Positions 1-37,658 of a stretch of 37,658 nt of DNA are shown piece after piece (positions within the stretch are counted from its first letter, which is position 1; each line of letters opens with the position of its first letter). The notes beneath the pieces were generated by a model that saw only the letters and a program-made list of their open reading frames with translations, searched no databases and had not been told where the DNA came from. The stretch is from NCBI GenBank assembly GCA_014376985.1, contig JACMQM010000348.1, positions 1-37,658 of the forward strand. The letters are read 5' to 3'. Source of the DNA: Cytophagaceae bacterium. GTDB taxonomy: Bacteria > Bacteroidota > Bacteroidia > Cytophagales > Cytophagaceae. A program made the position numbers and the translations under genes.

Positions 1-642
1 GGGCGTTTCTTCTTGAATAAAGAAGGCAAATTGCAATTCGACCCTGAATTGACAGACCATTTTTCTGGTGACACCTTTGGATTAAAAGAGTTTATTGTTC
101 AACCCATCGACAGAACCACTTATACTATGTCTACAAACTATCCAAAAAACACACCTTCAAAAAAAGCAACTGATAAAGCAAACGACTCCGAAGCCGTATC
201 AGGCAGCGCCTTGAAAACAATCTTGATCATGATACCCATCGTATTATTGGTAGCCATTGGCGGATTGTTTGTATTCATGAAACAAACGGATACAGATTCT
301 ATAGCCGGTATTGATGTCATGGAATTATTAGGTATGAAAGATCATCAAAAGAAGGTAGTCGCTGATACTGTTGCTTTAACTCCTGTAGAGCCAATAGCAC
401 AAGCTATAGTTGAAGATACCAATGCTGTGTATTCCGTTGTTGTAGGTTCTTTCCAGAATGACCATCATGCGCAAAAATTTAGCAAGAAACTCAATAAAAA
501 AGGATTGTCAACCGTTGTGGTAGAAGGTGACGGTTATTTTAGAGTAGCCCTTGATAATGTAGGAAACAAAACGACTGCTCTGGGAAAACGAGAAGAACTG
601 TTAGCCAGTTATGGCGAAGACATCTGGATCATGAAGAAATAA
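1..642 (+). CDS. HU-CCDC81 / SPOR domain envelope protein (5' end missing)
   Basis: The frame is open from the first base, so this is the C-terminal 213 residues of a longer protein. Residues 1-30 resemble the end of the HU-like CCDC81 domain found in Bacteroidota SPOR proteins: GRFFLNKEGKLQF, then an FGL motif. A polar linker follows, then one membrane span at about 73-93 (TILIMIPIVLLVAIGGLF). The last 70 residues are a SPOR domain (YSVVVGSF near 144). SPOR domains bind peptidoglycan stripped of stem peptides, so the protein probably has a cytoplasmic DNA-binding-like part and a periplasmic glycan-binding part. The first possible start inside the window, TTG at 13, lies within conserved sequence and is unlikely to be real. 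The TonB-like gene follows 21 bases downstream. Family assignment is confident; cellular role is inferred. Confidence 0.85.
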   Translation, partial: GRFFLNKEGKLQFDPELTDHFSGDTFGLKEFIVQPIDRTTYTMSTNYPKNTPSKKATDKANDSEAVSGSALKTILIMIPIVLLVAIGGLFVFMKQTDTDSIAGIDVMELLGMKDHQKKVVADTVALTPVEPIAQAIVEDTNAVYSVVVGSFQNDHHAQKFSKKLNKKGLSTVVVEGDGYFRVALDNVGNKTTALGKREELLASYGEDIWIMKK

Positions 643-663
643 TCAGGTTTTCCTGAATAAACC

Positions 664-1500
664 ATGCACATCAATTACAGAACAGACGAGAAGTACAACA
701 ATAGAGGATTGCTTATATCTATCGCAATTCACGGTGCGTTGTTGCTCGCCTTTTTTTTTATAATAGTAATGAAAAATCCTCCTGATTTTCCATTGCAAGA
801 AGATGGTTCCGGAGTTCCTATTAATTTCGGTTTTGATGACTTCGGCATGGGAGACAACAATGAGCAACCTTCAGTATCCGAACCAGTGCCAGTGAAAGAA
901 GAGCTTCAGGAAGAAGCAAAGCCAGCTGACGCAGATCAATCTGAGGTGGTGACGACTACTGAAGAGACTCCTTATAAAATAGAAGAAAAGAAGGAAAAGA
1001 AAACTGTCGAACCAAAGAAAGTTAAAGAGCCTGTAAAAGATACGAAGGAAACGAAAGCCACTACGACAGAAGCTAAAACAGCTGCTCCTAAAACCGTCGA
1101 CAAAAGAAATTCTATGGGCAATGGCGACAAGAATGTCGCCGGTGATCAAGGCAAAGAAAATGGTACATTAGATTCTAAAAACTATTATGGAAATGCCGGA
1201 GCAGGCGGTCCTGGTGCTGGTGGCAGTGGCGGATCCTCCTTGAATATGTCTGGCTGGAGATGGACAAGTGCTCCTAAAGTAAAAGATAATTCCAGTGAGT
1301 CCGGTAAAATTGTTTTTAAAATCATAGTGGATGAAGATGGAACAATACTTTCAGCCATACCAGTAGAAAATCAGTTAAGTCCTGCTGTGACTAAATTTTA
1401 TAAAGATGCCGTAATGGATCTTACACTTGAAAAAACAAGTGGCAGCAAAGCTGCTGAAAACTCTACAGGCTACATTACCTTTATTATCCGCACTAAGTAA
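664..1500 (+). CDS. TonB-like energy transducer protein
   Basis: This 278-residue protein has the TonB plan. There is a short cytoplasmic N-terminus, one membrane anchor at about 16-36 (LLISIAIHGALLLAFFFIIV), a long Lys/Glu/Thr/Pro-rich periplasmic stretch at about 60-150, and a Gly-rich hinge near 178-193. The small C-terminal domain (about 198-278) reads GKIVFKIIVDEDG, the pattern of the TonB C-terminal fold. TonB proteins pass proton-motive energy from ExbB/ExbD to outer-membrane receptors. No exbB or exbD lies in the window; they may lie to the left, which cannot be seen. folC follows after 9 bases, so co-transcription is likely. The C-terminal domain is divergent, so a TolA-like role is possible. 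Confidence 0.75.
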   Translation: MHINYRTDEKYNNRGLLISIAIHGALLLAFFFIIVMKNPPDFPLQEDGSGVPINFGFDDFGMGDNNEQPSVSEPVPVKEELQEEAKPADADQSEVVTTTEETPYKIEEKKEKKTVEPKKVKEPVKDTKETKATTTEAKTAAPKTVDKRNSMGNGDKNVAGDQGKENGTLDSKNYYGNAGAGGPGAGGSGGSSLNMSGWRWTSAPKVKDNSSESGKIVFKIIVDEDGTILSAIPVENQLSPAVTKFYKDAVMDLTLEKTSGSKAAENSTGYITFIIRTK

Positions 1501-1509
1501 TTCCTTTTC

Positions 1510-2805
1510 TTGACTTTCGAAGAAGCCACACACTACTTATTTTCTTCTTTTCCTTCCTTTGAAAAAAGTGGCAAAACAGGCATCAATGAAGGACTTCGTA
1601 TCACCAGAGATTTTTTACAGGTACTTGGAAATCCACATTTAAAATTACGCTGCGTTCATGTTGCCGGTACCAATGGCAAAGGAAGCTCCTCTCATTTTCT
1701 TGCTTCTATTTTACAAGAAGCCGGCTATAAGACCGGTTTGTTTACTTCGCCGCATGTTAAATCGTTTACCGAACGCATTCGCATCAATGGAGTAGAAATT
1801 CCTGAACAGGTTGTTGTTGACTTTATTGTAAACAATAGAACCACACTCGATCAACTAAAACCTTCTTTTTTTGAAATCACTACGGTGATGGCGTTTGAGT
1901 ATTTTGCTTCACAGCATATTGATGTAGCCATTATTGAAACAGGACTTGGCGGCAGATTGGATTCCAGCAATGTGATTGAACAACCAATTGTTTGTCTGAT
2001 TACGAATATTGGTTTTGATCATACCGAAATGTTAGGCAATGATCTGCCTTCCATTGCAGCTGAAAAAGCAGGCATTATCAAGGCTGGAAGACCAGTAGTA
2101 CAAAGCGAATCTAATACCGCTTATAATGCTGTCATCAAAACCAAAGCAGATGAGCTGAAAGCTCCATTAGCCATCGCTCAGGATCGTTGGACCGCCAATT
2201 ATATGGTTTGGAAAAATGGCATCGGACGCATTGAGCTGGACGATCATTTTTCCAATAAAAAGTACGATTTGCAAACGCCCTTAGCGGGTATATACCAAAC
2301 CAATAATTTATGTGGTGTATTGGAAACTTGCCGTGTACTGCGAGCTGAGGGATTCAACATCAACCATGAGAGCATTGGCAGAGGAGTGTCTTTGGTGTTG
2401 ACCAATACGCACATGAAAGGCCGCTGGCAGACGCTTTCACTGGATCCTTTGATCATTTGTGATGCGGTGCATAATATATCAGGATGGCAGCAAGTATTGT
2501 ATCAATTGAAACATATGCCCAAGCCTTGTAGCGTAATGATCTTAGGGTTTTCCAGTGATAAAAAACCGGAACAATTCATTGATACTATTCCTGCAGGAAC
2601 CAAAGTTATTTTTTCTAATTTCCAAAACAAGAGAGCCAGTAATCCTCAGGCCTTGTGTGAATATGCTTTGAACAGAGGCTTAGAAGCTTATGCCGTAGAG
2701 AATGTAAATGAAGCCCTTTCAACATCAATCGTGCTACATCCCGAGGGAAGTTTTATATTTGTAGGCGGAAGCATCTATTTATTATCAGAATTGAATAACA
2801 TATAA
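1510..2805 (+). CDS. folC: Bifunctional folylpolyglutamate synthase / dihydrofolate synthase
   Basis: FolC is a cytoplasmic Mur-ligase-family enzyme. It adds glutamate to dihydropteroate, forming dihydrofolate, and extends the polyglutamate tail of reduced folates using ATP. At 431 residues the length is normal. The ATP loop GTNGKGS is at 53-59. The family motifs TSPHVKSFTERIRING (79-94), ETGLGGRLDSSN and NIGFDHTEMLG follow, then AAEKAGIIK with the expected lysine that is often carbamylated. A C-terminal Mur-like domain starts near 300. The start is TTG, the first start in frame, giving an N-terminus that matches the family; no ATG fits better. It sits between the TonB-like gene (9-base gap) and trmB (6-base gap). 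Confidence 0.95.
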   Translation: MTFEEATHYLFSSFPSFEKSGKTGINEGLRITRDFLQVLGNPHLKLRCVHVAGTNGKGSSSHFLASILQEAGYKTGLFTSPHVKSFTERIRINGVEIPEQVVVDFIVNNRTTLDQLKPSFFEITTVMAFEYFASQHIDVAIIETGLGGRLDSSNVIEQPIVCLITNIGFDHTEMLGNDLPSIAAEKAGIIKAGRPVVQSESNTAYNAVIKTKADELKAPLAIAQDRWTANYMVWKNGIGRIELDDHFSNKKYDLQTPLAGIYQTNNLCGVLETCRVLRAEGFNINHESIGRGVSLVLTNTHMKGRWQTLSLDPLIICDAVHNISGWQQVLYQLKHMPKPCSVMILGFSSDKKPEQFIDTIPAGTKVIFSNFQNKRASNPQALCEYALNRGLEAYAVENVNEALSTSIVLHPEGSFIFVGGSIYLLSELNNI

Positions 2806-2811
2806 TCTACC

Positions 2812-3480
2812 ATGGGCAGAAAAAAGCAGGAACGTTTCAGACAAAATGAAGTCAGTGAAAACATTGTACAACCTGGTAAAGAAAACTATTTGAAAATAAA
2901 AGGTTACTGGAACGAACACTTTAGCAATGACCATCCCATTATATTAGAAGCAGGTTGCGGAAGAGGTGAGTATACGGTAGGACTGGCCGCTGTATATCCT
3001 GATCAAAACTATGTAGGTGCTGATATCAAAGGTTCCAGAATATGGAAAGGTAGTTCCATAGCCAATAAAGAGGGTTATAAAAATGCAGCCTTCCTACGCA
3101 CTAAATTACAAAACCTGACTGATTTTTTTGCACCCAATGAGTTGAGTGAAATATGGGTTACCTTTCCTGATCCGAGACCTAAAGAAGGAGAAGAAAAGTT
3201 AAGATTGACCAGTCCTCGTTTCATGAATATGTACCGTAACATGTTAAAGCCAAACGGTAAACTGCATTTAAAAACAGACAGTATATTATTGTTTGAATAC
3301 ACCTTAGAGCTTCTGCAATCCGGAGAAATCAAGGAGATAGAGAATTTGATTTTCACCAGAGACCTTTACAGCGATCCTGTTCTATTGTCCCAGCACCATG
3401 GTATACAAACTACTTACGAGAAGAAATTTATGGCAGAAGGGTTTAAGATTAATTATCTGAGTTTTAATTTCCGGAAATGA
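2812..3480 (+). CDS. trmB: tRNA (guanine-N7-)-methyltransferase
   Basis: TrmB methylates N7 of G46 in the variable loop of tRNAs using S-adenosylmethionine. The 222-residue protein has the class I methyltransferase loop EAGCGRGEYT at 46-55, the acidic residue D71 in VGADIKG that would hold the SAM ribose, and the family signature FPDPRPK at 118-124 with the following RLTSPRF. The ATG start lies 6 bases after the folC stop, with no clear Shine-Dalgarno, so translation is probably coupled. A hairpin-forming repeat 7 bases downstream probably ends the run. Confidence 0.95.
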   Translation: MGRKKQERFRQNEVSENIVQPGKENYLKIKGYWNEHFSNDHPIILEAGCGRGEYTVGLAAVYPDQNYVGADIKGSRIWKGSSIANKEGYKNAAFLRTKLQNLTDFFAPNELSEIWVTFPDPRPKEGEEKLRLTSPRFMNMYRNMLKPNGKLHLKTDSILLFEYTLELLQSGEIKEIENLIFTRDLYSDPVLLSQHHGIQTTYEKKFMAEGFKINYLSFNFRK

Positions 3481-3486
3481 GAAAAG

Positions 3487-3541
3487 AGAGATGAGAAATG
3501 AGATAATAATAGATGTTGTACAGTTCTCATCTCTCATTTCT
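3487..3541. repeat. Imperfect inverted repeat downstream of trmB, possible terminator
   Basis: Two 17-base arms, 3487-3503 and 3525-3541, are complementary at 15 of 17 positions, with both exceptions able to form G-U pairs. They enclose a 21-base AT-rich loop. The placement just after trmB and before the next promoter suggests a terminator, although no strong T-run follows directly. The arm sequence (GARATNAGAGATNAG type) resembles arms around the terminator at 29494-29576, so it may be a dispersed repeat family. Confidence 0.5.
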
Positions 3542-3549
3542 GGAAAACA

Positions 3550-3580
3550 TTTGATTTACCTTTTTTTTTCCTTATCATAG
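3550..3580 (+). promoter_or_regulatory. Possible Bacteroidota promoter before the PD40/OmpA gene
   Basis: A TTTG (3550-3553) is separated by exactly 19 bases from TATCATAG (3573-3580), a partial match (4 of 6 fixed positions) to the Bacteroidota -7 element TAnnTTTG. It lies 27 bases before the ATG at 3607. This is a weak pattern match only. Confidence 0.3.
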
Positions 3581-3606
3581 ATTAGAGAATTGTCCATCTT
3601 TAGATT

Positions 3607-5151
3607 ATGAAAAATATTTTTACACTTATCCTGCTGAGTCTAATTTCTATCTCCACGTTTGCTCAACGTGTTGTACTTGGACCTCCTTTAAATACTACCG
3701 GTGCTGAATACAATCCTTCACTTAGTGGCGATGGCAAAACCATGATCTTTACGTCTAAAGTAAGCAACATGTACGATCCTGAATTTATGGTGAGTTATAA
3801 AACATCCAGCGGCTGGTCAAGACCTGAAGTATTGCCTGTATTAAATACTAAAATCAAAACGGTGTTTACCGGTGACTATACTTTGAGTCATGATGGTACT
3901 ATCATCGTCTTTGCAACCAGCAAATATGGTGGAGTAGGAGCCAAAGACATTTGGATGATAGAGAAAAAAGGAAATGCATGGCAAGCTTCGGTAAACCTTG
4001 CTAAGCCGATTAATACAATAGGTGACGAAGGAGATCCTTGTTTATCCCCGGATAATAAGTTGCTCTATTTTGTACGTTATGACGGTACAAAAACTGCCGG
4101 TGGATTAGCTTGCGGTAAAATTTACGTATCTGAAAGAATAGCCGGTAATGTCTCTTGGAAAGAACCTGTAGCCTTGCCTTCATCTATTAACGCAGGCTGT
4201 GAAAGCAATCCACGAATACTGGCTGATGGAAAAACATTATTGTTTTCTTCCAAGCGTACAGGTGGATTAGGAGAGTTTGATCAGTATATTTCTAAATTCA
4301 CCAATGGCAGCTGGTCTTCCGCTAAACCGATGACATTCTTAAATACTCCTAAAGACGATCGTTATGTTTCTGTTTCCGCACAAGGCAATACCGCATTCTA
4401 TACAGTCACTCAGGAAAAAAGCGGACAAGATTTAGCTATGTCTACTATTCCTGCAGAATTACAACCGGACAAAGTTTTATATTGGAAAGGTGTTGTGAAA
4501 GATGCGGCGACCAAGCAACCCATTAGTGCCAGAATTATGATTACAGATAAAAAAACAAATAAGCTCAATACGATACAAGCCAATAGTGACGGAAGTTTTA
4601 ATCTGTTTATTCCTCAAGGTGATTCGTATGATGTAGCCATTCAATCCAATGAAAAAGGAAAAGTATATTATTCTACTTTATTCGAATTGGAAACATTGGA
4701 TAAATATACTGAACTCGATAAATCAATAGAATTAAAGGCTGTGGCTCCAACCAGTACGATTGATCTTACCAATATTCGATTTGAAACTGGTTCCGCTAAA
4801 CTCACTTCCTTCTCTACACCTGAACTGAATAGAGCGGTAGCCTTTCTTAAAGAAAATGCAGCAGTAAAAGCAGAGATAGGCGTGTATACAGACAAGGTAA
4901 TGGAAGACAGTGTGCAGGCACCAGATTTGACAGAGATAGAAATTGATACGTTAAGTTCAGAAACAGATTCACTGGGAACCATTGCATACGACATCGAAAA
5001 AACTTACCACAACGATAGAACTCCCAAACAAGCCAAAGCAATAGCAGATTATTTAATGAGTAAAGGTATTCCCGCTTCCCGCATCTCTTACAAAGGATAC
5101 GGTGCCGATGCTTTAGCAAGTAAAAGAGTGGTATTGGTTTTAAAACCATAA
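3607..5151 (+). CDS. PD40 beta-propeller / OmpA-like outer-membrane lipid-facing protein
   Basis: The 514-residue exported protein has a signal peptide at 1-19 (cleavage after STFA). WD40-like PD40 repeats follow, seen as repeated YNPSLSGDGKTMIFTS, LSHDGTIIVFATS and LSPDNKLLYFVR blocks (about 35-270). A carboxypeptidase-regulatory-like beta-sandwich lies near 295-365. The C-terminal OmpA-like domain starts near 389 (NIRFETGSAKL). Such proteins are common Bacteroidota envelope components, some T9SS-linked. The OmpA domain is odd. About 30 acidic residues are inserted after YTDKV (D429 kept), and the arginine that normally contacts diaminopimelate is replaced by Q475 (PKQAKAIADYL). The end is also shortened. 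Peptidoglycan binding may therefore be weak or lost. Function beyond envelope attachment is unknown. Confidence 0.8.
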   Translation: MKNIFTLILLSLISISTFAQRVVLGPPLNTTGAEYNPSLSGDGKTMIFTSKVSNMYDPEFMVSYKTSSGWSRPEVLPVLNTKIKTVFTGDYTLSHDGTIIVFATSKYGGVGAKDIWMIEKKGNAWQASVNLAKPINTIGDEGDPCLSPDNKLLYFVRYDGTKTAGGLACGKIYVSERIAGNVSWKEPVALPSSINAGCESNPRILADGKTLLFSSKRTGGLGEFDQYISKFTNGSWSSAKPMTFLNTPKDDRYVSVSAQGNTAFYTVTQEKSGQDLAMSTIPAELQPDKVLYWKGVVKDAATKQPISARIMITDKKTNKLNTIQANSDGSFNLFIPQGDSYDVAIQSNEKGKVYYSTLFELETLDKYTELDKSIELKAVAPTSTIDLTNIRFETGSAKLTSFSTPELNRAVAFLKENAAVKAEIGVYTDKVMEDSVQAPDLTEIEIDTLSSETDSLGTIAYDIEKTYHNDRTPKQAKAIADYLMSKGIPASRISYKGYGADALASKRVVLVLKP

Positions 5152-5171
5152 TTACTTTATAATAATTAATG

Positions 5172-5201
5172 AGATTCTAATTCGCGGATTAGAATCTTAT
5201 T
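5172..5201 (+). terminator. Intrinsic terminator after the PD40/OmpA gene
   Basis: A perfect 10-bp stem (AGATTCTAAT at 5172-5181 with ATTAGAATCT at 5188-5197) closes a TCGCGG loop and is followed by a T-rich stretch. It lies 21 bases after the stop codon. Confidence 0.75.
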
Positions 5202-5225
5202 TCTTCTTTACATCCATCTTAATTT

Positions 5226-5789
5226 ATGTCAAAAAAAAATAGATCATATAGAGTAGCACGGTATGTTATGTATAAGCAAACCCTTGTGAAACCTATTGAT
5301 CATTTCTGGACCTTTTTAGGAGCTTTCATGGGTATTGCCTTGATAGGATTTGCCCAGACTTATTTTAATAAGATAGAACCTATAGATAATCTATTTTTAA
5401 TTGGATCCTTTGGGGCCTCTGCTGTATTGATCTACGGAATTCCTAATAGCCCTTTGGCACAACCGCGCAATTTAATAGGAGGGCATGTAATATCTGCGAT
5501 AGTTGGAGTTAGTGTTTTCAAAGTATGTTCATTTTTACCTCCGGATTTACTGTGGCTTCCTGCTGCGCTTGCTGTATCAGTTGCTATTGTTGTTATGCAA
5601 ATGTCCAAAACACTGCATCCTCCTGGCGGCGCCACAGCATTAATTGCAACTATCGGTTCTGAGAAAATAAAAACATTAGGTTATAGTTATGTATTAACGC
5701 CTGTATTAACAGGCGTATTGATCATGTTTGCGGTAGCTATGGTCGTAAACAATATACCCGAAGGCCGAAGCTATCCTGCGAAGAGATAA
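5226..5789 (+). CDS. HPP family integral membrane protein
   Basis: The 187-residue protein has five or so hydrophobic spans and the family-defining segment LHPPGGATALIA at 130-141. It also carries SFGASAVLIYGIPNSPLAQPRN (about 61-81), which is conserved in HPP proteins. Some HPP members in cyanobacteria and plants transport nitrite, but substrates in Bacteroidota are unknown. The ATG at 5226 lies just after a terminator, so it is probably transcribed on its own. Family membership is certain; the substrate cannot be inferred. Confidence 0.85.
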   Translation: MSKKNRSYRVARYVMYKQTLVKPIDHFWTFLGAFMGIALIGFAQTYFNKIEPIDNLFLIGSFGASAVLIYGIPNSPLAQPRNLIGGHVISAIVGVSVFKVCSFLPPDLLWLPAALAVSVAIVVMQMSKTLHPPGGATALIATIGSEKIKTLGYSYVLTPVLTGVLIMFAVAMVVNNIPEGRSYPAKR

Positions 5790-5846
5790 ATATACACAGC
5801 ATTCTTTTTTCAAGGCCATACTGTTCTAATAACAGTTTACATGCCT

Positions 5847-5854
5847 TATATTTG
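5847..5854 (+). promoter_or_regulatory. -7 promoter element before the NlpC/P60 gene
   Basis: TATATTTG is a perfect match to the Bacteroidota -7 element TAnnTTTG, 21 bases before the ATG at 5876. It overlaps the only upstream in-frame start (TTG at 5852), which supports the ATG as the true start. No convincing -33 TTTG is seen at 19 bases upstream. Confidence 0.5.
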
Positions 5855-5875
5855 GTAACAAGTATTCAATTCGAC

Positions 5876-6439
5876 ATGGTAAAAAAACTTTTTATTCTTC
5901 TTCTATTATTGTTCACTACAACAGCAGCGACTTACGACGAAGATCGTTTTCAGCAAGTCATTGATGCGACAGATAATCCTGTTTTAAAGAAAAAGTTGAT
6001 TGATTACAAAAAGAATGGAATTGAACGTGCTGTGGATACAAGTCGGTACGATAAAGAAGCATTAATTGATTTGTCAAGAACTTATGTAGGAGCTCCACAT
6101 AAGATGGGAGGTATAACTAAAAAAGGAATTGACTGTTCCGGTTTTATGATGGTGATACATGGAGAGTTTGGCGTAAAATTACCACACTCTGCCCACGAAC
6201 AGGCTCGATATGGGACGATCGTTCCGATGAAATCAGAATTGCAAAAAGGAGACCTGGTCTTTTTTTATGGTTCTTATGCTACCGCTAACTTTATCACACA
6301 CTCAGGTGTATACTTAGGAGATGGTACATTTATTCATACATCTAATTCATGTGGGGTAGTTGTTACTTCTATGGAGGATTCTTATTGGAAGTCCCTTTAT
6401 TTATTTGGTACACGTTTTTCTAATCAATCTGCTCAATAG
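5876..6439 (+). CDS. Secreted NlpC/P60 cysteine peptidase (cell-wall hydrolase)
   Basis: NlpC/P60 enzymes cut the D-Glu/diaminopimelate link of peptidoglycan stem peptides in the periplasm. Starting at ATG 5876 gives 187 residues with a signal peptide (MVKKLFILLLLLFTTTAA). The catalytic cysteine is C87 in IDCSGF, the catalytic histidine H142 in THSGVYLGDG, and a likely third polar residue is H154 in FIHTSN. The domain occupies about 60-180 and is complete. Starting at TTG 5852 would add eight residues before the signal peptide and put the start inside a -7 promoter element, so it was rejected. The MFS gene follows after 9 bases, so the two are probably co-transcribed. Confidence 0.9.
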   Translation: MVKKLFILLLLLFTTTAATYDEDRFQQVIDATDNPVLKKKLIDYKKNGIERAVDTSRYDKEALIDLSRTYVGAPHKMGGITKKGIDCSGFMMVIHGEFGVKLPHSAHEQARYGTIVPMKSELQKGDLVFFYGSYATANFITHSGVYLGDGTFIHTSNSCGVVVTSMEDSYWKSLYLFGTRFSNQSAQ

Positions 6440-6448
6440 AAAATAGAT

Positions 6449-7666
6449 ATGGCTGATAAAAAAAGTAATGCAATGCTCTTTATCTTCATCACTTTATTGA
6501 TTGATGTCATCGGTATTGGTATTATTATTCCTGTTGTGCCTGCACTGATTGAAAAACTGACTGGAGAAGGCATCAGCGTTGCAGCAACCTACGGAGGATG
6601 GCTTACATTTTCGTACGCTGTATTTCAATTTCTATTTTCCCCCATTCTTGGAGCATTAAGTGATCGCTTTGGACGAAGACCGGTTTTACTTTTCTCTTTA
6701 TTAGGCTTAGGGTTGGATTATATTTTCCAGGCGTTTGCACCTACTATTTTCTGGCTATTTATCGGACGTATCATCGCTGGTATTGCCGGTGCAAGTTTTA
6801 CAACTGCCACTGCTTATATCGCTGACATCAGTACGCCTGAAAAACGTTCACAAAATTTTGGAATGGTTGGAGCTGCTTTCGGTTTAGGTTTTATTATCGG
6901 TCCTCTTATCGGTGGATTTGCCAGTACTGGAGGAACGCATGTTCCTTTTCTTGTAGCGGCAGGATTATCTCTGATCAATTTTATCTACGGATATTTCGCT
7001 TTGCCCGAATCTCTGTTGCTAAAGAACAGAAGAAGGTTTGACTGGAAGAGAGCCAATCCTATTGGTTCATTGAAACAATTGAGAAGATATCCATTAGTCA
7101 TGGGATTAGTAGGATCATTTGTATTGTTGTTTATTGCGAGTCATGCTATACAATCCAACTGGGTTTATTATACTGTCTATAAGTTTCACTGGACAGAAAC
7201 AGAAGTAGGCCTTTCTCTGGCTTTTGTTGGAGTTATGATCGCTATTGTTCAAGGTGGACTCATCCGTTTCATTATGCCTAAACTGGGTCAGCATGGCGCC
7301 ATATATGTGGGATTGCTTTTGAATATGATAAGTCTCGTTTTATTCGGTTTAGCCAATCAAGGCTGGATGATGTATGCGATACTTCTTCCCTATGCCTTGG
7401 CAGGTATTGCAGGACCTGCTATGCAAGGAATCATGTCAAGCGAAGTCCCCGCTAATGAACAAGGTGAACTACAAGGAGGATTGACTTCTGTGATGAGTCT
7501 AACTTCAATTGTAGGGCCTCTACTGATGAATAATCTATTCGCTTATTTTACGATGGCTTCCGCACCTTTTTTATTCCCAGGTGCGCCATTCATGACTGGT
7601 GCAGTCATGGTACTGGTGGCTGTTTTTATAGCCTATAATACCTTATCGAAGACCAGTAAAAAGTAG
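6449..7666 (+). CDS. MFS transporter, TetA-like drug:H+ antiporter family
   Basis: The 405-residue protein has 12 predicted membrane spans. The major-facilitator motif A GALSDRFGRRP lies at 68-78 between spans 2 and 3. The first-span DVIGIGIIIPVVP and the spans 4-5 segment (GRIIAGIAGASFTTATAYIAD, GFIIGPLIGG) are typical of the TetA/TCR branch of proton-coupled exporters. A role in exporting small molecules is likely, but the resemblance alone does not show tetracycline resistance; many chromosomal members have other or unknown substrates. It lies 9 bases after the NlpC/P60 gene. Confidence 0.85.
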   Translation: MADKKSNAMLFIFITLLIDVIGIGIIIPVVPALIEKLTGEGISVAATYGGWLTFSYAVFQFLFSPILGALSDRFGRRPVLLFSLLGLGLDYIFQAFAPTIFWLFIGRIIAGIAGASFTTATAYIADISTPEKRSQNFGMVGAAFGLGFIIGPLIGGFASTGGTHVPFLVAAGLSLINFIYGYFALPESLLLKNRRRFDWKRANPIGSLKQLRRYPLVMGLVGSFVLLFIASHAIQSNWVYYTVYKFHWTETEVGLSLAFVGVMIAIVQGGLIRFIMPKLGQHGAIYVGLLLNMISLVLFGLANQGWMMYAILLPYALAGIAGPAMQGIMSSEVPANEQGELQGGLTSVMSLTSIVGPLLMNNLFAYFTMASAPFLFPGAPFMTGAVMVLVAVFIAYNTLSKTSKK

Positions 7667-7760
7667 TTTTTAATTCTTATATTTAGTTTACAGTCATACT
7701 ATTTGGGGATATCTGCCGTGTCAAGTCCTGTATATTTATTTAACGACTCAACCATTTAAC

Positions 7761-8500
7761 ATGACACATTTTCTTTCAGCTGTTTTTACTTTTTTAGTTT
7801 TAGTAACGACAGTTTTTGCGCAACCTTTGCATCCCTGTGCGGAATTAATTTGGCAGGATGAATTTAATGGGAACACACTGGACGGTACCAAATGGACTCC
7901 ATAGATAGGAGATGGTTGTGACATTAATCTTTGTGGATGGGGAAATAATGAATTACAATATTATACGGGTAGACCGGAAAACGTAAAAGTAGAGAGTAGT
8001 AATCTCGTTATTACTTCTCTTAAAGAAACATTTAGTGGCAAAGGATATACATCCGCTAGAATCAGATCTATTCATAAAAATAATTTTGCCTATGGAAGAA
8101 TTGAAGCACGGATTAAAGTCCCAAAGGGCGCTGGTTCATGGCCAGCATTCTGGATGTTATCTACTGATGAACCCTATGGACCCTGGCCACAAAACCGCAA
8201 CATTGGACATTAAAACGGTTACCTGTACTGGTATTCTTAATGGAGAAAGTATACGAGCCATAACCATATTCCCTAATCCTTCTAATGATAAATTAACAGT
8301 GACCTGTAATTTACCATCGCCAACTGATGTAAAGTTGATCATTAGTTCTCCTTTAGGAGAGATGCTCATGACTAAAAACTACAGCGGACAAAGCGGAACA
8401 TTCAAGGAGCAATTTTCATTAGAAGGATTAAAACAAGGCAGTTATATCATACAAATTGGTCACGGGCTCTGGTATTCACACTTCACAATTGATCAAGTAT
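7761..8500 (+). pseudogene. Broken GH16 beta-1,3-glucanase (laminarinase) with T9SS sorting domain
   Basis: The ATG at 7761 begins a signal peptide (MTHFLSAVFTFLVLVTTVFAQ) and the GH16 N-terminal sequence LIWQDEFNGNTLDGTKWTP. A TAG stop follows at 7902-7904. The same frame continues with GDGCDINLCGWGNNELQYYT and RIEARIKVPKGAGSWPAFWML up to PYGPWPQ. The catalytic EIDIME-type motif should follow at once but is absent, and a stop comes at 8211. In the +1 frame, sequence resumes (from about 8190) with a linker and a T9SS sorting domain: ITIFPNPSNDKLTVT, then a glycine-tyrosine GSYIIQI end. So a nonsense change, a deletion of roughly half the enzyme including the active site, and a frame change are all present. 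The protein cannot be an active glucanase. Confidence 0.85.
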
Positions 8501-8519
8501 TAAACACTCAATTCTGTAT

Positions 8520-9722
8520 ATGCATAAACTTATTTTTATACCTGTTATTCTTCTCCTGCTATTTTCCTGTAGTGGACCTGAAGTAGATTATGTAGCCAAA
8601 GTGAAAGTGCTTCACCTCACTAACGCTAGTCTATACGACGAAGAATTAGTGTACGATGTTATTTTCGATTCAGAAGAATCTGATGTTGATTCATTAAAAA
8701 ACAAAAGTAGGATATTGTTTTTATCGGGCATAGACCAGTATAAAAACAAAGACAATACCCGTAAGGCGATTGATTTTTTCAAGGAATCAATTTTGGTGTT
8801 TCCGGATGCAAAAACTTACTACGAATTAGGAAACGCCTTACTCGATAGAAATAATTTTGATCAGGCAAAGGAAGCCATAAATGCTTACAGGGTAGCTGAG
8901 CATTTGAACTTTCAACCCAAGTTTAATATCTACTACAAAGAAGCCTGTGCCAATAATATCTTGTATCATAATGTAGCTGCTGAAGAAAAAGAAAACTACA
9001 TGTCTAGAGTAGTGGCTTCCTTGAGAATGGCTTTCTATAATGGTTTTTCAGATACGGTACAACTGAAAAATGATCCGCGTATAAACAGTATCGTAGTAAC
9101 AGACGAATATAAGAGTATCATTTTAAATGCCCGAATAGAGAAAGAAAAAGGAAGCCCTAATGCATTGTTTGAATTGTTTAAAAATGCTTTTCCAGCATCA
9201 GAAACAACCACACTTGAAATAAACAAAGAACATGTAGATTTAGCTCGTTATGATCAATCGATCAGTTATGATTTTGCTGCTTTCATTCCTGAAATGGAGA
9301 ATACAGAGTTTGGCAGGGAAGTATCGCATGATTACTTCTACGTAGCCAAAGTAGCGGAAACACCTCTTTACACAGCTTTAGTTTATCGCTCCATGAGCTT
9401 CTACGGAGAAAACATGCAGCCTGTTCATACCACTTTAGTGACGTTTGATACACAAGGTGAAATCATTGCTAAGAAATTAATTTCCTGCGAGTGCTCGGCA
9501 GAAAAAATCAAAGACGCTAAAATTGAAAACAATATCATTACCATTCACGATTATAAACGCAAATGGGAGCATCCTATTGACAAAGTAGATTTCGAAGACA
9601 ACAAAGTAATTGCTTACGAATTGAAAGCCAGTATAAAATACAGAATAGACAACACCGGAAAAATAATAGACGAGGACGTTCCTTCTAATTACAAAGATTC
9701 AACTGTTGCTTCTACTAAATAA
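8520..9722 (+). CDS. TPR-containing lipoprotein of unknown function (paralog 1)
   Basis: The 400-residue protein begins with a lipoprotein signal peptide; the lipobox is LFSC with C17 as the lipidated residue. Residues 60-145 look like tetratricopeptide helices (RKAIDFFKESILVFPDAKTYYELGNALL). The C-terminal half (about 210-390) is a beta-rich domain. It is shared with the next gene, seen in matching FEDNKVIAYELKASIKYRIDNTGKI and FDNDLLSVEEAGSVSYKMNAEGKI segments and in the IHDYKRKW and FFKRKW pairs. The ATG lies just past the end of the GH16 pseudogene. The next gene starts 12 bases downstream, so the two are probably one unit made by tandem duplication. I do not recognise the family. Confidence 0.75.
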   Translation: MHKLIFIPVILLLLFSCSGPEVDYVAKVKVLHLTNASLYDEELVYDVIFDSEESDVDSLKNKSRILFLSGIDQYKNKDNTRKAIDFFKESILVFPDAKTYYELGNALLDRNNFDQAKEAINAYRVAEHLNFQPKFNIYYKEACANNILYHNVAAEEKENYMSRVVASLRMAFYNGFSDTVQLKNDPRINSIVVTDEYKSIILNARIEKEKGSPNALFELFKNAFPASETTTLEINKEHVDLARYDQSISYDFAAFIPEMENTEFGREVSHDYFYVAKVAETPLYTALVYRSMSFYGENMQPVHTTLVTFDTQGEIIAKKLISCECSAEKIKDAKIENNIITIHDYKRKWEHPIDKVDFEDNKVIAYELKASIKYRIDNTGKIIDEDVPSNYKDSTVASTK

Positions 9723-9734
9723 TCTATAAGAACC

Positions 9735-10940
9735 ATGACAAAGCATTATTCACTTATTTTTCTGTTTTCTTTGATTCTTTTTTCCTGCGGTACAAAAGAG
9801 GTTGTAACTGAAATAGTCGAAGTGCCAGCTATAAGAGCAAGTTATATTTACCGGGCAGATTCCGTTTTATCCTATGCGGAAATTAACAAAGAAAATCACA
9901 AAGGGCTTTCTGATTCTTATGAACAAAAGTCTTTATCGGCACAGTCTACAGACATGGATAAAGCAATATACTATTGCAAACGTGCCATTACGCTTCATCC
10001 TACCTTTGAGCTTTACAATACATTAGGCTCATTGCTTCAAAAAGGAAAGTATTATGGTGAAGCGCATGATTTATACTTTTTTCTTGTGAATAAACATTAT
10101 GTAGCAACCAAACAGGAATCTATATATGTCTTTCAAGAACCAACGGATGAAATGCGCTATGAATTGATTGCTCTATCTTTTTTGAAATATGGTTATATCG
10201 ATAACTATGCTATTTATGAATACAAAGAAGATGGTCACGACATCAAGAAATTAGAAGGGCGACTGCTGGCAGATGGTCGTTTAAAAATTGACACTACTCT
10301 CAATCAATTTAATAATTTCAAATTGATGTTCATGACTGATGCAGAAATAGACGAATATAAAAACAGCGAACAAGTCTTTAATGGTTTTCTAAATAGTGTT
10401 ACAGATACTTCTTCTATCTTTGAAATCAATGCCAAGCAGGTTCAAAACTTCAAGTACAACAACAGAGAATCCGATGAGATGGGAGAAGAATGGACAATGA
10501 ATGATTTCTATCAAAATTTTTTAATTGAGAAAAAAGAGAATCCAGAGAGCTGGTTCAGGTACAATTTCAATCATGTTTATTCTTTAAATAATAGTATCAC
10601 AGTCCTTGTTTATTCCGTCGATACATCGGAAACGGGGTGTCCAAAGGAAATGAGACATATCTACCACCGCATTGTATTGTATAATAACACAGCACATGTA
10701 ATAGATAATAAAATAATCGCCTTTCAGTCCGGAGAAGATTTAGCAACCGCAACTGTCACTCAAAGCGATATAACGGTAAAATTCTTTAAAAGGAAATGGA
10801 GAAATTCTTATCAGAAAAAAGACTTTGATAATGATCTGTTAAGTGTAGAAGAAGCGGGGAGTGTCAGTTATAAAATGAATGCAGAAGGTAAGATTGAACA
10901 ACAGGGAAATCAAACAGAAACATTACCTTCAACTCTTTGA
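9735..10940 (+). CDS. TPR-containing lipoprotein of unknown function (paralog 2)
   Basis: The 401-residue protein has a lipoprotein signal peptide with lipobox LFSC and C18. A short TPR-like region follows (about 75-115, KAIYYCKRAITLHPTFELYNTLGSLL). The C-terminal half (about 210-390) corresponds to that of the preceding gene. The middle part differs, so the paralogs diverged most there. Its 3' end overlaps the convergent DUF2306 gene by 31 bases. The protein is likely anchored in the inner or outer membrane; its role is unknown. Confidence 0.75.
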   Translation: MTKHYSLIFLFSLILFSCGTKEVVTEIVEVPAIRASYIYRADSVLSYAEINKENHKGLSDSYEQKSLSAQSTDMDKAIYYCKRAITLHPTFELYNTLGSLLQKGKYYGEAHDLYFFLVNKHYVATKQESIYVFQEPTDEMRYELIALSFLKYGYIDNYAIYEYKEDGHDIKKLEGRLLADGRLKIDTTLNQFNNFKLMFMTDAEIDEYKNSEQVFNGFLNSVTDTSSIFEINAKQVQNFKYNNRESDEMGEEWTMNDFYQNFLIEKKENPESWFRYNFNHVYSLNNSITVLVYSVDTSETGCPKEMRHIYHRIVLYNNTAHVIDNKIIAFQSGEDLATATVTQSDITVKFFKRKWRNSYQKKDFDNDLLSVEEAGSVSYKMNAEGKIEQQGNQTETLPSTL

Positions 10941-11554
10941 AAAAATTGAGAGCGTATAATCCATTCCGCAATTAATAAATTAGGCACCCAGCTCAACCAG
11001 GCTACTAGCGTATACATTTCATGTGAATGCAAGTGAAAAATATGTGGAAGAAAAACAACATACAATCGTAGACTGATAGCAGATAACGTTAGGGCATAAC
11101 TTCGGATCATAAAGTTAATATGCTGCTCTATTTTTCTTTTCTTTATTTTTTGATAAGCGATAAAAGAAAACAGCCACCATAACAACGATACGCAAACAAA
11201 GGATATTTTTGACCAGAGTCCTCCATTCGCATAAAAAGACATGATTAACCCACTGGGTGCGCTCAAAAACAAAACAGTCACCAGGTATGTTTTTCCAAAT
11301 ACACGATGAAGACGTGGATAATGAACCAACAGATAATTGACAAATTGGAAAATTCCTGTAAACAGGACAATTAGGCTGGTACTGATGTGAATGTAAAATG
11401 CGTATCTCCAGCTTGCAATGTGCAATACGGATTGCTTGGTGAGCAAAAAAGAGACATCGTACTCAAATCTAAAATAAGGGATTGTTAACTTTAACATTAA
11501 CCAACTAAAAACTAGCAGTATACCTAAAAAAGCTATAGAGCCTATTTTATTCAT
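10910..11554 (-). CDS. DUF2306 integral membrane protein
   Basis: The 214-residue protein has about six membrane spans. It has the conserved features of the DUF2306 family: WRYAFYIHISTS, a loop LHRVFGKTYL after span 3, PSGLIMSFYANGG, and INFMIRSYALTLSAISLRLY near the end. Histidines placed at span ends recall b-type cytochromes, but a heme role is not shown for the family. The start is ATG at 11554, with 90 bases to the divergent helicase gene. It overlaps the preceding convergent lipoprotein gene by 31 bases at its 3' end. Confidence 0.8.
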   Translation of the reverse strand: MNKIGSIAFLGILLVFSWLMLKLTIPYFRFEYDVSFLLTKQSVLHIASWRYAFYIHISTSLIVLFTGIFQFVNYLLVHYPRLHRVFGKTYLVTVLFLSAPSGLIMSFYANGGLWSKISFVCVSLLWWLFSFIAYQKIKKRKIEQHINFMIRSYALTLSAISLRLYVVFLPHIFHLHSHEMYTLVAWLSWVPNLLIAEWIIRSQFFQRVEGNVSV

Positions 11555-11569
11555 AGATTGTCATTAGTA

Positions 11570-11600
11570 TTGGTTAACCATATAAAAATACATAACTTTA
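11570..11600 (+). promoter_or_regulatory. Likely promoter of the DEAD-box helicase gene
   Basis: TTG at 11570-11572 is followed, 20 bases later, by TAACTTTA (11593-11600), which matches the Bacteroidota -7 element TAnnTTTG except for the last base. The spacing is close to the expected 19. Transcription would start about 40 bases before the TTG start codon. Confidence 0.4.
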
Positions 11601-11644
11601 AGAAAAGTAAATAATTATTTCCCTTCATCTCAAAAAATACCCTC

Positions 11645-12859
11645 TTGGACTTTAACCAATTTAACTTTGACTCTGGACTATTGGAAGGTTTATCTTCTAT
11701 GGGCTTCAATAAACCTACTCCCATACAAGAACAATCGATTCCTATTATTCTTTCCGGCAAAGACATCATAGCCTGCGCACAAACAGGTACAGGTAAAACG
11801 GCAGCTTATGTGTTGCCTATTCTGCATAAAATTCTTTCCGCTAAAAAGCGTCACCTCAATACACTTATCCTTTGCCCTACAAGAGAGCTTGCTCTTCAAA
11901 TCGATCAACAAATCGAGGGCTTTGCGTATTTCATATCTGTAAGTTCCATTGCCATCTATGGAGGAGGAGACGGAGTCGTATGGGATCAACAGAAGAAAGC
12001 ATTGAAAGAAGGAGCGGATATCATCATCGCTACACCAGGTCGTTTGATTGCACAGCTGCAATCGGGAACTGTTAAGTTTGATCACCTGGAACACCTTGTG
12101 TTAGATGAAGCTGATCGCATGCTTGACATGGGTTTTTACAGCGACATCGTAAAGATCATTAGCTATCTGCCTGCCAACCGTCAAACCATTTTATTCTCTG
12201 CGACTATGCCTCCTAACATGAGGAAACTAGCGGGACAAATTCTACAAAATCCGGAGCAAGTAAACATCGCCATCTCAAAACCGGCAGAAGGTATTCTTCA
12301 ACAGGCTTACGTTTTATACGATAATCAAAAAGTTAACCTGATCAAACACATCTTATCAGAGAAGAAATTCAACAGTGTGATTATTTTTGCTTCTACCAAA
12401 GACAATGTAAAAGCATTAGACAGAGAACTTAAAGCAAAAGGCTTTTCAGTAGAAGCCTTTCACTCTGATCTGGAACAATCGGAAAGAGAAGCCATCATGC
12501 GTCAATTTAAAAGCAGAAGTCTTCAGATCATTATTGGTACAGATATCTTATCCAGAGGAATTGATGTGGAAGGTATCGACCTTGTGATTAACTTCGATGC
12601 ACCTCCCGATCCTGAAGATTATATACACCGCATAGGCCGCACCGCACGTGCGGAAACAACTGGTACGGCCATCACCTTCATCAATGAAAAGGATCAGCGT
12701 AAATTTTATTCTGTAGAGGAGTTAATTGGTAGAGAAATTCCTAAACTTCCCATACCGGAAGGCTTAGGCGAAGGACCTGCCTATGAACCTTTGAAAAAAA
12801 GAACGTTTATTAAATCAGGTGGCGGAGATAGAAACAAACGTCCATTCAAAAAAAGATAG
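11645..12859 (+). CDS. DEAD-box ATP-dependent RNA helicase, RhlE-like
   Basis: The 404-residue protein has the complete helicase core. The Q motif is near F21-Q28 (FNKPTPIQEQ). Motif I is AQTGTGKT (45-52), Ia PTRELALQI, Ib TPGRL, II DEAD (154-157), III SAT (185-187), V GTDILSRGID and VI HRIGRTAR. A short basic tail ends RNKRPFKKR. DEAD-box proteins unwind short RNA duplexes with ATP; the RhlE group acts in ribosome assembly and RNA decay. The start is TTG at 11645, giving the expected N-terminus just before the Q motif. A Crp/Fnr gene follows after 24 bases in the same direction. AT-rich genomes often induce such helicases in the cold, but nothing here shows that. Confidence 0.92.
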   Translation: MDFNQFNFDSGLLEGLSSMGFNKPTPIQEQSIPIILSGKDIIACAQTGTGKTAAYVLPILHKILSAKKRHLNTLILCPTRELALQIDQQIEGFAYFISVSSIAIYGGGDGVVWDQQKKALKEGADIIIATPGRLIAQLQSGTVKFDHLEHLVLDEADRMLDMGFYSDIVKIISYLPANRQTILFSATMPPNMRKLAGQILQNPEQVNIAISKPAEGILQQAYVLYDNQKVNLIKHILSEKKFNSVIIFASTKDNVKALDRELKAKGFSVEAFHSDLEQSEREAIMRQFKSRSLQIIIGTDILSRGIDVEGIDLVINFDAPPDPEDYIHRIGRTARAETTGTAITFINEKDQRKFYSVEELIGREIPKLPIPEGLGEGPAYEPLKKRTFIKSGGGDRNKRPFKKR

Positions 12860-12883
12860 AGGTTTCTGACAGAAAGCAATAAC

Positions 12884-13468
12884 ATGTTTGACGTTCTCTA
12901 CCAACATATCAGTAAAAAGGTAAGCATCACTCCGAAAGAGTGGGAGTTCATTACTCAACAATGCATTCCAAAAAAAATCAGAAAGAAGCAATACCTGCTA
13001 CAGGCTGGAGACAAAGCAGAGTTCTCTATTTTTGTTACAAAGGGATGCTTAAGATCTTACTCCGTTGATGCTGCAGGAGAAGAGCATATTGTACAATTTG
13101 CTCTCGAAGGCTGGTGGATCGGAGATACCAGTGCTTTTTTAACCAATGAACCGGCCTCTTTTAACATTGATGCCATCGAAGATACAGAAGTTTTACTTTT
13201 TGAAAGCGAATCATTGGATGTGATCTTTGATCATGTACCGATGTTTGAGCGTTACATGCGCTTGTTGTTGCAAGGTAATTATGTAGCGATGCACAAAAGA
13301 CTGGTTTCTGCTATTAGTACAACAGCAGAAGAAAAATACCTTCGCATGCAAAAACAATATCCCGACATCATGCAGCGTGTTCCTCAGCATATGATCGCTT
13401 CTTACCTTGGTTTAAAACCTGAGACGTTAAGCCGGATCAGAAAGAAGCTTGCCAGTGACAAGTCTTAA
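12884..13468 (+). CDS. Crp/Fnr family transcriptional regulator
   Basis: The 194-residue protein has a cyclic-nucleotide-binding-like beta barrel (about 30-120; LLQAGDKAEFSIFVTKGCLRSY), a dimer helix, and a winged helix-turn-helix at about 160-190 (VPQHMIASYLGLKPETLSRIRKKL). It lacks the cysteine cluster of oxygen-sensing Fnr proteins and the full cAMP-binding signature, so the ligand is unknown. Bacteroidota have many Crp-like proteins of this length. It sits 24 bases after the helicase and 44 bases before the PrsW-TPR gene; either could be in its unit, but regulation of neighbours is only a guess. Confidence 0.88.
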   Translation: MFDVLYQHISKKVSITPKEWEFITQQCIPKKIRKKQYLLQAGDKAEFSIFVTKGCLRSYSVDAAGEEHIVQFALEGWWIGDTSAFLTNEPASFNIDAIEDTEVLLFESESLDVIFDHVPMFERYMRLLLQGNYVAMHKRLVSAISTTAEEKYLRMQKQYPDIMQRVPQHMIASYLGLKPETLSRIRKKLASDKS

Positions 13469-13512
13469 GACAAAATTTTATTTCTTATCTTCATACATTA
13501 ACACCATCCTAC

Positions 13513-16215
13513 ATGACTAGATTTTTAATTGTAGTAGCTGCAATATTTGCATCTATTGTTTTATTGTCCGCACTCTTTTTTACGGAACCGTTTTCAACAT
13601 CAGAAGAAAAAATTATCAATCCGGAATATGAACCGCTAAGTAAACTATATACTACGAGTGATTCACTGAATGTTTTTAAGCATTATAAAAATGTAGGTTC
13701 TCATTTGGAGAAACCTTATTTCCAAAATACAAAGAATGGCTTGTTATTCAGAAACGACGAAGCAATTGAAAATTATTATACTCATTTAAGCAAGAGTACA
13801 GATTCAACAACAACAGATATTGGAAATTTGGGTTTATCATTCATATACCTTCGAAACAACCGAGTAAATTTTGCATACGAACATTTCGTTAAAGTTAGAA
13901 ATCACAGCTTGCCTTACTATGAGCAAGAGAAAGGTTTGTTTCATTTAAAATATAGAGAACTTGATAGTGCGCAAATTCATCTGACACATGCAGTGAAAAC
14001 TATGCCTGACTCTAAAGACGGACAGCTTGGATTGATCGAAACCTACTATTATAATAAAGACTACGCCGCTTTAAAAAAACACCTTACATCTACCACTCTT
14101 CCTTTCTATCCACAATATATCTTGTCAGATACTTATTTTTATGATTTTGATTTAATCTCATATTATAAATTAAGATTTAAAGAATACAACGGTACCTGGT
14201 TAGAGACCATTGCAGCTCTTTTAGTAGCTTTCTTATGGATTACATACTTCTTAAAACTAAACGTATTTCAATCTATTAAACCGCTACCTTTAGTGATTAC
14301 TGTTTTGTTATCAGCATTCACTACTTTTGCCTGTCTCCTTATTTATGAGTTCTATCACGTTTACCTAGACTTCGGCTTAACTGACTCTATCGGCAATGAT
14401 TTACTGTATACTATTTTCGGTATTGGTTTGATAGAAGAAGTAGCCAAGTGCATACCACTTGTGGTAGTTGTACTTTTATTTAGAAAAAACATATCTGAGC
14501 CTTATCATTATCTGCTCATAGCCGCCGCCTCAGCTTTGACCTTTTCCACATTGGAGAATATCCTATATTTTAAAGAATATCCAGGTCAAGTGATTTATAT
14601 CCGTTCTATGATTTCTGTAGTCGTTCACTTATTTGGCACCTGTGTGATCAGCTATGGTTTATTTGTTGTTAACGCTTCTAAGAAAGAAATAAACATTGGT
14701 TTTGGAGCCTTGTGTTTCTTGGCTGCTATTTTACTCCATGGTTTATTTGATCTTGTACTCATTAATAAAGAGCTGAGTCTGTTTCATTTGTTTTCTTATG
14801 CTTTAATGTTCTTTGCTGTTTATGCATTGAATCGCATGATCAATTATGCACTGAATACGTCTCCGGATTTTGATGCCAAAAAACAACCTGAAGTCAATTG
14901 GTTGCGACAATTCATGATCGTAGGATTTACTAGCATCTTATTATTCGAGTTTATCATAGGTTCAGTTTGGAACGGTTTCTATGTCTCTAAAGATGTGTTA
15001 ATCGATTCCATGCTCGCTTTTATTTTACTGCTTGTTTTTCTGGTATCCAGCTTATCAAAATTCCATTTTGTGTTCGGTTATAGAACCGGTATTTTTCAGG
15101 TTGTCAATGAGTTTAAGTATCAAGCCTTATTGCATGCATTGATAAGGGTAAAGCCCATTCAAAAGAAACAAGTGCTGGAAGGGTTTGATCTCCGTACTAC
15201 CACTTTACATGCTGTAGACAAGTCAGCAAATTTCATTCATGGCATTCTTTCAAAAGGAGAGCAATACCAGGGGCATGAACAAGTATTTATAAAGCCTTAT
15301 GCGAGCAGTAGATTGAAAAATGAGGAAACTTATTACTGCAACATTTACGGATTGAAAGATCCATCCATAGTGGATGCTATGGACGTTAACCAAAAAGATT
15401 TATTGCTATTAACAAAGGCAAGGATTATTTCAGAAGTAGACACCTCTAAGCAGCCATCTATTCTTGATAAGATTGGTGTATGGTCAGTTGTCATAACCAT
15501 TGTGATAGGAAGTCTCTTATTTATGTTTTACATGAATTATAAGTCCGCACGACTGGCTTATAAATGGTCTTTTGATTTTATTGAAACCAAAACACTTTAT
15601 AAAGGCTACGAAAATCTGGAGTATGCCTTGGATAAAGATGAAAGTTTTAGTGAAGCACATTTGCTCATGGCTAAGATTAACATTTATCTCAGGCAATATG
15701 ATATTGCTTATAAACAACTAGAAAATGTAAGCCCGCATACTCATTACGAAAAGCAAAGTGTATCTTATTTAAAAGCGTATTGTCTTTATAAATCAAAGCG
15801 ACAAGACGAAGCGATGGTTAACCTTTTAGAACTCGTGAAAACTTATCCTTCCTCAAACGCACTGGATAGTGCTTACCGGATGATAGGAGAGATGCAGGTC
15901 AATAAAAAAGAATATGCGGATGCCTTAAAATCCTTTAATTTTATTGAACATAAAGACAATCAAATTGTCTACTTGCAGGCCTTGAGTTTGCTCGAAGAGA
16001 AAAAATACAAAGAATCAGATCAATTGCTTTCTCAATTGATAGAATCTGAGAAAAATCCTTCGGATGACATTCTTTACTATAAAGGATTATGTCTGTTGTA
16101 TTTGCAAGATACTACTGCTGCCTGTCAATGGCTCAATAGAGCTGCTGAACATGAACACGCCAAGGCTTCAATACTTAAAGGTGATTGGTGCTACAACCTT
16201 AATAATCCTGAATAG
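13513..16215 (+). CDS. TPR protein with embedded PrsW-type intramembrane protease domain
   Basis: The 900-residue protein has an N-terminal signal or anchor (1-22). TPR-like periplasmic helices follow (about 95-210), then a multi-span block (about 230-510). A further single span lies at about 655-675, followed by a second set of TPR-like helices to the end (about 690-895). The membrane block carries the PrsW/CPBP-type motif set: IEEVAK with E308 and E309, FSTLENI with E348, H372 in VVVHLFGT, and HLGFD-like HGLFD with H409 and D413. These residues are the proposed active site of PrsW proteases, which in Bacillus cleave an anti-sigma factor inside the membrane. All are present, so catalysis is plausible. 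Two TPR regions suggest recognition of a partner. Substrate unknown. The fusion size is unusual for the family. Confidence 0.8.
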   Translation: MTRFLIVVAAIFASIVLLSALFFTEPFSTSEEKIINPEYEPLSKLYTTSDSLNVFKHYKNVGSHLEKPYFQNTKNGLLFRNDEAIENYYTHLSKSTDSTTTDIGNLGLSFIYLRNNRVNFAYEHFVKVRNHSLPYYEQEKGLFHLKYRELDSAQIHLTHAVKTMPDSKDGQLGLIETYYYNKDYAALKKHLTSTTLPFYPQYILSDTYFYDFDLISYYKLRFKEYNGTWLETIAALLVAFLWITYFLKLNVFQSIKPLPLVITVLLSAFTTFACLLIYEFYHVYLDFGLTDSIGNDLLYTIFGIGLIEEVAKCIPLVVVVLLFRKNISEPYHYLLIAAASALTFSTLENILYFKEYPGQVIYIRSMISVVVHLFGTCVISYGLFVVNASKKEINIGFGALCFLAAILLHGLFDLVLINKELSLFHLFSYALMFFAVYALNRMINYALNTSPDFDAKKQPEVNWLRQFMIVGFTSILLFEFIIGSVWNGFYVSKDVLIDSMLAFILLLVFLVSSLSKFHFVFGYRTGIFQVVNEFKYQALLHALIRVKPIQKKQVLEGFDLRTTTLHAVDKSANFIHGILSKGEQYQGHEQVFIKPYASSRLKNEETYYCNIYGLKDPSIVDAMDVNQKDLLLLTKARIISEVDTSKQPSILDKIGVWSVVITIVIGSLLFMFYMNYKSARLAYKWSFDFIETKTLYKGYENLEYALDKDESFSEAHLLMAKINIYLRQYDIAYKQLENVSPHTHYEKQSVSYLKAYCLYKSKRQDEAMVNLLELVKTYPSSNALDSAYRMIGEMQVNKKEYADALKSFNFIEHKDNQIVYLQALSLLEEKKYKESDQLLSQLIESEKNPSDDILYYKGLCLLYLQDTTAACQWLNRAAEHEHAKASILKGDWCYNLNNPE

Positions 16216-16246
16216 TCTATTTTTTATACTTTGACACTTAAGTAGT

Positions 16247-16279
16247 AAAAAGCATTGATCTAGATCAATGCTTTTTTTT
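16247..16279 (+). terminator. Strong intrinsic terminator after the PrsW-TPR gene
   Basis: A perfect 30-base palindrome (16247-16276), with the core GCATTGATC/GATCAATGC and A/T tails, is followed by further T residues. It lies 31 bases after the stop codon and can act in both directions. Confidence 0.85.
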
Positions 16280-16313
16280 GATGCATATCAATGCATAAAG
16301 CCGTATATGCTTG

Positions 16314-16321
16314 TACTTTTG
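16314..16321 (+). promoter_or_regulatory. -7 promoter element before the Rossmann-fold gene
   Basis: TACTTTTG matches TAnnTTTG perfectly and lies 26 bases before ATG 16348. It is inside the longer reading frame that begins at 16291, which argues for the downstream start. No clear -33 element at the usual spacing. Confidence 0.4.
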
Positions 16322-16347
16322 ATACATCATCCTCATCCATCACAGGC

Positions 16348-16821
16348 ATGAAAAAGACAATTGCAGTCATCGGTTCTTCCAATCACTCTGATACAAGTAT
16401 CGTATCCCGTCTTGCAGCGCTGGGCTATCCTTTGCTATTGGCCGATAAGAAGTGGGAGAAAGTGAAGGAATGCATTTTGAAACAACATGCCGAAGCTTCT
16501 GTAGAGATGCTGAACTGTTCTCACGAATGTGCTTGGCAAGCCGATGTGATATTGCTTTATCACAGCGCGGAATATTTACAACTTTTGAAAAAAATCAAGA
16601 ATGTTGTAACAGGGAAAATCATTGTAAACATGGTCAATGATTTTAACAATAAAGAAGTTCAAGATTTATTGCCTTTTTCGAAAGTAGTACACACCATGGC
16701 AGATTTCACGCCAGAGGTGGTATCTTATAAAGTAAGAGGCGAAAACAATCATGCGGTGGAACAGGTTTTATTGCTTTTTGATGAAATAGGTTTTAAATCG
16801 AATCACCGAAATAATTCCTAG
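16348..16821 (+). CDS. Rossmann-fold NAD(P)-binding-like protein (F420/NADP reductase-like), degenerate loop
   Basis: Starting at ATG 16348 gives 157 residues, MKKTIAVIGSS onward. The secondary-structure pattern is that of NADP-binding Rossmann proteins of the F420-NADP oxidoreductase type: beta strand IAVIG, a second strand YPLLLADKKW, a third segment ADVILLYHSAEYL, and a fourth GKIIVNMVNDFNN. The nucleotide loop is GSSNHSD rather than GxxGxxG, and the C-terminal domain is short. Cofactor binding may therefore be altered or lost. A longer frame from ATG 16291 exists, but a -7 promoter element lies inside it. Function unknown; the fold call is moderately sure. Confidence 0.65.
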   Translation: MKKTIAVIGSSNHSDTSIVSRLAALGYPLLLADKKWEKVKECILKQHAEASVEMLNCSHECAWQADVILLYHSAEYLQLLKKIKNVVTGKIIVNMVNDFNNKEVQDLLPFSKVVHTMADFTPEVVSYKVRGENNHAVEQVLLLFDEIGFKSNHRNNS

Positions 16822-16962
16822 CGGCTTGATCTTAGTCAACAGATTTTCTTAACCTGCATCAATGTAAGGGAAGCAACAAAAACTTAACATTGTAACAGTA
16901 AACGGGACAAAAAAATAAATACCTTGTCACGGAATAGGATAGACTATTAAATGTTAACCTAC

Positions 16963-17838
16963 ATGGATCGTAAAGATTTTATAAAGACATTAGCATTAAT
17001 ACCTATAGGAGGGCTCGCTATGCAACTGAACTCGTTAAAAAGTATTACCGATACATTTGAAAGAACATCCAGAATGCCAGTGCTTTTTCTAGGGCATGGC
17101 AGTCCGATGAATGCGATTGAACAAAATGAATATACTCGAAAATTTAATGAGATAGGAAAGTCATTACCAAAACCTAAAGCCGTATTGATGGTATCCGCTC
17201 ATTGGGAAACGAACGGAACATTTGTGACAGCAATGCAAAAGCCACAAACGATACATGATTTCGGAGGTTTTCCAAAAGCGTTAAATGAATTTCAATACCC
17301 TGCACCAGGAAGTCCAGAACTGGCGATTCAAACCAAAGAATTAATTCATAGCACGGAAGTTGGCCTGGATCACGGATGGGGATTGGATCACGGAGCATGG
17401 AGCGTATTATGTCACTTGTTTCCGAATGCAGATGTTCCTGTATTTCAATTGAGTCTAAATTATAAAAAAGATACGCAGTGGCATTACGAATTAGCCAAAG
17501 AATTATCAACCTTGAGAGACAAGGGCGTATTGATTATAGGAAGTGGTAACATGGTGCATAATTTAAGATTGATCAATTGGCAAAATCCCACGCAAGGTCA
17601 TGATTGGGCAATCGAAGCAAACGAGACCTTTAAAAACTTGATTGCGGCGAATGATCATCAGCGTTTGGTTAATTATCAATCGTTAGGTAAGGCAGTACAA
17701 CTGGCAGTGCCTTCTCCAGATCATTACCTGCCGTTGATTTATACGATGTCGCTCAAAGGAGAAAAAGAATCGGTTGAATTCTTTAACGACAAAACAGATA
17801 TGGGATCTATTGCGATGACCTCTGTTTTGATTCATTAA
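16963..17838 (+). CDS. LigB/YgiD-type extradiol dioxygenase (4,5-DOPA dioxygenase family)
   Basis: Starting at ATG 16963 gives 291 residues. The family uses a single Fe2+ or Zn2+ and cleaves catechol rings; E. coli YgiD acts on DOPA in vitro. Metal-binding candidates are H45 (FLGHGSPMN), H80 (SAHWET) and H199 (GSGNMVHNLR), with H98 in the family motif IHDFGGFP. The N-terminus (RKDFIKTLALIPIGG) resembles a Tat-type leader with Arg-Lys rather than Arg-Arg, which suggests export as a folded metalloprotein, though this is uncertain. An earlier ATG at 16951 would add four residues. The YceI gene follows 53 bases downstream. Natural substrate unknown. Confidence 0.88.
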   Translation: MDRKDFIKTLALIPIGGLAMQLNSLKSITDTFERTSRMPVLFLGHGSPMNAIEQNEYTRKFNEIGKSLPKPKAVLMVSAHWETNGTFVTAMQKPQTIHDFGGFPKALNEFQYPAPGSPELAIQTKELIHSTEVGLDHGWGLDHGAWSVLCHLFPNADVPVFQLSLNYKKDTQWHYELAKELSTLRDKGVLIIGSGNMVHNLRLINWQNPTQGHDWAIEANETFKNLIAANDHQRLVNYQSLGKAVQLAVPSPDHYLPLIYTMSLKGEKESVEFFNDKTDMGSIAMTSVLIH

Positions 17839-17891
17839 ATGTATTATTTTAATAACTTTATATAATTTTAACAACTTAAATTTTAACCACT

Positions 17892-18482
17892 ATGAAAATT
17901 TCTCATGTAGCATTAACAGCAGCTATAGCTTTTTCAGCTTTGGCTTTCACAGCAGCATCTATTACCTTTAAAGTAGACAAAACAAAAAGTAAAGTAACCT
18001 GGATCGCTAGAAAAGTAACAGGTGAGCACACGGGTACTGTAAACATCGCGGATGGTAAATTGACTTCTGATGGAAAAAACATCCTAGGTGGTTCTTTCGA
18101 CATAGATATGAATACCATCACTTGTGCGGACCTTACAGATGCTGATTATAATGGTAAATTGATCGGTCACTTGAAATCTGATGATTTCTTCTCTGTAGCT
18201 AAATTTCCTAAATCTACTTTAGCCATTACTAAAGCAACTTCTACAGGAAACGGTACTTACAAAATCAACGGTAACTTAACTATCAAAGGTATCACACAGC
18301 CGATTGAATTCCCTGCTACAGTTACAATTTCAGCTACTCAAGTAACAGCTAAAGCGAAAATCTTGGTAGACAGAACTAAATACGACATCAAATATGGTTC
18401 TGCTAGCTTCTTCGATTCATTGGGAGACAAAGCGATCAATAACGAATTCGAATTGAATGTAGACTTAGTAGCTAAAAAATAA
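17892..18482 (+). CDS. YceI-like lipocalin-fold periplasmic protein
   Basis: The 196-residue protein has a signal peptide (about 1-22) and one complete YceI domain. Family features are FKVDKTKSKVTWIARKVTG, the FDIDMNTI segment, LKSDDFFSVAKFPKST and NGNLTIKGITQPIEFPATV. YceI proteins form an extended lipocalin-like barrel that binds polyisoprenoids or other amphiphiles. The precise ligand here is unknown. A strong terminator follows 25 bases after the stop. Confidence 0.92.
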   Translation: MKISHVALTAAIAFSALAFTAASITFKVDKTKSKVTWIARKVTGEHTGTVNIADGKLTSDGKNILGGSFDIDMNTITCADLTDADYNGKLIGHLKSDDFFSVAKFPKSTLAITKATSTGNGTYKINGNLTIKGITQPIEFPATVTISATQVTAKAKILVDRTKYDIKYGSASFFDSLGDKAINNEFELNVDLVAKK

Positions 18483-18507
18483 GTTATTAAATACGTATTA
18501 AAATACG

Positions 18508-18549
18508 ATAAAAGTCTCTCACCTCAGCCGTGAGAGACTTTTATTTTTT
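18508..18549 (+). terminator. Intrinsic terminator after the YceI gene
   Basis: A perfect 15-bp stem (18508-18522 with 18530-18544, core AGTCTCTCAC/GTGAGAGACT) closes a 7-base loop and runs into six T residues (18544-18549). Confidence 0.9.
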
Positions 18550-18607
18550 ACTGCTTTTTTTATATATTATAAGTCAACATATGCATTCTATGGAATGCAT
18601 CACTATT

Positions 18608-20073
18608 ATGTTTGAATTAGAGACTTTATTTTTAACGCTTTCCACACTGATTATAATCAGTATCCTCATCTCCCGATTAAGCAATAACATAGGTGATGCT
18701 GTTTTGTTGCTCTTTTGGCCATTGGTATGCTGGTAGGTTCAGAAGGCCCCGGAGGCATTTACTTTAATGATCCACAACTTGCTCAAAATATCGGCATCAC
18801 ATCATTGATACTCATTCTCTTTTCTGCTGGCTTCGGTTCAGAATGGAAACATGTAAAACCGGTGCTATGGTCTGCCGTAAGTTTATCGACTGTAGGAGTT
18901 GTAATTACTACAGCAGCAGTAGGAGCTATCACAACGTGGTTATTCCATTTACCTTGGCACATCAGTCTTTTATTGGGAGCCATTATAGCCTCTAGAGATG
19001 CGGCAGCTGTGTTTTAAATTATTAGCGCACTTAATATTAAGATCAAAGGTAATATCACTCCTTAACTCGAACTGGAATCTGGGAGCAATGATCCTATGGC
19101 AGTGTTTCTTACCATCACTCTTATACAAATTGCCACATCCAAAGAAAGTTCTTCCGTCGCCATGGCACGAGAATTCTTTCTGGAAGTGGGTATTGAAATG
19201 GTATTGGGATTACTGCTTGGCAAAGCTGTTATCTTCCTGATTAATCGTTTGAAATTCCCCATTGAAGGATTGTATCTCGTATTTGTTTTCGCTTCTGCGT
19301 TCTTTGTGTATGCCTTCACTGCAATGGTTCATGGAAGTGGATTTCTGGCTGTATACATCGCCGGTATGGTAGTAGGTAGCGCAAACATTGTACACAAGAA
19401 AAACATCTTTCGCTTTTTGATGGTACCGCCTAGGTTTCTCAAATTTTGATGTTTATTACCTTGGGATTATTGGTTTTCCCAAGTCACATTTTACTAGCCA
19501 CTAAAACAAAGTTTCTTATTTCTTTATTTTTGATTTTCATAGCAAGACCATTAAGTGTTTTCATTTCATTGATTCCTTTTAAATGTTCCGTCAAAGAGAA
19601 AGCATTTATTTCATGGGTAGGATTGAGAGGAGCGTTCCGATCATCCTCGCTACATTCCCCCTTATTGCTGGTATTCCAGAAGCACAATGGATCTTTACTG
19701 TCGTATTCTTTATTGTTATTACCTCCGTTCTTTTTCAGGGTTGGTCTATTCCTTGGATCGCAAACTTATCAAAACTTAATGCCCCTCAGAATAAGCTAAT
19801 CGCTATGCCTTCTGAATTTAACAACCTATATCAAACCAATCGTACACTTATAAAATTGACGGTGCCTGATTCTGAGTTATTCTGTAATAAGCCTTTGGTA
19901 GAAATTAAAGTATTGAAAGGAAGTTTGATCATCTCTGTAAAAAGAGAATCAAATTATTTTGTTCCGAGTGGTGGTTCTACCTTAGAACCGGTGATGAAAT
20001 TCAAGCGTTAGTCGACGACGAAAAAATCAATGAATTGGTTGGAATAGTCAATCAAGAACTGACAACCATCTAG
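18608..20073 (+). pseudogene. nhaP2: NhaP2/CvrA-type K+/H+ antiporter pseudogene
   Basis: Pieces of one antiporter appear in order across three frames: GDAVLLLF, then [61 protein letters not shown] and [14 protein letters not shown] TrkA-C-like cytoplasmic tail (VPDSELFCNKPLVEIKVLKG) follows, ending at TAG 20071-20073. Lesions that can be read are a lost T in the run at 18713-18716, an extra T before 19017, and a lost A about 20 bases later. Then come TTA to TAA (the TAA in CCTTAACTC near 19062), a lost T at 19414-19418, TGG to TAG at 19431-19433, a lost G near 19636, and a lost G near 19995. The family exports K+ or Na+ in exchange for protons. Neighbouring genes are intact, so sequencing error alone is unlikely. 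Confidence 0.88.
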
Positions 20074-20342
20074 GTAATAAGTTGATCTTAAAACCTGCTT
20101 TTTTACATCTTTGTGAGCAGGCTTTTACGGAGATTTTTAGTCTATTCCGAAATTAGGCCTATTTTTAAAACACTATTTTTAAGCATTAAACCCTAAATAA
20201 TGTAATATTTTTAATAATAAATTAGAAATATGGAATCATTTTACCTTCAAAAACGTTTTATAAAGACGCTTGAAAATACGGTTTGTAAAAACTAAATGTT
20301 TTTTTCAAGTGTTCAAACATATCACCGATTAATCTTTAGGCT
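20074..20342. other. AT-rich intergenic stretch after the antiporter pseudogene
   Basis: No gene is seen. A weak hairpin (CCTGC near 20094-20098 with GCAGG at 20117-20121) between A- and T-rich stretches might be the old terminator of the antiporter gene. The rest is featureless and presumably contains the promoter of the next gene. Confidence 0.4.
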
Positions 20343-20840
20343 ATGGAATACACTAAGATATATCGAGACTTACAACCCGTTCTTAAAAAGAAATTAAGAA
20401 GAATAAAATTATTGTGTATGATATGGGGCATGCTCGGAATGTTGTTGTTTTTTTTCGGCGGATGGTTTTTTGCCATTGTTCCTTTTGTAATATTTATCTC
20501 TGATTTTGTTTTCAAAAATAACATCAATCACAAGGGGCTAACTCTTGTTCGAGGACGTGTATTAAACAAAGTCAACCAATCTTCTGCTCATTCTTCCCAT
20601 CACACAGATGATCATGCATATGTAGGGAAATATTGTTTCGAACTGGATATCTATGAAGCCAATTTCCTTTCGTGTATAGGCAAAGTGAAAACGAATACCA
20701 TTTTAAAGGGCTTGAAGATGATTAAGGTAGGAGAGAACTTGTTCGAAAGTTTTGAGCGCGACACAGAGGTTACATTAGTTGTCTTGTCAAATAAAAAATG
20801 TGTGGCTTATGTCTTAAACGGCGAAGTAATGGTGGCTTAA
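20343..20840 (+). CDS. Small membrane protein of unknown function
   Basis: The 165-residue protein has a basic N-terminus (LKKKLRRIK). A hydrophobic hairpin, probably two spans, lies at about 23-57 (MLLFFFGGWFFAIVPFVIFI). A soluble beta-rich domain of about 105 residues follows, with a His-rich stretch (HSSHHTDDHAYVGKY near 80-94) that could bind metal. The rest resembles a single globular domain ending LSNKKCVAYVLNGEV. I do not recognise the family. A hairpin that could terminate both this gene and the convergent redoxin gene lies 17 bases after the stop. Confidence 0.7.
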   Translation: MEYTKIYRDLQPVLKKKLRRIKLLCMIWGMLGMLLFFFGGWFFAIVPFVIFISDFVFKNNINHKGLTLVRGRVLNKVNQSSAHSSHHTDDHAYVGKYCFELDIYEANFLSCIGKVKTNTILKGLKMIKVGENLFESFERDTEVTLVVLSNKKCVAYVLNGEVMVA

Positions 20841-20856
20841 TGATTTACAGGAAGAA

Positions 20857-20892
20857 CAAAGAGCGAACCGTATTCTTTGCATTCACTCTTTG
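20857..20892. terminator. Possible bidirectional terminator between convergent genes
   Basis: An 11-base inverted repeat (20857-20867 with 20882-20892) pairs at 10 of 11 positions around a 14-base loop, in the 72 bases between two convergent genes. Flanking T-runs are short. Confidence 0.4.
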
Positions 20893-20912
20893 CATCTATA
20901 CTGTAAACAAAA

Positions 20913-21521
20913 CTATTCTTTCCATTTGATTCCGCATCCAATGGCTTTCGTTTCTTTAATGCTAATATCTTTACCTGCTTCCAAAGCAGCAATGGCATCA
21001 ACTACATAAAATTCCGTAGCGGCTTTAGCATCCTGATAATTGTTATCAATCGCTCCGATGTATTTGATTACGTTTTTCACACCTTCTTTTTGAATCAGGT
21101 AAACATGTGGAGTTTTAGTGGCACCAAATAACTGAGCGACAGATTGACTCTCGTCATGTAAATAGACAAAAGGAAACTTCTTCTCTTTGGCTCTCTTCTT
21201 CATGTTTTCAAAACTGTCATCCGGATACTTTACAGCATCGTTAGGATTAATTGCTATGACAGGATAGATCTTGCCATATTTGTTTTGCAAATCAATGATT
21301 CTGTCTTCATAGGCCTTTGCATACGGACAATGGTTGCATGTAAAAACAATGATATAACCTTTTGCTTCTTTATAGTCAGATAAACTCACCAATTTATCAT
21401 CGATGTTCTTCAATTTGAAATCGGTAATGGTATCACCTACTTTGTACGCGGAAGAAAGTACTACAGCAGACACCACTAAAAATGTCAAAGATAAAAGTGC
21501 GATCGTTTTTTTCATAATCAT
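20913..21521 (-). CDS. Exported thioredoxin-fold (AhpC/TSA-like) protein with CxxC motif
   Basis: The 202-residue protein has a signal peptide (about 1-25, MIMKKTIALLSLTFLVVSAVVLSSA) and a peroxiredoxin/TlpA-like thioredoxin fold. The redox motif is FTCNHCPYAK with C62 and C65. A FVYLHDESQSVAQLFGATKTPHVYLI segment carries the cis-proline (TPH), typical of this redoxin group. It would act as a periplasmic thiol-disulfide reductase, or reduce a peroxide-type substrate. ATG 21515 is an equally good start. It lies 5 bases after a second redoxin gene on the same strand, so the two are an operon. Confidence 0.85.
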   Translation of the reverse strand: MIMKKTIALLSLTFLVVSAVVLSSAYKVGDTITDFKLKNIDDKLVSLSDYKEAKGYIIVFTCNHCPYAKAYEDRIIDLQNKYGKIYPVIAINPNDAVKYPDDSFENMKKRAKEKKFPFVYLHDESQSVAQLFGATKTPHVYLIQKEGVKNVIKYIGAIDNNYQDAKAATEFYVVDAIAALEAGKDISIKETKAIGCGIKWKE

Positions 21522-21526
21522 AGCAT

Positions 21527-22000
21527 TTAAGGTTTTAAAGAATGAATAAGTTCCTCTAATTGTTGCTTCGTAAATTGTCTCTCGTAAAACGTTTTACTGG
21601 TATTGTTTTTTGAAATAATCAGTGTTGCCGGTATCGATCCAGACCAGGTTGTGTCCACAAGATTGATCCATTTGTTAAAGTCTACTTCGTCAAGTAACAC
21701 TGCTTTCGCAGTGACATTATTTTTCTTAAGGCTGGCTTTTACTTTATCCTTCATAGAAGCCTGATCCAAACTCACCAATAGAACCTCTATATTTTTATCT
21801 TTATATTCCTCATGAATTTGTTCAAAATAAGGTAACTCATCCATACAAGGCTTACACCAGGTTGCCCAAAAGTTGATGACCTTAATTTTGTCTTCCTTCT
21901 TATCCATATACTCCTCTAATGCCGCCCATTTGATGACCTCGACGTCTCCCTGGAAAAATATCAACCCCATCAATAATGCCCAGCAGATAAAGATCTTCAT
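21527..22000 (-). CDS. TlpA/ResA-like thiol-disulfide oxidoreductase
   Basis: The 157-residue protein has a short hydrophobic leader (1-17) and a TlpA-type thioredoxin domain. The active site is FWATWCKPC (C49 and C52), the cis-proline is in SIPATLII, and DELPYFEQIHEEYKD follows the active site as usual in ResA-type proteins. These proteins reduce disulfides in the periplasm, for example in cytochrome c maturation. The redoxin gene lies 5 bases downstream, so this is the first gene of a two-gene unit. Confidence 0.88.
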   Translation of the reverse strand: MKIFICWALLMGLIFFQGDVEVIKWAALEEYMDKKEDKIKVINFWATWCKPCMDELPYFEQIHEEYKDKNIEVLLVSLDQASMKDKVKASLKKNNVTAKAVLLDEVDFNKWINLVDTTWSGSIPATLIISKNNTSKTFYERQFTKQQLEELIHSLKP

Positions 22001-22139
22001 TGTATCTCGTTTTATAAGGAAGAAAAATTTCGCTGAAAATTAAATCAAATGCAATCGATGTGGGGAAAGATATTCCACAATACCACTAGATGGATAGTTG
22101 ATTTCACTTATTAATGTCTAGTCATATAACTATAAAACA

Positions 22140-22211
22140 CTAGCAACCTGAATGTTCAATGATAAAAAGTACTGCTGATAAAAACAGTAAACTAATAAAT
22201 ATTTTTTTCAT
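22140..22211 (-). CDS. Possible 23-residue membrane or lipoprotein-like peptide
   Basis: ATG at 22211 opens a short frame beginning MKKIFISLLFLSAVLFI and ending HSGC. It looks like a signal peptide that stops directly after a lipobox-like cysteine. A perfect -7 element on the minus strand (22240-22247, TATTTTTG) lies 28 bases upstream, and AGAAGGA lies between them. It is on the same strand as the redoxin genes, 139 bases before the first one. It may be a real mini-lipoprotein, a remnant of a longer one, or chance. Confidence 0.3.
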   Translation of the reverse strand: MKKIFISLLFLSAVLFIIEHSGC

Positions 22212-22239
22212 AATAAGTAATTCTAAATCCTTCTGTCAA

Positions 22240-22247
22240 CAAAAATA
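22240..22247 (-). promoter_or_regulatory. -7 promoter element upstream of the small peptide and redoxins
   Basis: Read on the minus strand, the octamer is TATTTTTG, a perfect TAnnTTTG match, followed 28 bases later by the ATG of the short frame. No -33 TTTG is seen at 19 bases. Confidence 0.35.
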
Positions 22248-22435
22248 AGGCTGCCATATTAAGAATTTATTACTTGATGTTTATTGAAATGTAAAGTCTT
22301 AAATAGACATTTTGGGGAATAAGTTGGACAATATGGAAATACTGTTCTCGTAGCTCTACGACTGAAGCTAAATAGAGCTGAATAAACGATTTTGGCATTA
22401 TTTTTTGATTATATAATAAAATAAACATCGTTTTT

Positions 22436-23212
22436 ATGAGAGCACTTTGGACAGGAGCTATAGGATTCGGATTAGTTAATATTCCGATTAAGATATACAG
22501 TGCTACTCAAGACAGTGGCTTGGATCTGGACATGCTGGATAAAAAAGACCATGCTCATATTCATTTTAAACGTGTAAATGAACATACCGGAAAGGAAGTA
22601 GCCTGGGAGAATATTATCAAAGGCTATGATCTCGATGGTAAGATGGTTGTATTAGACGATAAAGATTTTAAAAGAGCAAGCGCTGAAAAAAGCGACTTGA
22701 TAGAAATCCAATCTTTTATTAAGGAAGAAGAAATTGATAGCATGTATTATGAAACGCCTTACTACATAGAACCGCAAAAGGCAGGGCACAAAGCTTATGC
22801 TTTACTGAGAGCGGCATTGGAAAAATCTAAAATGGTAGGGCTGTGTTCTTTTGTATTAAGAACAAAAGAGAACCTGGCTATACTCAAGGCTTCTGACGGA
22901 GCTATTATTTTGAACAAGATCAGATTCAAGGAAGAGATCAGAGATTTATCTGAATTGAAACTGCCAGCTAAAAGTGAAGTAAAACCTACCGAACTTAAAA
23001 TGGCCATGGCTTTAATCAGTCAATTGCAAACTAAGTTTGACATTGACAAATATAAAGATCAATACACTTCATCTTTGATGAAAGTAATCAAGGCGAAGGC
23101 GAAAGGTCAGAAGATGGTAGAACCGAAATTAAAAGTAACTAGAAATGCCAAGAAAGATCTGATGGATCAGTTAAGAGAAAGTTTAACTCCTACTAAATTA
23201 AAACGAGCCTGA
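22436..23212 (+). CDS. ku: Ku DNA-end-binding protein of bacterial NHEJ
   Basis: Bacterial Ku is a homodimeric ring that loads on double-strand break ends and recruits LigD. The 258-residue protein has the family start RALWTGAIGFGLVNIPIKIYSA. The central core includes YYETPYYIEPQKAGHKAYALLRAAL, and the helical end is followed by a Lys-rich tail (RNAKKDLMDQLRESL). Length is normal for a core Ku with a short C-terminal extension. The stop TGA overlaps the ATG of the LigD phosphoesterase gene by one base (TGATG), so translation is coupled. This is the first gene of a four-frame unit running to 26708. Confidence 0.97.
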   Translation: MRALWTGAIGFGLVNIPIKIYSATQDSGLDLDMLDKKDHAHIHFKRVNEHTGKEVAWENIIKGYDLDGKMVVLDDKDFKRASAEKSDLIEIQSFIKEEEIDSMYYETPYYIEPQKAGHKAYALLRAALEKSKMVGLCSFVLRTKENLAILKASDGAIILNKIRFKEEIRDLSELKLPAKSEVKPTELKMAMALISQLQTKFDIDKYKDQYTSSLMKVIKAKAKGQKMVEPKLKVTRNAKKDLMDQLRESLTPTKLKRA

Positions 23213-23808
23213 TGAGTATAGTTCAATACATAAAAAAACGAAACTTTAACGATACGCCAGAGCCTTCGGAACGTAGTTCAAAAGCAGTGGCTAAAAAAGT
23301 ATTGACTTTTGTGATACAGCGTCATCAGGCTTCCCATTTGCATTATGATTTCAGATTGGAGATGGAAGGTGTATTGAAAAGTTGGGCAGTTCCCAAGGGG
23401 CCTTCTTTGAATCCAAATGACAAGCGCCTGGCTATGATGGTTGAAGACCATCCGTATGACTATGGAAGTTTTGAAGGCGAAATTCCAAAAGGGAATTATG
23501 GTGCAGGTGTAGTAGAAATTTGGGATAAGGGCACTTATGAGCATATCAGCATCAAAGATCCGGTAGAAGGTAATAAACAATTATTGAAAGATCTTAAAAG
23601 TGGATCTGTTAAAATTGTAATGAAAGGTAAAAAGTTAAAGGGAGAGTTTGCCTTAGTTAAAATGAAAGGTGACAAACCTTCCAATTCTTGGTTATTGATC
23701 AAACATAATGATCAATACGCCACACAAGATACTTACAACAGCGAAGATCATACACCTGCCAATTCACCAGTGACAAAAGCCAACGCATCAAAAAAAAAAG
23801 TCCAATAA
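23212..23808 (+). CDS. ligD: LigD 3'-phosphoesterase (PE) domain, frame ends after an A10 tract
   Basis: This 198-residue frame encodes the LigD PE domain, which trims 3'-phosphates and ribonucleotides at break ends. All residues known from the Pseudomonas enzyme are present, each exactly four positions lower: H38, H44, D46 and R48 (RHQASHLHYDFRLE) and H80 (VEDHPYD). After the domain comes a hydrophilic linker. At 23790-23799 an A10 run is followed, in this frame, by GTC CAA TAA. In the -1 frame the sequence stays open without a stop into the ligase domain (SPITTPEKPKRNLQ). So this is the first part of a PE-LIG-POL LigD, either split naturally or joined by slippage. The start overlaps the Ku stop. 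Confidence 0.92.
   Translation: MSIVQYIKKRNFNDTPEPSERSSKAVAKKVLTFVIQRHQASHLHYDFRLEMEGVLKSWAVPKGPSLNPNDKRLAMMVEDHPYDYGSFEGEIPKGNYGAGVVEIWDKGTYEHISIKDPVEGNKQLLKDLKSGSVKIVMKGKKLKGEFALVKMKGDKPSNSWLLIKHNDQYATQDTYNSEDHTPANSPVTKANASKKKVQ
23790..23799 (+). other. A10 homopolymer at the LigD frame break (candidate slippage site)
   Basis: Ten A residues followed by G include an A AAA AAG heptamer, the best-known -1 ribosomal slip sequence. Slipping back one base, or adding one A during transcription, moves reading from the PE frame into the ligase frame, which is open from here to 25784. A frame-0 stop (TAA 23806-23808) follows two codons later. I see no clear stimulatory hairpin directly downstream. 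Confidence 0.6.
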
Positions 23809-23894
23809 CGACTCCTGAAAAACCTAAGCGAAACCTTCAGTCTATTCTGTCTGAATTAGGTGCAGAAAAAAAATATACTGAATTTATACATCCC

Positions 23895-25784
23895 ATGCTG
23901 GCCAAGCCAGGTGGTAAAGCCTTTGACGATCCTGAATGGCTATTTGAAATTAAATGGGACGGTTACAGAGCCGTTTCAGAATTGAAGAAAGGCAAAGTAA
24001 AACTCTATTCTCGTAACGGAGTTTCTTTTGAAAAAAAATACACTGAAGTCCTTGCTGCTTTACAACAGCTCAAACATAGTATGGTGTTAGATGGAGAGAT
24101 TGTTGTGCTGGATGCAACTGCACAACCAAGTTTCCAATTTTTACAACATTATCCAGATGTACCCGATGATTGTTCACTGATCTATTATATTTTTGATATT
24201 TTAAGTTTCGAAGGAAAAACATTACAAGATGAGCCTTTGCTTACCCGCAAGAAAAAACTGGAAAGCGTTTTGCCTAAAAATTCCATTATCCGTTACTGCG
24301 AACATGTAGTAGGAGATGGAAACAAATTTTTCAAATGGGTATTGGATCATGACCTGGAAGGTATGATCGCTAAAAAAGCAGATAGCCTTTACCATACCAA
24401 CAAACGAAGTAGTGAATGGTTGAAAATAAAGAACCATAACATTACAGAAACCATCATCTGTGGCTTCACCGCAGCAAGAGGTGCACGTAATTACTTTGGT
24501 TCTCTTATACTTGGTATTTATAACGATAAAGGTATTCTTCAATATGCCGGACATGTTGGCACAGGTTTTTCAGATCAAACGCTGAAAGAATTATACTTAA
24601 AGATGAAGAAACTTAAAACAGCTAAATCTCCTTTTCAAACTAAAGTCAAAGTAAATGATGTAGTGACCTGGATTAAACCGGTATTGATTTGTAATATTAA
24701 ATATACAGAGTGGACGAGAGACAAACAGCTAAGGCATCCTGTATTCATGGGTTTGCGCATCGATAAGAAACCCAGTGAAGTGAAGGAAGAAAAGAAACAG
24801 CCTATGGAAACGAAAGTAAAAAAAACGCCTACAAAATCCGCTACTAAAAAAGCAGTGGTAACGGCTGCCAAAGAAATTAAAGCCGTTAAATCTGGAAAGA
24901 TAGAAGTCAAACTTACCAATCAGGATAAAATCTATTTTCCAAAAGACAAACTGACCAAAGGAGATGTGGCAAATTATTATCAATCGGTGCAAGCCTACAT
25001 TCTTCCTTATTTGAGAGATAGACCTGAATCATTAAAAAGAAATCCTAATGGCATTGATGATAAAGGATTCTTTCATAAAGATGCAGGAGAGGGCGCTCCG
25101 GACTGGGTGAAGTCAATTCTATTGTATTCAGAATCTGCGAATAAAGATATCGATTACATTCTATGTAACGACAAAGCAACACTTATGTATTTGAATAATT
25201 TGGGCTGTATAGAAATTAATCCATGGAATTCAAGAATACAAAAAGTGGACAAGCCCGACTATATGATTATAGACATTGATCCATCAGATAAAAATACATT
25301 TGCGCAAGTCATACAAACGGCACAGGTTGTAAAGAAAGTATTGGACAAAGCAGGAGCAACTTCTTACTGCAAAACTTCTGGAGCCACAGGATTACATGTA
25401 TATGTACCTATGAGAGCCAAGTACGATTATGATCAGGTAAAAGATTTCGCACACCTCGTCTCCATGATGGTGCAGGAAGAACTTCCTGAGTTCACCACAT
25501 TAGAACGTCCCCTTAATAAAAGAAAAAATCGCATATACATAGATTATCTGCAAAATCGAAAAGGACAGACACTAGCATGTGCATACAGCTTGAGACCTGT
25601 GGAAGGAGCATCTGTATCTGCGCCCTTAGAATGGAAAGAAGTGAAGAAAGGATTGAAGCCTTCTCAGTTTACGATTCATAACATATTAAAACGTATTCAA
25701 GCTAAAGGAGATTTGTTTGAAGGAGTTTTAGGTAAAGGGATAAATCTAAATGATTGTTTAAAAAAATTGATGAACCAAAAATAA
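23895..25784 (+). CDS. ligD: LigD ligase-polymerase (LIG-POL) part of the NHEJ ligase
   Basis: The frame is open from the A10 tract. ATG 23895 is the first ATG at the start of the ligase domain (HPMLAKPGG), but no ribosome site is visible there. Counting from it, the ATP-dependent ligase has its AMP-linked lysine K20 in FEIKWDGYRA. It also has the EGMIAKK motif and an OB-fold end with RHPVFMGLR. A Lys/Thr/Ala-rich linker (about 292-330) leads to the primase-polymerase domain. There, IIDIDPSD (D460 and D462) holds metal, and SGATGLHVYVP and YIDYLQN complete the active site. The enzyme fills and seals double-strand breaks with Ku. Domain order PE-LIG-POL follows if the frames are fused. The next gene starts 3 bases after the stop. 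Confidence 0.93.
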   Translation: MLAKPGGKAFDDPEWLFEIKWDGYRAVSELKKGKVKLYSRNGVSFEKKYTEVLAALQQLKHSMVLDGEIVVLDATAQPSFQFLQHYPDVPDDCSLIYYIFDILSFEGKTLQDEPLLTRKKKLESVLPKNSIIRYCEHVVGDGNKFFKWVLDHDLEGMIAKKADSLYHTNKRSSEWLKIKNHNITETIICGFTAARGARNYFGSLILGIYNDKGILQYAGHVGTGFSDQTLKELYLKMKKLKTAKSPFQTKVKVNDVVTWIKPVLICNIKYTEWTRDKQLRHPVFMGLRIDKKPSEVKEEKKQPMETKVKKTPTKSATKKAVVTAAKEIKAVKSGKIEVKLTNQDKIYFPKDKLTKGDVANYYQSVQAYILPYLRDRPESLKRNPNGIDDKGFFHKDAGEGAPDWVKSILLYSESANKDIDYILCNDKATLMYLNNLGCIEINPWNSRIQKVDKPDYMIIDIDPSDKNTFAQVIQTAQVVKKVLDKAGATSYCKTSGATGLHVYVPMRAKYDYDQVKDFAHLVSMMVQEELPEFTTLERPLNKRKNRIYIDYLQNRKGQTLACAYSLRPVEGASVSAPLEWKEVKKGLKPSQFTIHNILKRIQAKGDLFEGVLGKGINLNDCLKKLMNQK

Positions 25785-25787
25785 TCT

Positions 25788-26708
25788 GTGGTGAATAGAG
25801 TAGATAAAATAAAAGAGTCTGTAAAAAAATTCGGGTATTTGCTGAAAGTAACATTTATTAAATGGAAAGATCGTGATCCTTTTAACAACAGCAACATCAT
25901 TGCTTATTATACGATCTTTTCCCTTCCAGGCTTATTAGTGATCGTCATTAATCTTGCAGGTTATTTCTTTGGTAAGGAAGCTGTATCACATCAGATCGCC
26001 GGCCAAATAGGGGGTATCATAGGAGGAGATACAGCAAAAGATATACAAGAAATTATTGCCAAAACCAGTCAGAATAAAGGACTCACAATTTCTTCCATCA
26101 TAGGAATTTTAGTCTTGCTGTTTGGTGCAACCGGTGTGTTTTATCAAGTTCAACAAATGTTGAATAAAATTTGGGATGTGGAAGCTAAGCCCAAACAAAA
26201 AATATTGAAGCTGGTTAGAGACCGAGTATTTTCTTTTGGTCTTATCTTGGTTATTGCTTTCTTATTATTAGTATCTCTGGTGTTATCTGCAGGACTTAGT
26301 GCTTTGAGTGATTGGGTTTCCGTGCACATTTCTGAGTCTCTTATGATTGCATTTCGTTTACTTGATATTGTTATTTCGATTGCTGTTATTACATTACTAT
26401 TTGCTTCTATTTTCAAATTCTTACCTGATGTAAAAATTTCATGGAAAGAAGTTTGGGGAGGAGCTTTTCTTACTTCAGTACTTTTTGTGATTGCTAAATT
26501 CGCATTAGGTATTTATTTCGGGAATAGCAATCCAGCCTCCACCTATGGAGCCGCAGGATCTGTTATACTAATTATGTTATGGGTATCCTATGCCGGCTTG
26601 ATTCTTTTGTTTGGTGCTGAGTTCACTAAAATATATGCTACGCAAGATGGCAAAAAAATGGCACCTATTGAAGGTGCCATGCTGGTCGAAAGAGAGGATA
26701 GTAAGTAA
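25788..26708 (+). CDS. YihY/BrkB family inner-membrane protein
   Basis: The 306-residue protein has six or so membrane spans and the YihY/BrkB pattern: RDPFNNSNIIAYYTIFSLPGLLVI near the N-terminus, LLFGATGVFYQVQQMLNKIWDV, the FKFLPDVKISWKEVWGGAFLTS segment, and YGAAGSVILIMLWVSYAGLILLFGAEFTK. The start is GTG at 25788 or 25791, 3 bases after the LigD stop, so it is co-transcribed with ku and ligD. The old ribonuclease BN label for this family is wrong; its function is unknown. A link to DNA repair is suggested only by position. Confidence 0.88.
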   Translation: MVNRVDKIKESVKKFGYLLKVTFIKWKDRDPFNNSNIIAYYTIFSLPGLLVIVINLAGYFFGKEAVSHQIAGQIGGIIGGDTAKDIQEIIAKTSQNKGLTISSIIGILVLLFGATGVFYQVQQMLNKIWDVEAKPKQKILKLVRDRVFSFGLILVIAFLLLVSLVLSAGLSALSDWVSVHISESLMIAFRLLDIVISIAVITLLFASIFKFLPDVKISWKEVWGGAFLTSVLFVIAKFALGIYFGNSNPASTYGAAGSVILIMLWVSYAGLILLFGAEFTKIYATQDGKKMAPIEGAMLVEREDSK

Positions 26709-26780
26709 GCGAAGAGGCGCTCAGTGATGGGATTGTTTCTCGTATTTTTTATAATTCTTTTGTCTCTCCAGTTTTATAAA

Positions 26781-26810
26781 AGAACAAACGCCAGAGAAGG
26801 CGTTTGTTCT
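26781..26810 (-). terminator. Hairpin terminator oriented to the minus strand
   Basis: A perfect 12-bp stem (AGAACAAACGCC at 26781-26792 with 26799-26810) closes a 6-base loop. On the minus strand it is followed by TTTTAT; on the plus strand no T-run follows. It therefore best terminates the riboswitch transcript coming from the right, though it may also slow readthrough from the YihY gene. Confidence 0.7.
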
Positions 26811-26837
26811 GAAGTTAAGATAATCATCGTTGTTGGT

Positions 26838-26870
26838 TTAACAATCATATCCTTCCTCATCTATAACCAT
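26838..26870 (-). CDS. Possible 10-residue ORF after the TPP riboswitch
   Basis: The sequence reads MVIDEEGYDC and then TAA, with AGGTG three bases before the ATG. It lies between the riboswitch and the hairpin terminator. It could be a short peptide, the first codons of a lost thiamine-related gene, or chance. It does not match the start of ThiS or ThiC as I know them. Confidence 0.2.
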   Translation of the reverse strand: MVIDEEGYDC

Positions 26871-26897
26871 TACACCTAAGTGCAAAGGGAGATCAAT

Positions 26898-26991
26898 ATA
26901 ACATCTTTTTTTTCCTTCTTTGCCATTATCCTTTTCAGGTTCAATGGGTATATCTCAGCCTATCACAGCACCCCAAAGGAAAAGATGTTAT
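26898..26991 (-). promoter_or_regulatory. TPP (thi-box) riboswitch, orphan
   Basis: Read on the minus strand from 26991 downward, all hallmarks of the thiamine pyrophosphate aptamer appear in order. They are the P1 strand CCTT, then GGGGTGC, GGCTGAGATATACCC (CTGAGA at 26953-26958), TTGAACCTGA (ACCTGA at 26935-26940), GGATAATGGCA (26921-26931) and the closing P1 strand AAGGAAAA. P1 can be extended by an eight-base outer stem (26898-26905 with 26984-26991). TPP riboswitches normally switch off thiamine synthesis or uptake genes when TPP is plentiful. Here no such gene follows; the transcript would end at the hairpin 88 bases on. Confidence 0.92.
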
Positions 26992-27228
26992 GGTGCATAA
27001 GGGGAAATTCATGCCAGAAATAAAATGCATTACAAATTCATTTTATTAGCTTTTAAAGTTTGACTGATAAAGATACTGTAGATTGTTTGCACAGTTTGAG
27101 TATTTATTTTCAGTATGTTATTCATGGCTTAGTAAGGATAAGAGATGTTTTTTTATGCTTAACTATTGGTATTCCTTTTGACTTATTAAAGGTGATCTAA
27201 TGAGTGATTCTACTTAGAATAAAGAAGA

Positions 27229-27957
27229 ATGATAAAAATAACGTCTTTACTTGTTGTATTGTCAGCTGGTATTTTATTATCAGGTTGTGCATCTGTTTTA
27301 AGTCCTGAAAAGAAATATGATGCAGTTGTAAGATACGCCCCATTTGATGCAGTTATTGTCCCCGGCTTTCCTCATGAGAAAGGAAATTGGAGTATGGTTG
27401 TTAAATGCAGAGTATATTGGGCGGTTTATCTTTACAATAAGGGAGTTGTTAAAAATATTATTTTTTCTGGTTCATCTGTTTACACACCCTATGTAGAAGG
27501 AGAGATCATGGCTTTGTATGCAGAACAAATGGGTGTTCCTAAAGAACATATTTTCGTTGAAACAAGAGCTGAACATAGCTCAGAAAATCTGTATTATTCT
27601 TATTTGCTCGCTAAGGAACATAACTTCAAATCTGTTGCAGTAGCAAGCGATGCCGTGCAATGTATATTTCTAAAACGATTTCAACATCCGTTTAAATTGA
27701 ATGATTTAAAATTCATTCCTATTGTATACGATGATTTACAATTGAAAGAACATCCCGATCCGGTAATTAATGAAGAGGAAGCTTATGTTGCTGATTTTGT
27801 TTCCCTGAAACAAAGAGAAAACTTTCTTCAGCGATACCGAGCTACACATGGTTGCAAAGTAAGAAAACTGATCCGCGAAAATAATGAATGTGCTCAAGAT
27901 TCACCTTCTGAAATGGACAAAGTATCTTTAGAACAAAGCTTGCAAAATCATCATTGA
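27229..27957 (+). CDS. DUF218/YdcF-like lipoprotein (paralog 1)
   Basis: The 242-residue protein has a lipoprotein signal (lipobox LSGC, C20) and a DUF218 domain of the YdcF/SanA/ElyC type. It shows DAVIVPGFPH (about 40-49), NIIFSGSSVYTPYVEG, and the acidic motif FVETRAEHSSENLYYS, which carries the conserved Glu/Asn. Family members act on envelope precursors or keep the envelope intact, by an unclear reaction. PGFPH replaces the usual LGGG-type turn, as in the second copy at 28756. A decayed endonuclease V lies between the copies on the other strand. The tail after 215 is charged and not conserved. Confidence 0.8.
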   Translation: MIKITSLLVVLSAGILLSGCASVLSPEKKYDAVVRYAPFDAVIVPGFPHEKGNWSMVVKCRVYWAVYLYNKGVVKNIIFSGSSVYTPYVEGEIMALYAEQMGVPKEHIFVETRAEHSSENLYYSYLLAKEHNFKSVAVASDAVQCIFLKRFQHPFKLNDLKFIPIVYDDLQLKEHPDPVINEEEAYVADFVSLKQRENFLQRYRATHGCKVRKLIRENNECAQDSPSEMDKVSLEQSLQNHH

Positions 27958-28026
27958 CTTTTATTAGAAGGTTCAATAGCCCAAAGGCAACTGATTCGTA
28001 CGAAATAAATTCACTGTATTATGCGT

Positions 28027-28659
28027 TCATCTCGTAGGCTCAGGCAGTCTATATTTTTCGATGCAGTTTCTAATGATCTCTAAACTATCCTCCACACTCA
28101 TTTTGTTACTGGGAGAAATAAAAAGTGGTTTTACTTTATTTTTACTGCTGAAAGTACAGCCTATAATCTCATCCGTTTTCTTTTCATAAATTGGTATGGT
28201 CGATCCCGCCTCATGTGCTGATTTAGTGATACGTCCCTGTCAGATCTTCTTTGCACAGCCCATGGTTGCCTGATCGGTAAGTGCACCAAATGTACCTCTA
28301 TCCCCATAGCTCTTGGATGAGCAATACCATGTCCATCTACGATTAATACATCCGGCTTTAATGGAAGTAAATTCCATGCTTGCAATAAAGCAGGAACTTC
28401 CCGAAAGGCTAAATATCCTAGCACATCAGGAAAACTAACACGTACTTTAACCAATTTCTGAAATAGTGGTTTTATCTTCGGATAACTCAATACAACAATG
28501 CCTGCATATACATCTGGACTATATTTATTAAAAGAAATATCTGCCCAGGCGATGGTTGTAGTTTGCATATTCAATGCAATAAGTGTGGTCTACTCCTAGT
28601 TTCAACTGAATTTTAGTAGCTTCAGGAATACTTATGTGGTTATAATCCAATGGATTCAT
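28027..28659 (-). pseudogene. nfi: Endonuclease V (deoxyinosine 3' endonuclease) pseudogene
   Basis: Read on the minus strand from ATG 28659, NHISIPEATKIQLKL is followed, after a frame change, by the middle part in one frame: IAWADISFNKYSPDVYAG, LAFREVPALLQAWNLL and DVLIVDGHGIAHPRAMG. A lost G after EVHL shifts the frame. In the new frame GALTDQATMGCAKKI is followed by a TGA where LTG is expected, then ITKSAHEAGSTIPIYEKKTDEI and a normal end ENKVKPLFISPSNK-type tail to TGA 28027. The metal-binding residues (D of ADISF, E of FREVP, D of VDGHG) are still encoded, but no frame joins them to the rest. Endonuclease V cuts near deaminated adenine. At least three indels are present. Confidence 0.85.
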
Positions 28660-28739
28660 ATTTCTTCGATCATTATGATAAATATTTCTAAACTTTAATC
28701 AATTTAAATTGTTAAATCACATAATAATTTAGAATAACC

Positions 28740-28747
28740 TATTTTTG
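28740..28747 (+). promoter_or_regulatory. -7 element close to the second DUF218 gene
   Basis: TATTTTTG, a perfect TAnnTTTG match, ends 8 bases before the ATG at 28756. Transcription would then begin almost at the start codon, a leaderless mRNA. No -33 element at the usual spacing, so this may be chance. Confidence 0.3.
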
Positions 28748-28755
28748 CTTATCCA

Positions 28756-29493
28756 ATGAAACATCACTTTCTTCTTCTATTTCACTTTTTCATTTTGATG
28801 ACATTGACCGTATTAACTTCGAGTTGTTTCATCATTAGAAATAATTTTTATACCGACCCCGAGAAATGTTATAAAGAGGCTTTATCAGAGAAACCATTTG
28901 ATGCCATAATAATTCCAGGCTTTCCTCATGACAGTATAAAAGGTTGGGATCGCATTGTACAGGGGAGAGTTTATTGGGCTTTATTTTTATATAAAAAGGG
29001 CATAGCAAAAAATGTAATCTTTTCCGGATCGGCTGTTTATTCTCCTTATGTAGAAAGTAAAGTCATGGCTTTGTATGCTGAACAGTTAGGCATACCGAAA
29101 GAAAATATTTTTGTAGAAACTAAAGCAGAACATAGTACAGAAAATTTATATTACTCTTATTTATTAGCACGAGAGCATGGTTTTAATACCATTGCCTTAG
29201 CTACAGATCCAGTGCAATCTAGTTTTTTAGTGAGCTACAAAAGAAAATTCAAACTGACGAATTTGAAATTCATTCCTATCATATATGATACCTTAATGGT
29301 GATGACAAAGGAAAATCCTAAGATTTTAGCAGATTCAGCTTTTGTTAAAGATTTTATAGCATTACCTGAAAGAGAAAGTTTGTACAAAAGAGTAAGAGGA
29401 ACGGTTGGGGTAAAGATTAAACGACTATTAAAACAACAAAGAAAAGAAGCCAGATTAGAACGTAGGAGATTGAAACGTGAAGTGAAGACTTAG
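28756..29493 (+). CDS. DUF218/YdcF-like lipoprotein (paralog 2)
   Basis: The 245-residue protein is a close paralog of the one at 27229: DAIIIPGFPHDS, NVIFSGSAVYSPYVES, VMALYAEQLGIPKENIFVE and AEHSTENLYYSYLLA match over most of the length. The signal peptide ends at a lipobox-like TSSC (C24). The tail is strongly basic (RLERRRLKREVK) instead of acidic. The two copies flank the endonuclease V pseudogene on the opposite strand, so a duplication spanning or around that gene is likely. A strong terminator follows. Confidence 0.8.
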   Translation: MKHHFLLLFHFFILMTLTVLTSSCFIIRNNFYTDPEKCYKEALSEKPFDAIIIPGFPHDSIKGWDRIVQGRVYWALFLYKKGIAKNVIFSGSAVYSPYVESKVMALYAEQLGIPKENIFVETKAEHSTENLYYSYLLAREHGFNTIALATDPVQSSFLVSYKRKFKLTNLKFIPIIYDTLMVMTKENPKILADSAFVKDFIALPERESLYKRVRGTVGVKIKRLLKQQRKEARLERRRLKREVKT

Positions 29494-29576
29494 AAATCTG
29501 AAATAAGAGATCAGAAAAAAGGCTTTCCAATTTGGAAAGCCTTTTTGTATTTATAATTAAATCTTATTTCAGATTT
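29494..29576. terminator. Bidirectional terminator nested in a 15-base inverted repeat
   Basis: The inner hairpin GGCTTTCCA (29521-29529) with TGGAAAGCC (29533-29541) sits between A6 and T5, so it can terminate both the DUF218 gene and the convergent protease gene. Outer arms at 29494-29508 and 29562-29576 (AAATCTGAAATAAGA and its complement) are perfect 15-base complements. The outer arms resemble those at 3487-3541. Confidence 0.85.
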
Positions 29577-29587
29577 AGATCTCATAT

Positions 29588-32500
29588 TTAGTATTTAATT
29601 ATTTTACGATAAGTCATCTCATCATTGACGCTAATTTGGAGATTATATAAGCCTTTAGTCAACAACGAAAGATCTAGACTTTCATGCCTGTTAACCTCAA
29701 CATCCTTGATCACCATATTGCCAAACGCATCGAAAACACTTACGCTAGCAACTGTATAATCAGCATTGCCAAAATCTAATTGCACCGCTTCGGTTGTTGG
29801 ATTTGGAAATACAGTTATTGCTTCTGCCAAATTCGAACTCAAGCTCTGATGTTTTGCATTGACAGTACAAGATCCTTTATCCATCCAAGCATCCTGCCAG
29901 ACTGTACCTGTGCCGGGTCCATAAGCTATGGCTGCACTGTTGCACCAGCCTGAATAAGGCCAGGGTTTACATTCGTAAATCCTATCGTTACTCTTCACCG
30001 TACTTCCTGCTTGGTAATCATTGTTTTCACTATATGTACTGAGATTTGTACACAGATTCAGTTGAACCGTATTGACAATATGAATGTAAGTATCAATGAC
30101 CACGATACCTCCCTGCTCATAAGTAATTTTCGCTACGATAGGCAGGTAATTACCTTGAGAAGAAGTCCCATTGGGAAGTGGGCTATATGTTAATGAATAG
30201 GGTGTGCTGTAAGCTTCACCTATTTTGTTAGACATGTCACTAAAGAAATATTCCACCTTCGCAATTCTTGATTCCCCGCCGTTTGCATTCAATTCCAAGT
30301 TTAATGCACCAGCATAAGGATAATCGGTATTGGCAAGAGGAGAGAGAAATGTTGGTAAAGCATCTACTGTAAGTATAAGGTATGCCGGATCACTTGTTGC
30401 TCCTAAGTTATCTGTGGCAATGACTTTAATGTTATGAAGACCTGAATGAATGTTATTCTTATTGATAAAATAAGGAGCTGTAGTAGAAGATGAAATGAAT
30501 TGATCATTTTCATAGAAGTCTACTTTCTGTATTGTTCCATCGACATCTGAAGCAGCAGCAATAACTAAAGTATTGTTACCTGCTTGAAAGTAAGGATTGA
30601 GGGGAGCAATAAATGAAACCGATGGTCTCAGGTTTAAGTTGCTGGATCCGCAAGGACCGATGTATTTCCAAACGCCCCATTGACTAGCCTCATTGGGTTG
30701 ATCATTTTGTGTCCACCATTTGTTTTCAAAAATCTTTCCCAGAAAAGATATGCGCTGTCCCGGTACATCAAATATTTTACTGGAACTCCAAGCTGGTGTA
30801 CTCAAACAGTTGTCTCCACTATTGATGACAATGATCACTTCCTCTGAAGTAGTCACTGCACCTTTGTTGTCTGTGGCTTTAGCAATCAAAGCAAAACTGC
30901 CGGAAGGAATATTATTCCATTGGTAAGAGTAAGGAGCAGTAATCGCTTCACCCAATTTATGTGTGCTGTTATAAAATTCTACTTTAGCAATTGAACCGTC
31001 GCTATCCGACGCAGAAACTACAATGGTTACATTACCGGGAAACTCAAACTGTTGATTGTTTATAGGACTCGTAATAGCAACAGTGGGATAGTTGTTGTTT
31101 TTAGATTGAGGAATAGTTCCTGAAATAGTATACGAACCTAAAGAAGAGTAATCGGTATAACCGCTCACTAATGGATCACCATTGCCTGTACCATCAATTG
31201 ATACGTAGTATAAACCGGCTTTCAGTGTATTTGATAAGGTCACATTAAATCCATCTTGATCCTGTCTGTCGATCAAATTTAAATTTTGATCATATAGCTT
31301 TACCAGAATATCTAGGTTGCCATGTCTTGGTGCAGCATTAAAAGAAAGATTGATCTGTCCACCGCTGGTTGTGAAGTTAAAGAAATCTACGTCACTGCGT
31401 TGAGAAATAACACCGTTATTTTCTGTTGCCAATACATCATCAGATTGCAAAATCAATCCTGTAGCACCTGTAGTATTATCATCGTGATCGTCTTCACGGA
31501 AATAAAAACCATTTTGTGATGCGATGATAGTGATGTCATCTTCCAGATTATTAGCATTTAGGTATTCACCTCTGCTGAATTGCACAAGGTTTTCATAATA
31601 GCCAACTCCCATGATCGGCGCCCATCCGTTATTGCCGGCATAATATGTTTCACTGGGGTCTGTTCTGCCATCGTGACCGAGGAACAATGTATGTCCGATT
31701 TCATGAGAACAAACCTCACCGACATTTTTTCCACCTGTACCTACACCACTTGTGAAAGACCAACAGGGTTCTTCATAAACGCTCCAATTGAAGGATCCGA
31801 TATAAGCAATACCACCGTATCCGGGACCTGCCGTATTAGTAGGAGTGATGACACAACGGATTCTCTTACCTGGTAGTGCATTGTTAAATGCATTCACATC
31901 TGTTGTGATGTTTAAATTAAAAGCTCTATAATCTTCACTGGTAATTTCCCAAGCTTCAAGAATATCAGCATCAGACATTCCTGAAGGCAAAGCTTCTATT
32001 ACACCACCACCATTCCATCCGGTGTTTCCAAAATATTCACCATCAAAATCTATATACACAACAAAGCTTGAACCGGGTAAACTTTGTAAAGCATATACAT
32101 TGCTGGTAGCAGGGTTTATTGCATTACGCTGGGAGGATCTTTTTTTCGAACGTTGAGCAAGAGGAAGCTCTTTAAAGTCTACGCACAATACTTTGTCAAT
32201 GTCTATATGCTGAACATATACATTTCCTTCTTCATCAGAAGAAATTTCATAGGCTAGTTTTTTATTCTTTAAAATAATTCTTCCTTCCGCTTTTGTTCCT
32301 GTAATACTTAGGAAGAAGGAAGAATTTTCCTGAGACTTTACTTCACCAATAAAACTATTGGTGTTTCCTTTTTGCTTTTTCACGTTAGCTGCAACAGTAA
32401 GTACTGTTTTGTGATCTACTGCAATGCTGATGTCATTGAATGCTGTTTTGCCATTGGCACTGCTTTCCTTCGCAACCAATTGATTCAATAAGCGACTTGT

Positions 32501-32605
32501 CGTTCCTATAAATACTTTGTCATTTTGTTTTTGTGCCCAAGCATGGTGAAATGCTCCAATACACAGAATGCCGCTCGTTATCAGCATCAGTAAAATTTTC
32601 TTCAT
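29588..32605 (-). CDS. Large T9SS-secreted metalloprotease with chitin-binding-like modules
   Basis: Starting at ATG 32605 gives 1005 residues. In order these are a signal peptide (1-24, ending HAWA), a propeptide-like region, and a metzincin-type protease domain (about 175-365). The zinc motif is HEIGHTLFLGHD (H301, E302, H305, H311) and a Met-turn APIMGVGYY follows. Then come a pre-peptidase C-terminal domain (about 375-480) and an Ig-like domain. A CBM5/12-like module (WSSSKIFDVPGQRIS, KWWTQNDQP, WKYIGPC), two more Ig-like repeats and a second CBM5/12-like module (YQAGSTVKSNDRIYECKPW) come next. A T9SS sorting domain (ITVFPNPTTEAVQL) ends the chain. Position 308 is Phe where metzincins usually have Gly. 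It is probably secreted and bound to chitin-like or wall polymers. Confidence 0.85.
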   Translation of the reverse strand: MKKILLMLITSGILCIGAFHHAWAQKQNDKVFIGTTSRLLNQLVAKESSANGKTAFNDISIAVDHKTVLTVAANVKKQKGNTNSFIGEVKSQENSSFFLSITGTKAEGRIILKNKKLAYEISSDEEGNVYVQHIDIDKVLCVDFKELPLAQRSKKRSSQRNAINPATSNVYALQSLPGSSFVVYIDFDGEYFGNTGWNGGGVIEALPSGMSDADILEAWEITSEDYRAFNLNITTDVNAFNNALPGKRIRCVITPTNTAGPGYGGIAYIGSFNWSVYEEPCWSFTSGVGTGGKNVGEVCSHEIGHTLFLGHDGRTDPSETYYAGNNGWAPIMGVGYYENLVQFSRGEYLNANNLEDDITIIASQNGFYFREDDHDDNTTGATGLILQSDDVLATENNGVISQRSDVDFFNFTTSGGQINLSFNAAPRHGNLDILVKLYDQNLNLIDRQDQDGFNVTLSNTLKAGLYYVSIDGTGNGDPLVSGYTDYSSLGSYTISGTIPQSKNNNYPTVAITSPINNQQFEFPGNVTIVVSASDSDGSIAKVEFYNSTHKLGEAITAPYSYQWNNIPSGSFALIAKATDNKGAVTTSEEVIIVINSGDNCLSTPAWSSSKIFDVPGQRISFLGKIFENKWWTQNDQPNEASQWGVWKYIGPCGSSNLNLRPSVSFIAPLNPYFQAGNNTLVIAAASDVDGTIQKVDFYENDQFISSSTTAPYFINKNNIHSGLHNIKVIATDNLGATSDPAYLILTVDALPTFLSPLANTDYPYAGALNLELNANGGESRIAKVEYFFSDMSNKIGEAYSTPYSLTYSPLPNGTSSQGNYLPIVAKITYEQGGIVVIDTYIHIVNTVQLNLCTNLSTYSENNDYQAGSTVKSNDRIYECKPWPYSGWCNSAAIAYGPGTGTVWQDAWMDKGSCTVNAKHQSLSSNLAEAITVFPNPTTEAVQLDFGNADYTVASVSVFDAFGNMVIKDVEVNRHESLDLSLLTKGLYNLQISVNDEMTYRKIIKY

Positions 32606-32656
32606 ACAGGTATTAAATTTAGCTGGTTTAAAAAAGTTTGAAAAATTTGAGTCGCA

Positions 32657-32689
32657 CAAACATAAGGGATCAAAAAATTGAAAAACAAA
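32657..32689 (-). promoter_or_regulatory. Likely promoter of the T9SS metalloprotease gene
   Basis: On the minus strand TTTG (32686-32689) is followed, after 21 bases, by TATGTTTG (32657-32664), a perfect TAnnTTTG match. Transcription would start near 32650, downstream of the longer frame's ATG at 32698, which fixes the start at ATG 32605. Confidence 0.55.
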
Positions 32690-32790
32690 AAACGTCATGC
32701 TATTTTTAAACTTTTGTCGAATAGTTCAATTGATTATTTATAAAATTCTAAAATGTACTGTATTACTTCACAAGATGTTATGACTAATAC

Positions 32791-32825
32791 AAAAAAAATC
32801 CGGTAACCACATGAAGTCATTACCG
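32791..32825 (-). terminator. Intrinsic terminator after the superoxide dismutase gene
   Basis: On the minus strand CGGTAA (32820-32825) pairs with TTACCG (32801-32806) around a 13-base loop, followed by GA and eight T residues. Confidence 0.75.
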
Positions 32826-32851
32826 AATCTATATTTTAATGTCTTTGTTAA

Positions 32852-33523
32852 TTACTTTTTCTTCTTTGCATCGTTATATCTTCTGTTCACTTCGTTCCAA
32901 TTTATAACATTCCAAAAAGCACTGATGTAATCAGGTCTTTTATTTTGATATTTTAAGTAGTAAGCATGTTCCCATACATCCAGCGCAAGGATAGGAGTTC
33001 CTTTGACTTTCACCACATCCATTAAAGGATTGTCTTGATTGGGAGTCGTAGTGATTTTTAATTTTCCTCCTTCTACAATCAACCACGCCCAGCCTGAACC
33101 AAATCTTGTTTTTGCTGAATCAGCAAATGCATTTTTAAATTGATCAAACGATCCAAAAGTAGTGTTGATGTCTTCCAATAAAGGACCGCTCAATGTATGT
33201 CCTTCAGGTCCCAGAACGGTCCAGAATAAAGAGTGGTTATAATGTCCACCTGCATTATCTCTTACGGCTTTATTATACTTACTCACATGTGTTACGATCT
33301 CTTCAATGCTTTTATCTTTTAACAAAGCATTGGCGGTAACTTCTTTATTCAATTTTTCGACATAGGCAGCATGATGCTTGTCGTGATGAATCTCCATGGT
33401 TTGTTTGTCAATGTGAGGTTCAAGTGCAGCAACAGGATAGGTAAGAGCCGGTACGGTAAATTGAGCTTGAGCTTGTAAGGCAAGCAATGCCATAATTCCG
33501 AAGGATAGAAAGATTTTTTTCAT
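32852..33523 (-). CDS. Secreted superoxide dismutase, Mn-type Fe/Mn-SOD family
   Basis: Starting at ATG 33523 gives 223 residues with a signal peptide (1-20, ending AQA). The enzyme would convert superoxide to peroxide and oxygen in the periplasm or outside. The four metal ligands fit the family: H46 (MEIHHDKHH), H97 ([10 protein letters not shown]), D182 and H186 (LDVWEHAYY). AGGHYNH and the Gln in PNQDNP point to the manganese-type or cambialistic branch rather than the iron type. Export of this family is less common than the cytoplasmic form. The 37 extra residues of the longer frame are low-complexity and were rejected. A hairpin lies in the upstream region. Confidence 0.92.
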
Positions 33524-33557
33524 AAGGACAAATCGTTTAAATATAATAGTATAAAAT

Positions 33558-33584
33558 GAGAAAAAGAAAAAACATCTTTTTCTC
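33558..33584. repeat. Dyad upstream of the superoxide dismutase gene
   Basis: GAGAAAAAGA (33558-33567) and TCTTTTTCTC (33575-33584) are perfect 10-base complements around a 7-base loop, 35 bases upstream of the start codon. It may lie in the 5' leader or be an operator or weak attenuator. A second small dyad (ACTTG/CAAGT near 33587-33602) lies beside it. Confidence 0.4.
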
Positions 33585-33604
33585 TTACTTGTTGTACAAG
33601 TGTA

Positions 33605-34371
33605 ATGAAATATTGTGATTATTTTATTCATCACGCATACATTACTACAGAGGAAAAGATGTTACTTAACTTGTATCAATTTAATGCCAAATTGTTTTAT
33701 TATTATCAGTCAATTGATTAGCGAAATGTGTAAGCCATTTGTTGTGAAAAATCATGCTCAAAACGAGTAAGCCAGTTCTTTTAATCCGACATCCAATCTA
33801 TTTCAGTTAGCGGCCGTTTGAACTGTTACTTAAAATAACATAAAGCTTAAGCTCGTAGATTGAATTGAACAAGCGCTATTAAATTGTAACGTTTCAATTT
33901 TGCAGACCCGATAGAATTGCGGAGTGATGAAGTATTTTATCAAAAAAAGGATTATGTTCAGATGAACATTATAATCAATAATTCATGATGAAATTTTATA
34001 GTAGTGCAAGAGATTGTGTAAGCACATCAGGATTAATAAGATTAATTGATAATTCAAATTCACACGAATACTCTATTTAAAAGGACACAAATAGTATACG
34101 CCACTTGGTTAAAAAATCATGCCACACAAGTAGCTAAGATCGAAACATTTTTAAATCAGCGATATCCTTTAATTTGAATATCTTTAGAAAATCAGTGACT
34201 AAATAATGAAATTGAACTATTCAGACATTACATGTATAATTACTGTCTGTTAAGGACTTTGGTGTTTTTTTTATTCAAAAGTCAGATATAATTGATGATA
34301 AGAAAAAATGCGAAAAAATATCTAAGAAGACAACTGATATTAAAATTCAATCTTGTCTATACATACTGCAG
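33605..34371. other. Long gene-free AT-rich stretch
   Basis: No frame on either strand reads as a protein family, and no structured RNA or repeat pattern was recognised. Frames are short and of low complexity. It may contain the promoter of the superoxide dismutase gene at its left end. An unannotated small RNA cannot be excluded. Confidence 0.5.
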
Positions 34372-34416
34372 ATAAAAAAAATAGAGGACAGTTATTTTAC
34401 TGCCCTCTATTTTTTC
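34372..34416 (-). terminator. Strong terminator after the fasciclin gene
   Basis: A 13-bp stem (34380-34392 with 34399-34411, one G-U pair on the minus strand) closes a 6-base loop. It has an A-run on one side and a T-run on the other, 21 bases beyond the stop codon of the minus-strand gene. Confidence 0.85.
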
Positions 34417-34432
34417 AAAAAACCACACTAAA

Positions 34433-34939
34433 TTATTTAGGCATGATTACTGAATCAATTACATGCACTACACCATTGCTACCTTTTAAATCTGCAGTGG
34501 TAACATATGCCGTATGGCCTAACTCATCGGTTAGTTTTACTTTGTCTTTGTCAAGAGAAGCAGTCAGTTTTCCGCCGCTCACTGTAGTCAACACGACTTT
34601 ACCGTTTCCTTTTTTTATGGCCGCTACCACTGCCTTTGAATCAAGATTTCCACTCACCACGTGGTAAGTTAAAATTTTTGATAACATCGCTTTGTTTTCA
34701 GGTTTTAACAAATTTTCCACTGTTCCTTTTGGAAGCTTGTCAAATGCCGCGTTGGTTGGAGCAAACACAGTAAAGGGGCCTTTGCCTTGTAAAGTTACAA
34801 CAAGGTCAGCGGCTTTTATAGCAGCAACCAACGTAGTATGATCAGGAGATCCAGCAGCAATACCTACTACATCTTTTGTTTGGCCCCATGCTGTCAAAGA
34901 AGACACTACGGTTGCGAGCATTACGATTAATTTTTTCAT
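34433..34939 (-). CDS. Secreted fasciclin (FAS1) domain protein
   Basis: Starting at ATG 34939 gives 168 residues with a signal peptide (about 1-19, MKKLIVMLATVVSSLTAWG) and one complete FAS1 domain. The first FAS1 motif is PFTVFAPTNAAFDKLPKGTV, the central part ILTYHVVSGNL, and the end NGVVHVIDSVIMPK. FAS1 domains mediate adhesion to surfaces, glycans or other proteins. Single-domain secreted forms are common in Bacteroidota. The longer frame adds a non-signal N-terminus and was rejected. A strong terminator follows, so it is probably a single-gene unit. Confidence 0.9.
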   Translation of the reverse strand: MKKLIVMLATVVSSLTAWGQTKDVVGIAAGSPDHTTLVAAIKAADLVVTLQGKGPFTVFAPTNAAFDKLPKGTVENLLKPENKAMLSKILTYHVVSGNLDSKAVVAAIKKGNGKVVLTTVSGGKLTASLDKDKVKLTDELGHTAYVTTADLKGSNGVVHVIDSVIMPK

Positions 34940-35433
34940 GAGTTTTAGTTTAGATTTATTTCTTTTAACAACTTCTGGCATGCATTGTTCAACGTACATA
35001 AAATATAAAATAGTTTATTTTTATCCTTATTAAACCAGAGAAGTTGTAATACAGGCGCTTAACGATGGAATTGCAAGTTGAGTCAGGACGATTTTAATTC
35101 AAAATTAACTTTGCCACTGTTTTTGTAACAATAAAGTAATATGGCTAATACATCCTTGTTACACCATTCAATTGCATTCGTTATTGAAATGAAAACAAAA
35201 CCTGACTACGCCTACATGTGTCGTTGCCTTTTGACATAGAACTTCTGTCTTGGGGAAATTAATAAAAAGAAGAAGAAAATATAAGGTCAATTTTTTTAGC
35301 TAACATTCTTTATGAGTAAAAAATATGGGCGACCAACGTCATGTAGATTTTGTAAACCTGATCCTATGTGAATGAGCAACAATAAATATTGGCGACAGCT
35401 TGTGATAATAAACGTGAAGGCTAACCCAGTTCT
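34940..35433. other. Intergenic region between the fasciclin and GH81 genes
   Basis: No gene is supported. A 19-codon frame at 35312-35371 (plus strand) contains a CxxC pair but has no other support. The left end must hold the minus-strand promoter of the fasciclin gene; TATATTTT near 35000 is a possible weak -7 element. Confidence 0.4.
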
Positions 35434-37658
35434 TTATTTCTTGATTACTTTATAATCTCCAACAAGCGCACCACTCTTTGTTGTGACATGTAGAATATAA
35501 GTACCAGCAGTTAAACTTGAACTATCAAGTGTTAAGAGATTTATACCAACAGACAGTTCGGCGCTATGATGAGCAATTAATACTCGTCCCAATACATCCA
35601 ATAACTGCAGATAGGCTACATCTTGATCTATTGACATCCATTCGATATGCATGATATGCTCTGTTGGATTTGGATAAATATTGAGTTGCCCAGACTGCAT
35701 TCCAATATTTACAACTTGAATTTTACTATATGAAAACACATTATCATTTTCTATAATGTGCAATCGATAATAGTTGATACCAGAAGTAGGATGATCATCT
35801 GTGCAATGATACGATGCTCCACCATTGCTGATAGCAGTAGAAAGCTGTTCGTTTATTTTAGTCCACTGCACCCCATCAGAACTGGTTTCCAATTCAAAAC
35901 GATTGATATTTATTTCCGAAGCCGTTGTCCAATCAAGGTTGACTGTTTTTTGATGATTCAGTTTGGCAGAAAAAGAAAGTAAAGTCAACGGTAAGGTAGG
36001 GCAAACATAATAGGTAATAACCGTGTCGTCAGGAACATTAAACGCTTGGCCATCTGTGAATGTTACAATCTTAGGCCCTTTGCCGGGCGGCATATAAATC
36101 ATGTAATGCTTACAGATTCCTTTTTTGAAAACCTGATAGCCTGTGATATCTGCATTTACAGTAGGATCTATCACACCTACGCTGTCGAAGGTGTGATCCC
36201 AATGGTAAGTAAACGCTTTTTTATCAGGCGACCATAAACCGTTGTTGGCGTTGAATGCAGTAATGGCATTGGTTGCACTAAATGTCGCTTGCAGGGCATT
36301 GATCTCTTGCCCCCAACCGTCCCAACCAGCATAATTCTGTCCAATTTGTGCGTATTCAACAGCTGCAGCAGCAGCGTTCATTCCTAACCAAGTAGAAGCG
36401 CCTGTGGCAGGCAAATAGGTAATGCCGTGAATAAACTCAGGTTCTGTTCCGAAGAACGTTGCATAATTTCCACCCCAGTTATACAACATGGTCAAGTGTT
36501 GGTGATTGTAAGCATTAGCATAAGGAGCGCCATTTACTGCATTGTCTACATCAAACCAATATTGTCTTGCGGCTTCTGATTCGGTAATGTAGAGCAGGGC
36601 TCCTAAATCTCTCATGATATTACTTCCTGTAACCACCGAAGAGGCTTCTCCCCAAAGCAATACACCTGTTGCAAAATGTATAGCTTCAGATACTGATTCC
36701 TGATCGGTTGCTTTCGCATCGGCCCACGAATGGCCGGCATAAGGGTCAAAATATTTAAGATATGGAAACCATGGGCTTACAGTACCATTGGAACCAGGAT
36801 CAGTCATGTCTTTAGTTTCATTGGCAATAGAACGTATCACAGTTTCTACCATCGGTCCGTAATTAATAACAAAAGCAGGATCGTACCGAGCCAAGATTGC
36901 AGCAGCATTGACAAAATAGCCTACATGAAAATGAGCATCGACAAAGGTACCTGAACTACCAAATCCATTTGGATAATGCGACATGTGATTGAAGGTAGGA
37001 CTGTAAGCAAAATAACGGTTATAATCTGCGTCGTTTGCTACCAACCAATCTTGCAGTCTTGATCTCAATTGTGTGAGGATGGTATTAAAAGCGGCTGTAT
37101 TACCAACTTGTTTGGCGATTTGTAGATTGGTGGTGAGTTCGGTAAACTGATCTTTATTGTATCCGTCTGCTGCGGTCGGCATATTACCTATGCTGGCAGC
37201 AAAAGCGTTGAGGTAAGCATTGATAGTTGCTTTAGTACCTGTATTGGCCCAACCTAAATTCGGCAATACACCCAAGTGCGGCATCATTGTTTGAAACGTA
37301 CTTGAATTAATTAATTTCATATCTCCTCGTGGGGAAGGGTATATGGAGGTAGTACTTGTAGCGCCCGTCACTTGAGGAGAATATAACCATTGATGACGAT
37401 ACAACGCCTGTAATGTTCCTGTGTTGGCTGCACCATAAACATTCGTTGTTGTCGATGCAAAGTTTGTTGTGAGTGTTGCCGTTGCTTCGTTGAACGAATA
37501 GGTGTGAGTTGTTTGTGTTACAAAATTAAAGGCTTTCTGAGCAAACAATGTTAAAGTGGCTTGACTTGCATCAGGTAATACTGCTACCGTAACAAATTTT
37601 GCTGCATCCGGAAGATCGGCATTGAAGTTTGCACCCGGCGTCATACTTCCTATAGAAC
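35434..37658 (-). CDS. GH81 endo-1,3-beta-glucanase with T9SS sorting domain (5' end missing)
   Basis: The frame is open to the right edge, so the N-terminus lies outside the window. The catalytic part shows the GH81 signature FDPYAGHSWADAKATDQESV, followed by SEAIHFATGVLLWG. The glutamates here correspond to the catalytic region, and the helical FIHGITYLPATGAS also belongs to this inverting beta-1,3-glucanase family. An FN3-like beta domain follows (LDWTTASEININRFELETSS), then a T9SS sorting domain (LNIYPNPTEHIMHIEW and GTYILHVTTKSGA). The enzyme would be secreted and cut callose, laminarin or fungal wall glucan. The ATG at 37644 lies inside the conserved region (GSMTPGANF) and is not the start. 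Together with the dead GH16 it shows a beta-1,3-glucan theme. Confidence 0.92.
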   Translation of the reverse strand, partial: SIGSMTPGANFNADLPDAAKFVTVAVLPDASQATLTLFAQKAFNFVTQTTHTYSFNEATATLTTNFASTTTNVYGAANTGTLQALYRHQWLYSPQVTGATSTTSIYPSPRGDMKLINSSTFQTMMPHLGVLPNLGWANTGTKATINAYLNAFAASIGNMPTAADGYNKDQFTELTTNLQIAKQVGNTAAFNTILTQLRSRLQDWLVANDADYNRYFAYSPTFNHMSHYPNGFGSSGTFVDAHFHVGYFVNAAAILARYDPAFVINYGPMVETVIRSIANETKDMTDPGSNGTVSPWFPYLKYFDPYAGHSWADAKATDQESVSEAIHFATGVLLWGEASSVVTGSNIMRDLGALLYITESEAARQYWFDVDNAVNGAPYANAYNHQHLTMLYNWGGNYATFFGTEPEFIHGITYLPATGASTWLGMNAAAAAVEYAQIGQNYAGWDGWGQEINALQATFSATNAITAFNANNGLWSPDKKAFTYHWDHTFDSVGVIDPTVNADITGYQVFKKGICKHYMIYMPPGKGPKIVTFTDGQAFNVPDDTVITYYVCPTLPLTLLSFSAKLNHQKTVNLDWTTASEININRFELETSSDGVQWTKINEQLSTAISNGGASYHCTDDHPTSGINYYRLHIIENDNVFSYSKIQVVNIGMQSGQLNIYPNPTEHIMHIEWMSIDQDVAYLQLLDVLGRVLIAHHSAELSVGINLLTLDSSSLTAGTYILHVTTKSGALVGDYKVIKK

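Follow-up and report, generated by a model that had tools for sequence, protein, structure and literature searches.

A TPP riboswitch homologue with no gene behind it, and the rpoD 3′ UTR as its candidate partner

Nearly all work on riboswitches treats them as elements that act in cis on the gene that follows. On the minus strand of the window (the whole stretch of DNA analysed, 37,658 nt from a Cytophagaceae bacterium), a TPP aptamer is followed by a terminator and no gene, which raises the question of what such an orphan RNA is kept for.

The orphan RNA and its locus

An earlier note on this locus had placed a hairpin terminator within 90 bases of the aptamer, with no thiamine-type gene on that strand up to the next terminator. 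Indeed, the terminator was found about 85 nt past the aptamer (26810-26776), and no minus-strand gene was found in that interval. Beyond the orphan RNA, which the earlier note describes as facing the NHEJ operon, every gene of the next block (yihY, ligD, the LigD phosphoesterase gene and ku) lies on the plus strand, with yihY convergent. No minus-strand gene lies downstream of the RNA before this block; the nearest further one, upstream of ku, ends near 21527-22000. In passing, LigD is split in this genome (window 23212-25784, plus strand), its 3′-phosphoesterase domain being a gene apart from the ligase-polymerase and adjoining ku. On the other side of the RNA, two DUF218 genes (27229-27957 and 28756-29493, plus strand) flank a short opposite-strand endonuclease V gene.

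A minus-strand RF00059 homologue was detected at 26985-26895 with an E-value of 1.2e-7 in a 701-base search and 1.6e-7 in a search of the whole genome, so the aptamer match is not due to chance. Its score of 45.4 bits lies below the curated gathering score of the family (54.3 bits), which explains why an Rfam scan of the window at the gathering threshold returned no matches. The earlier note had called the aptamer complete and had proposed scoring it against RF00059; it is a true homologue, but not a complete one, since P5 and the CG of J5/4 are changed. Judged by its sequence, the element is an RF00059 homologue by descent that has become degenerate in this genome. Weak Rfam matches to STnc50, RNAI and isrF over the terminator region were judged to be chance.

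The RNA was compared between this genome (G000) and three congeneric species (G001, G002 and G003). From 5′ to 3′ it consists of a long P1 helix with the aptamer, hairpin A, hairpin B and the terminator:

27011-27016, minus strand: TGGCAT box, promoter-like, 20-21 nt before the start of P1
26975-26990, minus strand: 5′ strand of P1, TAACATCTTTTCCTTT, which pairs with GGAAAAAAAAGATGTTA; conserved in four species
26895-26985, minus strand: TPP aptamer homologue, full-length RF00059 match, degenerate in P5 and J5/4
26867-26888, minus strand: hairpin A, which folds in all four species; its sequence varies, its position and pairing are kept
26838-26870, minus strand: 10-codon frame MVIDEEGYDC, not a conserved gene
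26810-26860, minus strand: hairpin B, TGAGG..AGGATA..ATTG / CGAT..TATCTT..CTTCA
26831-26844, minus strand: TTGTTAAACCAACA, the longest invariant run of hairpin B; most of it forms the exposed loop, and its complement lies in the rpoD 3′ UTR
26776-26810, minus strand: intrinsic terminator, AGAACAAACGCC-loop-GGCGTTTGTTCT plus T-run, with two compensatory pairs
26658-26680, minus strand: second terminator, embedded in the 3′ end of yihY; all four species retain it, and one of its pairs is compensatory

The 5′ strand of P1 is likely to be the 5′ end of the RNA. P1 has about 14-16 pairs (TAACATCTTTTCC/GGAAAAGATGTTA), which exceeds the usual length for this riboswitch class. Hairpin A shows compensatory pairs, changed on both sides, among the four species. 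Hairpin B exposes an invariant UUAAACCAACA loop, and AAACCAAC, the loop part of TTGTTAAACCAACA, is predicted to be unpaired in all four species (p~1). The structure formed by hairpin B and the terminator has a fold z of -5.4 (26772-26868) and 98% of its cells are paired over the four species, with two fully compensatory pairs, both in the terminator. The covariation score is statistically modest (39 of 500 shuffles reach the observed value) because only four species are available. The T-run of the terminator is kept on the minus strand only. Of the features expected of a transcription unit for a small RNA, a terminator is thus present, a conserved reading frame is absent, and a promoter is suggested by a box shared with a second locus (see below).

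Conservation across the genus

The orphan RNA sits between DUF218 and yihY, with the same architecture, in this genome and in the three congeners. The earlier note had proposed looking in related genomes for a gene between aptamer and hairpin; none is present in any of the three congeners, nor in this genome, and yihY is convergent beyond the terminator in each case. This argues against a recent deletion, and the gene-less arrangement is, from this comparison, old and shared by the genus rather than a recent accident.

The flanking genes of the four species share 57-87% protein identity and only 32-54% identity at four-fold sites, which is near saturation. Over the same distances, identity is 72-88% in the aptamer, 82-90% in hairpin B and 73-93% in the terminator. 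Conservation of the last ~90 nt, hairpin B and terminator together (73-93% identity), with frame-breaking indels and compensatory changes next to near-saturated four-fold sites, points to a selected non-coding RNA. A covariance model of this 3′ part matched the four species of the genus with E-values of 2e-20 to 3e-25 and nothing in 15 other genomes of the family. Over 291 genomes of the order it added just one 36-bit match, in G289, which was rejected as an unrelated chance hairpin with no aptamer. Among 84,980 GTDB genomes the loop pattern was carried only by the same three congeners, so that no extra species could be recruited for covariation, and it was absent from IMG/VR. The RNA, about 215 nt long, is by these searches confined to one genus of uncultured Chitinophagaceae known only as MAGs. 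Taken together, these data make it very probable that it is a conserved stand-alone non-coding RNA, genus-wide and conserved in structure. One option raised in the earlier note, that the transcript of roughly 200 bases is itself the product, is accordingly well supported: all four species have the RNA at one and the same locus, built alike and strongly conserved.

Could the element simply be the leader and terminator of a deleted thiamine transporter or receptor gene, persisting without function? In sister genera a second TPP riboswitch precedes a long receptor-like gene and a gene for a THI5/NMT1-like protein, which makes the loss of one here conceivable, and the decay of the aptamer in two of the four species also fits a relic. 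However, none of the four species has lost hairpin B, the terminator or the long P1, although neutral sites are saturated, and a dead leader would not retain an invariant loop. We consider a functionless remnant improbable. Deletion of a gene with retention of the aptamer, as the earlier note had suggested, survives only as an ancient event before the radiation of the genus, followed by selection on the remaining RNA.

A TPP riboswitch controlling a small peptide between aptamer and terminator fares worse still. The 10-codon frame that had been pointed out does exist (26870-26838), but it is not conserved in the three relatives: 1-2 nt indels break it, it stays open through the terminator in two of them, and the fourth species has no start codon. 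Lost start, indels and frames running into the terminator together exclude a conserved peptide, and we give this reading next to no credence.

It had also been suggested that transcription might run antisense into yihY when the hairpin is passed. Such antisense read-through may occur, but it would have to pass two successive conserved minus-strand terminators; the one within the end of yihY would stop read-through from the orphan RNA. A further motif, TATAAAAAATACGAGAAAC, at window 26735-26753 (minus strand), about 25-35 nt past the first terminator and before the end of yihY, is conserved in all four species.

Aptamer decay without a visible switch

The state of the aptamer differs between species. 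The pyrimidine-sensor strand GCUGAGA is intact in all four. On the diphosphate-sensor side, P5 is largely broken in this genome and the CG of J5/4 is changed; P5 pairs and J5/4 are altered in G000 and G001; G002 and G003 retain them wholly or almost wholly. RF00059 scores at the same locus follow this pattern, with 52.0 bits in G001 and 68.2 and 70.9 bits in G002 and G003. From these alignments, control by TPP is plausible in G002 and G003 and doubtful in G000. A TPP-sensing small RNA, which the earlier note had offered as one possibility, is likewise plausible for the two high-scoring relatives (68-71 bits) but doubtful here, where the diphosphate-binding half is damaged. Damage to the aptamer in two species speaks against selection for TPP gating; we think it unlikely that TPP gates the RNA in any of the species, and considerably more so in the genome studied here.

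The expression platform was compared with that of another TPP riboswitch of the same genome. This genome has two TPP elements besides the orphan, in the leaders of the thiSC operon (75.6 bits) and of a flavin amine oxidase gene (50.7 bits). In the amine-oxidase riboswitch, used as a control, the 5′ strand of P1 pairs with the 5′ arm of the terminator at -10.5 kcal/mol, whereas the corresponding pairing in the orphan RNA is predicted to yield only -0.8 to -3.7 kcal/mol. According to these folding models, the amine-oxidase riboswitch has a clear P1/antiterminator/terminator switch and the orphan lacks one. No antiterminator was visible in the orphan RNA when the P1 strand was tried against the terminator arm, and its terminator consequently looks constitutive in the models. 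Attenuation of a downstream gene was ruled out, there being neither a gene nor an antiterminator, and gating of the hairpin B loop by P1 was also rejected, as the loop is open with or without P1 blocked in silico. Two features expected of a cis-regulatory TPP riboswitch, a downstream gene on the same strand and an expression platform coupled to P1, are thus missing, the second according to the folding models. A terminator that looks constitutive, together with decay of the diphosphate sensor in two lineages, suggests that the orphan RNA is kept for a purpose other than TPP-controlled read-through.

A candidate partner and a shared 5′ module

TTGTTAAACCAACA was picked as the likely seed, and the genomes were then searched for sequences complementary to the loop. 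Apart from the orphan locus, exact complements recur in all four genomes at a single orthologous site, the rpoD 3′ UTR. There, TAATCTTTTTCATAGTTGTTGGTTTAACAAGGGCTGCC is identical in the four species, although four-fold sites of rpoD differ by 22-37%; the motif is absent from the rpoD 3′ UTR of the 22 other genomes of the family and order in which this region was read. The predicted pairing has a core of 14-16 bp and extends over 20 of 21 positions in this genome. Cofolding of the orphan RNA with the rpoD 3′ UTR gains -8.8 to -14.8 kcal/mol, a value equalled by 0-1 of 300 shuffled UTRs, and a reversed-pattern control suggests that about 0.01 exact 16-mers would be expected by chance. By BLAST alone the 21-nt rpoD match is modest (E ~0.08 per genome), and as loop and rpoD site are both invariant, no covariation links them. 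Other exact 11-mer complements were rejected as targets, lying mostly in coding sequence and in no case being conserved in all four species. An invariant seed, predicted to be accessible, and a conserved complement in a putative target, as expected of a trans-acting base-pairing small RNA, are thus present in four of four species. The rpoD 3′ UTR is the best candidate, and the chance that it is a real partner of the orphan RNA seems to us a little short of even.

The same sequence similarity could be read on the opposite strand. The 3′ flank of yihY and the rpoD 3′ UTR both contain TCAT[AC]GTTGTTGGTTTAACAA in the same sense, so that the two mRNAs might share a 3′ UTR hairpin (TTGTTGGTTTAACAA) for a common protein, the minus strand being irrelevant. 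However, the aptamer, P1 and the T-run are minus-strand features, as are the G-U pairs in both hairpins, A and B, and a minus-strand model scores 106 bits compared to 23 for the plus strand. A plus-strand element is, in our estimation, highly improbable.

A second locus in the window bears on how the minus-strand RNA begins. The P1 strand is found again at 33664, 6.7 kb from the orphan RNA and in the same orientation, where it belongs to the leader of a gene for a secreted Fe/Mn superoxide dismutase (SOD):

33571-33664, minus strand: structured leader of the SOD gene, which shares the P1 strand and the TGGCAT box with the orphan RNA

TGGCA[TC] lies 20-21 nt before AACATC at all eight loci, two in each of the four species (the orphan RNA and the SOD leader). 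The shared box is most simply read as a common promoter, with transcription starting near P1. A sigma-54 promoter was considered, as TGGCA[TC] resembles a -24 box, and rejected because the -12 GC and the spacing do not fit; rpoN is present in three of the four genomes. The SOD leader has its own P1 pairing strand, AGAGAAAAAGATGTT, and an interior that differs from that of the orphan RNA; it forms a three-way junction with P1, followed by a T-run. It is conserved with compensatory pairs in all four species, in two of which fold z was determined (-4.4 and -4.1). Rfam offers no convincing match, and a search of 287 other genomes of the order did not find it. On this evidence it is a new structured leader RNA. 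A third SOD-leader-like match, at 34338-34435, proved to be a plain terminator hairpin. Strand exchange between the P1 helices of the orphan RNA and the SOD leader is energetically possible in the models.

These similarities allow for a conserved stand-alone RNA that acts via a protein or via the shared P1/5′ module, for example in co-regulation with the SOD leader, the rpoD match being coincidental. The box at fixed distance and the common P1 strand are consistent with this, as is the ability of the SOD-leader model to detect the orphan aptamer (E 0.0045); the BLAST E-value of the rpoD match taken by itself would also allow coincidence. A shared module nevertheless leaves unexplained both the invariant loop of hairpin B and the presence of its complement in an invariant, genus-specific rpoD 3′ UTR. 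We regard this explanation as possible, if on the unlikely side.

We favour an origin by exaptation, in which the leader of a TPP riboswitch became a stand-alone small RNA of about 215 nt. The conserved upstream box suggests that it would start at or near P1, and it would end at the terminator, with no sign of switching. The loop of hairpin B would act in trans, pairing with rpoD mRNA a short way before the rpoD terminator, and pairing may alter the stability or 3′-end processing of the message for the primary sigma factor. The aptamer domain would serve as a stabilizing 5′ structure, and in two of the four species it may have kept its ability to sense TPP. As a whole, an exapted TPP-leader small RNA with rpoD mRNA as its partner has about an even chance of being correct. 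A wider version, to which we give much less weight, is that this gene-detached riboswitch is a genus-specific trans-acting small RNA on the rpoD 3′ UTR which, by sharing its promoter and 5′ helix with the SOD leader, might tie vitamin B1 status (which some species would still sense and others no longer do) to oxidative-stress defence and to transcription at large.

By analogy, the nearest precedents of the orphan RNA are SreA and Rli55. SreA and SreB of Listeria monocytogenes are SAM riboswitch leaders that act in trans on prfA mRNA (PMC8079631). Like the orphan RNA, they are terminated riboswitch leaders (~230 nt) that work, or in our case are proposed to work, as trans base-pairing RNAs. SreA continues to control the operon behind it in cis, and its pairing site in trans is a 5′ UTR, whereas the orphan RNA belongs to the TPP class, has no downstream gene in any species, has its candidate site in a 3′ UTR and has an aptamer that is decaying in two species. 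Rli55 of Listeria, a non-coding RNA controlled by a vitamin B12 riboswitch, sequesters EutV (PMC8079631) and shares with the orphan RNA the property that the regulated product of a riboswitch is non-coding. In Rli55, however, the ligand causes early termination before the functional, protein-capturing part; neither such a switch nor a protein site was found in the orphan RNA. In Bacteroides thetaiotaomicron, RF00059 elements precede thiS and genes for an outer-membrane thiamine transporter and NMN transport (PMC7366714). The orphan RNA shares its aptamer family with these ordinary Bacteroidota riboswitches, but differs in having no gene, no detectable antiterminator, a P1 of ~14-16 pairs and extra conserved hairpins.

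The open-access literature searched yielded no TPP riboswitch described in such a role. The four related species form a series: the ligand-binding half of the riboswitch is disappearing, but strong selection still holds the RNA that follows it, so that one can test directly how a leader turns into a free regulator. If the pairing is real, control of the rpoD message via its 3′ UTR would be an unusual control point for a primary sigma factor.

As a minor observation, the amine-oxidase TPP riboswitch (L059 about 10271-10368, minus strand; G000:C44:20270-20367), which has a clear terminator/antiterminator, is conserved in the four species, and the flavin-containing amine oxidase gene is an unusual member of a TPP regulon.
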